Origin: Candidatus Gracilibacteria bacterium
Lineage (GTDB): Bacteria; Patescibacteriota; Gracilibacteria; BD1-5; UBA2023
Assembly: GCA_028687475.1 (NCBI GenBank)
Contig: JAQUAB010000001.1
Span: 1 to 64,000 of the forward strand
Reading direction: 5' to 3'
Length of the DNA stretch: 64,000 bases
The notes under the pieces are model-generated. The model did no database searches and was not told the DNA's origin. It saw only the letters and a program-made list of their open reading frames with translations. Each line of letters opens with the position of its first letter. Position 1 is the stretch's first letter. The position numbers and the translations under genes were made by a program. This document shows positions 1 to 64,000 of the stretch, piece by piece.

Positions 1-90
1 AATGCCGCGCCGCCCCCAACCCGGCAGACCGAAGCAACGCCCCCCAACCCGGACAGACCAGCTGACTGACAGACAGACCGCAGGCATGAC
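1..90. repeat. GC-rich repetitive window end
   Basis: A short motif (CCCCCAACCCGG followed by CAGACC or ACAGACC) occurs twice, in a stretch far richer in GC than the AT-rich sequence that follows. It looks like a contig-end artefact or a foreign simple repeat rather than part of the gene that runs through it. Confidence 0.5.
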
Positions 91-562
91 GAAATACTTC
101 ATATCGCTTTACCAAATCTCCAGTAGTTTGTGATTGACGATCTTTCACTTTTTGGATAAGTGTTGCAACTGAATCGAGTCTTTGCTCGTATTCTCTGAGA
201 ATAACGCTCATGTATTGATTGATGATCATTTGCGCCACATCGCTTGGGTGTATATTTCAGTTTGATCTTCTTTGTTCAGATATTCATTCTGGAAGTTGAT
301 GAGAATGTCTCTCTTTCCAGATTGCATGACGATTCTCAAGACGACACTGATATCGAAGATATGGCAGGAGGCGCTTATAACTTTCCCAATGCATCATTCA
401 GAGATCCTTATAGAGATAAGTATCAAGTACGCTCATATTTCCGAGTCTTTTTCGATATGCATCGAGGATCTTTTCACTTAAGATATTTTGTGCTTCTTGA
501 ACGAACCGTTCATCTCTTGGATAACAACCTATCCAAAAATCATTATAATCACTTATATACAT
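1..562 (-). CDS. Hypothetical protein, runs off window edge
   Basis: I do not recognise this protein. It reads open from an ATG at 562 to the window edge (187 codons) with three in-frame TGA (Gly) codons. The part from 90 to 562 is charged, helical and aromatic-rich, with normal AT-rich codon use. It begins 41 nt after the papain-like gene on the same strand, so it is probably the last gene of that operon. The final 30 or so codons come from a GC-rich, repetitive stretch (1-90) unlike the rest of the window. The C-terminus as read is therefore probably not real. Confidence 0.5.
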
Positions 563-603
563 ACAAAATTTTACAATATCTCCTTATTATAGATGTTTTA
601 TTA

Positions 604-1308
604 TTATGTCAAGAATTCTATTTTCCCTTCTGGAAGTATATATTTTTCTCATTCTTTCGTGATATTGTGAGAATAGAAAGTGACATCGAAATTGCCATAG
701 AGCATATCTTCTGGCAAAAGTGCTCTATGAGCACGAAAAGTTTCATCCAAAGTAATATCGAGTATATTTTCAGGATTTCTGATTGAGTCGAGTCAGCTAC
801 TATATCCCGAAGATAGGAGACTTTCATTTATGAGCCTCGTACAGAAATAAACATCTTCTGTTTTTTCTTCCAGACCAAAAAAGAAATCATACGGTTGTCC
901 AATTTTTGCAATAAGGTTGTTTCTATATTTCTGAAGCTGTTCCTCGGATTGCCATCGAGGGCGGAGGATGACGAGAGTATCATACATGCGACAGACTTTT
1001 CGCAGTCAGATATAGGATACTCCGTGAGCAAATGCATGGATACATCTTCCCTTTCCTACGTACGCAATCGCATGTGTCACAATCCCATCGATAAAAATCC
1101 CAGAGGCATGATGAAAATTTCACACCAATAGAATATCGCCAGTTCGTATTTTCTGCCATATGGTTGTTATATCATACGAACTGAGTTTATTTCCTCTTTT
1201 TGATAGTGGAATCTGAGAAACCAAATACGTGATATTGGATCCGAGACGTTTGTACCATGGATATCCTGAGGGAAAATTCTTGATGGGAAGAGGAAAATTT
1301 TTATCCAT
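604..1308 (-). CDS. Permuted papain-like protein (YiiX/YebB type)
   Basis: This 234-aa protein resembles the circularly permuted papain-like NlpC/P60 enzymes of the YiiX/YebB group, which are thought to act as thiol hydrolases on peptides or lipids. It has the usual early motif GDILLV (57-62), a likely catalytic His in THAIAYVG (His79) and a late Cys in YFCTRLI (Cys156). His before Cys is the permuted order. TGA supplies glycine at residue 63 and elsewhere, and the stop is TAA. Its start overlaps the end of the patatin-like gene by 8 nt. A lipase next to a YiiX-like protein suggests a lipid or envelope role, which is inference. No signal peptide is visible. Confidence 0.72.
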
Positions 1309-2104
1309 GATTCATCGAGGCTTGCAAGTATTGACTGATTTCTGAAGATTTCTCGTATCCTGCTTCGACAAGTGCATCCGCTTTTTTGAAGTTGTAGTAG
1401 TCTATATCATCGCGTCATGGTCGGATGAGAAGGAGATTCTTGCGTGACGCTATAGAGACTGATTCATTCTGTGTGATCATGATTCCGACAGCTTTTCGCA
1501 GGAGGATGTAGGTGTGTATGAACGGAGTTTTCTCGAAAAAAAGTTTCTTTGATTCCTTTTTCACAGATTTTCTCACGCTCATCTGGACTGACACAGCAAT
1601 CACTTTTTCATCTTCTGTTGCGAATTCTATCGGGAGATTCGCCACGATACCACCATCTACGAGCGACATGCCATGATATCGAAATGGAACGAATACGCCA
1701 GGAATACTGATAGAAGCGCGAAGTGCATCGATGATTCTTCCTTCCTGAAAAACAACTTTCTCACCCGTGTCAATATTGGTAGCAACAATAGTGAGTGGAA
1801 TAATCGCATCAGCGAACGTTTTTTCTCAGAAATATTTCTTGAAATGTGTCATAACTTTTCTTCCCTTGATGCCGCCATGCATGACATCTGGATCAATGAG
1901 AGTGAGAAATTTTGTGTCGCGGACTACTTGTCGCATCTCAGTACTCGTGAATCCGAACGCATAAAAAGCTCATACAATAGCCCCAATGCTTGTTCCGACA
2001 ATGTGTGAAGGTTTTGCATTGAGTTCTTCGAGTCGCTGGATGACGCCAATATGCGCGATACCTCGAGCAGAACCACCACCGAGTACGAGTGAGAAAGGTT
2101 GCAT
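1301..2104 (-). CDS. Patatin-like phospholipase
   Basis: A 267-aa protein with all patatin hallmarks: the oxyanion-hole run GGGSARG (9-15), the nucleophile elbow GTSIG (Ser39) and the DGG motif with the dyad Asp near residue 150, followed by NLP. It should act as a Ser-Asp dyad acyl hydrolase on phospholipids or neutral lipids, as in the RssA/YlbK family, and its length fits that bacterial group. Three in-frame TGA fall at plausible glycines. It starts 1 nt after the kinase-like gene and its stop overlaps the next gene, so the three are almost certainly co-transcribed. The physiological lipid is unknown. Confidence 0.88.
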
Positions 2105-2105
2105 A

Positions 2106-2666
2106 TTATTTCTGATAAAATTCGTTGAAAAGTGTATCCAGTTGTTGTTTTAGTTCTTGTTCTGTTCCATTGTTTTCTATAACTATATCTGCTATATCTT
2201 TGATACTATCTATTTCTACTTCTGATTTTAGCTTTTCTTCTTCGAGAAACTCCTCAAAACCTAGAGAGGCTTCATTATGTTTTTCTCCTCGTTTTATGAT
2301 ACGTTCATATCGGATCGGCGTTTTGGTGTCAATAAAAATTACTATACAATTCCCTTCCTCTTTGAGTGTATGAATTACATTTTTTCTTCTCACTCCATCA
2401 AAGATAATTATATTCTTTGTATTTTCTCTTCGAAATTTTACTGCCATTTCGGCGAATATATTTTCTCAGAAAAGAGAACGGATTAATGATGATATTTTTG
2501 AAAAGCTTTCCCGTGTTTCAGGTATGTCGAATTCTTGAAGAATTTTTCGAGAAATACTCGAAAGTTGGTATATAATGCCATCAGTTTTTTCAATAAGGTA
2601 TTTGCAAACCGTTCATTTTCCTGCACCGCTTCGACCACAGATGATAATACTTTTTGAGGTAGCCAT
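2106..2666 (-). CDS. P-loop (d)NMP-kinase-like protein
   Basis: A 186-aa P-loop kinase. The Walker A motif GRSGAGKGT (11-19) contains a TGA-encoded Gly18, so it is only complete in code 25. The C-terminal half contains VIFIDTKTPIRYERII, as in adenylate-kinase and dephospho-CoA-kinase-like folds, where an Arg-rich lid follows the last core strand. It probably phosphorylates a nucleotide or a small cofactor. Its place just after riboflavin kinase makes a cofactor or nucleotide role attractive, but the substrate cannot be read from sequence. I chose the ATG at 2666 because it gives the full N-terminal strand before the P-loop. Confidence 0.7.
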
Positions 2667-2729
2667 TATTTTGATAAAATTTATTGAAAAACCAAGCAAT
2701 TGCATACTAGGTTATCATTTAAGTTGGAA

Positions 2730-3101
2730 TTATTTCTGCATAGTAGTTTGCATCCATCTTTCCATATTTTCTTTATCTTTCTGTATTTGCTCTTTGAGTG
2801 CGTCGAGAGATGTGAATTTCTGATTATCACGTATTTTGATGAGCGGAGTGATAGTGAGTGTTTTTCCGTAGATTTCCTCTGAGAAATCGAAAATATGCGC
2901 TTCAAAAGTATATGACTCTACTATATGAACTCCGACTCAGAAGTATACTTTTTCTTCGAGAGAAATCTGTATTCCATACGTTGCTGGAGCTACATCACTT
3001 TCATTGATGCGAATATTCGCTGTAGGAAAACCAATGCTTCTTCCGAGTCTTTTTCACTCGATAACAGTGCCAGAAAATGATGGAAATGGTGATGGATTCA
3101 T
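2730..3101 (-). CDS. Riboflavin kinase (stand-alone domain)
   Basis: A 123-aa single-domain riboflavin kinase that should make FMN from riboflavin and ATP. It contains the family signature GRSIGFPTANI with the PTAN metal/ATP motif (about 22-32) and ends with the usual helix after the FTSLDALKEQI segment. In most bacteria this domain is fused behind an FAD synthetase (RibF). Here the adenylyltransferase half is missing, so this gene gives FMN but not FAD. In-frame TGA encodes Gly in IEGKRLGR and YFGVG. It starts 8 nt after the lumazine synthase stop, completing a synthase-to-FMN operon. Confidence 0.85.
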
Positions 3102-3109
3102 AGGGGAAA

Positions 3110-3565
3110 TTATTCTTCGATTTTCATAATTTCAGAAACGAGATTGAGTCCTGCTATAGCAAAGTTTGGACCGATGCGAACCTTCACTTGTTCCTCAGTA
3201 TTGCATGTGAGTACTCCGAAAATCACAGGAACATCATAGACAATATTGAGATCCATAATACCACGAGACGTTTCGTTGCACACGTAGTCGAAGTGCGGAG
3301 TATCACCACGGATGACGACACCAATCGCAATGATGAGATCATATTGCTCACTTTCGATGAGGCGTTTCGCGAATCCAGGAAGTTCGAATGCTCCAGGAAC
3401 GAAGAATGTATCGATGTTTTTGAAACCGTGTTTTTCGAGAAAATCACGATTCTGACGTTCGATCTCGCTCGTGTATTCGAAATTGAATTCACCAACGACG
3501 AATGCGATAGAGAGGTCACGATCGAGATTATCGATGTTGCGGAGTCCAGCCTTGTAATCAGACAT
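3110..3565 (-). CDS. ribH: 6,7-dimethyl-8-ribityllumazine synthase
   Basis: RibH (151 aa, normal length) condenses 5-amino-6-ribitylaminouracil with dihydroxybutanone phosphate to give lumazine. Conserved landmarks are FNFEYTSEI near the N-terminus, VPGAFELPGFAKRL (about 57-70), the GVVIRGDTPHFDYVC run carrying the catalytic His, and the phosphate-contacting GVLTCNTEEQ loop. It uses no TGA glycine codons. It lies 17 nt after riboflavin synthase and 8 nt before riboflavin kinase. RibBA and RibD are not in the window, so the lumazine precursors must come from genes elsewhere or from outside the cell. Confidence 0.96.
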   Translation of the reverse strand: MSDYKAGLRNIDNLDRDLSIAFVVGEFNFEYTSEIERQNRDFLEKHGFKNIDTFFVPGAFELPGFAKRLIESEQYDLIIAIGVVIRGDTPHFDYVCNETSRGIMDLNIVYDVPVIFGVLTCNTEEQVKVRIGPNFAIAGLNLVSEIMKIEE

Positions 3566-3582
3566 AAGAAGAAAATTAAGAA

Positions 3583-4158
3583 TTATTTATGAGTAAGCTT
3601 GGTCACGTATTTTCCGATCATATCGAATTCGAGATTGACGGTATCTCAGATCTCGGAAGTTCCGAGATTTGTCCAATCTTGTGTGAGCGGTATGAGCGAA
3701 ACCGAGAGAAATCCATCTCGTACTTCAACCACTGTGAGACTCACACCATTGAGAGTGATGCTTCCTTTTTCGATGAGGAGATTATTATATTTTGGATCGA
3801 AATTTACGCCATAAATGAGCGAACCATCATCCTTTTTTTCGAGTCTGGTGACGGTTCCAGTGGTATCGATATGACCTGTGACAAAGTGTCCATCAAGTCG
3901 TTCACCTATCTGTATGCATCTTTCCACATTGAATGTGTCATTCACTTTCTTCGTTCCGAAGTTGGTCACTCGAAGTGTCTCTTCCATCGCGAAGAATTCA
4001 TAGTAATTGTTCTCGATTTTCGTGAGCGTCATACAAGCACCGTCATGTGCGATACTTTGTCCTTCTTTGAGCGAATTTCAGAAAGTGTTTTCCATCCGAA
4101 AAAGTCCATCTTTTTTATCGAGGATTTTGGCTTGATGTTCGATAATTCCTGAGAACAT
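3583..4158 (-). CDS. ribE: Riboflavin synthase alpha subunit
   Basis: This 191-aa protein converts two lumazines into riboflavin plus the pyrimidine that RibH reuses. It starts with the family's MFSGIIE. The two lumazine-binding repeats are recognisable: residues 1 to about 95, then the second from GHFVTGHIDTTG with GVSLTVVEV. The length matches the trimeric alpha-type enzyme. TGA codes for Gly after ENTF and after LGTSEI, and without recoding the gene would be split in three. It is the first gene of the riboflavin run, downstream of the MFS transporter. Confidence 0.94.
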
Positions 4159-4214
4159 GATTTATTTTATAAAGTTATTGGAAATATATGAACTTTCCCT
4201 AAACTTGCAAATTA

Positions 4215-5438
4215 TTATTGCTTTTTTGTCCAGAAAGCAAGAACAAAAAGAAGGGAAAATATCGCAGCAGATGAGAGAAATGGCACGCCACTTCCGGGAA
4301 CAACATAGAGCATACCAGCAATAATCGGTCCAAAAATCTGTCCAATACTCTGAATCGAAGTGTTATATCCCATAACTTTTCCCATTTCTTTCCCCGCATT
4401 TTGTGCGAGAAGTGAGCCAATAGAAGGATTAAATGAGCCCATACCAATCGGAAAAAGTGCAATCCAAGCAAACAAATAGTATGGATTATGATTCAGTCCG
4501 AATCCAATAAAGCCAATAGTGAGGATAAAAAAAGCGAATCGAATCATCGTCATTTCATTGAAATATTTTCGTAGATGCTTCACCACAGCACCCTGATACA
4601 CGATAGAAACAATTCCTACCATTGCCATTGTATAGCCTATCTGTGTCGCAGAAAAATGGAATCTATCTGCATAAAACTGGCTCGACATAGCCTGCACGGC
4701 GGAGAATCCGAGCGTTGCACCGAATGAGAGTGCAAGAAGAAGGATAACGGTATGAGAAAAGTGAAAGTCTACCAGATGAATTTCTTCTGTATGTATATGT
4801 TTTTTCGGTTCTTGGAGGAATACAAAAATTGAGAAAACATTTATTCATACCACCACAATACAAAGGAGAATAATCATATGAATACTCGTGATCTGCGAGA
4901 GAATCCCTCCGATGGCAGGTCCAATCAAGAATGCAGTTCCAAATGCAGCACCCATCATTCCCATATTTTTCATCCGATCTGCTGGACTCGATATGTCGGA
5001 GATATAGGCTTGTATCACTCAGAATCCTGCGCCTCCGAGTCCTCCGACGAATCGTGCCACAAGAAAGAGTACAAAAAGTGGAGTGAATCCGAAGAAAATA
5101 TCTTTCAGATGAGAAAAAGAAATAGAAGATGCTTCTGTGATTACATTTGTTCCTCCAGTTGTTCCATGAAAAGCCAGAGTCCAGACACTCGCAAGCATGA
5201 TAAAATAACTAATGAGATTGATAACACTTGTATATGTGAGCATCTTTTTGCGACCGTATGTATCAGAAAGTCGACCGAAAAAGAGTCCACCAATAAACAT
5301 ACCAATCGCATAAATAGCTTGTGTATATCCAGTCCATGAAGGATTCACACCAAATTCTTGGATAATGGATGGAAATACAGGAAGGAATATGGAAAGCCCA
5401 AGGATATCGAGAAATGCGGTTGCGAGAATAAGGAACAT
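4215..5438 (-). CDS. MFS transporter (TetA/multidrug-like)
   Basis: A 407-aa major facilitator protein with about 12 hydrophobic segments. The loop between helices 2 and 3 has the MFS motif [12 protein letters not shown] (about 55-65). A second stretch, GGLGGAGFG with TGA-coded glycines, and IGPAIGG in helix 5 resemble the drug-antiport motif C region of TetA-type exporters. It is the first gene of the minus-strand run, 56 nt upstream of the riboflavin synthase start, so co-expression is possible. A flavin or precursor transporter is conceivable from context, but the sequence itself looks like a generic drug:H+ antiporter. Confidence 0.82.
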
Positions 5439-5541
5439 TTTTGAGAATTAAGAAATCGATTACATAAAAATCAGTAATATACTGAGATATTATTCTTCAC
5501 TTTATAAAATACAAGTTCTCTGATGGAGACAATATATATTT

Positions 5542-8010
5542 TTAGCTTCTGAGAGCAAATCCATGTGTCTGGAGCGTCTCGATAATGAGGTTCTGTACAC
5601 TCATCGCTTCATCATCAGAGATAGTTCATTCTCGGTTCGAAAGAATGAATGCAAAGTTCACACTCTTGATTCCTTTTCCAAGTTTTGCCTCATCTGTATA
5701 GATAGAGTCTACTCGGAGATCCTGGATCCAAGGATGCACGGCATCAATAATTCGTGCCACCTCAGCGGTTGGTGTATGTTCTCCGAGGAGGAAATTCAGC
5801 TCACGAGGAATCGTCTGGAATCGGGAAATCTCATGGAAGCGTTCATCTTTGTCTCGATGAAGCTCGAGAATGGCTTCGTAATCAATCTCGAAATAGAGGG
5901 TTTCTTCGTTGATTTCGAATTCATGTGCGGTTTCTGGATGGATTTTTCCGAATCGAGCGAGAATAATATTATCTTCACTGTATTGTCCAGAGATTCCAGG
6001 ATGAAGAAATGGAAGTCCACTTGATCCTTGGTGAACAGGTGGAATATATCCGAGTGTTGATACGAGATATGTTTCGATTGCTTCACGAACGAATACTATC
6101 GTATGCCCAAGTGCTACTCCTGCGAGAATTTTTCTTTCTGGGAATGGTTTTTTTTCTGTGGCTTTGAGAAGGGTTTCACTAGATTTACTCCGCTTCCCTG
6201 TTTTCTCATACACTTTCCCGATCTCATAGAATGCGAATGTATCGCTGTATTTCTGATTGTGGTTCACATCGAGAAAAAGTCTTGGTGCCAGCGAACGAGT
6301 CATATGTGTATATTCTTCGTTGAAGGCATTTTGGATGCGAATAGCACTTTCCATATCAGAGAATCCGATCTTTCTATCGAGCACTTCACTCGAGAAAGAA
6401 TAATTGTAGACTTCATGCCATCCTCGTTCAGAGAAATGGGAATGAGTGAGATTTCTGAGGTTGATTTCTTCATTTTTCTTCCCGATGCTAAAATTCGCAT
6501 CAAGTGCAGTATACGGAACGTTGTCATATCCGTAGACTCGTGCCACCTCTTCTGCTATATCTTCCTTGATGTTGACGTCTTTGCTCGCGCGCCAGGATGG
6601 AACTGTGACTGAGATTCCTGATTCTTTTGTCTGTATTCAGAATCCGAGACGTTTTAGGATATTCTGGACGGTTTCTGATGGAATTTCTACGCCTGCTTTT
6701 TTGTTGAGAAAATCATACGTCACGTCGATAGTGATATGATTCACACGATTGGTATCTATATATTCTGAGTATCCAGTTTCTGTATAATTCTTCCCGAGAA
6801 AGTTCATGTATTCCATGACTCGTGGGAATGTCGTTCCTGCGAGAAGTGGGTCGAGGGATTTCTCATATCGAGTCGAAGCATCTGTACGGATTCCATGACG
6901 TTGCGCCGTGAGGCGGACACTACTCGCATCGAAACATGCAGATTCCCAGATGATATTTCTCGTTGTCTCAGATACGGCACTCTCCATACCACCGATAACT
7001 CCAGCAATGGCAATAGGTCAATTCTCATCAGCAATCACAACATCTTCCGAAGTGAGAGTATATTCTGTTCCATTGAGTGCGAGGATTTTTTCTCCTGTCT
7101 TCGCGAGTCTGACAGTGATACCTCCGATGACTTTGTCCGCATCGAATGCATGCATCGGTTGTCCGATTTCTGTCATGATACAGTTCGTGATATCGACGAT
7201 ATCCATCTTTGGTGCGAGTCCTGCCCGCTCCATCATGACTTTCATACCAAAAGGACTCTGGCTGACTTCGATTCCCTCCATCTTGAGAAGGTGATATGAG
7301 AGGACTCGATTGGTTTCTATTTTTGTATCGAGTACTGAAGATTTTTTGATATCTTTCGACTCATATGGTGTGAATGGAATATCGAAAACCGCATGGAATT
7401 CTCGAGCATTGCCGACGACAGAGAAGAGATCTGGGCGATTCGTGATGAACTTGTTATCGATCTCGAATGTGGTATCTCGAAGTGGGAATTGGTATATTTC
7501 GCCATTTTTTCCGACGAATGGAAGTGTGAGATCAAAAAATGACTGACCAAGCATAGACTCAAGTACATCAGAATTCCAGTGTTCTTCGAGAATCATGATT
7601 CCCTCAGCACGTTCTGTCGCGAGTCCGAGCTCATCGTCACTACAGATCATTCCACGACTCATCATCCCTGCCATCATGCGTTCTCCGATGACGAAATCAC
7701 CAGGAAGAACTGCACCAACAACTGCTACGGCAACATATTTCGCATCGACGATATTGGCTGCTCCTGTGAGAATTGTTTCCTCACCAAGTTCACCGAGCCT
7801 GACATGAACGATAGAGAGCTTTTTGCTTTCTGGATGTTTCTCACATGATATAACTTTTCAGACGACAACCTTGTCGAGAAAATGTTCTTCGATACCGTCG
7901 ATTTCCGCAGTATGAATAGAATATTCGTGGGCAAGTTCTTTTATTGCGTATTTTTGCGTGAGTGGAGAAAGTGGAGTATAGAGCGAAATCCAAGACAAAG
8001 GAATCTTCAT
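5542..8010 (-). CDS. pheT: Phenylalanyl-tRNA synthetase beta subunit
   Basis: PheT (822 aa) in the normal bacterial domain order: N-terminal residues MKIPLSW, an EMAP-II-like tRNA-binding domain (about 40-150, with KVISCEKHPESKKL), B3/B4 editing domain, B5, the catalytic-like core (ARVYGYDNVPY region) and a C-terminal FDX-ACB anticodon-binding domain (PRELNFLLGEH to the end). At least four TGA glycines lie at conserved sites, for example in ENGPIAIAG and RLGFGIQ. It pairs with PheS, which is not in this window, so pheS and pheT are unlinked here. It is divergent from the membrane gene at 8144. Confidence 0.96.
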
Positions 8011-8089
8011 AGAAAACGAGTGAATAAAAATAGAAATATGTAGCGTAGTATATAAAAAACGGTCACAAAAGCAAAAAATGTGAAAAATT

Positions 8090-8117
8090 TTGTTTTTTCT
8101 CTCTGGTATGATATACT
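8090..8117 (+). promoter_or_regulatory. Promoter of the 8144 membrane gene
   Basis: TTGTTT (8090-8095), a 16-nt spacer and TATACT (8112-8117) form a sigma70-type promoter. Transcription would start about 20 nt before the chosen ATG at 8144, which supports that start over the ATG at 8090. Confidence 0.55.
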
Positions 8118-8143
8118 GGACGAAAATCTGTAACAAAACTTGT

Positions 8144-8548
8144 ATGCAATCGCTTTTCTCCAAAATTCTTCTCATGGTTATCATCGCGTTTTCGACAGTA
8201 TCTTTGTTTTCTCTTGATACCTATGCGGCTGGTGACGGTGCATCAGGAGTATATGGAGATGTGAAATCTCAAGATGATCTTCGTACAGGGAACTTCACTA
8301 TGGATGATATTCCGAATATTATTGCCAGTGTGATTGAGATTCTTCTTGGTATTGCTGGTACTATTTCTATTGTAGCGCTCATCTATCATGCGGTACGGAT
8401 GCAGCTTTCGAGTGGTATTACGGGTGATAGTTCTGGAGTAGACAAGGCAAAGGCAGGTATCAAATGAGCACTTCTCGGATTTGCACTCTCATTGTCTGCA
8501 TGGTTTCTTATCACGAAATTCGTCGAACTTCTTTCGAGTAATACTTAA
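8144..8548 (+). CDS. TrbC/VirB2-like small membrane protein
   Basis: A 134-aa protein with an N-terminal signal segment (FSKILLMVIIAFSTVSLF, ending near TYAAG), a short soluble stretch, then two transmembrane helices (IIASVIEILLGIAGTISIVALIY, and GALLGFALSLSAWFLITKFV). This is the layout of VirB2/TrbC pilin-like proteins, which are widespread in CPR genomes. The second helix starts at a TGA-coded glycine. I start at the ATG after the promoter; an upstream ATG at 8090 lies inside it. It may be tied to the VirD4/TraG-like ATPase at 42.6-44.9 kb, but they are far apart and this is inference. Confidence 0.6.
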
Positions 8549-8557
8549 TTTCCTTTT

Positions 8558-9010
8558 ATGTTCACTTGGCAATTTTCTTCTCAGAAAGAACGGCACCCGC
8601 AATGGTATATTGTGGCAATTATTGTTGTGCTTTTTCTGGTGGTATATGGAATCTTTGAATGACTGTATCTTATGTCAGTTGTTGCGTTTCTTTTTGCAGG
8701 TGTCTATATACTCATGGAGAACAATTCTGCACCGACGGTTTCAGTGACCGTGAATGATAGGGTGGTTCAGGTGGGAAGCTCTATTTATGAACTCGATAAG
8801 ATTGCGAAATTCACTATCCTTTCTCGTGACGGTACACCAGCACTTCTCCGTATCTGGATCAAAAAATCTCTCACAACAACCCTCGATATTCCGCTCACTT
8901 CAGAAGTGGATGCATATGCACTGAAAGATTTTCTCTCGAATCATATCACGTATGATAGTGAAGCAGAATTCACGAAGAGTGATAGAATTATTGAAGTGAT
9001 GGGGCTCTAA
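8558..9010 (+). CDS. Two-helix membrane protein, unknown
   Basis: I do not recognise this 150-aa protein. It starts 9 nt after the VirB2-like gene. Residues about 17-60 form two adjacent hydrophobic helices separated by a TGA-coded glycine (FEGLYL). The rest is a mixed alpha/beta domain with regular strands (SVTVNDRVVQVG, SIYELDKIAKFTIL, PALLRIWIK), ending in IIEVMGL. This resembles small membrane-anchored PH-like domains, though no diagnostic motif is visible. It probably forms an operon with the preceding gene. A strong terminator follows at once. Confidence 0.7.
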
Positions 9011-9032
9011 TATATACTTCTTTATTATGAGT

Positions 9033-9069
9033 TATAGGGAAAGAAATTCTTTACTTTCCCTATTTTTTT
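9033..9069 (+). terminator. Rho-independent terminator after 9010 gene
   Basis: ATAGGGAAAG and CTTTCCCTAT pair around a 10-nt loop, followed by a run of T. It separates the two membrane genes from gyrB. Confidence 0.8.
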
Positions 9070-9075
9070 TATAAT
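9070..9075 (+). promoter_or_regulatory. gyrB -10 element
   Basis: A perfect TATAAT directly after the terminator T-run. The bases that follow (ATGCTCGCG) are GC-rich, like those after the rpsB TATAAT (ACGCCCG). GC-rich discriminators are typical of growth-rate-controlled promoters. No good -35 is visible. Confidence 0.5.
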
Positions 9076-9160
9076 ATGCTCGCGAAAAATAACTTCAAAA
9101 CTTATATCGCTTTGTTCCTGACAATGGCGAAAACCTATAATTCATAATTTAGAATTCATA

Positions 9161-11071
<1,911 letters not shown>

Positions 11072-11095
11072 TTTTATTTCTTTTTATTTTTTCTT

Positions 11096-11350
11096 ATGGA
11101 AAGCATGACTTTAGAGCCTCAAGAAGAGCTACTAATAAGACTTCAAAGAGGTCTATCAATGGCTTACATTCGTGAAATTCATGTAGAGCAAAAAAGTGAT
11201 GGAACTATTGATTGAGTTGTTCAAATTGTAGCGAAGAATACCGATGTGGAAATTGATTTAGTAAGATCTTTTATTGCACAAGCACTTGAGATGAGTGTAA
11301 GTGATACTTTTAGAAAAGATATTCTTGTTTTTCCAATGAAATGACCGTAG
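11096..11350 (+). CDS. Small hypothetical protein
   Basis: I do not recognise this 84-aa protein. It starts 24 nt after gyrB and ends at TAG, with TGA-coded glycines after TID and near the end (MKGP). It looks like a compact mixed fold (QEELLIRLQRG, YIREIHVEQKSDG, VVQIVAKNTDVEIDLVRSFIAQAL), soluble, with no cysteine. It is likely co-transcribed with gyrB. Confidence 0.6.
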
Positions 11351-11392
11351 AGGATTCTTTAAGAATGGTTGTTTTCACTTTGAAAGAAGAAT

Positions 11393-12244
11393 TTATTTTG
11401 TGATATAGTGCACAGTGAGATAGTAGACTCATTTTGACTCATCGACTGCGACACCGACCCCGATTTTTGTGAATACTGGATTCACGAGACTTTTATAGTG
11501 AACGCCATTGTAGCTTTTTTCACTGAGGAAATAATCAAAAGTCTTCTCTACTGCAGCTATGAGCTTGTCAGTACAATCAGAACTCGAGCAACTATACCCA
11601 CGAGTACCAATATTTTCTGTATGTTTCGCACGACCAATAATGACTGGATCTATGCCACGAGCCTTGAACCAAGTATCGATAGCAGAAAAATTGTAGCAGG
11701 TATAATTCCCTACTCCGACACAACCATCTCCTGGGCGACCATGGATGATATATCCACGAGTTTTGGAATATTCTGACCATTCTGTCGCTGTACTATTGAG
11801 TCGTGTATCGATCGTGTATGGTGCGAGTCATTGTTCCGAACGTACTTTGTTCGTCCATGTGAGCCAAGTATTACGAACTCGATCGAGATCAACATTTTTC
11901 ACACTATTGTTATATGTTGTCGTCTGTACTGCTGAAGCAATTGTTGGCGTGGTGATACTGATACTTGGTGATAATGTTGGTGTGAGTTTTGGAGTGACCG
12001 TGCTTGCGGTACTTGTAGTTGTAGTATTTGTAGTCGTCTTGTTTGTTGTTGTTTTTGCGAGACGAGCCGCTTTGATAGTCGCGAGCCGGTCTTTGTTTGC
12101 CTGATTCCTCTGAATAATAATTGCTTGTTTGTTCACAATTTCTTGCTGTTTCATTTGTGTTATGAGACTCGGCTTCAGGGTAATGGTAGCGAAAGAATTG
12201 CTATAGATTCAGAAAATCAGGAATGTGAGAAGAATTTTTTTCAT
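11393..12244 (-). CDS. Secreted CAP/SCP-domain protein
   Basis: A 283-aa exported protein. It has a signal peptide (MKKILLTFLIF, then a TGA Gly, ending near SNSFA), a Lys/Gln-rich segment and a long Thr/Ser-rich linker (about 60-115, KTTTNKTTTNTTTTST). A C-terminal CAP (SCP/PR-1/CysRich) domain follows, recognised from WTNKVRSEQGLAPY, a conserved His in GYIIHGRPG, AIDTWFKARG, TENIG and the closing HYKSLVNPVFTKIGVGV then YYLTVHY. Four cysteines could form disulfides. Such proteins are usually extracellular, and their exact activity in bacteria is unclear. A host- or surface-contact role would suit an episymbiont, but this is inference. Confidence 0.82.
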
Positions 12245-12325
12245 AGATTATTTGAAATATCTATTGACTTTTTATATTCGTATGATACTATATTTTCATA
12301 TTTCTGTCAAATAACATTATATAGT

Positions 12326-12538
12326 ATGGTATTCAATTTCAAGGAAGAAGAAACACCATTCGTACCAAAAGAGGGTGGAATTTTTTCCCCTCAGCCACCT
12401 ATGTCTCCTCTTTGACTCCAAGAAGGCGAGACTGATCCACTTCCAATAATTAATGCATCTTGAGTTCCGACGGCTACATGGGTAGTTCCAGGTCAGGTTG
12501 ATACGATTGTAAGCAAAGAAGGACCTCATAAGAAGTAA
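12326..12538 (+). CDS. Small proline-rich hypothetical protein
   Basis: A 70-aa protein that I do not recognise. It is acidic and Pro/Gly-rich with no predicted helix or membrane segment (FVPKEGG, FSPQPPMSPLG, TDPLPIINASG), ending KEGPHKK. Two TGA glycines keep the frame open to a TAA that sits directly before a terminator. The ATG lies about 80 nt from the divergent CAP gene. Low complexity leaves some doubt that it is translated. Confidence 0.45.
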
Positions 12539-12546
12539 TTCTTGCG

Positions 12547-12578
12547 AAAAACTCCCCTAAAAATTAGGAGAGTTTTTT
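12547..12578. terminator. Bidirectional terminator, 12326 gene / gatB
   Basis: AAAACTCCCCTAA and TTAGGAGAGTTTTTT form a hairpin with A-run and T-run on either side. It serves the plus-strand small gene and the gatB transcript; the gatB TAA stop lies inside the stem. Confidence 0.8.
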
Positions 12579-14018
12579 ATTCAGTATTTCTGTGAAAATC
12601 TTTGGATTTCCTTGTCCAGCTGAAGCCTTCATACATTGTCCGACGAAGAATCCGAAAAGATTGGTCTTTCCAGATTTGTAATCTGCAATCTGAGTTGCAC
12701 TTTCCGAGAGGACTTTGTCGACGATCGCTTCGAGTGCTGCAGTATCATTTTTCTGTCTGAGATTGAGAGAGTCGACCCATTCATCTGCTTTTCCTCCTTC
12801 GAATACGAGTTTTTCGATAACGATTTTTGAGTTCGTCGATGAGAGTTCGTCCGCATTCACGAGTTCTATAACTCGAGCAATTTCTGCTGTTTCTGCCTTG
12901 ATATCACTGAGATTCATTTTCTCATGGTGTGCTTCGAAGAGTGCGAAGAGAACCGTCGTGATATAGGAGCAAGATTTTTTCGGATCTTTCGTGAGGCGAA
13001 CGAGTTCCTCATAGAAATCACTCGTGAGTCGGTCGTTCGAGAGGATACGAGCATCATCTTCGATGAGCTTGTATTCATTCACATACTTGATACGGCGGTC
13101 AATCGGGAGTTCTGCGATTCGGCGCTCATCGATGAATTCACGTGTGAGTGTGAGCGGTGGAAGATCTGGATCTGGAAAATAACGATAATCCATGGCATCT
13201 TCTTTTGAGCGCATCGGAGTCGAATATCCTTTCTCATCATTCCATCCACGAGTTTCCTGATCTGGTGCTTGTCCAGCTTCATAGAGCTCGATCTGACGTT
13301 CGAATTCATTGTCGATAGCACGACCAATACTCGAAAACGAGTTGATATTCTTCAGTTCTACACGGCAACGAAGTGCTGTTTCTCCCTTGAGTCGGACAGA
13401 AATATTCACATCACAACGGAGTTGTCATTTTTCCATGTCAGCATCTGAGGCACCACACCAGCGCATGAGTTTCTGGATCTCTTCGAGATATGAGAGGACA
13501 TCAGCCTTGGAGCGAAAGTCTGGCTCCGTCACAATCTCCATCAGTGGTGCACCAGCACGATTGTAGTCACAAAGCGTCTTCCCACTGGCATGGACTAGCT
13601 TTCCTGCATCATTCTCTATATGCATGTGGTGGATGCGAAATGTTTTCACTTCCCCGTGGACAAATGTCTTCACTTCCCCACCCATCGTGATCGGATGATA
13701 CATCTGTGTGATCTGGTACCCCATCGGAAGATCTGGGTAGAAATAACTCTTGCGGTCGAATTCACTCACTTCCTGAACTTCACTCCGAAGCGCATGAGAA
13801 GCACGGACAGCGAGGTCAACGACACCGGCGGAAAGATTCGGGAGCATACCAGGAAACCCCATACAGATAGGACAGACATTCATATTCGGTTCGTCGGCAA
13901 GCTCGAGTGCGTTCGCACAAGAACAGAACATTTTTGTATTGGACTTGATGCGGACATGTGTCTCGAGACCCATGACGATTTCGTATTTATCGTAGATAGT
14001 GGACATTTCAGGATTCAA
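12564..14018 (-). CDS. gatB: Asp/Glu-tRNA amidotransferase subunit B
   Basis: GatB (484 aa) binds the misacylated tRNA and phosphorylates its Glu/Asp for the GatCAB amidotransferase. Conserved features are IVMGLETHVRI, a zinc site of the form CSCAN...CPICMG (about 31-54), SYFYPDLPMGYQITQ, the NRAGAPLMEIVTEPD segment, SVRLKG, RVELKNINSF, and the C-terminal YqeY-like tail ending NPKIFTEILNKKLS. TGA gives the Gly in EKGQLRCD. GatA and GatC are not adjacent, so the complex is encoded at separate loci. The start could be MNPEM or the internal MSTIY, four residues later. Confidence 0.96.
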
Positions 14019-14152
14019 AATTAAAGATTAAAGATGCAAAATGAGATACTTGATGCAATCTTTTTCACACGGCGTATTGTATAGAAAAGCGGGAGAAAGG
14101 CAAAGGGAAGTAAAAAGTTTAAAGTGCAAAGTATGCAGAATAGATATATTCC

Positions 14153-14274
14153 TTTTGTCATCCCGTAGGGATCCCTATCAAATTCATCTTAAGAGATTTA
14201 AGGAAATATTTCTTATAAGTGAAAGAAAAAGCGATTCCTCTGCTCTGTTTCACTTCGCGACGGAATGACAAAAA
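14153..14274. repeat. Palindromic repeat element 1 (GTCAT ends)
   Basis: The ends TTTTGTCATCCCGT and ACGGAATGACAAAA are inverted copies around about 95 bp. It belongs to the family of elements with GTCAT/ATGAC termini found at 14780, 30983, 31316, 48191 and 52483. Confidence 0.6.
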
Positions 14275-14316
14275 TATTGGATTGCTTCCCTTGTTGCAAT
14301 GACGGGAAAAAGACAG

Positions 14317-14342
14317 GAAAAAACCGCCCCTTTCAGGCGGTG
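14317..14342 (-). terminator. Terminator of the unclassified RNA
   Basis: On the minus strand ACCGCC-TGAAAG-GGGCGGT is followed by TTTTTT. There is no T-run on the other side, so it is directional. Confidence 0.75.
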
Positions 14343-14549
14343 TAGTTGGTGCCACTTCCCTTTCGGGTCGTGGCGAATTGAAGAGGAAAACTCAGGTAAG
14401 CCGGGTCGTGGCTTAAGCGAGAGCAGCGGCGGGGGCGGGTGCCAAGTACCACACGGGATCGCGCATGGTAGTTTCCTTTCATCCAATTCCCGATTATCCG
14501 AATCGGTACCGGAATCCTTCATTGAATTTTGGAGGTTCAAGAAGAATTA
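14317..14549 (-). ncRNA. Unclassified structured RNA, about 230 nt
   Basis: A GC-rich island in AT-rich surroundings, read on the minus strand, with its own promoter (TTGACA-16-TACAAT) and a terminator ending in a U-run. Local hairpins are strong: CCGATT/AATCGG, AAGCC/GGCTT, GAG/CTC, and GCCAC/GTGGC enclosing a CCC/GGG stem. I compared it by eye with RNase P, tmRNA, SRP, 6S, T-box and common riboswitch signatures. Only loose fragments match (CCCGGCTTA as in RNase P, and a T-box-like AGTGGCACC), so I leave it unassigned. It lies upstream of gatB but terminates 300 nt before it. Confidence 0.5.
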
Positions 14550-14555
14550 TGAGTG

Positions 14556-14583
14556 ATTGTAGATTCTCAGGATGTTTTGTCAA
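14556..14583 (-). promoter_or_regulatory. Promoter of the unclassified RNA
   Basis: On the minus strand a perfect -35 TTGACA (14583-14578), a 16-nt spacer and -10 TACAAT (14561-14556), giving a start near 14549. Confidence 0.6.
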
Positions 14584-14779
14584 AAGATTTTAGAAATTAT
14601 ATTTCCGAATACTCAATATTTTTTTCTTGCGAAATCTGCACAATATATATGATGCGCTTATCCTTTTGTTTGTTGTCATGGTTAGTTTTCCTTGATGCCA
14701 TCTGGGTCTATCTGCGCATTTTTAGAAGCCTTTTTTGGATTTTCTCCGAGAGAGGTTTTTTTATTTCGTTTTGTATCTC

Positions 14780-14926
14780 GTCATCGCGAGGAATGGAGCG
14801 TAGCGAAATGACGTGGCGATCCAGCTAAATAGAATAAGGAATTCCTTATTGTTTCCTGGATCCTTCACTCCAAGGGTACTTCCATTCTCCGCTTCGCTCC
14901 GAAAGGGGCGCGTGCCTCGCAATGAC
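14780..14926. repeat. Palindromic repeat element 2
   Basis: GTCATCGCGAGG at the left and CCTCGCAATGAC at the right are inverted copies. The right half (14866-14916) carries a core, CACTCCAAGGGTACTTCCA ... AAAGGGGC, that recurs inside two protein genes at 31374-31422 and 45522-45570. Confidence 0.7.
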
Positions 14927-14981
14927 AAGAACAAAGAAATCATTCCTAAAACCTAAATACTAATTCCTAACTTCTATCCTC

Positions 14982-16454
14982 ATGTTCTCCTCTCTCATTT
15001 TCTGGATAGTACTCTATCTAGTCATCTCTATCGGAATCTGACTCTATGCAGCTCGTCGAGTCAAGACAGATAATGACTATATCCTCGCTGGTCGTGGACT
15101 CCCACTCTATATCGTGATTGCGACGACTTTTGCGACGTGGTTCGGTTCTGAGACAGTTCTTGGGACTTCATCTACTTTTCTCGATGAAGGAATCAGTGGG
15201 ATTCTCGCAGATCCATTTGGTGCTGGACTCTGTCTCATCCTCGTAGGTCTCTTTTTTGCTCGACCACTCTATCGCATGGGAATCCAGACGCTCGGTGATT
15301 TTTATAGACAAAAATATGGACGCACCGTAGAAGTACTCGCTTCTATTATGATTATTATATCCTATATCGGATGGGTATCGGCACAGATCGTCGCGCTCGG
15401 ACTTGTCTTCGATATTATCTCCGAATGAACTATTCTCACAGCACTGACTCAGACACAATGGTCATTCATCGGTGGTGGTATTGTTCTTATTTATACTATA
15501 TTTGGAGGTATGTGGTCGGTTGCGATGACGGATTTCTTTCAGATGATTATCATTATGATAGGTATGCTCCTGGTGGCATGGTATGTTGGAGATGATGCTG
15601 GTGGTATGACGAATGTGGTCTCAACCGCAATTGCTGATGGCAAATTTTCACTCTTTGGTACTGAAGGTATGACTTGGGCTGGTATCATCGCCGTACTCTC
15701 TGCCGTGCTCACGATGGGATTCGGTTCGATTCCACAACAAGATGTATTCCAGCGCGTTCTCTCGGCGAATAGTGAGAAAAATTCTGGTCGTGGAGCGGTG
15801 ATAGGCGGAAGTCTCTATATAGTTTTTGCTTTTGTGCCTATCATGCTCGGATATGCTGCTTATATGGTGGCACCAGAACTCCTATGAACCGAAGATACTC
15901 AGCGTATTCTGCCGACACTCATCCTGGAGAAAACTCCACTTCTAATGCAGGTGATGTTCTTCGGTGCACTCCTCTCTGCGATCATGTCGACGGCAAGTGG
16001 AACTCTTCTCGCACCTTCTGCACTTTTTGCTGAGAATATCATGAAACCGTTTCTCCCGAATATCACCCGTCCGAAATTGCTTCTTCTCACCCGTCTTTCG
16101 GTATTTGGAACATTTCTCATCATCATGTCGTTCGTAGCGTACAAGTATGCCCATAATGAAGCGCGTATCTTCGATATGGTGGAGAGCGCGTACAAGATTA
16201 CGCTTGCTGGAGCGTTCGTTCCTCTGGTGTTCGGTATTTACAAGAAAAAAGTTCATACGATCAATGCTCTCCTCTCGATGCTTGTTGGCGTTGGAACTTG
16301 GATTTCGGTAGAGTTTTTTCTCGAGCGAGAGATGATTTTCGGACTTGAGCCGCATTTTTTCGCGTTTCTCATCTCTATTCCAGCATTTTTCGCTGGTGAT
16401 ATGATAGCGAAATGGGCAGGCGGAACACGAAATGAGTGAGAAAATATGAAATAG
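14982..16454 (+). CDS. Sodium:solute symporter (SSF family)
   Basis: A 490-aa membrane protein of the SSF/PutP-pantothenate family with about 13 hydrophobic helices. It has the early helix-2 signature TTFATWFGSETVLG, the DFYRQKYGR loop, FGGMWSVAMTDFFQ (helix 5/6) and GFGSIPQQDVFQRVLSA (helix 7/8 loop), all typical of SSF transporters that use sodium to import small organic substrates. TGA supplies three glycines. Read in code 25 it continues four codons past the first apparent end to a TAG at 16454. The substrate is unknown; for an auxotroph, an amino acid or pantothenate is plausible. Confidence 0.88.
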
Positions 16455-16456
16455 TA

Positions 16457-16485
16457 TTGACAAATAGATATTTAGTAGATAATAA
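16457..16485 (+). promoter_or_regulatory. Promoter of the 16518 gene
   Basis: TTGACA (16457-16462), a 17-nt spacer and TAATAA (16480-16485). A near-identical TTGACAAATA block begins the promoter at 17042, one gene downstream. Confidence 0.65.
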
Positions 16486-16517
16486 AAATATAAATTTATA
16501 TACACTACTTTTTTGTT

Positions 16518-17033
16518 ATGAAACCAAATGAAGGAATAAGCTTTATTCCTGAAGTCACAGAATCACAAATCAGGAAAGTACGACAAGTTCTTGGAAATGT
16601 CGCAAGTAATGTTAAAATAATTGTAGGTGGGAAGGTAGGAAAAATAATACTTGATCTTAAAAAGTGGTTGGTATTTACTTTTGGAGATAGCGAGTCTTCC
16701 CAGAAAATTGAAAAGAAAATCGAAAAACCTACAGGAAGAGCACGACAAGTTCTCGAAGTTTCTGGAAAAGTTGCGAGCAATGTGGATGTTATTGCAAATA
16801 AGACGGTCGAAGATCGCATGATTAAGTTTACTCAATGGTTGTCAGATAATATAAAAAGTAAAAGTCCTTCAGATTTTACTCAACATGAGAAAAATCGCGT
16901 AATTCAGAAAATCGAAGATCTCAAAGGAATAACTTATCCTCTTGGTCGACTCTTTCATGGAAATCCGAATCATATCCAGACATTGGCCGATCTCTATGCA
17001 CAAGCGAGAAAGGCTTTCAGAAATGGGATATAA
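16518..17033 (+). CDS. Hypothetical protein with internal duplication
   Basis: I do not recognise this 171-aa basic, helical protein. It contains an internal repeat: RQVLGNVASNVKIIVGGKVG (about 23-42) is echoed by RQVLEVSGKVASNVDVIANK (about 75-94), each followed by a helix with a Trp (KKWLVF, TQWLSD). The tail (HGNPNHIQTLADLYAQARKAF) looks like a short helical domain. It uses no TGA, has its own promoter, and no signal or membrane segment is seen. Confidence 0.65.
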   Translation: MKPNEGISFIPEVTESQIRKVRQVLGNVASNVKIIVGGKVGKIILDLKKWLVFTFGDSESSQKIEKKIEKPTGRARQVLEVSGKVASNVDVIANKTVEDRMIKFTQWLSDNIKSKSPSDFTQHEKNRVIQKIEDLKGITYPLGRLFHGNPNHIQTLADLYAQARKAFRNGI

Positions 17034-17041
17034 AATAAATA

Positions 17042-17073
17042 TTGACAAATAACTATATAGCGTAATTATATAC
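17042..17073 (+). promoter_or_regulatory. Promoter of the hydrolase gene
   Basis: TTGACA (17042-17047) followed after 17-20 nt by an AT-rich -10 region (TAATTATATACT), only a few bases before the ATG at 17077. The transcript would be leaderless or nearly so. Confidence 0.5.
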
Positions 17074-17076
17074 TAT

Positions 17077-17736
17077 ATGAATATAGTAGTACCATGAATT
17101 CATGGAGCATCATCAGATCCTTGTGTGCAAACTATAGCGCAAATAACTTGAGCTTGAGATAATATCGTTAAGCCATTGATGATTCGAAGAGGTGAAAGAT
17201 GACCATATGGAAGTATTGAGTGACATATGGCATGATTGTATAATTTTTTTTCTGATGTAACAGAAAAAGACAACTTACTTACTTGACATAGTCTTTGATG
17301 ACTTGCATCTATACTTTTTGCTTCTGAAAATGAAGTAAGCCGAATTTTATTAATCAGCCCACAAATGTGAGGAAGATATGATTTTAGAATTAGTCGACGT
17401 AACTATCGTGAATCGATGCATTATTGGAGAAATACCTGATACCAAGTAAGAAGAGATCAATCATGAAATGAATATCACCTTCCTTGGAGAGAGTATTGGA
17501 AAGAATCTTTTCGATATAATGCTTTCGAACGAGCAGCTAAAATCAAGGGGAGGGTGTGTGTTATAGCCTGAAAATGAGATCCATATGTTGACATATCGTT
17601 ACTACGAGATTTTGTTAATGTTTGTTGAAATAGTGCAAAGTTAATCGAGATAGAATGTCCTCATGTTCCGAAAGATGCTTGAGAACTCAAGATACTATGA
17701 GATGCAATAAGAACCGCAAAAGAATATCTTTCTTAA
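17077..17736 (+). CDS. Alpha/beta hydrolase (RBBP9/YdeN-like)
   Basis: A 219-aa alpha/beta hydrolase visible only with UGA = Gly. About 17 of its 22 glycines are TGA, including both glycines in the core of the nucleophile elbow GHSLGG (Ser in the middle) and the PGIHGASSDP oxyanion loop near the N-terminus. The probable acid is in GKGDPYVD and the His in CPHVPKDAG near the end. Size and the PHVP spacing fit RBBP9/YdeN-type serine hydrolases. It has its own promoter. The high TGA share contrasts with the neighbouring rpsB and tsf, which use none, and suggests low expression or recent acquisition. Confidence 0.8.
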
Positions 17737-17743
17737 AAGCACT

Positions 17744-17771
17744 TGCTTTTTCCTATTTTTTCTTATAATAC
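17744..17771 (+). promoter_or_regulatory. rpsB: rpsB promoter and leader start
   Basis: CTTGCT (17744-17749), a 16-nt spacer and a perfect TATAAT (17766-17771), followed by the GC-rich ACGCCCG. The predicted start near 17778 leaves a leader of about 125 nt before the rpsB ATG, long enough for autogenous control. Confidence 0.65.
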
Positions 17772-17902
17772 GCCCGATTCTTCGCTCGGAAAATGTGTGA
17801 AGGATTGGGATTTTCTTTTTGCAAGGATACTTCCTCTCGCTCGTGCGAGTTACGTATCTGACTGATTATCTCGGTAAGGATTATTTTTTATTTATTTTTT
17901 CT

Positions 17903-18661
17903 ATGTCAAACGCTACTCTCGTACAGAGCATGCTCGAAAACGCAGTCCACATCGGACACAAGCGTGAATACTGGTCTCCTAAGATGCGTAACTACATCTA
18001 CGGTATCCAGAATGGTGTCCATGTATTTGATCTCTACAAAACAGCTGAGAAGCTCGCTGAGGTCAAGGCAGTTCTCGAAGATCTCTCTACCAAGGGAAAA
18101 TCTATCCTCTTCGTCGGAACGAAGGTTCAGACCAAGGATCTCGTCGAGGCACTTGCTACATCAACTGGACAATACTATGTGAATAACAAATGGGTTCCAG
18201 GACTTCTCACGAATTTCTCGACTATCAAGAAACGTATCGGTTACTACAATGAACTCGAGTCATCATTCTCGAATGGTATGCTCGAGGGTCTCACGAAGAA
18301 AGAAATCTCTGTAAAACAAAAAGAACTCGAAAAACTCCGCGCCGCATACATTGGTGTGAAAGATATGAAGCGTACTCCAGATGTTGTCGTTGTTATCGAC
18401 GGACACTATGAAGATCTTGCTCTCACAGAAGCACACACTATGGGTGTGACTACTATTGCACTTCTCGGTTCTACTGGTGATATCGACAAGACTGATTACT
18501 TTGTTCCATGCAATGTGAACTCTATCAAGGCACTTGCATTCATGCTCGGCGAACTGAAGTCATCTATCAAGGCTCGCAAATCAGAAGACAAGAAGGTTAT
18601 GGGTGCTCGTACTGCTCCAATTGCTCACAAGGGTGCAAAAACGGAAACTGCTGCTGAATAA
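17903..18661 (+). CDS. rpsB: 30S ribosomal protein S2
   Basis: S2 (252 aa, normal length). Conserved landmarks are MLENAVHIGHKREYWSPKM, the YGIQNGVHVFDLYKT segment, ILFVGTKVQTK, YYVNNKWVPGLLTNF, and PDVVVVIDGHYEDLALTEAHTMG. I use the ATG at 17903 (MSNATLVQ), which matches the family N-terminus, rather than a longer upstream extension. It has no TGA glycine codons. It sits upstream of tsf in the usual rpsB-tsf order, here separated by one membrane-protein gene. Confidence 0.97.
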   Translation: MSNATLVQSMLENAVHIGHKREYWSPKMRNYIYGIQNGVHVFDLYKTAEKLAEVKAVLEDLSTKGKSILFVGTKVQTKDLVEALATSTGQYYVNNKWVPGLLTNFSTIKKRIGYYNELESSFSNGMLEGLTKKEISVKQKELEKLRAAYIGVKDMKRTPDVVVVIDGHYEDLALTEAHTMGVTTIALLGSTGDIDKTDYFVPCNVNSIKALAFMLGELKSSIKARKSEDKKVMGARTAPIAHKGAKTETAAE

Positions 18662-18679
18662 TTTCTTCACATTTTTCAT

Positions 18680-19033
18680 ATGGAAAATCAGAATCAGATC
18701 GATCCACAGAGTCAAGAACGAATTATCGCTGTACTTGGTGTTATTCTTTTTTTTCTCCCGATTCTGATGGACAAAAAAACAGAATATACTGTGTTCTATA
18801 TGAGACAAGGATTTGTACTTCTGATAGCATCGATTCTGACGAGTGTTGTCACTTCGATTTTGTTTGTCCGTTTTCTCGGAGAACTCCTCCAATTTATTAT
18901 TTTTGTTCATGTGGTTTTTCTCGCATGGAAGGCATATAGTGGAGAAAAATTCGAGATTCCGTATCTGTATACTCAGAGTATCCGAATTTCTCGGGCTCTT
19001 GGTGTAGATACTTGGTTCACTCCTGGGAAATAA
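18680..19033 (+). CDS. Small membrane protein (DUF4870-like)
   Basis: A 117-aa protein with a polar N-terminus and three hydrophobic helices (IIAVLGVILFFLPILM, FVLLIASILTSVVTSILFV, LLQFIIFVHVVFLAWKAY), followed by a short tail. Layout and length resemble the DUF4870-type small membrane proteins (dimly Tic20-like); I assign no function. It is inserted between rpsB and tsf, 18 nt after rpsB and 40 nt before tsf, so it is probably co-transcribed with the translation genes. Confidence 0.7.
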   Translation: MENQNQIDPQSQERIIAVLGVILFFLPILMDKKTEYTVFYMRQGFVLLIASILTSVVTSILFVRFLGELLQFIIFVHVVFLAWKAYSGEKFEIPYLYTQSIRISRALGVDTWFTPGK

Positions 19034-19073
19034 GATGTTTTCTCAAATTTTTAATTGTTAATTTTTCATTTTT

Positions 19074-19862
19074 ATGGTAACTCCAGCAATGATAAAAGAG
19101 CTTCGCGAACGTACTGGTGTCGGTATGTCTGACTGTAAGAATGCTCTCGTAGAAGCAAATGGTGATATGGAACTCGCTATCGAGTCACTCCGCAAAAAGG
19201 GTCTCGCAAAGGCAGCAAAACGTGCTGATAACGAGACAAGCGAAGGAAAAATCAAAATCGTCACAGAAGGAAATGTTGCATACGTTGCAGTAGTATCTTG
19301 TGAGACAGATTTCGTCGCTCGCAATGAGACATTCGACGCTATGCTCGGACACTTCATCGATATTCGCAAGGCTTCGGCTGACGATGCTTCTGCGATTGCT
19401 CAAGCAGAAGAGCTCAAGGCAAGTGAATATACACTCAAGGTCGGTGAGAATATGCAGATCCGCACACTCACAAAAATCGAAGGTGAGGTGATCGCGAACT
19501 ATGTTCACTCCAATGCCAAGAATGCGGCAGTAGTTGTAGCCAAGGCTGGAACTGATGCTGATACTCTCAAGCAAGTGGCTATGCATGTTGTGGCTTCGAA
19601 TCCACAAGTTCTCTCCCCTTCTGATATCTCTGAAGATATCGTAGCCAAGGAGAAAGAAATCCAACTCGCTATCATGAAAGAAGATCCAAAGAACGCTGGA
19701 AAACCAGATGATATTCTCGCGAAAATCATCGAAGGAAAAATGACAAAGTTCCGTGAAGAGAATGCTCTCCTCACTCAACCATTTGTTATCAATCCAGATC
19801 AGAAAGTCGGTGATGCTATCGGAAAAGACAGCGTCGTTGCTTTCTACCGCTATGCTATCTAG
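19074..19862 (+). CDS. tsf: Elongation factor Ts
   Basis: EF-Ts (262 aa) exchanges GDP for GTP on EF-Tu. It begins with the UBA-like domain (MIKELRERTGVGMSDCKNAL) and the strongly conserved LRKKGLAKAAKRA, followed by the TDFVARNETF motif that contacts EF-Tu. The two core subdomains follow, ending with the DKVGD-like DQKVGDAIG segment. No TGA codons occur, as in the other abundant translation proteins here. Confidence 0.97.
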   Translation: MVTPAMIKELRERTGVGMSDCKNALVEANGDMELAIESLRKKGLAKAAKRADNETSEGKIKIVTEGNVAYVAVVSCETDFVARNETFDAMLGHFIDIRKASADDASAIAQAEELKASEYTLKVGENMQIRTLTKIEGEVIANYVHSNAKNAAVVVAKAGTDADTLKQVAMHVVASNPQVLSPSDISEDIVAKEKEIQLAIMKEDPKNAGKPDDILAKIIEGKMTKFREENALLTQPFVINPDQKVGDAIGKDSVVAFYRYAI

Positions 19863-19886
19863 TCTCTCTTCTGAGAGTCTCGTGAT

Positions 19887-19961
19887 AGTCCCATAGCACA
19901 GTGGTTAGTGTAGAGGTCTCCAAAGCCTTTGACCTAGGTTCGAATCCTAGTGGGACTGCCA
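19887..19961 (+). tRNA. tRNA-Trp (CCA)
   Basis: The cloverleaf closes with acceptor AGTCCCA/TGGGACT, discriminator G and an encoded CCA. The anticodon loop CTCCAAA gives CCA (19920-19922) and the T-loop is TTCGAAT. It reads UGG only. In this genetic code UGA is left to a special tRNA-Gly(UCA), which is not in the window. Confidence 0.93.
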
Positions 19962-19985
19962 TGAGGCTCTCAGAAAAATACAAGA

Positions 19986-20014
19986 AATCCCCTTCCGATT
20001 GGAGGGGGATTTTA
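19986..20014. terminator. Terminator, tRNA-Trp / Fic gene
   Basis: AAATCCCCTTCC and GGAGGGGGATTTT pair across a short loop with an A-run and a T-run, placed between the tRNA and the converging Fic gene. Confidence 0.75.
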
Positions 20015-20015
20015 C

Positions 20016-21086
20016 TTACTGGAGAAGGTTGATAAATTGTGAGATATAGAGAAGTTTGTTTTTCCCGATTCTCATCGAGGATACGAGATTATTTTCTTCG
20101 AGAATTTGTATATATTTTGTTGCTGTCTGTCTCGTATATCAGAGAAGTTCAGTAAACTCAGTTACGGTCAAGAATGGCTTTGAGAAGAGTATTTTAGTAA
20201 TCTTATGATAATCTAGATTTAACTTCGACATTTCCTCTTCGATCTCTCACATGAGAGTATGGATTTTTATGATTTTCTCAGACGTACTCTTTGCCTGGAT
20301 TATTACTCACTCGAGCATATATATGATAAAGTCACTGTAGTCACCCGTATCACGAGTCTTCGTAAAGAGTTTATAATACTCTTTCCTGTGCTTGTTGATA
20401 TATTCACTGAGAAAAAGTACTGGATAGTCGAGTTTTCCTGACATGATAAGATAGAGGACGTTGAGTATACGACCGGTACGGCCATTTCCATCATAAAATG
20501 GGTGGATAGACTCAAATTGATAATGTATCACTGGCATTTTGATAAGAGGGTCAATGTCATCATTTGATTCATTTATCCATCTTTCGAGATTCGAGAGAAG
20601 TTGCACGATAACATCTTCTCCAGATGGAGGTGTATAGAGGACTTCGCCATATCCGTTTGCAATGACTGTTCCAGGGATTTTTCTCACTCATGGCTTATTC
20701 GGCTCGATGAGTGATTGGGTAGAGATGATCGCATTATATCCAATACCTCACTCTTTCTGTAATCTCTCATATCATGCAAGCATAGCACGATGATAGTGGA
20801 GCACCTCCTTCTCAGGTCATTTTACCGAACTTTCTGGAAGGGCTTCTGATTGGAGTACTTTGAGAGTTGTGGTATTGATATTCTCTATTGCAGATGATTC
20901 GACCGATTCCTTTACAAGAAGTGGTGCTATGAGTATCTCATGGTTTGGTATAAGTTTTACGAGACCATTCAGTTTCGAGAGTTCTTCACTTGCCTTGATA
21001 GCCAGCTTCAGAAATAGCTTCTTATCATACTCGAAATCTCCTGGTAAGAGTGGAAGATGATTGTATGGAATTCTAGGATCGTGCAT
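20016..21086 (-). CDS. Fic-domain protein with C-terminal winged helix
   Basis: A 356-aa Fic protein. The Fic motif HPFYDGNGRTGRI (His195) is complete, so it should transfer AMP or another nucleotide to a protein hydroxyl. Upstream, SSAIEN (64-69) matches the (S/T)xxxE(G/N) inhibitory helix, placing it among class II self-inhibited Fic proteins. The C-terminal 90 residues resemble a winged-helix DNA-binding domain (FLTVTEFTELLGYTRQTATKYI). Three TGA glycines occur. It lies at the 3' end of the modification gene cluster, and its promoter region holds four copies of TTTACATGT, which that DNA-binding domain could recognise (inference). Confidence 0.88.
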
Positions 21087-21140
21087 AGAAAAGAAATAAT
21101 GTAGGTTGATTGTATATTAAATTTCTGGGAAATCAATAGA

Positions 21141-21205
21141 ACATGTAAAATAAATATATATATTCTTTACATGTTATTGAAACATGTAAACGATTCTTTA
21201 CATGT
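21141..21205. promoter_or_regulatory. Four-copy TTTACATGT motif array
   Basis: ACATGTAAA / TTTACATGT occurs at 21142-21150 (rc), 21166-21174 (fwd), 21182-21190 (rc) and 21197-21205 (fwd), in alternating orientation with 24, 16 and 15 bp between starts. It fills the gap between the Fic start (21086) and the end of the 48-aa gene. The dyad symmetry and spacing suggest an operator for a regulator acting on the Fic transcript. Confidence 0.6.
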
Positions 21206-21236
21206 TTTCTGGTATGTTAAGTCCTGCATATTTTCT

Positions 21237-21383
21237 TTAGAATGCATTTTTCTTCTTTCCGAGCTTGTCGGCTCGACGGAGAAGGGCGCGAGTGATGAAG
21301 TTCGCAGAGAATACGCTTTCCTGTTTCTTGATACTTCACTCTATGCCTTTTTCGAGTATGAGTTTCTTTTTCCTTGAAATCAT
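21237..21383 (-). CDS. 48-aa basic protein after hsdS
   Basis: I do not recognise it. It starts 13 nt after the hsdS stop and is very basic (MISRKKKLILEKGIEGSIKK, then NFITRALLRRADKLGKKKNAF), with one TGA glycine. Its size and charge suit a small nucleic-acid-binding protein. Being tightly packed behind hsdS supports translation. Confidence 0.55.
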
Positions 21384-21396
21384 GATTATTGAAACT

Positions 21397-22830
21397 TTAG
21401 CCTAAGTATTTGTTCGCACTATCCTCATCTTCTTCGATAAATATCTCTACCGCTCGTTTTGCCTTTTCGAGGAGTTTTTTCGAAGACTCACGAGCCATAT
21501 GAGAAGCTATAATTTTTTCGGAAATAAGGGATTGGATTGTATCAGGAAGAATAGGGACTTGAATCATTCAAACTTGTTCGTTTGAAATCTTCGGTTGAGC
21601 TGTTCTTGTTTCAAATCTTTCAAATTGAAGTTTTCCAATGATAGATTGTAAAATTAACTGAAGAACGATTGGAAGAACTTCTTTTTTGTTTCTAATACTC
21701 AATTTTCAAGTATTATTTGAAAGATAACAATTGTCAAATTTATCATTTACCAAAGCTGAAGTTCAAACAGATCAAATAGTTGCAAAAATAATATCATCTT
21801 TTGACACTCTTTGTTCATTAGTACGAATGAACGATTTGTCGATATACATAAGCTTATCTTCTCACAGATTTCACGATGAAAAATCCGCTCATCGTAAATA
21901 TGGGATTCACTCATTTTCATTATAAAATTCAGGTGAAATCAATGATCATCTTTGAATTTTACACATTTCAGAGAGTTTTTTTATTTCAAACTTTTTTAGC
22001 TTTCCAAGTAGTTCATCATATTTCGGCTGGAAAAACTCCGCATCACATCGACCAAAAAACTCGACTTCTGAACTCATTTTCTCTGTAATATTTTCCTCGC
22101 TGGGTTTCCAGTTCACGAGTCAGAGTTCAGAGAGGAGGATATTTTCTGCTTCCGCATAGAGGGATTTTGAAAGCTCTCTTTGCTTGTGAGCTTCCCCGAC
22201 AAGCTCAGCTATGGAAGATTGGAAAGTAGGAGATGGGAGAGGGATTTTAAAGTTTCCAACATCTGATACATTTAATTTTGGCTGAACATTTCCACTACTA
22301 AATTTCTGGAATTCGCTTTGCCCATATTTTGATATTAAAAATATAAAAATATATAATTTCAAAACTTGTGGATGATCTGAGAACTTGATGCCAATATTAT
22401 TTTCACTCACAGCAATCGTTCATATTTCGGGAGTAATTATGCTTAATCTTCATACTGTTCAAACTTTAGATAAAACTATATCATCTACTTCAAGATGATA
22501 TTTCTTCATTCTCGCAAACTCACTATCATCAAGAAACATCATTCATGTTTTCGATAAGAAAATATCCTTTACATCAGATATTCTAACAAAAGGGTTGCCG
22601 ATTTGCACATAACTTTCACTCTTTAAAAATGATCCAAATGGTCCACTAAAAACCTTGATTCATAAATCATTCAAACTCTTGGAATCTTTATTTTCAATTT
22701 TTATATACTCAAGACTATAAAATTCTGGATCTAAACGAGATTCATAAATATTACTCACTTCTACAATCGAAATATCCAAATTATATTTTTGGATGAGAGA
22801 AGTGAGGGATGGAGAGAGAGTGGAGGACAT
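21397..22830 (-). CDS. hsdS: Type I-like specificity subunit (HsdS)
   Basis: A 477-aa DNA-recognition subunit with two target-recognition domains. The first spans about 30-170 (DPEFYSLEYIKI, then PFVRISDVKDIF) and ends in a PLPSPTFQSSIAELVGEAHKQRELS coiled spacer. The second spans about 235-420 (FFQPKYDELLGKL, SPEFYNENEG, KDDIIFATIGSVGTSALV) and ends in a matching coiled spacer (LPDTIQSLISEKIIASHMARESSKKLLEKAK). This duplicated TRD-helix layout defines HsdS proteins that bind a bipartite site. It carries about ten TGA glycines. It starts 5 nt after the small membrane gene. Confidence 0.9.
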
Positions 22831-22835
22831 GGGGA

Positions 22836-23267
22836 TTATTTTAGTTTTGCAGATTGTCTTGTAACAAGAATGAAGGACGAAACCGTTGAAAAAATTAGAA
22901 CTAAATTACAGAGAATTATTCCAAGAAATGGGCATAAAGCCCAAAGAATAATGCAATTTACAAGAATCATATATGAAAATATAAAATATATGATTGAAAA
23001 GAGTCAGAATTTAATTGCAAAGATGAATGGTTCTAATAAGTCATCGAGAAGGGTTTTTCTATTGTCATGAATATTTTCGATTTCATATAATTTATTTAGA
23101 TACTTTGATGTTGCAAATACAGCGAAACTTGTCATATAAAATCCCACTATTACAGAAAGAAATGTGAGTAAATTTGCAATTAATTCTTTCTCAATTTTAA
23201 TAGGGAAAAGATATTGAAGAGCAGTTGATATTATTAATATGAGAGTAATTTGAGTAATTAATTTCAT
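22836..23267 (-). CDS. RexB-like four-helix membrane protein
   Basis: A 143-aa protein that is mostly membrane. An N-terminal helix (ITQITLILIISTALQYLF) is followed by a second (FLSVIVGFYMTSFAVFATS) and a basic/acidic cytoplasmic loop (KYLNKLYEIENIHDNRKTLLDDL). Two further hydrophobic stretches (SIIYFIFSYMILVNCIILWAL, GIILCNLVLIFSTVSSFILV) separated by CPFLG come next. Length, helix count and loop placement match the 144-aa RexB channel of phage lambda, though I see no clear sequence identity. One TGA glycine. It overlaps the preceding soluble gene and is followed within 5 nt by hsdS, so it is part of the operon. Confidence 0.6.
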
Positions 23268-24073
23268 GATATCTCATTAATTAGAATATTAAAAACAGAA
23301 TCTTTGTCGTACAGTCCATTTTCATCAGAATCAATATTAATCTGAATTTTATCTATAATACCTTCTGAGTTAAATATTCTATCAAATTTATCATCGTATC
23401 TTCATGTTATTTGTAACTTATCAATAGCACTGTTATCCTTTTGAGAAAAGAAAGATCATATTTTTGATTTTAATCTATCAGACATTTTAGCATCCTGAAA
23501 AGATATCTTTACTTCCATATTTCTAATTAAAGCACCATAATTATTAAAGTCATTAGTTAATTCATCTCATAAAATTCACACACTTGAAAACAAATTTGGG
23601 GTTGCTGATAAATATATTGATTGTATTCAGGTAATGTTATCAAGAAATTCCTCCCTGTTTATGATATTCTTTATTGCTACTTGTTTTCATAATTTCTCTT
23701 GTAAAAATATTTCTATTGTATGTTTCTTTCTGAAGTCGGAAAGAAATATCTTTTGTTCTTTGACATCAATAAGAATAAAAGTTTGCGAATCTCTTTCTAT
23801 CTGATCTACGCTTCTCGGATTATCCTCATCCTGCATACTTGTCCTATTGTAAACAACAGGTGGTCTTGGGAATATATTTCATTCCTCAAAGTATAATGAA
23901 ATATATCGACTTTGATACTCATTCTTATAGATTTTACAATGTGATAAAATTTCTCAAGCGATTTCTTGATTATCTTGTATAACTTCTGGTATTGTTGAAA
24001 AATCATTAATTGTAAATGGTTCATTCCCAATTTTCAGTAGTGCTATAGAAAAGGATTTTTTAGTGCTTCTCAT
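23258..24073 (-). CDS. RexA-like soluble partner protein
   Basis: A 271-aa soluble protein, invisible without UGA = Gly (nine TGA codons). I do not recognise a family motif. The first half has alternating strands (KSFSIALLKIGNEPFTINDF, YQSRYISLYFEEGN), then PRPPVVYN and a FILIDVKEQKIFLSDFR strand pair. A helix-rich middle and a basic C-terminal half (RLKSKIGSFF, RYDDKFDRIF) follow. Size, a cytosolic partner next to a four-helix membrane protein and the strand-then-helix order recall lambda RexA (279 aa) or KwaB/DUF4747-type sensors. It lies between the methylase and the membrane gene, with a 9-nt gap and an ATGA overlap. Confidence 0.6.
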
Positions 24074-24082
24074 ATAATTTCT

Positions 24083-25969
24083 CTATTTTAAAAAGCTAAA
24101 TCCCTGCTCCCTTCCCCACACTTCAAAAGCCTCTGCAATCTGGAGGAGATCAGATTGGAGATTATCTATACTTCGAGAGCTCGCATCGCGATAGACGTAT
24201 TCTCAGGAGTTATTTTTGAATGGGACTTTGGAAGTCGCGAAAAATATCGGGTAATTTTCTACTCGTTTATTAGCATTATCATCCCACTTTTGGAGGAATA
24301 TAACGCTTGTCTTTGTTCCTGTATGAGGTTTGAAACTATTTCACTCGATACCCACGACGGCGAGGATGCGTGCATGATCCATGATGAATTTGCGGATGTA
24401 TTCTTCACTTGTATTGTTGAATACTCATTGTGGAAGTACGAGAGCCAGTCGTCCTCCTGGTCGCACGAAGTTCAGATTGCGTTCGATAAAGAGAAGATGA
24501 CGAGAGATATTGTCGATATTTTTTCCTGTTTTTGGATGTTTTCCGAGTTGGAATTTGGCAAGAGTGGCAGATTCCTTGACCTCTCCAGCAAATGGAGGAT
24601 TCGCAAGGAGGACATCAAAATTGAAGTAGAGATATTCTTTCTTATTTTGCTCGTTTTTCTCATATTCATCGAATTCTGTGAGCAAGTCTTCACTCTTGAA
24701 ATCGACTTTTGTCGTATCTTGCCAAGAAGCACTATCAAGAGAATTTTCTTTGTAGATATGAGATTTCCCATCTCCAGCAATCAGCATCATTGCACGGGCA
24801 ATCTTGGATGACTTTTCATCGAAATCAATACCAAAAAGTGATTGTTTCGCATACGAGGACATCTTTGTGTTTGTCCAGTTATGTTTTTTCTTCAGGTACT
24901 CCATAGTATGGATCAGGAATCCTCCAGAGCCACAAGCAGTATCGATAACTTTTTCCTTTTCTCCTGGCTGCATCATACGAACACACATATCGATCACGAT
25001 ACGAGGTGTGAAATATTGTCATTTTTTACTCTTCGCGACATCAGGTATGAGGTATTCGAAAGCCTCATCGATGACCTGCAGATTAGTACCGAGGAGCTTA
25101 AATGTCTCAAGTTCACCCACGCAGATAGAGAGATGTTCAGGAAGGAGTTTTATGGTATCTGATTTTTCAAATACTCATTTCCATCGTCCTTTTGCTTCTT
25201 CGAAGAGACGAGTTATGTCAGCTTTCGTTTTATTCGCATCTTTCGTTGGAGATTTTCGAAATTCGAGTGGTCTATCAGGATTCTCGATGGATTCTTTTTC
25301 GTCATGAAGTTTCGCATAGATGAGCTTGAATATTTCATCAAAACTATCAAATCCAGAGTTTGCAAGTACGAGTTCCTCGATATTTTCGATAACTTCTTTG
25401 AGTTGTTTTGGCTCTTCGAGATCTGCGAGCATTATACGCCGAGCAAGGACATCATCGACCGTTTCTCAGAATTTTGGGATATCAGCAAGAGTGTCAAAAT
25501 CCTTTGGATATGGACGATAGAGAATGAGGACGGATTTACCATTGGTTGCAACACCAAAAGGCGCACCATCAGCATTGAGATAGCTCTTGAGTTGTTCGAC
25601 ATCGTTTTTCTCATGTGGAGCTTTCACTTCGACCATGAGATGAGGCGTTTCATTATCCTCGGAATAGATCACAATATCCACTCGCTTGGTCTCACGACCA
25701 AAACGGACAGATCTTTCGATATCCACTCGTTCTTTCGGGTACTTATATTTTTTGAGAAGTTCTCGGAGATAGAGTTGTCTCACTATCTCTTCTGGTGCAG
25801 ATTTTTTCTCACTCCAGACTTGTTTTTCCTCTTCTCCGCGTGAGTAACTTTTGAGCCAAAGCTTCCCATCCCGCTCATAAATACGAGTATCAATCTCATC
25901 GATTTCATCTCTCGTGAAAATAGAGAGAGATTCTGCTGGATTGGAAAATATTTTATGTAAGTTGATCAT
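24083..25969 (-). CDS. hsdM: Nuclease-methylase fusion (HsdR_N + HsdM)
   Basis: A 628-aa protein. Residues about 60-160 form an HsdR_N-type PD-(D/E)xK nuclease domain: D98 in RVDIVIY and E114-x-K116 in LMVEVKAP. After a helical linker comes an N6-adenine methylase with GQYFTPRIVIDMCV, the SAM site DTACGSGG (about 343-350) and the catalytic NPPF (457-460). Nuclease plus methylase in one chain and a separate HsdS is the plan of BcgI-type (type IIB) enzymes, and the length is close to BcgIA. No HsdR helicase is present in the window. It begins an operon with the RexA/RexB-like genes and hsdS. Confidence 0.85.
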
Positions 25970-26030
25970 ATAATTATAAATTTTTACTATTCTATAGAAA
26001 CTCCCTTCCCAATCAAATAAAAAAACACGA

Positions 26031-26471
26031 CTACAATCCTCAAAAATCACACTCTACAAAACTCATAGGAATCGCATTTCCTTCATTGATCTCATACATA
26101 GCACAGATGAATTCATCATAATTATCCACATAATCGAAGAGAGTCCCCACTCCTCGTATCTCGTTCACGACAATCTGATGCCAGAAGATGGACTTGTAGC
26201 GCTTGACGTTCACTCATCTGATCTGTGCGAATTGTATCTCTTGTTCATGGCGAAAAAATCCATAATGAAGCACAATCCGCTTGTCGGTGATATATCCTGC
26301 ATAGCGAATTCTCCGGACGAATTCTACGATCAGCCATATCGATAGAATGAATATGAACAGTCCCGTTCCTCATGTCAGATGTTCCGAAGAAACACTAAAG
26401 GCAACGAAAAGAAATATTCAAAAAATAACAGGAGTCATCCAGATAAAAGGCGTTTTTTTGAGAGTGTACAT
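26031..26471 (-). CDS. Membrane PH-domain (bPH2) protein
   Basis: A 146-aa protein with two N-terminal transmembrane helices (IWMTPVIFGIFLFVAFSV, GLFIFILSIWLIVEFV) followed by a bacterial PH-like domain with the usual YITDKRIVLHYGFF entry strand and QFAQIRGVNV. Three TGA glycines. Such proteins are common in CPR genomes and their role is unknown. It is 61 nt upstream of the nuclease-methylase gene on the same strand, with AT-rich sequence between them, so it need not belong to the defence operon. Confidence 0.7.
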
Positions 26472-26733
26472 TAATTTTTCATTTTCTCAGAGATGGAGTG
26501 CCATAATGTATAAAAATGAAATAATAATCCTCCAAACAAGACCTCTAACGTCACAAATTCACTTTTCCTATTTCGAAAGAGGTCGTCTGGATTGCGAGAA
26601 TTATATGAACCAAATATTACAGAAATATTAAATTTTGAAAGATTTTTCTGTTTTTGAACGTTTTCACTTGACTTACATAACATATATTGCATCATTATTT
26701 GTTTTATTCCATGAAACATGATAGGATGAACAT

Positions 26734-27372
26734 ATGACCCTTTCCACTTTTTTCGTCATCCTCTCTTCCCTCTTCTATCTCATCGGGATTGTTCCGTATT
26801 TTTACCATGTTTTTCATGGTCGAGTCGTGCCACATCCGTTCAGTTGGACGATATGGTTCATGTTCGCAGCTACGAGCTGATATTTTGTCTTTCTCACGGA
26901 AGGTTTCTCATATTCACTTATTCCCGTAATCATTCGTACAACAGCGCTACTCATCGGGTCACTTCTCGGATGGTTTTATATTCGCAAGATTCGCATCGGA
27001 TTTGCTGACTATCTCACTCTTTTTCTCGCGATTGCCATCATCACATGAACGAAGATTCTTGGAGTAGATGGAACCATTGTTTTTATGATTATTATCGATT
27101 TTCTCGTTCTCTTCCCTTCTCTGAAAAAAATCTGGATCAATCCAGCATCGGAAGATATTATTGCATGGATTTTTGCGCCGCTTTCTATCGGATTTTTTCT
27201 GCTTTCTCTGCGCGATATTTCGTTCTCGAATGCGGGATATTTTCTCTACCAAATACTGCTCAATGTAGCGGTTGCAATATTTATCTACAAGAGGAAGCTC
27301 TATGTATCGAGTTGGAAATATTTCTTCTGAAAATGACTCGAATTTTTTGCTCTCAGGAAGAAATTCTGGTAG
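26734..27372 (+). CDS. Polytopic membrane protein, unknown
   Basis: A 212-aa protein with about seven hydrophobic helices and almost no extramembrane sequence. Read with UGA = Gly it extends past TTCTTC-TGA to a TAG at 27372. Near the start it has YFYHVFHGRVVPHPFSWTIW, a motif-like stretch with several His and Pro residues seen in SWEET/PQ-loop-type small transporters, but I cannot assign it to a family. It is divergent from the PH-domain gene and followed 22 nt later by patA. Confidence 0.65.
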
Positions 27373-27394
27373 AGTATTTTTGTTATTCTGCATC

Positions 27395-28795
27395 ATGATA
27401 AACAACACCAATATGAAAGAAAAAAAGAAAAACATTCTCGACTATACGCACAAATGGCTCGAAGTCATCAAAGAAAAACAAACACCAACCCCAGAAGAAG
27501 CGAATTGGATCGTGAAAGAATCGGTACACAACTTCAATGAACACTTCAATCGATGATGGATGGAATATCGAAAATCCGTCACCCTTGCGGATCAGTGTGG
27601 AATTATTCCTGGTGATTGTGTCGGTGTAGAATGGACTGGGCGTGGCGCGAGATTTCGAGACGTTCTCGGTCGTGAGTATATCGACTTTCTCGGTGGATAT
27701 GGACTTCTCTCGCATGGCTGGTCGCATCCAGAAGTAGTCGAAGCGGTACAATCTCAACTCCTCCATAATCCGATGCCATCACAGGAACTCATCGATCCGC
27801 TTCGTGGTGTTCTCGCTCGTATTCTCGCCGAGATTACCCCATGAGATTTGAAGTATGCGTTCTTTGCTGGAAGTGGAACCGAAGCCAATGAATGAGCTAT
27901 CAAGCTCGCGAAAATGTACACCAAGAAAGACGGATTCATCGTCGCTACGAAGGCATTTCACGGGAAAACTATGGGTTCACTCTCACTCATCGGAAAAAAA
28001 GACTATCGTGCACCCGTCGGACAACTCTACGGTTGACCAGTGTATCATGTCCCATATGGTGATGCTGATGCGGTCGAACGCCAGCTCGAAATCTGTGAAC
28101 AGGTCGGAATTGGTATCGCCGCTGTGATGATGGAGCCGATTCAGGGTGAATGAGGAGCGATTGTACCTCCAGATGACTTCTGGCCTCGTATACGCAAAGC
28201 AACCAAAAAACATGGAGTTCTCCTGATTGCTGATGAAGTGCAGACAGGACTCGGACGTACGGGGACACTCTGGTGAGTGGATCATTGGGGAGTAGTTCCT
28301 GATATCATGACGATGGGAAAAGCACTCGGTGGTGGTGTGATGCCTATCTCAGCATTCGTCTCGACGGAGGAGATCTGGCAATCGATGATGCATCCGAATC
28401 CGTTCATCCACACGACAACTACTGGAGGTGGGGCACTCGCTTGTTCGGCTGCTATCGCGGCTATCCATGTCGCACTTCGTGAGAACTTCCCGAAGCTTGC
28501 CCGAGAAAAATGAGACTACATCATGAAGAAGATGCAGAAATTCGTCCAGAAATATCCAGAAATCTATGAAAGCGTTACGGGAAAATGACTCCTCATTGCT
28601 CAACACTTCCGCTCGGCAGAGATCGGATATCAGGTGACGGCAGAACTCTTCAAGAATGGAGTCCTCGTCGCTGGCACACTCAATAGCTCTATCACTTCCC
28701 GTATCGAACCACCGATCGTGATCAGCTATGACGAAATCGATGAATGACTCAAGGCACTCGAAAAATCTCTCAAAACTGTTGCGAAGAATCTCTAA
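27395..28795 (+). CDS. patA: Putrescine aminotransferase (class III)
   Basis: A 466-aa PLP enzyme that closely follows E. coli PatA along its length: MEYRKSVT, DFLGGYG, SQELIDPLRGVLA, FFAGSGTEANEGAIKLAK, the HGKTMG segment, EPIQGEGGAIVPP, DEVQTGLGRTG, MGKALGGGVMPI with the Schiff-base Lys, HTTTTGGGALAC and VLVAGTLN...RIEPP. It should convert putrescine and 2-oxoglutarate to 4-aminobutanal and glutamate. At least eight glycines are TGA, several in the active site. It lies upstream of glutamate dehydrogenase, which would recycle the glutamate. A second ATG six codons in (27413) is also possible. Confidence 0.92.
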
Positions 28796-28850
28796 AAAAT
28801 TTCTCTCACCATTTGGCAATAGAAAAATACTTGCTTTTCCCAAAGAAACT

Positions 28851-28877
28851 ATATTATGAGAATTATTCTCATAATAT
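28851..28877. repeat. Perfect 27-bp palindrome
   Basis: ATATTATGAGAAT, a central T, then ATTCTCATAATAT: 13-bp arms without mismatch. It lies between the convergent ends of patA and the small minus-strand gene at 28886. It may stop transcription weakly, since no T-run follows, or be a protein-binding site. Confidence 0.6.
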
Positions 28878-28885
28878 CTAAATAT

Positions 28886-29113
28886 TTATACTCAGAGAAT
28901 TCCAGCAACTTTAGCTCTATTCTCATCTGAAATAAATAAATTACCCCCTTTTCGTTCAACGAGTCTTGCAATCGCTTGTCTCTGCCACATATCAACATAT
29001 TCAATCATTGCAAGTGCACGTTCTCAGTAGATATGTTGAGTTGCGAATGCTGTTCGAACGTTAATCTCCTGAGCTTCTTCAGGAGTTGGTGATCATGGGA
29101 ATCCTTTACGCAT
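28886..29113 (-). CDS. Small hypothetical protein
   Basis: A 75-aa protein with three TGA glycines. It is helical and moderately acidic: SPTPEEAQEINVRTAFATQH, then ERALAMIEYVDMWQRQAIARLVERKGG and a short strand (NLFIS). I do not recognise it. The SPTPEEAQE start and Arg-rich helix faintly resemble the 65-aa ORF at 36659. It is divergent from the dehydrogenase gene. Confidence 0.55.
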
Positions 29114-29199
29114 AAAAGATAAATTAATTTATATAACAATCATTATAAATATCCTATACACTATGTCAATTAATTTTAATAACTACCAATAATTTTATT

Positions 29200-30483
29200 A
29201 TGTCTACGAATAATCCATTCCTCTCCGCTCAGTCTCAGATGAAGACTGCATATGAATTCCTCAAGGGAAAATATGATGGCCAGTTTCCGAAGATTCTCCA
29301 TCCAGAACGTATTATCGAAGTGAATATTCCTGTGAAGATGGATAATGGTGAAATCCGGAATTTCGTCGGATATCGCAGCCAACACAATGCTGCTCGTGGC
29401 CCATACAAGGGTGGAATCCGCTACCATCAGGATGTGACAAAAGAGGAGGTTATGGCTCTCTCGACGTGGATGAGTATCAAGACAGCTGTTCTCGATCTCC
29501 CACTCGGTGGTGGAAAAGGTGGAATCATCGTGAATCCGAAAGAGCTCTCTGAAGGTGAACTCGAACGTCTCTCTCGTGGTTGGGTACAGAAGCTCTATAA
29601 ATATATCGGCACACTCGATGATGTCCCTGCTCCCGACGTGAATACCAACGGGAAAATCATGTCATGGATGGTGGACGAATATTCGAAGCTCGTAGGACAC
29701 TGGACTCCTGGAGTTTTCACTGGGAAGCCACTCTCTATCGGTGGTTCACTTGGTCGTGATACAGCGACCGCTCAGGGTGGACTCTATGTGCTCGAGGCGT
29801 ATCTTCGTTCCGTCATTGCGAAGAATGAAGCAATCCAGGTTTCTGATGTTTCAGAAAATCCACTGAAATGAAAGAGAATTATCATCCAAGGTGCTGGAAA
29901 TGCAGGACTCAATATGATCGAACTGATTGCAAAAACAGGATCCATCCTCATCGGAACGAGTGATTCACATGGTGGAATCTACGATGCAAAAGGACTCGAT
30001 ATTACACAGATTGTCTCACTCAAGAATGCGAAAAAATCCCTCGAAGAATATACAAGTGCAAAGCATATCACCAATGCAGAACTCCTCGAACTCGAGTGTG
30101 ATATCCTCATCCCTGCCGCGCTCGAGAATCAGATCACGGCAGATAATGCGCAAAATATCAAAGCATCCCTCATCATGGAGCTCGCCAATGGGCCAATCAC
30201 TCCAGATGCGGATGTGATCCTATTTTCGAGAGGAATTCCTGTGATTCCAGATATTCTCGCGAATGCTGGAGGTGTTACCGTCTCCTACTTCGAACAAGTG
30301 CAGAACAATACGAATTATTTCTGGTCACGCGAAGAAATCCAGGAGAAGCTCAAGCTCAAGATGGAGACAGCGCTTCATGGGGTCATGAAAAGTGCTGAAG
30401 AGCATAGTGTCATGCTCCGAACGGGTGCATATGTCGTCGCTATGGAACGAATTCTTGAGGCGATGAAGGTGAGATGAGAATAG
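29200..30483 (+). CDS. gdhA: Glutamate dehydrogenase
   Basis: A 427-aa Glu/Leu/Phe/Val dehydrogenase. The substrate-binding half has FVGYRSQHNAARGPYKGGIRYH and PLGGGKGGI with the catalytic Lys, followed by DDVPAPDVNTN. The NAD(P) domain starts with IIIQGAGNAGLNM, the Rossmann GxGNxG. ECDILIPAALENQIT and the ANAGGVTVSYFEQVQN segment complete the family pattern. TGA gives Gly before the dinucleotide domain (PLKGKR). The true stop is TAG at 30483, two codons past an in-frame TGA. It can interconvert glutamate and 2-oxoglutarate for the upstream aminotransferase. Confidence 0.95.
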
Positions 30484-30498
30484 AAAACATGCTTATTT

Positions 30499-30541
30499 TT
30501 GACAAATAAAACTTCCCTCTTAGTATGCTGGGAAGTTTTAT
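30499..30541 (+). terminator. gdhA terminator overlapping a promoter
   Basis: AAAACTTCCC and GGGAAGTTTT (about 30508-30540) form a terminator-like hairpin. The same segment holds TTGACA (30499-30504) and TATGCT 19 nt later, which can start transcription of the BaiN-like gene at 30546, giving an almost leaderless mRNA. Confidence 0.6.
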
Positions 30542-30545
30542 TCAT

Positions 30546-32021
30546 ATGAAATCCATTTCTATCATCTGAGCCTGAGCTGCAGGAATCATGACCGCGGCGA
30601 CGATTCTCGAATCTTCGGATTCTCGCGATTTTCATATCCATCTTTTCGAGAAAAACAATTCTCCTGGAAAAAAGGTGATTATTTCTGGTGGTGGCAGGTG
30701 TAACCTCACAACAGGTATCGAAGATAAGAAAATTCTTCTCTCAAAGTACACGCGCGGAAATGAATTTATCAAGAAGGCTCTTGGGAAGTTCTCTCCGAAA
30801 AAGTGTCGAGAATGGTTCGAATCCCATGGAATTCCACTCAAATGCGAATCAGATAATCGTGTTTTTCCTGTTTCTGATGATGGAAGTGAGGTGGTAGAAG
30901 TTTTTGAGAAAATATTCGCGAAACATCGCGATAGAATCAGTTTGCATTATGGGGAGGGGGTTTCTACTGTTTCCATGTTTTCGTCATCCTGAACGAAGTG
31001 AAGGATCCAGGAAAATGAAAAACAGAGCATGGATTCTTCGTTTTACTCAGAATGACGGGCACAAGAAGGAATTCTAAAACAATTCCGCATCACCACTCCA
31101 AAGTGAGCCTATGAATCAGATATTCTCGTGATTACGACAGGGTGAAATGCATATGCTCATACAGGTTCCGCGGGTGATGGATATGCTTTCGCAAAAAGTC
31201 TCGGACATACAATCACAACCCTCTGACCTTCTCTTTCGAGTTTTCTCACGAGAGAATCTTGGATGCATGAGCTCTCTGGACTCGCCTTCCAGAATTCTGG
31301 AATCTTTTTTTCTTTGTCATCTTTGCGAAGCGAGGATCTCTCTGGAAAAAGTGAAGAAGTGAAAAGGGATTCTCACCCCAAGAGTACTTCCAATCTCTCT
31401 TTCAGAGAGAAAGGGGCATGTGTCGAGAATGACAAGAAAATAGAACTTTCCTGACCACTTCTCCTCACCCATTTCGGAATATCTTGACCGCTTGCATTTA
31501 TTCTCTCATCAGAACTTGCCTGGGAAACTATCGATAAAAATCATCCGAAAGAAGTATACTTCACTCCCCTTTCGGATATGGATTTCGCTTCTTGGGAGAA
31601 ATTCCTGAAAGACCAATTCCAGAATCATCCGAAAAAACTCATCACAAATATCCTCACAGAAAAACTTCCTCGTCGCTTTGTAGAAGTATTTGTTGCATAT
31701 TATTTTTCTCATATTGAGACGACTTTTGCAGCATCAATTTCGAGGTCAGAGCGAGAAAAACTCTCGAAACTTCTCGGCGAATGAATCCCAATCACACTCT
31801 CAGAACGTCGTCCTGGAGATGAATTCGTCACCGCTGGAGGCGTGAATACGGATGAAGTGAATCCTGAAACGATGGAATCCAGAATACAAAAAAACCTCTA
31901 CTTTGCAGGAGAGGTTCTGAATGTGGATGCGGTAACTGGAGGATTCAATCTCCAGGCATGCTGGGCTGGTGGATATAGTGCTGGAAAGGATATTTCTGAG
32001 AAGATTAATCAAACAAATTAA
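30546..32021 (+). CDS. BaiN/HI0933-like flavoprotein with repeat inserts
   Basis: A 491-aa NAD(P)/FAD-dependent oxidoreductase of the HI0933/BaiN family, normally about 400 aa. The FAD-binding GAGAAG (two TGA glycines), GRCNLT, DILVITTGG, AGDGYAFAKSLGHTIT, THFGISGPLA and the final AGEVLNVDAVTGGFNLQACWAGGYSAG are all conserved. Two extra segments explain the length: about residues 147-171 and 258-297 are translations of palindromic repeats (30983-31056 and 31316-31433), both entirely in frame. The first contains TGA codons that would be stops in the standard code. It converges on PPK2 and overlaps its end by 17 nt. Confidence 0.88.
30983..31056. repeat. Palindromic element 3, inside the BaiN-like gene
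   Basis: GTCATCCTGAACGAAGTGAA, GGATCC ... GGATTC and TCAGAATGAC form a 74-bp imperfect palindrome with the family's GTCAT/ATGAC ends. It is read as 25 sense codons, three of them TGA. Confidence 0.75.
31316..31433. repeat. Palindromic element 4, inside the BaiN-like gene
   Basis: It runs from GTCATCTTTGCGAAGCGAGG to a terminal GAGAATGAC, 118 bp. Its right half (31374-31422) is a copy of the CACCCCAAG ... AAAGGGGC core shared with elements at 14866 and 45522. It is fully open in the gene's frame. Confidence 0.75.
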
Positions 32022-33171
32022 TTGTTTTATCGATCTCATTCTCAAGAAGTTTTACCTTTTGTTTCCCAGAAATAACGATATCAGAATCTACTTTCAGCTT
32101 CTTGGTCTCGATTTTCTCTGGATAATCGAATTGATTGAGGAGATATTTCACTGCATTGACACGAGCTCGTTCCTTGTCATTGCTATCTATGACAATCCAT
32201 GGAGCATGAGCGGTATGTGTACGAGAAAAATTCTCATACTCCGCTACAGTATAGCGATCCCAAAGTTTCTGAGAAAATTGGTCTACTGGAGAGAGTTTGT
32301 ATTGCTTGAGTGGATTAGTACGACGTTCATTGAACCTGCGAGCCTGTTCTTCTTTTGATACAGAAAAATAGAATTTTATGATTTTTATCCCTGAATCAAT
32401 CAACATTTTCTCAAGTACAGGAACATCATTCATGAAACGCTCGTAATCACGCTTTCCGACAAAACCCATAACTGGCTCTACTCCAGCACGATTGTACCAA
32501 CTGCGATCAAAAAATACGATTTCTCCAGCATCAGGAAGATGTCTGATATATCGTTCGAAATACCATTGTCATTTTTCTACTTCAGTTGGCTTCTGGAGGG
32601 CCACTACTTTTGCATTTCGAGGATTGAGATTCTCTGTGAAACGCTTGATATTTCCTCATTTTCCTGCTGCATCACGACCCTCGAAAATGATGAGCAACTT
32701 TTTCCCTGTGGATTGGATATATTTCTGGAGTTTCACGAGTTCGATCTGGAGCATGAGCATCTCCTCTTCATAAGAAATCTCTGTTTTTCTCATCGCAACG
32801 AGCACATGAGTTTTTTTCTTTTTCTCAGGAACATATAGCTGAGGTGCATATTTTTTCTTCAGTTTCTTCTGTATATCGATGAGTTCAATAGTTTCCTTCT
32901 GTGATGCCTCAATCTCACCGATCGTATCGTCAATATCTTCGAGAAGTGTTTTGATTTTATGGAGTTTTGCTACTTCTTTTCGAGAAAATTTCTTCTCATT
33001 ATTCTCGAGAATCATTGCGATCCTATTACGAAGAACACGGAGATTATCGATATCGTTGTCTTTTTTGAGTTGTTTATAGATATTTGTCAGTTCATCGTAG
33101 AATGCCTCCATAGTGCTCGCACTCATGGTCACGATGTTGTTGAATATATCGGTAATATTGAAGAGTTTCAT
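32005..33171 (-). CDS. ppk2: Polyphosphate kinase 2
   Basis: A 388-aa PPK2, which phosphorylates nucleotides from polyphosphate (or the reverse). The core has the Walker A EGRDAAGKGG (164-173, Gly172 from TGA), RSWYNRAGVEPVMGF with the Walker B Asp just before it (FFDRSWYN), the lid Arg cluster ARRFNERRTNP and DRYTVAEYENF. It should help an energy-limited cell make ATP or GTP. The first 140 residues are an unusual extra helical, probably coiled-coil, extension (ELTNIYKQLKKDNDIDNL, then DTIGEIEASQKETIELIDI). The start could also be a later Met (MSAST). No neighbour suggests the nucleotide specificity. Confidence 0.9.
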
Positions 33172-33267
33172 TTATAATATCAGAGCTAAGAATAGAAGAG
33201 GGTTTTTCGTATAATATTCGTCACTTCCGCTATAGCAAAGGAAAATATGAAATGCTCTTGCGTTTTC

Positions 33268-34722
33268 TTAAAACTCTTCACTATATACTTTCTCGAATCC
33301 TCTTTTTGAGAGTTTTTCTCGAGCTTCAGTAACCATATTCGGATTCCCACAGAGATACCATTCTGTATCTGGAGATGCTTCGATAGTATCAGTATCTACA
33401 CGTCCGAACTCACATCATTCCACCTCTTCTCGTGTTGTATGAATATGGAGTTCGAGATTTTGGATATTTTTGAGATTTTCGATATAGAAAAGTTCATCTT
33501 GGGTTGCTATGGTGAAATAGAGTATCTTTTCTATTCATGAATCAAGAGCATGAATCATGTTATAAATCGGTGCCAATCCCGTTCCAGTTGCGATGAATAT
33601 TTTTGGTTTTTCTGTTTTCTGCAGGAGAAAATTCCCGAAAATCCCACGAATGCGAATACTTGCATTAACTTCGATGTCCTGAAGAATACGAGCTCCACGA
33701 CCGTTTTCTGAGAGTTTGATGAGAAAAGTAAATCTTCTTCCATCTTGTTTTACTATTGAGTATGATCTCGTGAATTCTCACTCTGCATCCTGCCAAACAA
33801 ATGTAACAAATTGTCCTGGATTACTTCCGATTGGATCAAAAGTCTCGATAATGAGTTCCAGAGTTGTTGGATTGAGGAAAGTTTTTTCGATGATTTTTGC
33901 GTCATATCCCGTTTCGATTTTCTGAGCTGCATCATAGGGCACAAAATCTCATTTCTTCACACCACATGCTGGACAACTCCATGAATCTGGAATATCTGTG
34001 AATTCTGTTCCGGCAGAAATCCCGCTATCCTCGTCTCCTATAAGCGGGTCGTAGATATAACCACACGGAACACAGAGCCATTTTTGTCCTTTCGGATATG
34101 TTTTTGTTTTTTCTTTTCCAAGAACGATTCATTTCCATTCTATGATTTTCCCGACAAAATAGAGTCCAAGCAACATAACTTGTCCAAATTCAAATTCTCT
34201 ATACCACTTCAGAAGAACAACATGAGTGATGGTGAGGATAATAACAATATAGACTAGTCGATGAATCGTTTTCCAGTGTTTTCCGAGTTTTCGCATCGCC
34301 CATTTATTCGATGTCAGCGTGAGTGGAATCGTCAGAATCAGTGCGAAAAAACCAAATGCCAGATAGCTCACAAATCCGTCTTGCCACCAGAAGTCCAGTT
34401 CCAGAAGATAGGTGTAATCAGGAATAATATATGCAGCACCATGAACAAACGCGAGCGTTCCCATGAGAATCCCTATTTCTTTTCTCAGTGGCATGAGAGC
34501 CTTTCCGAGATTGAGATTCAGTACTCTTGCGAAAAATGGCAAGAAGAGAAGAAACCAGAGTATATTCAGAGAGTTTTCACCTGTATATTTCACCATTTGT
34601 GGTGAGAAAATGAGTCCGAGAGAGAGAAATGCAAGAAGAAGAAAGAAATATCCAATATATTTTTGGTGTTTTCTGACGAGTTTTTCGAGCGGAAAAAGAA
34701 AGGTATTGATATTCTGAATCAT
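33268..34722 (-). CDS. Heme-membrane/rubredoxin/flavin reductase fusion
   Basis: A 484-aa triple fusion. Residues 1 to about 198 are a six-helix ferric-reductase-like (YedZ/MsrQ) domain with heme-ligand candidates in [18 protein letters not shown] and ITHVVLL. After a TGA Gly, residues about 205-260 are a rubredoxin with both CxxC knuckles (CVPCG and CPACG). From about 265 a ferredoxin-NADP-reductase-type module has RSYS for [12 protein letters not shown] for NAD(P) and the C-terminal CGNPNMV. Electrons could pass from NAD(P)H through FAD and rubredoxin iron to membrane heme, or the reverse. The one-chain arrangement is unusual. The final acceptor is unknown. Confidence 0.87.
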
Positions 34723-34805
34723 GTGAAGAAAGTATTTACTATTAATATATCTCGGAGTATATATTCCAAGTTTAAATGTTCTTTAAATCTGTTGAATGCA
34801 GAAAC

Positions 34806-35840
34806 TTATTGTAGGTATTTTGTTTTATTCTGATTGTGTTCTTCGAGTGTTTTCGCATAGTGAATCTGCCCTTCTGTGTCATGCAGATAGTAGTAATACG
34901 GTGAATCTTTTTTGTTCAGCACCGCGTTCCATGTATCGAGAGAAATACTAGCAATCGGTGTTGGCGGATATCCTTGCTTATTGCGTGTATTGTATGGATG
35001 CTTATCCGCAATGACGGAAGCAATGAAGCTCGGTGTACATTGTTTCTGAGTTTTGGCATATCCGAAACATACTGTTGCATCAGCGCCCATAGGAATTCCT
35101 TCTGCAACGCGTTTCGCGAGAATACCAGCAACGATTGGTTTCTCAGTAGAGTTCCGTTCTTCGCGCTCAACTATAGAAGCAAGGATGAGATTGTTGTATC
35201 CATTTTTTCCGAGTTTTGTATATGATTCTCCGATTCGTGAATCGAAAGTTGAGAGAAGCTTGCGAATCACTGTATCAGCAGTTGCATCTTTCGGAATGCG
35301 GTACGTATCGGGATAGAGAAATCCTTCAATACTCGGAACTCATTCGAGAAATGGATAATCTTTCTGATATTTCGAGAAATTATCACGCAGTGCGAGAAGA
35401 AAATCTCCAGGATCCTGAATAATATCTTTTCGATACAGATAATCATCGATATCATAACTATTCCAACCAGGAAGAATCATGATTGTCAGATCAGTGTAGA
35501 CGGGTTTCACGAGAACTTTTGTGAAAACTTCCCGAAGTTCCATAGTTTTCTCGACCGTATAACCACCTGCTTGGAGATTCTTGATTTCTGGAGCAAAATA
35601 TTTCACCCAAAGTTTGTACTTCCATTCTGGAATATCGAGCTTCAGACTGGAATCAAGAGTATTCACTGTCGTACCTTTGTCGAGTGTATATGTACCCGAA
35701 GAAACAAGAGTAGAACCGATAGAGCTGATAGATTGGTATAAAAAAAAGAAGAAAAGAAAAATAACTCCAATGATACTATAGAAGATTCATTTTGAACTGT
35801 TTTTTTGTCGATTCTCAATACGTCGTTCTCTGAAAGCCAT
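34806..35840 (-). CDS. mltG: Endolytic murein transglycosylase Mlt G (YceG)
   Basis: A 344-aa MltG that cuts nascent peptidoglycan glycan strands near the membrane. A short basic N-terminus precedes one transmembrane helix (GIFYSIIGVIFLFFFLYQSI, with a TGA Gly), then a LysM-like region (AGGYTVEKTMELREVF). The catalytic YceG domain follows with FLYPDTYRIP, ILASIVEREERN carrying the catalytic Glu, MGADATVCFG, and NTRNKQGYPPTPIASIS. Its presence implies a normal murein wall. It is 11 nt after the membrane gene at 35852 on the same strand. Confidence 0.93.
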
Positions 35841-35851
35841 GAAATGAAAAA

Positions 35852-36271
35852 TTATTTACCCGATCCCGTTGTGATATTCCCACTTGCAGAAACACTTCCA
35901 GAAAGACTTCCGAGTTTTTGAATATCAGTTTTTGCTTTTTCGACGGCGGTATATGCATTCTGGACAGAATCTGCCGCCTTCTTTACTTGTTCCGTTTTTT
36001 CTGTTACAGTTGTCTGAATCTGATTCACAGTTTGTTTCGATTCATTGATGAATTGTTGTGTGCCACTCGCGAACTCTGAAGCCTTTCCAGTCAAATCAGC
36101 AAAAATGGAAGAACTCGATCCAGTGTAACTCTCCATATCGGACTTCATCTCCCGTATTTTCTCGTTCCATGAGACATTCCCATACTGGTCAGCAAATTCA
36201 GGAAAAAGAAAAACACTAGCAAGATAGAGTGTGATAATGAGAATGATAAAAGCGAAAAGCCGAGCAAACAT
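35852..36271 (-). CDS. Membrane-anchored coiled-coil protein, unknown
   Basis: A 139-aa protein: one N-terminal helix (FARLFAFIILIITLYLASVF), a short hydrophilic segment and a long polar amphipathic helix (FINESKQTVNQIQTTVTEKT, then VKKAADSVQNAYTAVEKAKT), ending in a Ser/Gly-rich tail. It resembles small cell-envelope coiled-coil proteins, with no assigned role. It lies between a zinc-ribbon gene and mltG, with gaps of 6 and 11 nt, so it probably belongs to one operon. Confidence 0.7.
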   Translation of the reverse strand: MFARLFAFIILIITLYLASVFLFPEFADQYGNVSWNEKIREMKSDMESYTGSSSSIFADLTGKASEFASGTQQFINESKQTVNQIQTTVTEKTEQVKKAADSVQNAYTAVEKAKTDIQKLGSLSGSVSASGNITTGSGK

Positions 36272-36277
36272 AGAAAA

Positions 36278-36622
36278 TTATTTGAGAAGATCTTTGACAG
36301 ATTGGATAGAAGAAAGTTCATTTCGCAGAGTCATAATATCTTCGTCTTTGATGGCGTTTTCATTGAGATTTCCATTTTTCATCACTTTCTTCAGAAGGGC
36401 TTTCCCTTCATCAGTTCGGAGCATCTCATTCGCAATATTCGCGACTTCTGCATGGATATGTGTATGTGTCTGACAGTGAGGACAATGAACTTCGAGATCA
36501 ATCATATGCTCGCCGATTCCTACGACACTGACGGAAGACTCATCAACTTTTCCCTGACAGCTCTGACACACGTACTGTGAAATGGTGGTTTCTATGATGT
36601 TTTTCAGGAAAATATAGAGCAT
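36278..36622 (-). CDS. Zinc-ribbon protein, unknown
   Basis: A 114-aa soluble protein with two CxxC knuckles (CQSCQG at 19-24 and CPHCQT near 47-52), which should bind one zinc. The N-terminus is hydrophobic (MLYIFLKNIIETTIS), and the C-terminal half is helical and charged (NEMLRTDEGKALLKKVMKNG, MTLRNELSSIQSVKDLL). I do not recognise the family. It is followed 6 nt later by the coiled-coil gene. Confidence 0.65.
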   Translation of the reverse strand: MLYIFLKNIIETTISQYVCQSCQGKVDESSVSVVGIGEHMIDLEVHCPHCQTHTHIHAEVANIANEMLRTDEGKALLKKVMKNGNLNENAIKDEDIMTLRNELSSIQSVKDLLK

Positions 36623-36658
36623 GGTATCAATGAAAAAATAACAATTAAAAATGAAAAA

Positions 36659-36856
36659 TTACTCCGGAAGAAGTCCTCATTTAGCAAGAACCCTTAACCT
36701 TCTTTGTTCCATCCTGTGCAAAGCTTCTTGTGTTAAGCTAGATGGAGTAATTGGAGAGAGTCATGCTGCTCTTCTCGCAGCATTTCCCGTAATACTCAAT
36801 CGAGGGTCTTTTCTTATAAAAAGTCAGGAACCAGCTTCGAGTCACTTTCTAGACAT
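36659..36856 (-). CDS. Small hypothetical protein (TGA-rich)
   Basis: A 65-aa basic reading with five TGA glycines (RKGLEAGSGLF, RRAAGLSPITPSSLTQEAL, LAKGGLLPE). I do not recognise it. A plus-strand ORF covers the same DNA. I prefer the minus frame because its TGA-to-Gly choices look natural, the surrounding genes share its strand, and the pattern SPITPSSLTQEA then an Arg-rich helix recalls the 75-aa gene at 28886. Confidence 0.4.
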
Positions 36857-36882
36857 AATAGAATTATATTAATAACTAAACA

Positions 36883-38352
36883 CTATAACAATTCAAGTAC
36901 TTTCTGTATTCTTTTGAGTGATTTATCTTTTCCGAGAATAAATGCAAGTTCGAATGCGCCAGGAGAAAATTCTTCTCCAGAAAGTGCGACACGAAGTGGC
37001 CAGAGTACTTGTCCATTTTTAAGACCTGCTCGGGAAATTGCTTCGAGGAGCGGAGTTTTGAGGTTTTCCAGTATAGAAAAATCTGTTGTTTCGAGTACTT
37101 CTTTTGCTAATTTTAATGATTCTCATGCAAAATCAAGAGTTTCTATTTTCATCTTCGGATTCGTGAGGAGATCTGTCCGGATTTCTGCATCCTGATACAG
37201 AAATTTTGTCAACTCAATATATTCATCGAATCGTTTCATGCGAAGCTGGAGTTCACGAAGAATTTTCGTATTGAACTCGTAATCTGCTGGAGCAAAAGTG
37301 CTCGTATAAAATTCATTCTCATACGTCTTCAGATATTCTGCGAGGCGTTCGTGAAGTTCTCCGATTTCCATTTTTTTCACGTATTCTCCATTCATCCAGT
37401 CGAGCTTGATTCGATCAAGAACTGCACCAGACTTGTGGATATCGGAGATTTCGAATTTTGCAATCATCTCCTCCATGGTCATGATTTCTTCATTTTGCTT
37501 CGGATGCCATCCGAGAAGTGCGATGAAGTTCAGAAGTGCTTCAGGAAAATATCATTTCGCGAGATACTCCGAGACGAAGGCATCACCCGTTCGTTTCGAA
37601 AGTTTTTTCCCATCGTTTCCGAGAACGCTCGGAAGATGTGCATATTCTGGAAGTGGAAGATTCAGTGCACGAGCTGTGAGAATCTGCTTTGGCATAGAGC
37701 TAATCCATTCTTCCCCACGCATCACGTGAGTAATCCCCATGAGATAATCATCGATAACGATAGCACCGTGGTAGGTTGGAAATCCATCTGACTTGAGGAG
37801 AACTTGGTCATCCACTTCAGAAGTGTTGAATTCTATGCGTCCACGGATGAGATCATTGAAAATAATTTTTTCTCCTTTTGGAACTTTGAGACGAATGGTA
37901 TACTTTTCTCCATTTGCGATTTTTTCTCGAGCTTCTTCGAGAGGAATATGACGACAATGTCCATCATATTTTGGAGGAAGTTTGAGTTCTTCTTGTTCTT
38001 TCTTGAGCGCTTCGAGACGCTCAGAAGTACAGAAACAATAATACGCGCTTCCCTCTTCACAGAGCTGATGAAGTCGAGGTGTATAGATATCAAGTCGTTC
38101 GCTCTGTGTATATGGGCCATAACCACCATCATGGTGTGGGCCTTCATCAGGTCGCATTCCCACCAATGTCAATGTCTCAATAATACGATCCACAGCATCT
38201 TCTACGAGACGTGTACGATCTGTATCTTCGATACGGAGGATGAATTGTCCATCATTGTGGCGAGCCCAGAGAAAACAATAGAGCGCAGTACGGAGATTCC
38301 CGATATGGACATATCCTGTTGGTGATGGTGCGAGTCGAGTACGGACGGTCAT
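36883..38352 (-). CDS. gltX: Glutamyl-tRNA synthetase
   Basis: GltX (489 aa) charges tRNA-Glu, and in organisms with GatCAB often tRNA-Gln as well, which matches gatB in this window. Class I signatures are PSPTGYVHIGN with the HIGH-type motif near residue 15 and KKLSKRTG (KMSKS-type). RIEDTDRTR and DDYLMGITHVMRGEEWISS are also conserved. The helical anticodon domain follows GYFPEALLNFIALLGWHP, whose first Gly is TGA. The start at MTVRTRLAPSPTG matches the family. Confidence 0.96.
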
Positions 38353-38480
38353 AGAAAAATTCAAGATTAAAAATTCAAGATTCAAAATATGATAAGAATA
38401 GAGTCGAATATAGAGAAAAAGCTCGAAAAAGCAACAGAAAGCGCTCACAAACAATTCACAGAAAATATGTTGTATGAACT

Positions 38481-39854
38481 ATGAAAGTTCCTATAATCTC
38501 CGTATTATTTCGCGATTATCCCCTTCTCGTGCTTCTCTCTTATCGTATACCACTCATCACGGGAATTATTCTCATACTCACCGCAATGGTGAATATTGTT
38601 GCGTTTCAGGTTCTTTCTGAGAAACATTTTGCTGAATATATCGCTTCATATGATACTGGAGCACTCACACCAAATCCTGAACAATTGAAGGCTTTTGTTG
38701 CGCTCTCGAAGCTCGATAAAAAAACACAAGAAGAATATGCTCAAGTCATCGCAGAACTCTCGAATCTCTCAACTTCGATAGAGAATATTAGCAAAAATCC
38801 GGAACTCTATATGACGACTGGAACTGGTAATAGTGATGAAATGCTGAGTATTCCCTTTCCGAAATACACAACAGGAATTCTCGATATACGAAAATTTCCC
38901 CTCTTTAATCTCCGGGCATTCGGTGAAGATAGTGCAGAATGACAGTTCGTGACTGGAGTTCTGTCAGGGCTCTTATATGTGAATCTTATTTGGTTCCTTT
39001 TGATATTGGTTTTCTATTTTTTCTGGATTCGTTCTATATTTCTTCCCGTGCAATCGATTATCGAGAATCTGGAACGAATTATTGGTGGAAAGAACTTCTC
39101 GAGCATTCGGTATACAAAAAAGAATGAATTCTTCCCACTCATTGTCACAATCAACAACCTCCATAAGGCTATTTCTATTCAGGAAAAAATCCGTTCTGAT
39201 TTCCTCTCTGATCTCTCACATGAGATTCGAACTCCTATCACGGCGGTGAAGTGTTATCTCGATGGCATCGAAGATGGTATGATGACTCTCGACAAAAAAA
39301 CAATTTCTCTTCTCCAATCTGAACTCACTCGACTCACAGATATTACCAGTCGAATTATGGATTATGAACATCTCACACGTGATACGTTCGATCATATCCA
39401 TGTCGAAAGGTTTTCTGTACGTAGTCGTACTCTTCCTATTGTCGCTGAATATACACCACAACTCGAGAAGAATAATCAAAAAATTGTAGTGGATTTCCCG
39501 CGTGACACAATGACGAGTATGGATAGTGATATGTATGTGCAGATTCTCCACAATATCTTCTCGAATTTTATCAAATACGCTGGAAAAGATACAACGCTTC
39601 TCTGTAGATATGAGAAACGTGATAAGGAATATCTTTTTACTTTCTCAGATAATGGTGTCGGAATTCCTGAGGATGAGATGGATTTCGTGAAGGAGAAATT
39701 CTATCGTATCGATAAATGACGGAGTCAGAGTGATAAAAGTATGGGGATTGGTCTTGCGATTGTGGAGAGAATTGCGAGCCTTCATCATGGAAATCTCACG
39801 ATACAAAAAAACCACCCTACTTGAGTGATTTTTGAAGTACGAATTGGACGATAA
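38481..39854 (+). CDS. Sensor histidine kinase (orphan)
   Basis: A 457-aa membrane sensor kinase. Helix 1 (about 23-45) and helix 2 (about 166-185) flank an extracytoplasmic domain of about 120 residues of unknown ligand. HAMP-like residues lead into the dimerisation helix with SHEIRTPITAV (phosphorylated His247). The ATPase has an N-box (ILHNIFSNFIKYA), a G1 box (FSDNGVGIPEDE), an F-box (KFYRIDKG) and a G2 box (GIGLAIVERI). Several of these glycines are TGA. No response regulator is adjacent. It converges with rsmI, leaving only 3 nt between stops. Confidence 0.92.
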
Positions 39855-39857
39855 TTT

Positions 39858-40520
39858 CTAGAATACAAGCACAAATTCTCCTTTCACCTTCCCCTCTCAC
39901 TTATAATATTCTCTCACTTCTGCAATAGTTCCTCGTTTGAATTCTTCGAATTTCTTCGTAATCTCTCGACCGACGACGATATAATGATCTCATCCGAGAT
40001 ATTCCTCGAGTTCTGCGAGAGTTTTCTCGATACGATGCACTGATTCATACACGACGACGGTATATTCTTTATTCACCAGAGATTTTAGCATCGTCTGGCG
40101 TCACTTCTTCACAGGGAGGAATCCGAGATAGAGGTATTGATGACAGTCTATTCCGCTTGCAACAAGAGCTGAGAGAACTGCGGAAGCTCATGGAACTGGC
40201 GTGACCGTAATTCCTTCCTTGATAGCTTCACGGATAAGTACAAAACCAGGATCAGAAATCCCAGGAGTTCCCGCATCGGAGACGAGTGCTACTTCTTTTC
40301 CTTCCTTCAGGAGTTCGATGATCTTGTCCATCTTCGAGAATCCAGAATGTGAATGGAACGACATGAGTCGCCCATTGTTCGGAATATCGTAATATCCAAG
40401 GAGTTGTCCTGTAACACGGGTATCTTCACAGGCGATGTAGTCAGTTTCTTTGAGAATTCGGAGTGCACGAAGTGTGATATCCTCGAGATTGCCGATGGGA
40501 GTGGAGATGATGGAGAGCAT
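39858..40520 (-). CDS. rsmI: 16S rRNA 2'-O-ribose methyltransferase RsmI
   Basis: RsmI (220 aa, somewhat short) methylates the C1402 ribose of 16S rRNA using SAM. It opens with LSIISTPIGNLEDITLRAL and contains CEDTRVTGQLL, FHSHSG, the SAM loop VSDAGTPGISDPG, PGASAVLSALVASG and the GGDHYIVVGREITKKFEE stretch. The frame passes through TGA at YYKGEGKVKGEFVLVF, and GEFVLV is the expected C-terminal strand, so the stop is TAG at 39858. Confidence 0.93.
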
Positions 40521-40537
40521 ACTTAGACTTTTAAAAA

Positions 40538-42274
40538 TTAACCAATAACTTCCCTATTATAACACTCCTCACAATACACGATTTCCTTCCTATCTGGACT
40601 ATACGTTGTAATTATATCCTTTCCACATTTGTCACATTTCCTCTCGAAGAGTTTTCTCGGATTTCTGAGAGCCATACGGTCAAGGTGGCGTTGGTCGGGA
40701 TGTCTCCTTGGGATTGGGAGATTGTGCTTTCGATAGAACTCAAGTTCTTGTTTGATGATACGGAATGGTTTCTTGGTGACTTCGCACTCGATTGCCCAAT
40801 TGAGAATGTCATCAGGAATCTTCGAAATATCTTCGGGAAGTTTGTCTGCTGGGATGATCTTCTCTACTTTGGGGAATGGGGGTTCATAGTCTGACCAGTT
40901 GAAGATTCCATCTTTTGTGGCTTCAGATTTTGTGAGAGGAAAATATTCCTGTGCTACCGTTTCATTATACCCAAATGGAGAAAGTGAACTCGGAAAGAAT
41001 TCTCCCCATTCTCCTGTCTTCATCATATGTTCAATGATCTTTGGAACAAGGATTTCATATTCTTCACGAGTGTATTGTTTGTTGAGGATGCAGTAAGATT
41101 TGTTGCGAAGACCGATGCATCAGAAGAGGTTTGATGACCAACGACAAAGATAACTATAATTGATGGTACGACTATTTTCCCAACAGAGAAAAGAAAAATG
41201 AATTTTATTTACCCCATTTCATATACTAATAGCTTCATAGCAATTCACTGCTCAACCATAGCCTATATCATATCACCAAGAGTAGCAATCATAATTATCT
41301 TGAGAGTTTTGAAAGTAATGTACATATGCCGAATCCTCTATTTCTCTTGAATAGAAAGATAACTTTGTGTTTTTTGAATCAAAAAGAAAATCTCAAGAAC
41401 TATTTTGACTTCAAGTAGTATTACAAGCCACGTGCACATGACTTTCTTTTTTATGTAAGAATTCTTCTATATTTTTCTTCATTCATTGTTTTTTTAGTTC
41501 TTCTACTCTCTTTGTGTATTCTCATTGGGAATATTGAATATTGTCAATACAAAATTCCTTATTCCTTAAATTAAAACAAGAGAAGCAATTATCACAATTT
41601 ACACAATCGTATAAATAACTTGAGTTAGAACAGTTTATGCAGTTAATTCAAAATACAAGATTACTACATCAAGTTATATCTATACATTCATAACAATGAT
41701 TTGAATTAAAAATTCCCAGTGAGTCAATGCAGTTCTTGGAAGAATATATATGGTAACAATAATAATCATCTTCACAGTCCCCGTTTTCAAATACAAGATA
41801 ACAATTTTTTGAGGCTCAAGAAAAATTTACGTATTCTGAATTTTCATTTAGATTAGCATCTGTAATAAGACTTGGTGTTGGTACCACCCTCCAAAGTGCC
41901 CCTATCTGCTCCATTGCACTCCTTCCAAAATCAAACTCTCTCCCATAATCCATAGGATCCCAAGAATCACTCCACCAGTAGTCTTGATGATAGACTGTAT
42001 AAGGTTTATCTGGCGAATAAATTGAAATAATGTCCTTTTGTGTTGCATCACATTTCCTCTTGTAGAGCTTCCGTTCGTTGCGAAATGAGAGGCGACGTTG
42101 TTGGCGACAATCCGGACAAAGTGTCGGTGTTGGAATTGAGTATTTCTTCCCACCAAAAGTCGGAGAAACTTTCTCGTAGAACTCTATATCCTTGTCGGTG
42201 ATAGGAAAAGAAGTTCCACAGTGTTTGCAGGTTTTGGTTTCTACGAGAGTTTCGTTCGGAGGGATGGGGTACAT
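40538..42274 (-). CDS. Cysteine-rich zinc-ribbon protein, copy 1
   Basis: A 578-aa protein of the cysteine-rich type repeatedly seen in CPR genomes. The N-terminus has CKHCGTSFP and CPDCRQQRR, the middle is an array of about 20 CxxC-like and CYxC elements (CYECIDITGC, NCINCSNSSYLYDC, CDNCFSCFN), and the C-terminus has CDKCGKD and YCEECYN. It should hold several zinc ions and may bind nucleic acid or protein; its function is unknown. About ten TGA glycines. Copy 2 (45461) has the same length, 579 codons including the stop, and near-identical ends but a diverged middle. Confidence 0.75.
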
Positions 42275-42648
42275 AGTGCAAGAAAAAATCCTCCGTATTA
42301 TGAAGGATTTTCGCATTTTTGCAAAAGAAAGTCTTCTGATTGATTTCCATAAGATTTCCATAGAATATTTGTGCTCCTGCCTCTTGGTCAGGGGCGGGAG
42401 GTTTATCCTTTAACCGATTTATCGTATGAGGAACCTCCTCGTATACCTCTGTGTCCTACTTGGATTCGAGGTGGTCACCAAAAAGGTGACAGGGCGAACT
42501 CGGAGAAAATTTCTTCGTCAGTATCGCTAACAGAAAAATCCCCACTGACATGGGGATTTTTCTTAAGGAGGTTTATTTCCCGATTTATCGTATTCCTCTT
42601 TCGAGGTCATGGGCAGTATAGCAGATTTTTCGAAAATGCAAAATTATT
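42275..42648. other. Intergenic region with hairpins and direct repeats
   Basis: The 374 bp between the ATPase stop and the zinc-ribbon start hold no recognised gene. They contain a strong hairpin (AAAAATCCCCACTGACATGG then GGATTTTT, about 42534-42562), a perfect GTCACC-AAAAA-GGTGAC stem (about 42472-42490) and two similar segments. Both segments begin AGGTTTAT and contain CGATTTATCGTAT (near 42398 and 42570). Confidence 0.55.
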
Positions 42649-44859
42649 TTAGAGTATCGGCTCGCCAAAATCTTCCAGTTTTTTGACGATTTCTGACTGT
42701 GATTCTTTGATTTCTTTCACCGTTTCGAGTTTTGTACGATTATATGCTTTTCTCGATATTTCGCGAATTTTTGCTATACCATTATTTTTCGCATCCTCAT
42801 CACGAACATCGAAGGTACGAATAGAGAAAGTATCTGCAGGAATACCGTTGATCAGGAGCTTGATATACGCCTCTCGAGCTGGGAGATTCCCGAGGTCATA
42901 GTCCGTCACTTGTGGCGCGAGATAGCCTGCAATCTTCGGTGTATCATCCATCGACACGCGGAAACTGACAAATGTTCCCACATTTCCGAATACTGCATTC
43001 TGGAGTGAAGATGGAATCTGGTTCAGGAATTGATGTGCCAGATGGAGAGAAAGTCCATATTTACGCGCTTCAGAGAGAATCTCAGAGAACGTGTCGGTCG
43101 CAAAATTCTGGAATTCATCGATATAGAGATAGAACGGCGTGCGATCTTTTGGCGGAGTATCTGCACGAGTCATAGCAGCCTGATAGAGCTTTGTCACGAT
43201 CATAGCACCAAGGAATCCCATGATTTCTTCTTGGAGTTTTCCCTTCGGAAGGTTCACGAGAAATATCTTCTTCTTGTCCATAATATCACGGAAATCGATC
43301 TTGTTCTCAGCACCAGAGAAAATATTGCGAATCGCATCAATCGAAAGAATCTGTCCGACCTTGTTGAGAATCGGCATGATAGCTTCACTATTGAACTGCT
43401 GGCTCCATCCAGCGAATTCATTCGACCAGAAGTTCCGCACCACATCATCCTGAACCACCTCAATCATTTTGTAACGAAAATCCTTATCTGTCAGGGCTCG
43501 AACAATATCAAAAACGGTTGCACCGGGAAGATCATAGAGCGCCAGCACAATCATACGGAGCACGTGTTCGAGTTTCGGATTCCAATTCGCTCCGAAGAAT
43601 TTCTTGAAGATATCGATAAATCCCTTAGCACCGATTTGTTTGGATTCACTAGGACGAAGAGAAAGCGGATTGAAGGCAAAAGGAAACTCCGTATCGGTCG
43701 GATCAAACAGCACAACATCCTTGTACCGTTCAGGAGGAATCACAGCAAGAATCTCATCGATGAGATCTCCATGAGGGTCAATCACCGCAAAACCATTGCC
43801 ACGGTCGATATCTTCATGCATGAGTGAAGAGAGGAATTTCGACTTCCCTACTCCTGTTTTTCCGATCACATAGAGATGACGGACTCGGTCAAGCGGGAGA
43901 ATCCCCACACCATTGCGAACGCCACGATAATCTGAGATTCCAATTGGAGTAATTTCTTTTTGGTGAGCATTCGGAATCGGTACATCATTCGGAGCTGGAA
44001 GTCGCTTGGAGTTCACACGGAGAAGCTTCGGTTCTTCTTTCGGATTTACTGGAAACTGGAAGAGCGAACCTACTTCTGGAGGGGTCATGATAATATGTGG
44101 ATGTGCCAGCTTGATCACATCATGGAACTTGGTGATTTTCTGTGTATCTGATGAACGGAATACGAACTGGTTGTATGGGAAATTCTTATATCGGTCGAAT
44201 GACTTCACAAGCAATTTCGAGAAAATATATTTTCGACTCTGGCTTTGTTCGAAAAGCGTAATTCCCACTTCGAAAACTTCATGATGCATCTTGTGTTCGA
44301 AATATTCGGCTCATTTATGTTTCCAATCTTTCTCGATTTTCGGATTCCAGAGATAGCGATAGAACTGGAATGCTTTCTTCACGCGAAGCCAGAAAAACCG
44401 AATATGCGCTCCAAGAAAAAACCCACGTTCGGTCGTATGTCGAGGTCGAAGCCCAAAATCGAGATACACGCTATCTTCTGGAGGAACCTGGTCAAAAAGA
44501 CGGAACATCGCTGTCATATTATCCTCTTCTTCTGTGATATGGAACGGATAGAATCCATTGTTCTCGAGTCCGATATGACTCACATGAACGGTCTTTCCAG
44601 TCGCGAAAACCTGACTCCACATCGGAACAATCTCATACCCATAGAACCGCGTATATATCTCATTCGAGAGGTATTCGAGTGAATCCTCATCGCCCGTCAA
44701 GATATAGGAAATATGACGTTTTTCGAGCACGATTCCGATATGTACCGTATGATGTAGAGAATTCGCGATGATATCCAGAAACTGCACAAAATCCTCACGA
44801 GTTGTCTTGGTCGAGTGGAATGGAATGATATGTACGGAAGTGAGATGATGTCGTGACAT
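42649..44859 (-). CDS. VirD4/TraG-like DNA-transfer ATPase
   Basis: A 736-aa protein. The first 300 residues are a variable domain without clear motifs. The ATPase domain has Walker A GKTGVGKSKFL, FAVIDPHGDLIDE, Walker B-type YLYIDEFQNF, and the ARKYGLSLHLAHQ and FGNVGTFVSFRV motifs typical of type IV coupling/TraG-TraD and HerA-like ATPases of CPR bacteria. It probably moves DNA or protein through a membrane apparatus, though no transmembrane helix is obvious. I start at MSRHHLTS because it matches the first structured strand. TGA occurs once (KHKGAEYF). Confidence 0.82.
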
Positions 44860-44910
44860 GAGAAAAGCTTTCTTGTAGTATATATAAAAACAGTGGAATT
44901 GACAAAATAT

Positions 44911-44938
44911 TTGCATTTTATACGAACAGAACTATACT
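44911..44938 (+). promoter_or_regulatory. Promoter of the toxin-antitoxin pair
   Basis: TTGCAT (44911-44916), a 16-nt spacer and TATACT (44933-44938). A second TTGACA lies just upstream (44899-44904). Confidence 0.5.
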
Positions 44939-44953
44939 AAAATTAGTTAATTT

Positions 44954-44980
44954 CATTAATTCCATTAATTCCATTAATTC
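44954..44980 (+). repeat. Three tandem CATTAATTC repeats
   Basis: Three exact 9-bp units (44954-44962, 44963-44971, 44972-44980) lie between the promoter and the antitoxin ATG. Tandem sites here would fit autoregulation by the AbrB-like antitoxin, or a slippage-prone leader. Confidence 0.7.
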
Positions 44981-44988
44981 CATGTATT

Positions 44989-45234
44989 ATGACCTACATA
45001 CTCAAACTCTTCAATACCTGACAAATAACTCTTCCGAAAAAATGGAGAACTCAAGCAAAAACAAAGAATTTTATGGCAACAGAACGTGATGGTGGACTTT
45101 TTATCGAGCCAATTTATGAGAAAACGAGTGATGTCACCTACTATGAGAATCCAGAATGATTCGGTATTTATTCCGATTCTGGCATGAATCCAGAGGATAT
45201 TATCGCACGAATTAAGTCACTCCAAAATGGATAA
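44989..45234 (+). CDS. AbrB/SpoVT-type antitoxin
   Basis: An 81-aa protein. The N-terminal half (ILKLFNTGQITLPKKWRTQA, then RDGGLFIEPI) is the swapped-hairpin SpoVT/AbrB DNA-binding fold, with the QITLPKKWR core seen in MazE/VapB-type antitoxins and the Gly from TGA. The acidic C-terminal tail would bind the toxin. Its stop overlaps the toxin ATG by 8 nt (ATGGATAA), the usual translational coupling. Confidence 0.82.
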
Positions 45235-45466
45235 AATCACAAAATTTCTCCTGAAACTTTCTCTTTCTGAGAGAATTATTCTTCTAGAAATACTCGAACA
45301 AATATCGAATCTTCATCTTGATAACTTGGATGTGAAGAAATTGGCCTGAGAGACAGATCTTTTTCGTGTACGAAAAGGAAAAATTCGTATTATTTTTCGG
45401 AAAGTTGGACAAAAATGAATGATAGTCAATATCGATTATAGAGGAGATGTCTATAAGGATTTATAG
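45227..45466 (+). CDS. RelE/ParE-type toxin
   Basis: A 79-aa basic protein. After an N-terminal helix (LSLSERIILLEILEQISN), the KKLAGETDLFRVRKGKIRII core and FRKVGQKGMIVNIDYRGDVY follow the RelE/ParE-superfamily strand order with its LFRVR signature. It probably cleaves mRNA or inhibits gyrase, and the subclass is not decidable. Two glycines are TGA, so with the standard code the toxin looks truncated. Its stop overlaps the end of the convergent zinc-ribbon gene by 6 nt. Confidence 0.78.
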
Positions 45467-47197
45467 TATCTCCTTATTGTAGCATTCTTCACAATATACA
45501 ATTTCTGGTCTGTCTGGAGTGCACCCCAAGGGTGCTTCCAAGCTCGGTTTCACCTCGCAAGGGGCGTATGTTGTAATCATATCTTTCCCACACTTGTCAC
45601 ATTTCCTCTCGAAGAGTTTCCGTGGATTTCTGAGAGCCATACGATCGAGATGGCGTTGATCTGGATGACGTTTTGGAATTGGAAGATTATGTTTGCGGTA
45701 GAATTCGAGTTCTTGTTTTATTATTCTAAATGGTTTCTTTGTAACTTCACATTCGATTGCCCAATTCAAGATGTCGTCGGGAATCTTCGAAATATCGTCT
45801 GGGAGTTTGGAGGCTGGGATAATTTTCTCGACCTTCGGAAATGGAGCTTCGTAGTCGCTCCATGCGAATCATTTATTCAGAGCGTCTGCTTTGGAGAGTG
45901 GGAAATATTCCTGTGCCACCGTTTCGTTGTATCCAAACAGAGAGAGTGATGATGGAAAGAACTCTCCCCATTCTTCAGTTTTTATCATATGTTCTATAAT
46001 CTTGGGAACAAGTATTTCATACTGTTCTTTCGTGTATTGTTTGTTGAGGATGCAATATTGTTTGTTACGGAGACCGATACATCAGAAAAGATAGTTGGAA
46101 TCAATACAAACCAGCAGATTATAGAGTGATGAATGCCCCTTTAGAAATCCATAAGAGAACAGTAGATTGTTCGCATTTTCGAATCCGATACTCTCATAAC
46201 ACCTCGCACAATCGAAGGCTTGAAAATCAATATCCATGGTATCTTTGAGATCGAGTGTATTTGTAACCCGTCGACAATCTTCACTCCTTTCTACCTCAAA
46301 CCCGAGAAAGATGTTTTTCGAGTCTATAATATACTCGCCTGTTACATTTTCAGATCGAAGCTCATAGTTATGCCTATGTATTCACTTCTCGAAAGTGAAA
46401 TTAAGAAGTTTTTCATTGATCTCTATCGATTTCTTTTTCTCCATGTATTCTTCTTTCGTATACTGTATATTATCTATACAGTAGCTCTTATTCCGCAAAA
46501 GTGAACATCCGATGCAGTGCTGACATCCAGCGAGATCATAGCTTCCAAAGCAAGCATAACAATCGACACATCCAATACAATAAGTGGAAGCATTAGTATT
46601 CACACAATCAATAAGCTCGTAGCCATTTTCACAATGACTGCAGTTATTACAGTCCACGATATTCTTGTCATGCATTACCCATCGACAGTACAAGGCATCT
46701 TCGTTTTGGCTCGATGCGAAGATGAGATGACAGTTTTTTACATTCGCTGAATAATTCACATATGGACTATTTTCCGAGTTTGCAACGAGGAGTCACATCT
46801 GTGGTACATTCTGTAAGAGTTCCTGAAGTTGATCGAAGAATGGTCGACTGAAATCGAAATCTCGCCCGCATTCTATCGCATCCCATCAATCGCTCCACCA
46901 AAAATCCTGATGGTAGACCTTAGTTGGTTTGTCTGGGGAAATATAGGAAATAATATCTCGTCCAGTGGCATCACACTTTCTCTTGTAGAGTTTCCGCTCG
47001 TTGCGGAATGAGAGTCGTCGTTGTTGTCTGCAATCTGGACACAGTGTCGGAGTGGGGATAGAATATTTCTTTCCAGCAAATACTGGCGACACTTTCTCAT
47101 AGAATTCCAAATCTTTGTCTGTGATTGGGAAAGAAGCCTGACAATGACGACAAGTTTTTGTTTCTACGAGAGTTTCGTTTGGTGGGATGGGGTACAT
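45461..47197 (-). CDS. Cysteine-rich zinc-ribbon protein, copy 2
   Basis: A 578-aa paralogue of the protein at 40538. Its N-terminal 100 residues and C-terminal 180 residues are nearly identical to copy 1 (CRHCQASFP, CPDCRQQRR, CDKCGKD, YCEECYN), while the Cys-rich middle has diverged (CNNCSHCENGYELIDC, CIGCVDCYACFG). An extra 15-residue insertion, PCEVKPSLEAPLGCT, breaks the C-terminal ribbon between ITTYA and PDRPEIVY, where copy 1 has ITTYSPDRKEIVY. The insertion is a translated genomic repeat core (45522-45570). The function is unknown; several zinc sites are likely. Confidence 0.75.
45522..45570. repeat. Repeat core inside zinc-ribbon copy 2
   Basis: CACCCCAAGGGTGCTTCCA ... CAAGGGGCGTATG, the same core as at 14866-14916 and 31374-31422. 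It is absent from the paralogous site in copy 1, which shows a clean in-frame gain. Confidence 0.75.
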
Positions 47198-47301
47198 AGG
47201 AGAAATAAGGAATACTCTATTTATATTGATTCTTCACAGAATGCAAGGTTGAGAATTTGCATATCTCGTTTTTTATGATAGAATAGAGGAAATTATCTGT
47301 G

Positions 47302-48087
47302 ATGATTTTTTCACAACACATGCAATTCTACGATTATTTCGAATCTCTCGGATTCACCCACAAAGAAGCAGAAATCTATCTCGCGCTCTACAAGCTTGGG
47401 ATTCAACCCGCGTCCGTGATTGCCAAGTACGTCGATATCGAGCGCACGTACGTCTACAAGGTTCTCACAGCTCTCGCTCAGAAGAATCTCGTCTCCATCA
47501 CCGACAAGAATGGGGTGAAGAATTTCTTCATCCCTGATATCTCGATCCTGAAGCGATATATCGAGAATGAACGGACAAAATATGAGAAAATGCATGATGA
47601 ATTCGCGAGTATCGAAGTCGAACTCCAGAGTCACAAACAATGAGAGACACGAAATACGCCAAAAATATCACTCTATGAAGGTGGGGAAGGTGTGAAGAAT
47701 TGTTATGAAGATATCGCGAATGAACTTCTCGAACATGGATATCGTTCATGTAAGCTTTTCGCATCCAATACCATCTTATCACGTTCAGGAAAATCTGATA
47801 CTATCAATCAATATGCGAGTGATTTTCTCACGAAAATGGAAAAAGAATGACTCACTATCGATGCACTCCTCGGAAATGGTATCTGGCTCATGGAATCGAT
47901 CGGTCAAGCACAGAATATCGATGAACTCCGCAATCTCCCAGCCACCAACGAATCCATCCAGATATTCATCGCTGGAGGTGTTGTCTATATCCTGATTTTC
48001 CGCGAGATTCCTTTTGCCATGAAGATTGCGAGTGATGAACTCGCTGGAGCACTTCATTTTCTCCTCGAACAGATCCCCAGAAAGTAA
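47302..48087 (+). CDS. TrmB-family transcriptional regulator
   Basis: A 261-aa protein with an N-terminal TrmB winged helix (YFESLGFTHKEAEIYLALYK, IQPASVIAKYVDIERTYVYK) and a helical dimerisation segment. The C-terminal half corresponds to the TrmB/PadR-associated effector region (ISLYEGGEGVKNCYEDIANE, IFIAGGVVYILIFREIPFAM). Such proteins control sugar or energy genes in archaea and occur in many CPR genomes. Two TGA glycines. An AGAGGA upstream supports the ATG at 47302; MQFYDYF at 47320 is an alternative. Confidence 0.85.
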
Positions 48088-48091
48088 AAAC

Positions 48092-48113
48092 CTCTCCATT
48101 TTTTTAGAGAGAT
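48092..48113 (+). terminator. Terminator of the TrmB-like gene
   Basis: CTCTCC-ATTTTTTT-AGAGAG follows the stop. The stem is modest and there is no strong U-run after it, so it is a weak terminator at best. Confidence 0.4.
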
Positions 48114-48190
48114 TCCTACTTTTACGAGAGTGTTCATAATATTTTTCTCTTTTCCTTGCAATTATGAGAAGAAAACTCTCAAAATCTCTT

Positions 48191-48230
48191 TAGATGAGCC
48201 TGAAAGAGATCCCTCGTTCCTCGGGATGAC
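48191..48230. repeat. Partial palindromic element 5
   Basis: GATCCCTCGTTCCTCGGGATGAC with a preceding GATGAGCCTGAAAGAGATCC. It is a short member of the GTCAT/ATGAC family between two convergent genes. Confidence 0.5.
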
Positions 48231-48241
48231 AAAAAGGAAAG

Positions 48242-49666
48242 TTATATCCCGAGTTTATCACGAATCACATTGAGTTCGTAGACGACTTGTTGGTCTTTTT
48301 TCATGATGGTTTCGAGCTTCTTGCAAGAGTACATCACCGCTGTGTGATTGCGTCCAGAAAAGATATTCCCGATGCGCTCGTATGTATAGTGAAGCTTATT
48401 CTTGAGAAGATACATTGCCACCTGACGTGGAATCATGTTTTCTTTTTTGCGATCTTCTGAGAGAAGTGTGCGAATCTCGATGCCGAAATGATTGGATACT
48501 GCTTGGATGAGATCTTCGTAGCTACAATTTCCGATGCGTTGTGTACGAGTTTCTGTTAGGCTCGATGTGATAGATTTCACGGCAAGTTTCGAGAGACGGT
48601 ATGCGACATTCTCGATCGTTGGAGGGGTTCCCTTGAGGTCATATTCGGCGATAATCTGGTTGAGTACTCATTCGATCTCACGAACGTTTGTTGTCACATT
48701 TTCGGCGATGAATTCTCCGACTTCCTGAGAAAGGATAAATTCACGAGCACGAGCTTTCTCCTGGATGATAGCGAGACGAGTCTCATAATCAGGTTCTCCG
48801 AGATCTACCGTGATTCCCCACTCGAATCGGCTCTGAAGGCGTGGTTCGAGTTCTGTGAGTTCTTTTGGTGGACGATCTCCAGAGAGGATAATCTGCTTCC
48901 CTGCTTCGTAGAGGATATTGAAGATATTGTAGAGCTCTTCTTGAGTTTGTTTTTTACCTGCGAGAAATTGCACATCATCGATAACGAGAACATCAATCTG
49001 GCGGTATTTCTCACGGAGTTTGTCCACGGAACGACCCTTGATACTCGCGACATAGTCCGTGAGGAATCGATCCGCCGTCGTATAGACGACCTTGAGGTTT
49101 TTGTGTTTCGAACGAATCTGATTGGCAGTTCCCTGGAGGAGGTGTGTCTTTCCGAGACCAACATTTCCATAGAGATAGAGTGGATTGTATGAAGATCCTG
49201 GGCGACGAGCAACGGCTTCTGCAGCCGCATGAGCGAGCTGAGTACTTGGCCCGACGATGAAGTTATCGAGACGATAACGATCATTGATGAGACGAGAATT
49301 GATACCATCTACAATTTCTACTCCTTCCGCTTGTTGTTTTTTTGTAGTTTTTTCGCTTTCTTTGAGCGTATTTCGACAATCAACGACATATTCTTCTGTC
49401 TTGGAATCGATCGCATCATCGACGACGATATCTATAGAATCAATAGTCGGAACTATTTTCTGGATAGCAGTTTTGATTTCTGTATAGAACTTGCTCGCGA
49501 GGTTATCTCGATGAAAAGAAGAGATAACACCAAGGGTAACGGAAGTATCTGTGACCTGAATCAGAGAAAACTTCTTGAAATAGGTGAGAAAATCCTGTTT
49601 TCGGACTTGTGTCGAGAGTTCTCGGACGACGAGTTGGAGATGCGAAAAATCGAAAGTTTGGGACAT
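48242..49666 (-). CDS. dnaA: Replication initiator DnaA
   Basis: DnaA (474 aa) in full domain order: domain I (FSHLQLVVRELSTQ), a short linker, AAA+ domain III with NDRYRLDNFIVG, Walker A GNVGLGKTHLL, Walker B DVLVIDDVQFLAGK, sensor I GDRPPKEL, and domain IV with the DnaA-box helix (GNIFSGRNHTAVMYSCKK). TGA gives the Gly in VREIEGVLN. No dnaN or recF is adjacent, and no run of TTATCCACA boxes is visible next to it, so the origin may be elsewhere. It is the upstream neighbour of the YdcF-like gene on the same strand. Confidence 0.96.
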
Positions 49667-49928
49667 GTTGGAATCAAGGGTGAAGGAAAATTGACTCTTT
49701 GTATTTTTTGTTTACTGTACACGATTACTTCCGCTTTGTGAACTCAGTTTTATTCTTTTTTCCAGTGAAGTCAAAAGAAAAAAAAAGGTTGACAGGAGAC
49801 ATCGAATACCATTTTTGCTCGGATTTCCAAGTAGACTTCTTCACCATTACTTCACACAAAAATCAAGAGAAAAATATAAAATCTTTTTCCTCTATTTTCG
49901 CATTGGGATTATGAGAATGAATATCAAA

Positions 49929-50541
49929 TTACCTTCCTCATTCTGTTTCCAGAATTCGTTTTTGTGTTTTGGAACGAATCCATTCCCTTCACCATTCGAA
50001 CTGTGTGAGGATGTACAATGGAATTTCCATTAACATTTTTGAGAATATTTCTCTCGAAAACATATGTCGAAGTACGAACGGACGTCCATTTGGTACATAT
50101 TTCCAAAATACTTCTTCCACAGACGAAGTATCTGCGTCGTGTATTCCGAGTTTGGTATATATTGATTGTATTCTTGGAAGACGACCAAGATGAGAAAACA
50201 GTACGAGCTTTCTATTCTGTAAATCTCTATCTTCTTTTATCAGAGCCAACGATTTCTCTGCATTATCCCACGTATCACACGCACCTTCCTCGAGAAGAAC
50301 AATAGGTGTTCATATTTCTTCAGGGATTAATTCTTTTATAGCTTTTTGGTATACGTCTCGTAAATGTTGCGCTTCTGATGGTTTTTCTGGTCCAGATGTC
50401 TGTCCTCCTGAAAAAAATAATTGCAAAAAAAGCATCTTTATTATTATGAGCAATAAGATGCGCAATAGCTCTTCCACGAAGAGCGTTGATTTCTGGTTTT
50501 CCATCACCATGGACAATGAGTATTTTTCATGTTTCTGACAT
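49929..50541 (-). pseudogene. YdcF-like (DUF218) gene with a frameshift
   Basis: Reading in from the ATG at 50541, the start (KILIVHGDGKPEINALRGRA) and an internal FSGGQTSGPEKPSEA are DUF218/YdcF hallmarks. They lie in frames separated by one base. The switch is at a 7-T run (50411-50417 on the plus strand, 7 A). With six T the frame joins as AIIFSGGQTSG. The rest (LLEEGACDTWDNAEKSLALI, then LFSHLGRLPRIQ) is intact to a TAA at 49929. It could be a sequencing slip, a real pseudogene or a slippage site. The function would be a periplasm-facing SAM- or nucleotide-binding protein. Confidence 0.6.
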
Positions 50542-50585
50542 GTTGACAATATATAGAATTTCCTATTTCCTGCAAATATTTCGAA

Positions 50586-50617
50586 TAAAAAAACTCCCTG
50601 ATAATATTCAGGAAGTT
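50586..50617 (-). terminator. rplS terminator
   Basis: On the minus strand CCTGA-ATATTA-TCAGG, extended by AACT/AGTT, ends in TTTTTTT. Confidence 0.75.
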
Positions 50618-50634
50618 CTGTATATAGAGTCGAA

Positions 50635-50985
50635 TTACTTAATCTCCTTGAGACGTGCAGCCTTACCAGTGAGTTCACGAATATAGCGGATATTCTTGCG
50701 ACGAACCTTGAATTGGCGAAGAACCACAATCTTTGCGATAAATGGAGAGTTGATCGGGAAAATCTTTTCGATTCCGACACCTTCGATATCAGCACGAACA
50801 GTGATAACCTTATCGAGAGCAGTCTTTCCTCGCATAGAGATGATAAGACCCTTGAAGAGTTGAATACGTTCTTTTTCACCTTCTTTGATAATCTGGTGTA
50901 CTTCTACTTCCATTCCTGTTGCGAGAACTGGAGTGTCTGATTTTTGTGCTCCGGCTTGGATTTGAGCGATGAGAGTTGCGTCCAT
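50635..50985 (-). CDS. rplS: 50S ribosomal protein L19
   Basis: L19 (116 aa, normal length) bridges the two ribosomal subunits. Conserved stretches are TGMEVEVHQIIKEGEKERIQ, LFKGLIISMRG, IEGVGIEKIFPINSPFIAKI and KVRRKNIRYIREL. It has no TGA codons. It is not next to trmD, its usual neighbour in many bacteria. Confidence 0.97.
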   Translation of the reverse strand: MDATLIAQIQAGAQKSDTPVLATGMEVEVHQIIKEGEKERIQLFKGLIISMRGKTALDKVITVRADIEGVGIEKIFPINSPFIAKIVVLRQFKVRRKNIRYIRELTGKAARLKEIK

Positions 50986-51180
50986 GATGAGAATATTAGA
51001 TTTGAAAACGGGCGGATTATATAACTATAGAGATAAAAAGCAAATAAATTTTCGAGATTTTTTCGAGAGAGTCGGGAAATATCAAAAAATACTTTTTCTC
51101 GTTTGCAAATTTCGACTTTGTCCATATCATACGCATCATAAATTGTATACAGAAACATGGAATTCCTTTTTTGAAATCAG

Positions 51181-52440
51181 ATGGCTTCGCTGGAAGCAAT
51201 CATTGTTCTCCTCTGTGTCGCTCTCATATGTGTCATATTTCTCTACGATGGATATCGCTTCGTAGCACGTGTTCTTGGCATTCTCACGCCTCGCAAAGAG
51301 TATGTGAAAGAAAAACTGGCGGAAGAAGAGAAGAAGGAAGAAGATAGTCTCGCTCGTGTAGAAGAAGAAGTTGTACAAATATCTGAAGAGGAATTCATTC
51401 CTGAAGAGAATCTCAGTGGTGATAGTGGGGAAATAGAGCAAGTATCTGAAAAAATGACGCAAGAAGAGATTATCTATGAAATGGAGGCAGCATCATCAGA
51501 AAATGATGAACATATCGAGAAATATTTCCAAGAAGAAAGCGCAGAAACAATAGAAGACATCTATAAAGAAGAGCTCGATTCCCTTCCTCTCGATATCCAA
51601 GAGGAGATCTTATCTTCAGAGACAGAAACATCAGAAGAGACTCCGTCAAAAACAATAGTTACTGAAACATTTGATGTTCCAGTGGAAGAAACAATCGAAA
51701 TTCCAAATAGTTCTCTTCCATCTGATGAAGAACCAATCGAAGAATCTCCTGAAACTGTGCCATATGTCCGACCAACTCATGTTCATGAGGAAATCGAAGA
51801 AGTTCCAAAAAAAGAAACACCCCAGATTTCTCCAGAAAAACGAGACAAACTCATCGAGATTACCAATAACACGAAAACTCTCATTGCTCGCGGGCACATC
51901 CCCGAAGCACGTGCGCTCATCATCGAATGACTCTCACTCTCGAAGAATCATCGCGAGCTCAATATCATGCTCGGTGAACTCTATGAGCGCGATCATGGAT
52001 TCGAGAAAGCAGAATTCATCTACAAGGATCTCGCGCATACATATCCTGATGATGCAGAAATCCTCATGCATCTTGCGGGAACGCTCGCTATGCAGCGCAA
52101 GTACCGAATCAGTTATGAGCTCTACAAAAAGATTCTCTCGCTTCAGGGTGAGAGCGAGGAAGTACTCTATACTATCGCTCATCTTGCTTCTGAACTCGGA
52201 GAAACAGAAGAAACCTATGAATACGCGCGAAGCTATATCAAGCAGTATCCGAAAAATCCAGAAGTTCTCTGGCTTCTCTCCCAATCTCAGGTCGCACTCG
52301 GAAAAAGAAAAGATGCCATAGAAACGCTTATCAAGCTCAAAAACCTCACTCCATACAATCAAGAAATCGTCGATCTCATCGGGAAACTCGTGACCGAAGA
52401 AGAGATGGCTGGGAATTTTGGTGAGGAGACGCATCAATAA
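51181..52440 (+). CDS. Membrane-anchored acidic TPR protein
   Basis: A 419-aa protein with an N-terminal transmembrane helix (AIIVLLCVALICVIFLYDGY), a basic patch, then a very acidic, Glu-rich linker of about 170 residues (for example EEEVVQISEEEFIPEENLSG). The C-terminal half consists of TPR-like helix pairs (LGELYERDHGFEKAEFIYKD, EVLWLLSQSQVALGKRKDAI). TPR arrays bind partner proteins, so it may be a scaffold for an envelope machine; in CPR genomes similar proteins sit near pilus and division genes. One TGA glycine separates linker and TPR part. No exact function is assignable. Confidence 0.75.
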
Positions 52441-52482
52441 TAATTAGAATTTTGAATAAAAAATTTAGATAATACCTTTGAT

Positions 52483-52533
52483 GTCATTCTGGGTTTATCC
52501 CAGAATCTAGATTCCTGCATTCGCAGGAATGAC
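52483..52533. repeat. Palindromic element 6
   Basis: GTCATTCTGGG-TTTATC-CCAGAAT, then ATTCCTGC-ATTC-GCAGGAATGAC: two hairpins bounded by GTCATTC and GAATGAC, the ends typical of this repeat family. It lies between the TPR gene and dnaB. Confidence 0.75.
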
Positions 52534-52582
52534 AGAAGGTTGTACTTTATTATACTAAGTTACTATATAACCAATCATTTCC

Positions 52583-53932
52583 TTGGCTCTCACAACTCCT
52601 CCACATAGTATCGAAGCAGAACGCGGTGTTCTCGGTTCTATCCTTCTCGACAAAGACGGTATTATCCAAGTTGCTGGACTTCTTATTCCTGAAGATTTCT
52701 ATGATCCTTCTCATGGGATAGTTTTTGCAGCGATGATCGACCTCTTCACGCGCAATCGGCCTATCGATGCTATCACGGTTCGCGAAGTGATCGATGATCA
52801 GAAAAAACTCGAATCTATCGGTGGAGATATGTTCCTCAATGATCTCATGACGAGTGTCTTCACAAGTGCGAATATCTTCCAGTATGCGCAGATCGTGAAG
52901 AACAAAAGTGTCCTCCGCAAGCTTATCCGTGCTGGTACAGAAATTACTCAGGCAGGATTCGATGAAGTATCCGAGACAACAGAACTTCTCGAAAAAGCAG
53001 AAAAGTCACTTTTCTCTGTGACTCAGACATTTATCCAGAACAAACTCACACCGATCAAGGACATTCTCAATGCCCGCTATGAAGAATTCGCTGCAATACA
53101 CGCGGATCCAAACATGGCGCAACATTCGAGTATTCCTATTGGTTACCCGACGTTCGATCACAAGCTCGGTGGATTCAAACGTGGAGACCTCATCATCCTT
53201 GCAGCACGTCCATCGATGGGTAAGACGGCAATGGCGCTGAATTTCGCTCAGAATGTCGCAGAAAAAGCGAAACATGTTGCTATATTTTCTCTCGAAATGT
53301 CCAAGGAACAACTCACCGATCGTCTCATCGCTGCTGCGATGGCAGTCGATAGTTGGAAGCTCCAGAAAGGAAAACTCTCAGAAGATGAGTTCTCTCGTAT
53401 GGGCGATGCACTCGAGAAGCTCTCTCGTTCAAAAATCTATATGGATGATTCCCCTGCTGGTGCAGGTCTCGTAGAGCTCAAGAGTAAGGCTCGTCGTCTC
53501 AAGATGGAGTCTGGACTTGATCTCATCATCATCGACTACCTCCAGCTCATGTCGAGTGGAAATAGCATGAACCGTGTGCAGGAAGTATCTGAGATTTCTC
53601 GTGGACTGAAGTCGCTCGCTCGTGAACTCGATGTTCCAGTCATTGCTCTCTCACAGCTCTCGCGTGCGCTCGAAGCTCGTCCCGACAAGCGTCCTGTGAT
53701 GTCTGATCTCCGTGAATCAGGAAGTATCGAGCAAGATGCAGATATCATTCTCATGATCTATCGTGATGATTATTACAATGAGTTTTCCGAGAATCCTGGT
53801 GTATCAAGTGTTTTTATCCGTAAGAATCGTAACTGACCAACCGGACAAGTGGATCTCAAGTTCGAGAAGCAACATCAGAAATTCTATGAAATCGAAAAAG
53901 CTCATGATGCTTTCGGTGATGAAGAATTCTAA
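52583..53932 (+). CDS. dnaB: Replicative DNA helicase DnaB
   Basis: DnaB (449 aa). The N-terminal domain has TPPHSIEAERGVLGSILLD; the RecA-type core has FKRGDLIILAARPSMGKTA (Walker A), SLEMSKEQLTDRL, DLIIIDYLQLMSSG, the conserved VIALSQLSRALE and LRESGSIEQDADIIL. The end, RKNRNGPTGQVDLKF, needs the TGA Gly. No ATG precedes the conserved N-terminus: TTG at 52583 follows an in-frame TAA, so TTG is the best start. It follows a palindromic element and is not close to rplI or ssb. Confidence 0.94.
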
Positions 53933-53961
53933 AAAATCCCCTCAAAACTGAGGGGATTTTA
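53933..53961. terminator. dnaB / pilus cluster terminator
   Basis: AAAATCCCCTCA-AAAC-TGAGGGGATTTT, a symmetric hairpin serving both converging transcripts. Confidence 0.85.
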
Positions 53962-53983
53962 CTTGAGATGATTCCGTTGCAGA

Positions 53984-54910
53984 TTATCTATTGTAGATTC
54001 CGTACCGAATCGCATCATAGTATTTGCTCTTATCTTCTGAGAATTCTACTGATTGCATACTATTTCCCTTTTTTGCTTCTGTGAGCACCTTCAGAACGGG
54101 CAATGTAAATGGGTTATTAGATTGAATCGTGAATGAAGAAGGTGTGGAGCTATTATTGAAAATCAGTAAATAAGGGTCTTTATAAACTGGATTTCCGAGA
54201 AAATCTGAGACCTTCACAGAAGAGTCATAGAAATATTCGATACTATCACCACCATATTCTATACCATGAACTCCATCACCACACATTCATTTCACTCATT
54301 CGCTATCATAACAATCCATTCACCGAAGTCGAACTGTCCCAATGGTATCAGTAACTATAGTTCATGTTCCTGCGAGACTAATATTTTCTGATCCACTCAT
54401 CGCAACGATACTCCAAGAAAGTGCAGAAATATCTCCCGTAGAAGTGAGAGAAAGTGTAGAAATCCCCTCTGTCATAGAGTTATTTCTCGGATCAAGAGAA
54501 CGGGAAGCACCAGTAATGATATTCCCAGTTCCAGCAAAAAGCGGAAGAATCAGATGGCTCGAACCAGAAAGAGTAAAAGTTTTATCTTTTGACTGAGAAG
54601 CTATCTGATATTGTACTTGTGTTCCGAGTGTTCTCGGAGTATTTCCGACGAACATTTTTGCATCTGGATCAGTATTTGTCATGGTATCTTGGAAGCCTTC
54701 ACGATGATTTTTCACCTTCAGCATCGCGTATTCGAAGGCACCATCCGCTTGTGCATATGAGATAATATCATTGTATTGGAAGCGTGAAAGTTTGAGTTCA
54801 TTGATATAAATACTCGCCAGACTCGTCATGATAATCAAAAGTACACCGATAGTTCAGAGCGCTACCAGAATCGAGAAACCTTTTCGAGATGAGAGTACAG
54901 GAGAAATCAT
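53984..54910 (-). CDS. GspK/PilX-like tip pseudopilin
   Basis: A 308-aa protein. The prepilin leader is SRKGFSILVALGTIGVLLII. It ends in Gly as the peptidase requires, but the Glu usually found at +5 is Val, which is the known GspK trait of tip subunits. One hydrophobic helix is followed by a globular domain of about 270 residues with several conserved-looking aromatic motifs. Read with UGA = Gly it continues to TAA at 53984, joining two apparent ORFs. It is the last gene of the pilin cluster. Confidence 0.68.
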
Positions 54911-54920
54911 GATACGGGGA

Positions 54921-55592
54921 TTATGTATTTTCTTTGAAGAATCGTTCACTGATAGTTGTCTGGATATGGAGCCTAGTATCACCGATGAGATTCGATGGGA
55001 TTCCGATACGTGGCATGAGTGCGAGTGTGAATATGAGAGTGACTTTTTTTTCTGTGTTTTTTCCATCGCCTGATATATAGAACTTCAGGTTTTCGATTTT
55101 CACACGTTTCTGGGATTCCTCAGGGATGAAGCTATCTACCAGATTGAATGCGTTCGTATAATCTGATCCATTGACCAGATACAGCCCACAATGTGTTTTC
55201 GGATCTATCTTGTCGACTGCTTCACAGTGATTGATAACAGTCGTTCATCCGAGAATTTCCTTTTTTCCATATACGTATTTCGTTGTTCCATCTCCCACTG
55301 AGAGTACTTCACTTCCGCTCAGAGAATACGTATCAGGAGTATTCCAGTACACATAGGAAGTTCCATCAGAAAGCGTATTTCCATGGATTCATTTCTGTCG
55401 CACATCATCTGCAATCCGCTCGGTGATCTCACGCGCTGTCTCAGAGAGGTGACGAGTTTGGCGCATTTTCTGTCCGAGATACGTCGTCTGGATATAGATC
55501 GAAGTTATCGCAAGACTCATCATCCCAAAAATAGTGATTGAGATAACGAGCTCTACGAGCGTGAATCCAGATGTCTTTCGAAAGTGAAACAT
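54921..55592 (-). CDS. PilW/GspJ-like prepilin
   Basis: A 223-aa prepilin with leader MFHFRKTSGFTLVELVISITIFG (cleaved after the Gly, Glu at +5), one hydrophobic helix, then a domain with two cysteines (HCEAVDKIDPKTHC) that may form a disulfide. Length and position fit minor pseudopilins of the PilW/GspJ type. TGA glycines occur in KGIHGN and LGTTV. Gaps to its neighbours are small, so it is in the pilus operon. Confidence 0.75.
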
Positions 55593-55605
55593 GAGAAATT
55601 TTTTA

Positions 55606-56250
55606 TTATTTTTTCCAGTCGGTAATGAGTGACTTTAGATCATATTCTTGATATCCACGGGATTGCACGAGTACACGAGCATCAATCGTATATCATTGTG
55701 TTTTTCCATCTTTTTCGACGGCAATAGTATTGTCATCTCCATCTGAGAAAGTAAGAGGAGAAATGATAATATATGAAGCATAAATGGTTCCTGTTGCGGT
55801 TGGTGTATGTGTGTAGCGACCCTGGGCATCGAGATAGAGACGAGAAAGTGAAAAACGATTTGCTATATCTCCCGTGAGTGTGATAGGTTTCAGTTTGACT
55901 GGCATTTTGAGTACTTTTCCATCGGTTGACTGAATCGAGACTCCAGAATACGCGAAATTATTCTCTACGATATAGGTACCAGATGCGAGTCCTGTTGCCG
56001 TACTCCCATCGATAATCACACTATCATAGGGAATGAAATTCCGAACGTTCGAATTACGAATATTTTTCACGAGCTCTATTTCTTCTCTGAGAAGATTCCC
56101 TGCAACAATCTCATAACGAGAATAGAGAGAATTATTGATCGTCGAATGAAGAAGTGCGAGAATCCCCGTCATCCCGATCGAAAAAATCAGCATACCAACG
56201 ATAAGCTCTACGAGTGTGAATCCGGATGTTCGAGTGAGAACACGAAGCAT
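55606..56250 (-). CDS. PilV/GspI-like prepilin
   Basis: A 214-aa prepilin with leader MLRVLTRTSGFTLVELIVGM, the canonical G|FTLVE site, a long N-terminal helix and a beta-rich globular domain (YDSVIIDGSTATGLASG, ANRFSLSRLYLDAQGRYTHT) ending RGYQEYDLKSLITDWKK. One TGA glycine lies near the C-terminus. Length and order match minor pseudopilins that prime pilus assembly. Confidence 0.75.
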
Positions 56251-56259
56251 AAATGCGAA

Positions 56260-56787
56260 TTAGTAATAGGGGCGAAGGAGAATCTGACGAGCACGACCAC
56301 TCGCGAGAGAAGCACCAGGATATCCGATAGTCATAGTGATTCCCGTGAGCGAGACTTCTGTTCCACCCGTCGAGAATTTCCCATATCCATAGGGTGGTTC
56401 GATATGATAGATGATTTCTGATGTACCTCCGAGCTCTATCCCAGAAAATGATTGAATCTGTATTTTTTGTTCGAGAGGTAGGGTCTTATAGAATTTTTCT
56501 GGACTTGTTCCACCAGTCGACATATAAATATTCACTGATTCTGCACCTATCGTAAAATGAAGATAGAGATGTGCATGTGAATCAGGATTATAGAGGATTC
56601 CATTTTTCACATCATTATGTGCGAGGATCCATTCCTGGGAAATACTATCAATATTTTTCTCGACGCGAGAACGATCCATATAGTACCCGTATGGAAAAAG
56701 TGCGATTCCCATAAGAATCGCGATCATCGTTGTTACGATCATCAACTCGACGAACGTAAATCCAGAATGTGAAAAGTTCCATTTCAT
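56260..56787 (-). CDS. GspH/FimT-like prepilin
   Basis: A 175-aa prepilin with leader MKWNFSHSGFTFVELMIVTT, the G|FTFVE processing site and a C-terminal beta-sandwich (SAHLYLHFTIGAESVNIYM-like strands, then EIIYHIEPPYGYGKF). No TGA is used. It is 18 nt upstream of a tight cluster of pseudopilins and downstream of the PilC-like inner-membrane platform gene. Confidence 0.75.
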   Translation of the reverse strand: MKWNFSHSGFTFVELMIVTTMIAILMGIALFPYGYYMDRSRVEKNIDSISQEWILAHNDVKNGILYNPDSHAHLYLHFTIGAESVNIYMSTGGTSPEKFYKTLPLEQKIQIQSFSGIELGGTSEIIYHIEPPYGYGKFSTGGTEVSLTGITMTIGYPGASLASGRARQILLRPYY

Positions 56788-56805
56788 GGGTTTGTAGCGT
56801 AATTT

Positions 56806-57873
56806 CTATTCTCCAGCAAGTGAAACTATCTGCATAATAGCAGAAAATATTGCTACCGCAAACCAAAGTACAAATATACCAGCAAGAAGCAATGCCACTG
56901 GCTCGATGAATTTTACCATAGTTGAGAGTGCCATATCTACTTCACGACGATATTGGAGAGAAATCTTATCAACAACGTTTCCTATAGTTGACGTTCTTTC
57001 AGCACTTTCCATCATCTGGAGAATATCAGGCGAGAAGAAAAACCCTGCAGCATCGCGTTCCCGCATAGAAGTCGAGATTTTTGTTCCACGAGCGACATCA
57101 TCAGCAATGCTCACAAACAGTTGTTCGATAATTCTATTTCCTGCACTTGCGCCAGTGAGACGGAGAGTCTTCACGATACTAACTCCAGCATTATTCAGAA
57201 GTGAGAAAGTTGACATCGAACGAACGATGAGGTAGTTCTTGTAGACTGCACCGGTGAGTGGAAAATAGATTTTCTCTCGATCCCACCACTTCTTCCCTAC
57301 CTCACTGCGAGTATATCATTGGAAAAAAAGCACAATTGCCACAAAACCAAAAAACAAGAAAAGAAAATTATTTCGAAAAAAATCACTCGTCGCAATGAGA
57401 CTTTTTGTTGTCCAAGGCAGTTCACCTGTCGCACCAGCAATAATCGGCATAAGCTGTGGAATCACATAGATCATCACTACAGTAAGTGCGATTATGAGAA
57501 ATATTATAATAATGAGTGGATAGGTCATCGCGGAAATAATCTTATTGCGGAGTTCTTCCTGAGAACGAAGATCCTTCGCAATCGCGAGAAATGACTGCTG
57601 AAGCATTCCTGTCTGTTCCCCACTTTCGACGATAGCAATTTCCTGTTCACCGAAGAAGTTCGGGAGTTTTCGCATAGCAATATTGATGGCATCACCACTT
57701 TCGACGAAAAAAAGAAGATGATCCACTCATTCTTTGAGTTTGCCTTCGAGAAGCCGTTCTCTGAGTCACTTGAGTGCAGATAGTAATGTCACTCATCCCT
57801 CGAGAAGATTCGCAATATTCTCATAGAAAAGCGCTTTATCCTTAACCGAAATACTAGAAGAAAAGATTTTCAT
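56806..57873 (-). CDS. pilC: Type IV pilus platform protein PilC/GspF
   Basis: A 355-aa polytopic protein with two GspF repeats: N-terminal FYENIANLLEGGVTLLSALK and LVRS-MSTFSLLNNAGVSIVK in the second repeat, each with the VESGEQTG- or MESAERTS-type hallmark, and three hydrophobic segments (including IIIIFLIIALTVVMIYVI and ALLLAGIFVLWFAVAIFS). It anchors the assembly motor in the inner membrane. At least four TGA glycines are needed to join the halves. The PilB/PilT ATPases are not in the window. Confidence 0.9.
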
Positions 57874-57878
57874 ACAAA

Positions 57879-58466
57879 TTATTCGTAATAATAGATTCCA
57901 ATCGAAAGAGACAGAGAAAATTTCCCACCATTTGTCAATGATTCTGAAGGTGCTGTATCAATGGGAAGAATAATATCATCAAGCGTGAAGGCATAGGATG
58001 AATTCGTCGTGAGATATGTGATATAATCAATCACATCATACATATCTGTGCCGGAAACATTAAAACTCACATGTCCGAGTGAGAGTCCACTTGGAAGTTT
58101 CGCTCATTTATCAACAGAAATAGAACCGATTGCAATTTTTGCATCTGTTCCGACTCCTGTTTTTGTGAAATCATTGAGCATAATTGTCTCCATAATATCA
58201 CTCGCTTCGAATTTTTTATTTATTTTTTCGACTTTTTTCGCGATATCAGTCGTTGCTCTTGAAGCGAATTCAGCTTGGATTTTGAGCAATTCATCTCGCA
58301 TTTTCACTTTCGATTCTCGATTGGTTTCTACTGATGTGAAAGTGGTTGATTTTTCCATATACTGAAGATATATGGATTTCGTAATAAAAATCAGAAAAAA
58401 TATCGTGACTGCAAGAAGAATAGGGGTGAGAACTCTATTTTGTCGAGCGATTGTTTCGTTGTGCAT
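57879..58466 (-). CDS. PilO-like membrane protein
   Basis: A 195-aa protein with one N-terminal helix (PILLAVTIFFLIFITKSIYL), a long coiled coil (about 45-100, RDELLKIQAEFASRATTDIA) and a small C-terminal domain (GHVSFNVSGTDMYDVIDYIT, FTLDDIILPID). This is the PilO layout, where coiled coil plus ferredoxin-like domain align the inner-membrane ring. I base this on position after a PilN-like gene, since sequence motifs are weak. One TGA glycine. Confidence 0.6.
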
Positions 58467-58492
58467 AGAAAAATAATAATAAAAGTAAAGGG

Positions 58493-59038
58493 TTAGTATG
58501 TTTTCCCAACTACCTTGAATTGAATCGATGTTGTTCGTGACTTCATATCTCCAGAAATCGAAAGAATTGGTTCGAGTGAAAAATATTGCTGACCACGCGC
58601 ATATTCTCGCATCATCTTGATAATCGTTGCCGCTGGATCTGGATGAACCTGAGGATCTCATTCTGTTGCGATGAGTGTCGTAGAAATAGTATCATTCATT
58701 ACACTAAATCACTTCAGTCGAACATTGGCTACGACCGCTGCGCGTTGGAATTCTTTTACGAGCCCGTTGATATCGAGAGAAGGACGAATAGTATTTGCAC
58801 TGAGGATTTGTGCGATAATCACTTTTCTATCTTCACTTGCTGTTTGTATCTGTGTATCGAGTACTTGCAGCTCTTGCTGTGTCGATGCGATTTTCTTGTC
58901 GAGATAAAAATTATAAGCACCAAGTAGTACACTTCCGATTAGTACAATAGCACTCACTATAAGTGAGAATATCCATGGAAAACGACTAGGAGTTAATGAG
59001 CTTGATGCTCAAAGAATTTGAGGCTGTTTTATTTGCAT
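58493..59038 (-). CDS. PilN-like membrane protein
   Basis: A 181-aa protein with one helix (WIFSLIVSAIVLIGSVLLGA), a coiled coil (DKKIASTQQELQVLDTQIQT) and a small domain ending in a strand run (FSLEPILSISGDMKSRTTSI). This order matches PilN, the partner of PilO. Three TGA glycines. It is the promoter-proximal gene of the pilus cluster and diverges from tsaE by 4 nt. Confidence 0.6.
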
Positions 59039-59042
59039 AATA

Positions 59043-59537
59043 ATGAATTATAAATATTCTTCGTGTAAGAATAACACAAAAATGAAGTTCATGCAAAAAA
59101 ATACAAATTTTCTTCTTGACATATATGATAATATTTTCGAAGAGACACTTTCTGAGAGAACTTTTCCCCTTCATTCTGGAGACCGAATATTTTTCATAGG
59201 TGATCTCGGGAGTGGCAAGAGTACTTTTATCCGTCACTTGCTCCGCTCTCATTTCCATGATGATTCCCTCATCGTCCGGAGTCCAACCTATACGTATTAT
59301 CAGAAATATGGAGAAAATATCTATCATTTTGATCTCTATAGACTCGAATCGCTCGAAGATTTCTACTTCATCGGCGGTCAAGATATCATCGATAATCCGA
59401 ACAATATCTGTCTCATAGAATGGCCAGAGATTCTCGGAGAAACCATTTCTCCGACCAAAAAAATATCCATCACCACGAATGAAGATGGAAGTCGGAGATT
59501 CGAGATATCTACTCGTCGAGCACCAGCCACTGAGTAA
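59043..59537 (+). CDS. tsaE: tRNA t6A biosynthesis ATPase TsaE
   Basis: TsaE (164 aa from the first Met; 151 aa from MKFMQKN) is the ATPase partner of TsaB/TsaD in making the t6A37 base of ANN-decoding tRNAs. Walker A is FFIGDLGSGKST, then the switch-like SPTYTYYQKY, HFDLYRLES and the LIEWPEILG motif. No TGA is used. Its 3' end overlaps the converging PrsW-like gene by 29 nt. Confidence 0.93.
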   Translation: MNYKYSSCKNNTKMKFMQKNTNFLLDIYDNIFEETLSERTFPLHSGDRIFFIGDLGSGKSTFIRHLLRSHFHDDSLIVRSPTYTYYQKYGENIYHFDLYRLESLEDFYFIGGQDIIDNPNNICLIEWPEILGETISPTKKISITTNEDGSRRFEISTRRAPATE

Positions 59538-60375
59538 AAGAAAAATATGCGACAAGAGAAAAAATAACCACAAAAATCATATTTCATGAGGCAACGAGCT
59601 CATTGAAGAAAAGGTGCGCGAAACTCGCAAGAAGGAAGCCTATGAGAAATGTCAGGATATAACGGAACGAGAAAACTCCGTAAGAAAGTGCTTTCCACCA
59701 CATCATCACGCAGATACTCGCAGCAAACAGATGAGAAAGGAGTGAAAAAATCGAACGGGTGATTCCTGTGAGAAATATATTCCCGAGACCAAGAGGATAG
59801 ACTTTCGCTAGATAGAGAATATTCTCGAGAAAGACGAAACCAAGTGTAATGAAGAATCCAAAAATAAGTAAATCCCGTCGTGAGAATCGAAATTGTTTCG
59901 CCGTGAGTCCGACGCTCGAGAGATGTTTGAGGGATTCTTCGAGAGAAGCAGCAAACAGAAAACTCGATATCCCAGCTACCATGGGAAGAGTATTCGTGAG
60001 AGAATCGGGAAGAAATCCAATTCCTATTTCCAATATAATATAGAGAATGAGAAATATTCCTGCATGAAGAAATGCAATTTTTCGAAGGAAAACCTTCACA
60101 TAGGGAGATCATCGCCCACTCGCAATCCATACGAAACCAAGTAATAGAGCCAATATCACTCAAAGTGCAAATATTCGCAACAAGAGAGAACCTTCGAGAA
60201 AGTCTTGAAGAAAATAGATGACGCCGACTGATAATCCACCACCAATCATCCCATAGAAAAAGCGTTCCCGATTCCACTCGTGGCGAGAAAGCATATTCAT
60301 CCCATATCCCCAAAGAAATATCGGGAAGAATGCGAAGAGAACGAAGAAGATGAGAGAAAAAATCTGAGAAAGCAT
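59509..60375 (-). CDS. PrsW-like intramembrane protease
   Basis: A 288-aa polytopic protein with about eight helices and the PrsW pattern: EESLKH near residue 146, GFVFLENILYL, SHLFAASIC and AHLFFNEL. In PrsW these glutamates and histidines form the glutamic-type active site that cleaves membrane anti-sigma factors. It reads past a TGA at 59584 to a TAG, ending in a ninth hydrophobic stretch (IFVVIFSLVAYFSF). The substrate is unknown. RseP, another regulated intramembrane protease, lies two genes upstream. Confidence 0.78.
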
Positions 60376-60378
60376 TTA

Positions 60379-60585
60379 TTATTTTCGTTTTCGGATAATC
60401 TCATAACCACCGATAGACCAGCGTGATTCGTTATCATTCGCTTTTTTCTGCATCATGGCAATCGAGAAAAAGAGAGAATTGAGTCCAACGAAAATGAAGA
60501 AAAACCCAATGAGGTATGCGAGGAATTGTGGGTATGCGATGATGATGCCACCGAAAGCGAGACAGAAGAGTGCGAAGTAAGACAT
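60379..60585 (-). CDS. Small two-helix membrane protein
   Basis: A 68-aa protein with two hydrophobic segments (FALFCLAFGGIIIAYPQFLA, YLIGFFFIFVGLNSLFFSI) and a basic C-terminal tail (GGYEIIRKRK). I do not recognise it. It is 3 nt upstream of the PrsW-like gene, within an operon of membrane genes. Confidence 0.6.
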   Translation of the reverse strand: MSYFALFCLAFGGIIIAYPQFLAYLIGFFFIFVGLNSLFFSIAMMQKKANDNESRWSIGGYEIIRKRK

Positions 60586-60595
60586 ATATTGTAAA

Positions 60596-60946
60596 TTATG
60601 AATTATGAATTGTTATATTGTCTTCGAGAATGGCATTTCCGTGACGAATCGCGACAAATCCATATGCCCAAAGAAATGGAAGCCAAAGTGGTATGAGTCC
60701 AAAGAGTGAATTTCCCTGAAATACCTCAACTCCTGTGGAGATAAAAAAGCATTCGGAGAGCGTCATTATACAGAATCCGAAAAGAAAGAAAATCCAATCT
60801 TTTTTCTGATATCCTATAACCAATGCAATTCCGATAATAACAACATAAACAATAGTCAGAAAGAAATCATTCTGAATAATAGGAATCAATCCTACCATAA
60901 GAAGTATTGGTATAAGATTTATGAGCATGAGATATACTTTTTTCAT
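60596..60946 (-). CDS. Small four-helix membrane protein
   Basis: A 116-aa protein with about four hydrophobic helices (MKKVYLMLINLIPILLMVGL, FFLTIVYVVIIGIALVIGYQ, WIFFLFGFCIMTLSECFF, FGLIPLWLPFLWAYGFVAI) and a short tail. I do not recognise it. I begin at the Met directly after the RseP stop (60948), rather than an upstream Met inside rseP. It is between RseP and the two-helix gene. Confidence 0.55.
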   Translation of the reverse strand: MKKVYLMLINLIPILLMVGLIPIIQNDFFLTIVYVVIIGIALVIGYQKKDWIFFLFGFCIMTLSECFFISTGVEVFQGNSLFGLIPLWLPFLWAYGFVAIRHGNAILEDNITIHNS

Positions 60947-60947
60947 A

Positions 60948-62123
60948 CTAGAAGAACTTAGAAACATCGAAAAATGCAATCAGAAGCGAAAGTCCGAGAA
61001 GAAGAATCATCCCAAAAGTGTGGATATACGCTTCAATCTGAGCCATACGATTTTTCCCTACTACAAAGAAAGAAAGGAGTGAAGCAATCGTGGTCGAAAG
61101 TAATCGCCCACCATCAAGCGCTGGAAAAGGAAGAATATTGATAACTCCGAGATTGATCGATATCATCGCGATAATGAGGAGAATCATCCTGATAGTAATT
61201 CCAATATCCACCATCTCGACCATTCCTGCGCCCATTCCGATTGGTCCGGCAATCATTCATTTCGCTTCTTCCCTATCGGCGGGAGTTTTTGGTACGATGA
61301 GATTCTTCAGTGTTTTTCCGAGAACATCCACGGTCATATATGAGAGCACGTATGTCTCCTGAACTGCATTCTGGAGAGATTCTACTGCACCATATTTCTC
61401 TTTATAATTCCTATTGACATCGAGATTGCTATATCCGATATACATTCCGACTTTCCCATTTTCGGGTGTGAGATTCACATTTCGTTCGCCACCAGTTCAG
61501 GATAACACCAATGCAACTGTTGTATTTTTCTTGATGGCATCGATGAGCTCCTGTGGATGAGTGATCTTCATGCCATTCACTGACACCACAACATCACCCG
61601 AAATAATCCCTGATTTCTCAGCGACACTGCCAGTCAGTGGTGTAAGTTCGATTCCGCTGTAGACAAGATATCCTGTATCAATTGCCTTCTTCGGTGATGG
61701 GAGAAGGAGTGAATTATAGTCTTTTTCGACGAGAAAATTCGGTGCGATCGGTTCTGTTCCGATGAAAAAAAATCCGAACAAGATGACAATTGCGAGAAGA
61801 AAATTCATCGTCACTCCAGCGATGAGAACGAGCGCGCGTGCCCACCAAGATTTCGCTGCAAAACTATCTGCATCGGACGACTCTGGACTTCCTGGATCTT
61901 CTCACTTGATACGCACGAATCCTCCGATCGGAAGTGCATTGAATGTATATTCCGTTCATTTTTTGTCCGTGAAGAGTCGAAATACTTTCGGCGGTATACC
62001 GAATCCGAACTCAAGTACCCGCATCCCTGTCATGCGCGCTGTCAGGAAATGTCCAAGTTCATGAATCAGAACGACAACAAGAAAAATGAAAAATGTCAGC
62101 AAAATTCCAAATACAATATCCAT
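60948..62123 (-). CDS. rseP: Site-2 protease RseP
   Basis: A 391-aa zinc intramembrane protease. HELGH (21-25) in the first helix and LPFPALDGGRL near the end are the zinc-binding motifs. In between lie FGIPPKVFRLFTDKKG and a PDZ domain (SVAEKSGIISGDVVVSVNGM, about 190-215). It should cleave anti-sigma factors or signal peptides in the membrane. Several TGA glycines (GTGGERN, EAKGMIAGP). It is followed at once by small membrane genes and the PrsW-like protease, so two intramembrane proteases share an operon. Confidence 0.95.
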
Positions 62124-62182
62124 AACGAAAAATAGGAAATAAGAGAGAGGAGATAGACATCTACCCCCTCTACTCTTAGCGC

Positions 62183-62482
62183 CTAGTCAGCGATCTGATC
62201 CTTGATATGACCAAAGAGATGATTCACCAGATCATGCAGATTCGCGAAATTCTCACGTTCCGATCGATATGCTTTTCCATCGATAGTTATCACGAGCTTT
62301 CCTGTAGATTGATTGTCTTTCTCACGTTTGAGAGTGAGCTCGACACGGACAGGATTTTCTCACTTATGAAGTTTTCGGATGTATGAATCGAGTTTTCCTG
62401 TGAGATTGTTCTGGATAATGATTTCGACACTTTCGCGTTCAACGGGATAATCTGCAGCATGGAGAATGATTTCTGTGTTCAT
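62183..62482 (-). CDS. hpf: Ribosome hibernation factor (HPF/RaiA)
   Basis: A 99-aa protein with the RaiA/HPF fold: EIILHAADYPVERESVEIII, VRVELTLKREKDNQSTGKL, VITIDGKAYRSE, then a last helix with VNHLFGHIKDQIAD. It blocks mRNA and tRNA sites of idle ribosomes during starvation. The length is that of the short type without dimerisation domain. One TGA glycine (HKGEN). Confidence 0.82.
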
Positions 62483-62582
62483 AAAATGAATGGGTTAAGT
62501 AGTGATTAGTTTTTGATTATTGGTATGAGCTCTATTTTTGTTATTTCGACCGAAGTGAAACAAAGTGGAGAAATCTTTATTT

Positions 62583-63362
62583 CTAGTGATGATCTTCGTG
62601 TTCTTCATGATGTTCACCTTCATCATGGGCATCTTCTTTTTTCTTGTATTTTGTCTTCCATGATTCGATAACGATTTTTTCTTCTTCGGTTCTGAGATCT
62701 ATCGGCTTCCCGATAGTGAGTGTATCGTCGAGCTTCTCGACATAGTCACGAGTGATGTATTCTTTGCCTCGAGTCGTGAGGTGTCACTTTACGACGTCTG
62801 AGAGCGTATCGACGAGGATATCGAACGGTTCACGTTCATCTTCCGCAATATGGTGTCATTTTTTCTTGGCAGCATCCTGGAGAAATGAGATAATCGCGCT
62901 TGGATTTTTCGCACTGAAGAGCGTGAATTGATCTCCACCATTGAGCTTCACGACGACATCTGACATTCCGAGAAGTGCTGCCCACCACGACCGAGTCCGT
63001 ATCTCGACTCATTCGATCTTGTCATAGGGAATATAGAGAAGATCTGATGAGAACCACCGCCACTTCATATCGACGATCGTCCGCTCGGTTGCTATCCAGA
63101 CATCGACATACCAATCGAATAACTTGTACATTAGGAGTGCATATATGAGCAGCATATAGATATATGCGTACATCTCATTCCCGAGACTGGTTCTGATTCC
63201 GAAGAGATCCTGCCCATAGAGGAATGCAGGAATCACGAGTCAGAAGAACGTCCAGAGCACCACATCTTCCACGATGACAAAAAAATGTCTATGAAACACT
63301 TGCTGTATTTCTTCGTCTGCGCCGATATATCCACGGAAAAAGAGAGAATCAAAGTTATTCAT
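62583..63362 (-). CDS. Membrane PH-like protein with His-rich tail
   Basis: A 259-aa protein. Two hydrophobic segments (VIVEDVVLWTFFGLVIPAFL, YAYIYMLLIYALLMYKLFDW) precede a bacterial PH-like domain whose entry (ERTIVDMKWRWFSSDLLYIP) resembles the bPH proteins of this genome. A second domain follows, then a highly acidic His-rich C-terminus (HDEGEHHEEHEDHH) that could bind metal. Four TGA glycines. It overlaps the next small membrane gene by 8 nt. Confidence 0.65.
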
Positions 63363-63618
63363 GATGATCACTATAGAGATGCTTATGATTCAGACTGATA
63401 GCCACGAAGAACGCCCCAATCACAACAACAAGACCGAAACCTGTGAGTGCAAGATAATAGAGAAACTGATTCCCTGCATGAGAAAAAGATGACTCTATGT
63501 AGTACACTCCGATGATGTATGTCGCAATCTCCACAAAAGCCGTGATGTAAAATATCCTTCTATGAATATTATAGAGGACGATGAGAAAAATGAGATTCAC
63601 GAGTGGAAATGCGAACAT
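63355..63618 (-). CDS. Small three-helix membrane protein
   Basis: An 87-aa protein with three hydrophobic helices (FAFPLVNLIFLIVLYNI, IFYITAFVEIATYIIGVYYI, LALTGFGLVVVIGAFFVAI) and a His-containing tail (NHKHLYSDHHE). No TGA. It is the first gene in this direction, overlapping the PH-like gene by 8 nt. Unknown function. Confidence 0.6.
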   Translation of the reverse strand: MFAFPLVNLIFLIVLYNIHRRIFYITAFVEIATYIIGVYYIESSFSHAGNQFLYYLALTGFGLVVVIGAFFVAISLNHKHLYSDHHE

Positions 63619-63973
63619 ACGTCCAGTATAGGAAAAGCTCTCGGGAATTCAAGGGAAAAAGAAAAGAAAGCGGAAAATGGGAAATAGATTTTACAGAAAA
63701 AAGAAATCTCATATAATTCTCGTGCTAAAACTTTTTCCTGACATACTGGACTATTTTTGTCCACTTTTATCTCGATTCGGGCGTTTTTTATGGTAATGAA
63801 TGTTAGTAATGGGTAATTGTCCACTCCCATTTCATTGATTACCCTATTCGATTCCGAATGTTGTATAAGAGAAATGTCGGAAAAAGTTTTAGCGAACTCG
63901 GACAATTACCCATTTTTTGTTGCCAAAAAAAGAGAAATGGTGAAGTCCGACTTTATCCTTTTTCTTTTTTCTT
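63619..63973. repeat. Intergenic nested inverted repeats
   Basis: Two inverted pairs are nested here: GCTAAAACTTTTTCC (63725-63739) with its complement GGAAAAAGTTTTAGC (63879-63893), and ATGGGTAATTGTCC (63809-63822) with GGACAATTACCCAT (63900-63913). I see no gene in the rest. Confidence 0.65.
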
Positions 63974-64000
63974 ATGCAGAAAAATATACCTTCAGGAGTC
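63974..64000 (+). CDS. Possible 5' end of a gene, cut by window edge
   Basis: An ATG at 63974 (MQKNIPSGV) opens to the window end, only nine codons. There is no ribosome-binding site nearby, so this is a guess. Confidence 0.2.

Follow-up and report, generated by a model that had tools for sequence, protein, structure and literature searches.

The window (i.e. the whole stretch of 64,000 nucleotides analyzed here) carries two overlapping genes, for a soluble protein of 271 aa and a membrane protein of 143 aa, between the hsdM-like and hsdS-like genes of a probable restriction–modification (R-M) operon. On balance, we favor reading this pair as an exchangeable anti-phage effector cassette in a BcgI/type I-like R-M operon. 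It is probably a new, interchangeable reserve weapon against phages, since related operons have known or predicted abortive genes at this place. We infer its function only from this slot position, which is the strongest evidence for the pair's role. A more specific version, offered tentatively, is that the pair represents an undescribed membrane-acting abortive module that replaces HEPN-like, AIPR, or OLD effectors in a hot-swap slot; the R-M enzyme would guard it, which would make it a membrane counterpart of PrrC.

Gene order and gene borders

TGA is read as glycine in the window (genetic code 25). The genes follow one another along the minus strand in the order hsdM, 271-aa gene, 143-aa gene, hsdS, and Fic, and are given below by ascending coordinate.

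20016..21086, minus strand: Fic protein, the next gene past hsdS (PADLOC SoFic, E = 6e-101)
21397..22830, minus strand: hsdS-like specificity subunit, 477 aa (Methylase_S)
22836..23267, minus strand: P0002, membrane protein, 143 aa, with 1 TGA and four hydrophobic segments, of which TM2 is the most conserved
23258..23267, minus strand: overlap of P0001 and P0002, 10 nt, ATGAAATTAA; ATGA only with TGA as stop
23258..24073, minus strand: P0001, soluble protein, 271 aa, of an undescribed family, with 9 TGA glycines and invariant FEEGN, NPRS, SDxRKK, and GR (compared with one homologue)
24083..25969, minus strand: hsdM-like gene, 628 aa from ATG (HSDR_N_2 and N6 DNA methylase)

The four genes from hsdM to hsdS share a strand, and their junctions measure only 9, −10, and 5 nt, a spacing that fits a single transcript. 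Code-25 open reading frames and hydropathy confirm what an earlier note on this DNA had described between the methylase and specificity genes, namely a soluble protein with nine TGA glycines and a smaller one with four hydrophobic segments. The ATGA overlap that it reported was incorrect, because TGA encodes glycine here and the shared stretch is the longer one given above.

The hsdM reading frame as listed starts at GTG 26050, but the true start is most likely ATG 25969, given that the homologue in a related genome (G039) is also 628 aa long and that DNA identity with it begins at 25975. At the other end of the operon, the SoFic-type gene is possibly a further accessory or cargo gene. Immediately upstream of hsdM, a gene for a 157-aa membrane protein with weak bPH_2 similarity (26031–26504, minus strand) is overlapped by the GTG-start frame and is clear of the ATG start.

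The probable host R-M enzyme

The window hsdM joins HSDR_N_2 and N6_Mtase domains in one subunit, with Methylase_S in a separate S gene, and its closest solved relative (best PDB match) is RM.BsaXI. BcgI-like (type IIB) enzymes cut DNA on both sides of their site without HsdR. In the HSDR_N domain, the PD-(D/E)xK motif D125..E141xK143 (numbered from the GTG start) is invariant in four aligned sequences, which argues that the operon probably serves restriction–modification and not modification only, with hsdM as a BcgI-like R-M subunit. The earlier label of a modification operon is probably too narrow.

Cargo of the hsdM–hsdS slot in relatives

We surveyed relatives of the window hsdM with the same gene order, and compared the four that are at least 45% identical to it. 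The slot is filled in all four, with different cargo each time.

G039 (hsdM 85% identical at the protein level): 192-aa protein with RNKFFH, HEPN-like
G053 (hsdM 57%): 496-aa AriA/OLD-like ATPase (PADLOC AriA 1e-32, Old 3e-25)
G052 (hsdM 57%, split over two contigs): 560-aa AIPR protein (Pfam 1e-38, PADLOC AbiU 1e-24)
G054 (hsdM 45%): 298-aa protein with RNLVMH, HEPN-like

More distant hsdM genes (26–28% by BLAST) have hsdS next door. The G053 operon (L059, 5607–11871) consists of a Mrr-type restriction gene, hsdM, the AriA/OLD-like ATPase, hsdS, and a gene for a 146-aa membrane protein, and its ATPase has a C-terminal RNKIHH.

The comparison with G039 also shows where similarity stops. The two share DNA identity (75%) between 25975 and 24077, which spans hsdM only and ends 6 nt past its stop codon, and hsdS aligns in short pieces only. 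The GC content is 26–27% in the pair, 41% in hsdM, and 44–45% in rpsB and tsf. The end of the identity past the hsdM stop and the AT-rich nature of the pair both suggest that it was exchanged as a cassette behind hsdM.

The same enzyme (41–47%) is also found in viral contigs, a faecal contig, a Klebsiella plasmid, and E. coli chromosomes. In these non-Patescibacteria copies M and S are adjacent, often with a HEPN-like gene of 196–376 aa behind S. The behind-S genes and the slot cargo of G039 and G054 form one connected BLAST cluster, and in their alignment the R and H of a C-terminal Rx4H are conserved. Rx4H is the signature of HEPN RNases, and one cluster protein matches PF18735 at E = 0.01. 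As the label draws on this motif and a weak Pfam match, it is likely, but not proven, that these slot and behind-S genes encode HEPN proteins.

Such loci (L071–L080, L066, L069, and L070) have the order M–S, and often a HEPN-like (Rx4H) gene comes next; with it they form a compact three-gene module of R-M enzyme and putative RNase, whose last gene lacks any significant Pfam or PADLOC name. One viral contig departs from this order: in place of hsdS, its hsdM-like gene precedes a gene for an unlike protein of 278 aa (L074, 10073–10909).

A second copy of the pair

Whole-genome searches reveal a homologue of the 271-aa protein in G338, a Patescibacteria genome from another class of the same phylum that uses the standard genetic code (31% identity over nearly the full length, E = 7.5e-33). 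The order is the same as in the window, with the membrane gene directly downstream and overlapping by 8 nt; it encodes 153 aa with 32–34% identity to the window protein (BLASTP E = 4e-19) and four hydropathy peaks. The pair, its overlap, and its order persist between different classes and genetic codes, and its recurrence in this form in a standard-code genome indicates that it is real and beyond chance. Two of the nine TGA glycines (G65 and G224) align with glycine in G338, within the invariant FEEGN and GR.

A co-directional gene for an 820-aa R-M-type protein lies 157 nt downstream of the G338 pair. Reading its motifs (TDG..EFK, DRCAGTG, and ENPP), we take this protein to be type IIG-like, i.e. 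restriction–methyltransferase-like. Most of the motifs are kept in relatives from Limosilactobacillus plasmids, one of three of which aligns without the N-terminal TDG part. The protein has no family match, and none in common with the window hsdM. In both known loci the pair therefore adjoins an R-M-type gene, inside hsdM–hsdS in the window and upstream of the 820-aa gene in G338; with two copies known, few loci underlie the association.

A third copy did not turn up in about 1,330 genome look-ups within the phylum (some genomes repeated). Searches with one or two sequences in phages, plasmids, viral contigs, and 85k genomes yielded no relatives; since the pattern scans are insensitive to distant ones, rarity of the pair beyond Patescibacteria is not established. 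Some genomes matched the 271-aa protein weakly (E 0.001–0.01), over short parts only, and the pair was absent from two of these loci, L012 and L013. The earlier note had proposed looking for the pair in other code-25 genomes; a copy was found and is R-M-linked, but its genome uses the standard code.

Properties of the two proteins

By hydropathy, the 271-aa protein has zero hydrophobic segments and the 143-aa protein has four, at 7–23, 29–45, 92–108, and 110–126. The second of these is the most conserved stretch relative to G338 (FLSxxxGFYxTSxAxFxTSKYxxxLY). Neither protein matched a family in Pfam, PADLOC, PHROGs, or NCBIfam, and no catalytic motif was identified in either. Specifically for HEPN, there was no family match, and a motif scan for R[NHD]x3-4H was negative in both but positive in cargo of relatives. 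The predicted structure of the 271-aa protein alone (pLDDT 34.5) is too poor for fold comparison, such as with the split two-domain fold of RexA and RdgC, and the model of the 143-aa protein (pLDDT 75) has no match at E < 1 in BFVD or PDB.

Several weak matches were rejected. Those of the 143-aa protein included ones to MscL-like and repeat pilus-like membrane proteins and to a Lactococcus phage (E = 6). The G338 homologue of the 271-aa protein matched DNA_methylase at E = 0.003, below the cutoff and absent from the window protein, and the 153-aa homologue matched a SAVED-TM model at E = 0.09, also below the cutoff; both were taken as chance.

Relation to RexAB and Kiwa

The pair resembles phage lambda RexA/RexB in size (271/143 vs 279/144 aa) and in the four hydrophobic segments of the small protein, as the earlier note had pointed out, and also in gene order, and Kiwa (KwaA/KwaB) likewise joins a membrane protein with a soluble partner in defense. 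The note had also seen no significant sequence identity to either system, and Pfam, PADLOC, PHROGs, and hhalign bear this out. As controls we used lambda RexA and RexB from J02459, RexA relatives from phages and viral contigs, and KwaB from Patescibacteria. The RexA models PF15969, PADLOC RexA, and phrog_12654 detect lambda RexA at 1e-97, 9e-110, and 6e-163, but have no match up to E = 10 in the 271-aa protein or its G338 homologue. Similarly, the RexB models PF15968, PADLOC RexB, and phrog_14878 detect lambda RexB at 1e-61 to 1e-92, and do not match either membrane protein. Patescibacteria KwaB is detected by PF16162 (E = 2.2e-5) and by PADLOC KwaB, neither of which matches the 271-aa protein or its homologue.

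Alignment with hhalign to 10 RexA, 9 RexB, and 4 KwaB sequences gave no signal (P about 0.3 for RexA). Global alignment against decoys gave no consistent signal for RexA, KwaB, or RexB; with RexA, all 65 decoys fell below the G338 homologue (z = 2.8), and the window protein reached z = 0.8. The 143-aa protein, its G338 homologue, and lambda RexB each show four peaks in hydropathy plots, a likeness of hydropathy only. By eye, and as an impression only, the strand/helix order of the 271-aa protein resembles the RexA structure (PMC11077077). Membership of the pair in the RexAB or Kiwa families is thus not supported at the sequence level.

KwaB-family genes (PF16162) are present in four Patescibacteria genomes (L021–L024), in short loci where KwaA is not visible; three of the four have a Pif1/RecD-like helicase reading frame nearby.

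Alternative explanations

A far-diverged RexAB or Kiwa, in which the 271-aa protein would be a RexA/KwaB-like sensor that binds DNA and the 143-aa protein a RexB/KwaA-like ion channel or membrane anchor, would account for the lambda-like sizes, order, and segments, for a strand/helix order that by eye matches that of RexA, and for the score of the G338 homologue above its decoys. We nevertheless consider it unlikely, given that the models which find lambda RexA and RexB so readily return nothing here, that hhalign is silent, and that the window protein itself does not stand out among the decoys. Furthermore, no phage repressor is seen beside the pair, and the model of the small protein is without any structural match.

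The position inside the M–S unit, with its tight junctions, could also be that of accessory R-M subunits, the membrane protein tethering the enzyme via the 271-aa protein so that DNA is cut at entry with no abortive step. An R-M-like gene at the G338 locus agrees with this, and membrane-localized, DNA-targeting defense exists in Kiwa, Zorya, and SNIPE (PMC12904381). We regard such tethering as quite unlikely, because in relatives of this enzyme the slot holds unrelated cargo and the pair is missing, which indicates that the R-M enzyme does not need it; moreover, the R-M-type protein in G338 shares no family match with the window enzyme. Two overlapping, AT-rich genes, one of them for a small membrane protein, that were apparently exchanged as a cassette also recall a toxin–antitoxin-like pair (small membrane toxin and soluble inhibitor) that mainly stabilizes a mobile R-M operon; toxin genes are found in other R-M neighborhoods (PMC3710099), and the window has a Fic gene after hsdS. 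This reading is improbable, as 271 aa would be a large size for an antitoxin, the soluble protein matches no DNA-binding domain, and related slots hold abortive-infection-type genes and not toxin–antitoxin pairs.

Proposed function

If the pair has the anti-phage role, abortive action, coupling to the R-M enzyme, and membrane target that we propose, the R-M enzyme would be the first line of defense and the pair a latent second line behind it. The soluble 271-aa protein would serve as a sensor or latch that keeps the membrane protein in check or sets it off, and it would respond when the R-M complex is blocked, or when its DNA signals invasion. The membrane protein would then disturb the inner membrane, and the cell would be stopped before the phage multiplies. 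The earlier suggestion that the pair senses failure of modification may be right, as it fits the precedent of PrrC in EcoprrI. Slot cargo could also act independently of the R-M enzyme. The broader idea of an undescribed pair that travels with the modification genes agrees with the R-M linkage at both loci and with the defense cargo of the slot, but a family relation to Rex or Kiwa is unsupported.

The cassette reading would define an effector slot within one R-M operon subfamily, filled by HEPN-like, AIPR, and OLD/AriA-like ATPase genes and now by a soluble and membrane pair, and would add a candidate defense gene family to ultra-small recoded bacteria. If the R-M enzyme guards the pair, as it does PrrC, guarding logic would extend from RNA cleavage to membrane attack, and surveying this slot in further genomes would be an inexpensive route to new abortive effectors.

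Comparison with known systems

In contrast to lambda RexA/RexB, with which it has no sequence or profile relation, the pair lies in a chromosomal R-M context with no adjacent phage repressor seen; from Kiwa it differs in its lack of a match to the KwaB models. The host enzyme resembles BcgI/BsaXI-type (IIB) systems in its fused nuclease-like and N6-MTase subunit and its separate S subunit, but here cleavage is predicted from the nuclease motif, and variable cargo lies between the subunit genes.

The linkage of HEPN genes to R-M systems is a known theme, with at least 16 HEPN clades involved (PMC3710099), and PrrC in EcoprrI is the tested case (PMC3710099, PMC3874165, PMC2610378). PrrC is an anticodon nuclease embedded in the type IC R-M operon EcoprrI, where the R-M enzyme keeps it silent until an anti-restriction factor of a phage releases it (PMC2610378, PMC3874165). 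As in EcoprrI, effector genes in the window would lie inside an hsd operon and on the same strand. Unlike PrrC, however, the window has two unrelated genes, one of them membrane-bound, with no ABC ATPase or HEPN domain, and its slot is that between hsdM and hsdS of an HSDR_N plus MTase enzyme, with no separate hsdR seen in the operon. Relatives of the window hsdM carry Rx4H genes in the slot or after hsdS, as in HEPN-linked R-M operons (PMC3710099), whereas the pair, which has no RNx3H-type motif, stands at the place of the HEPN-like gene.
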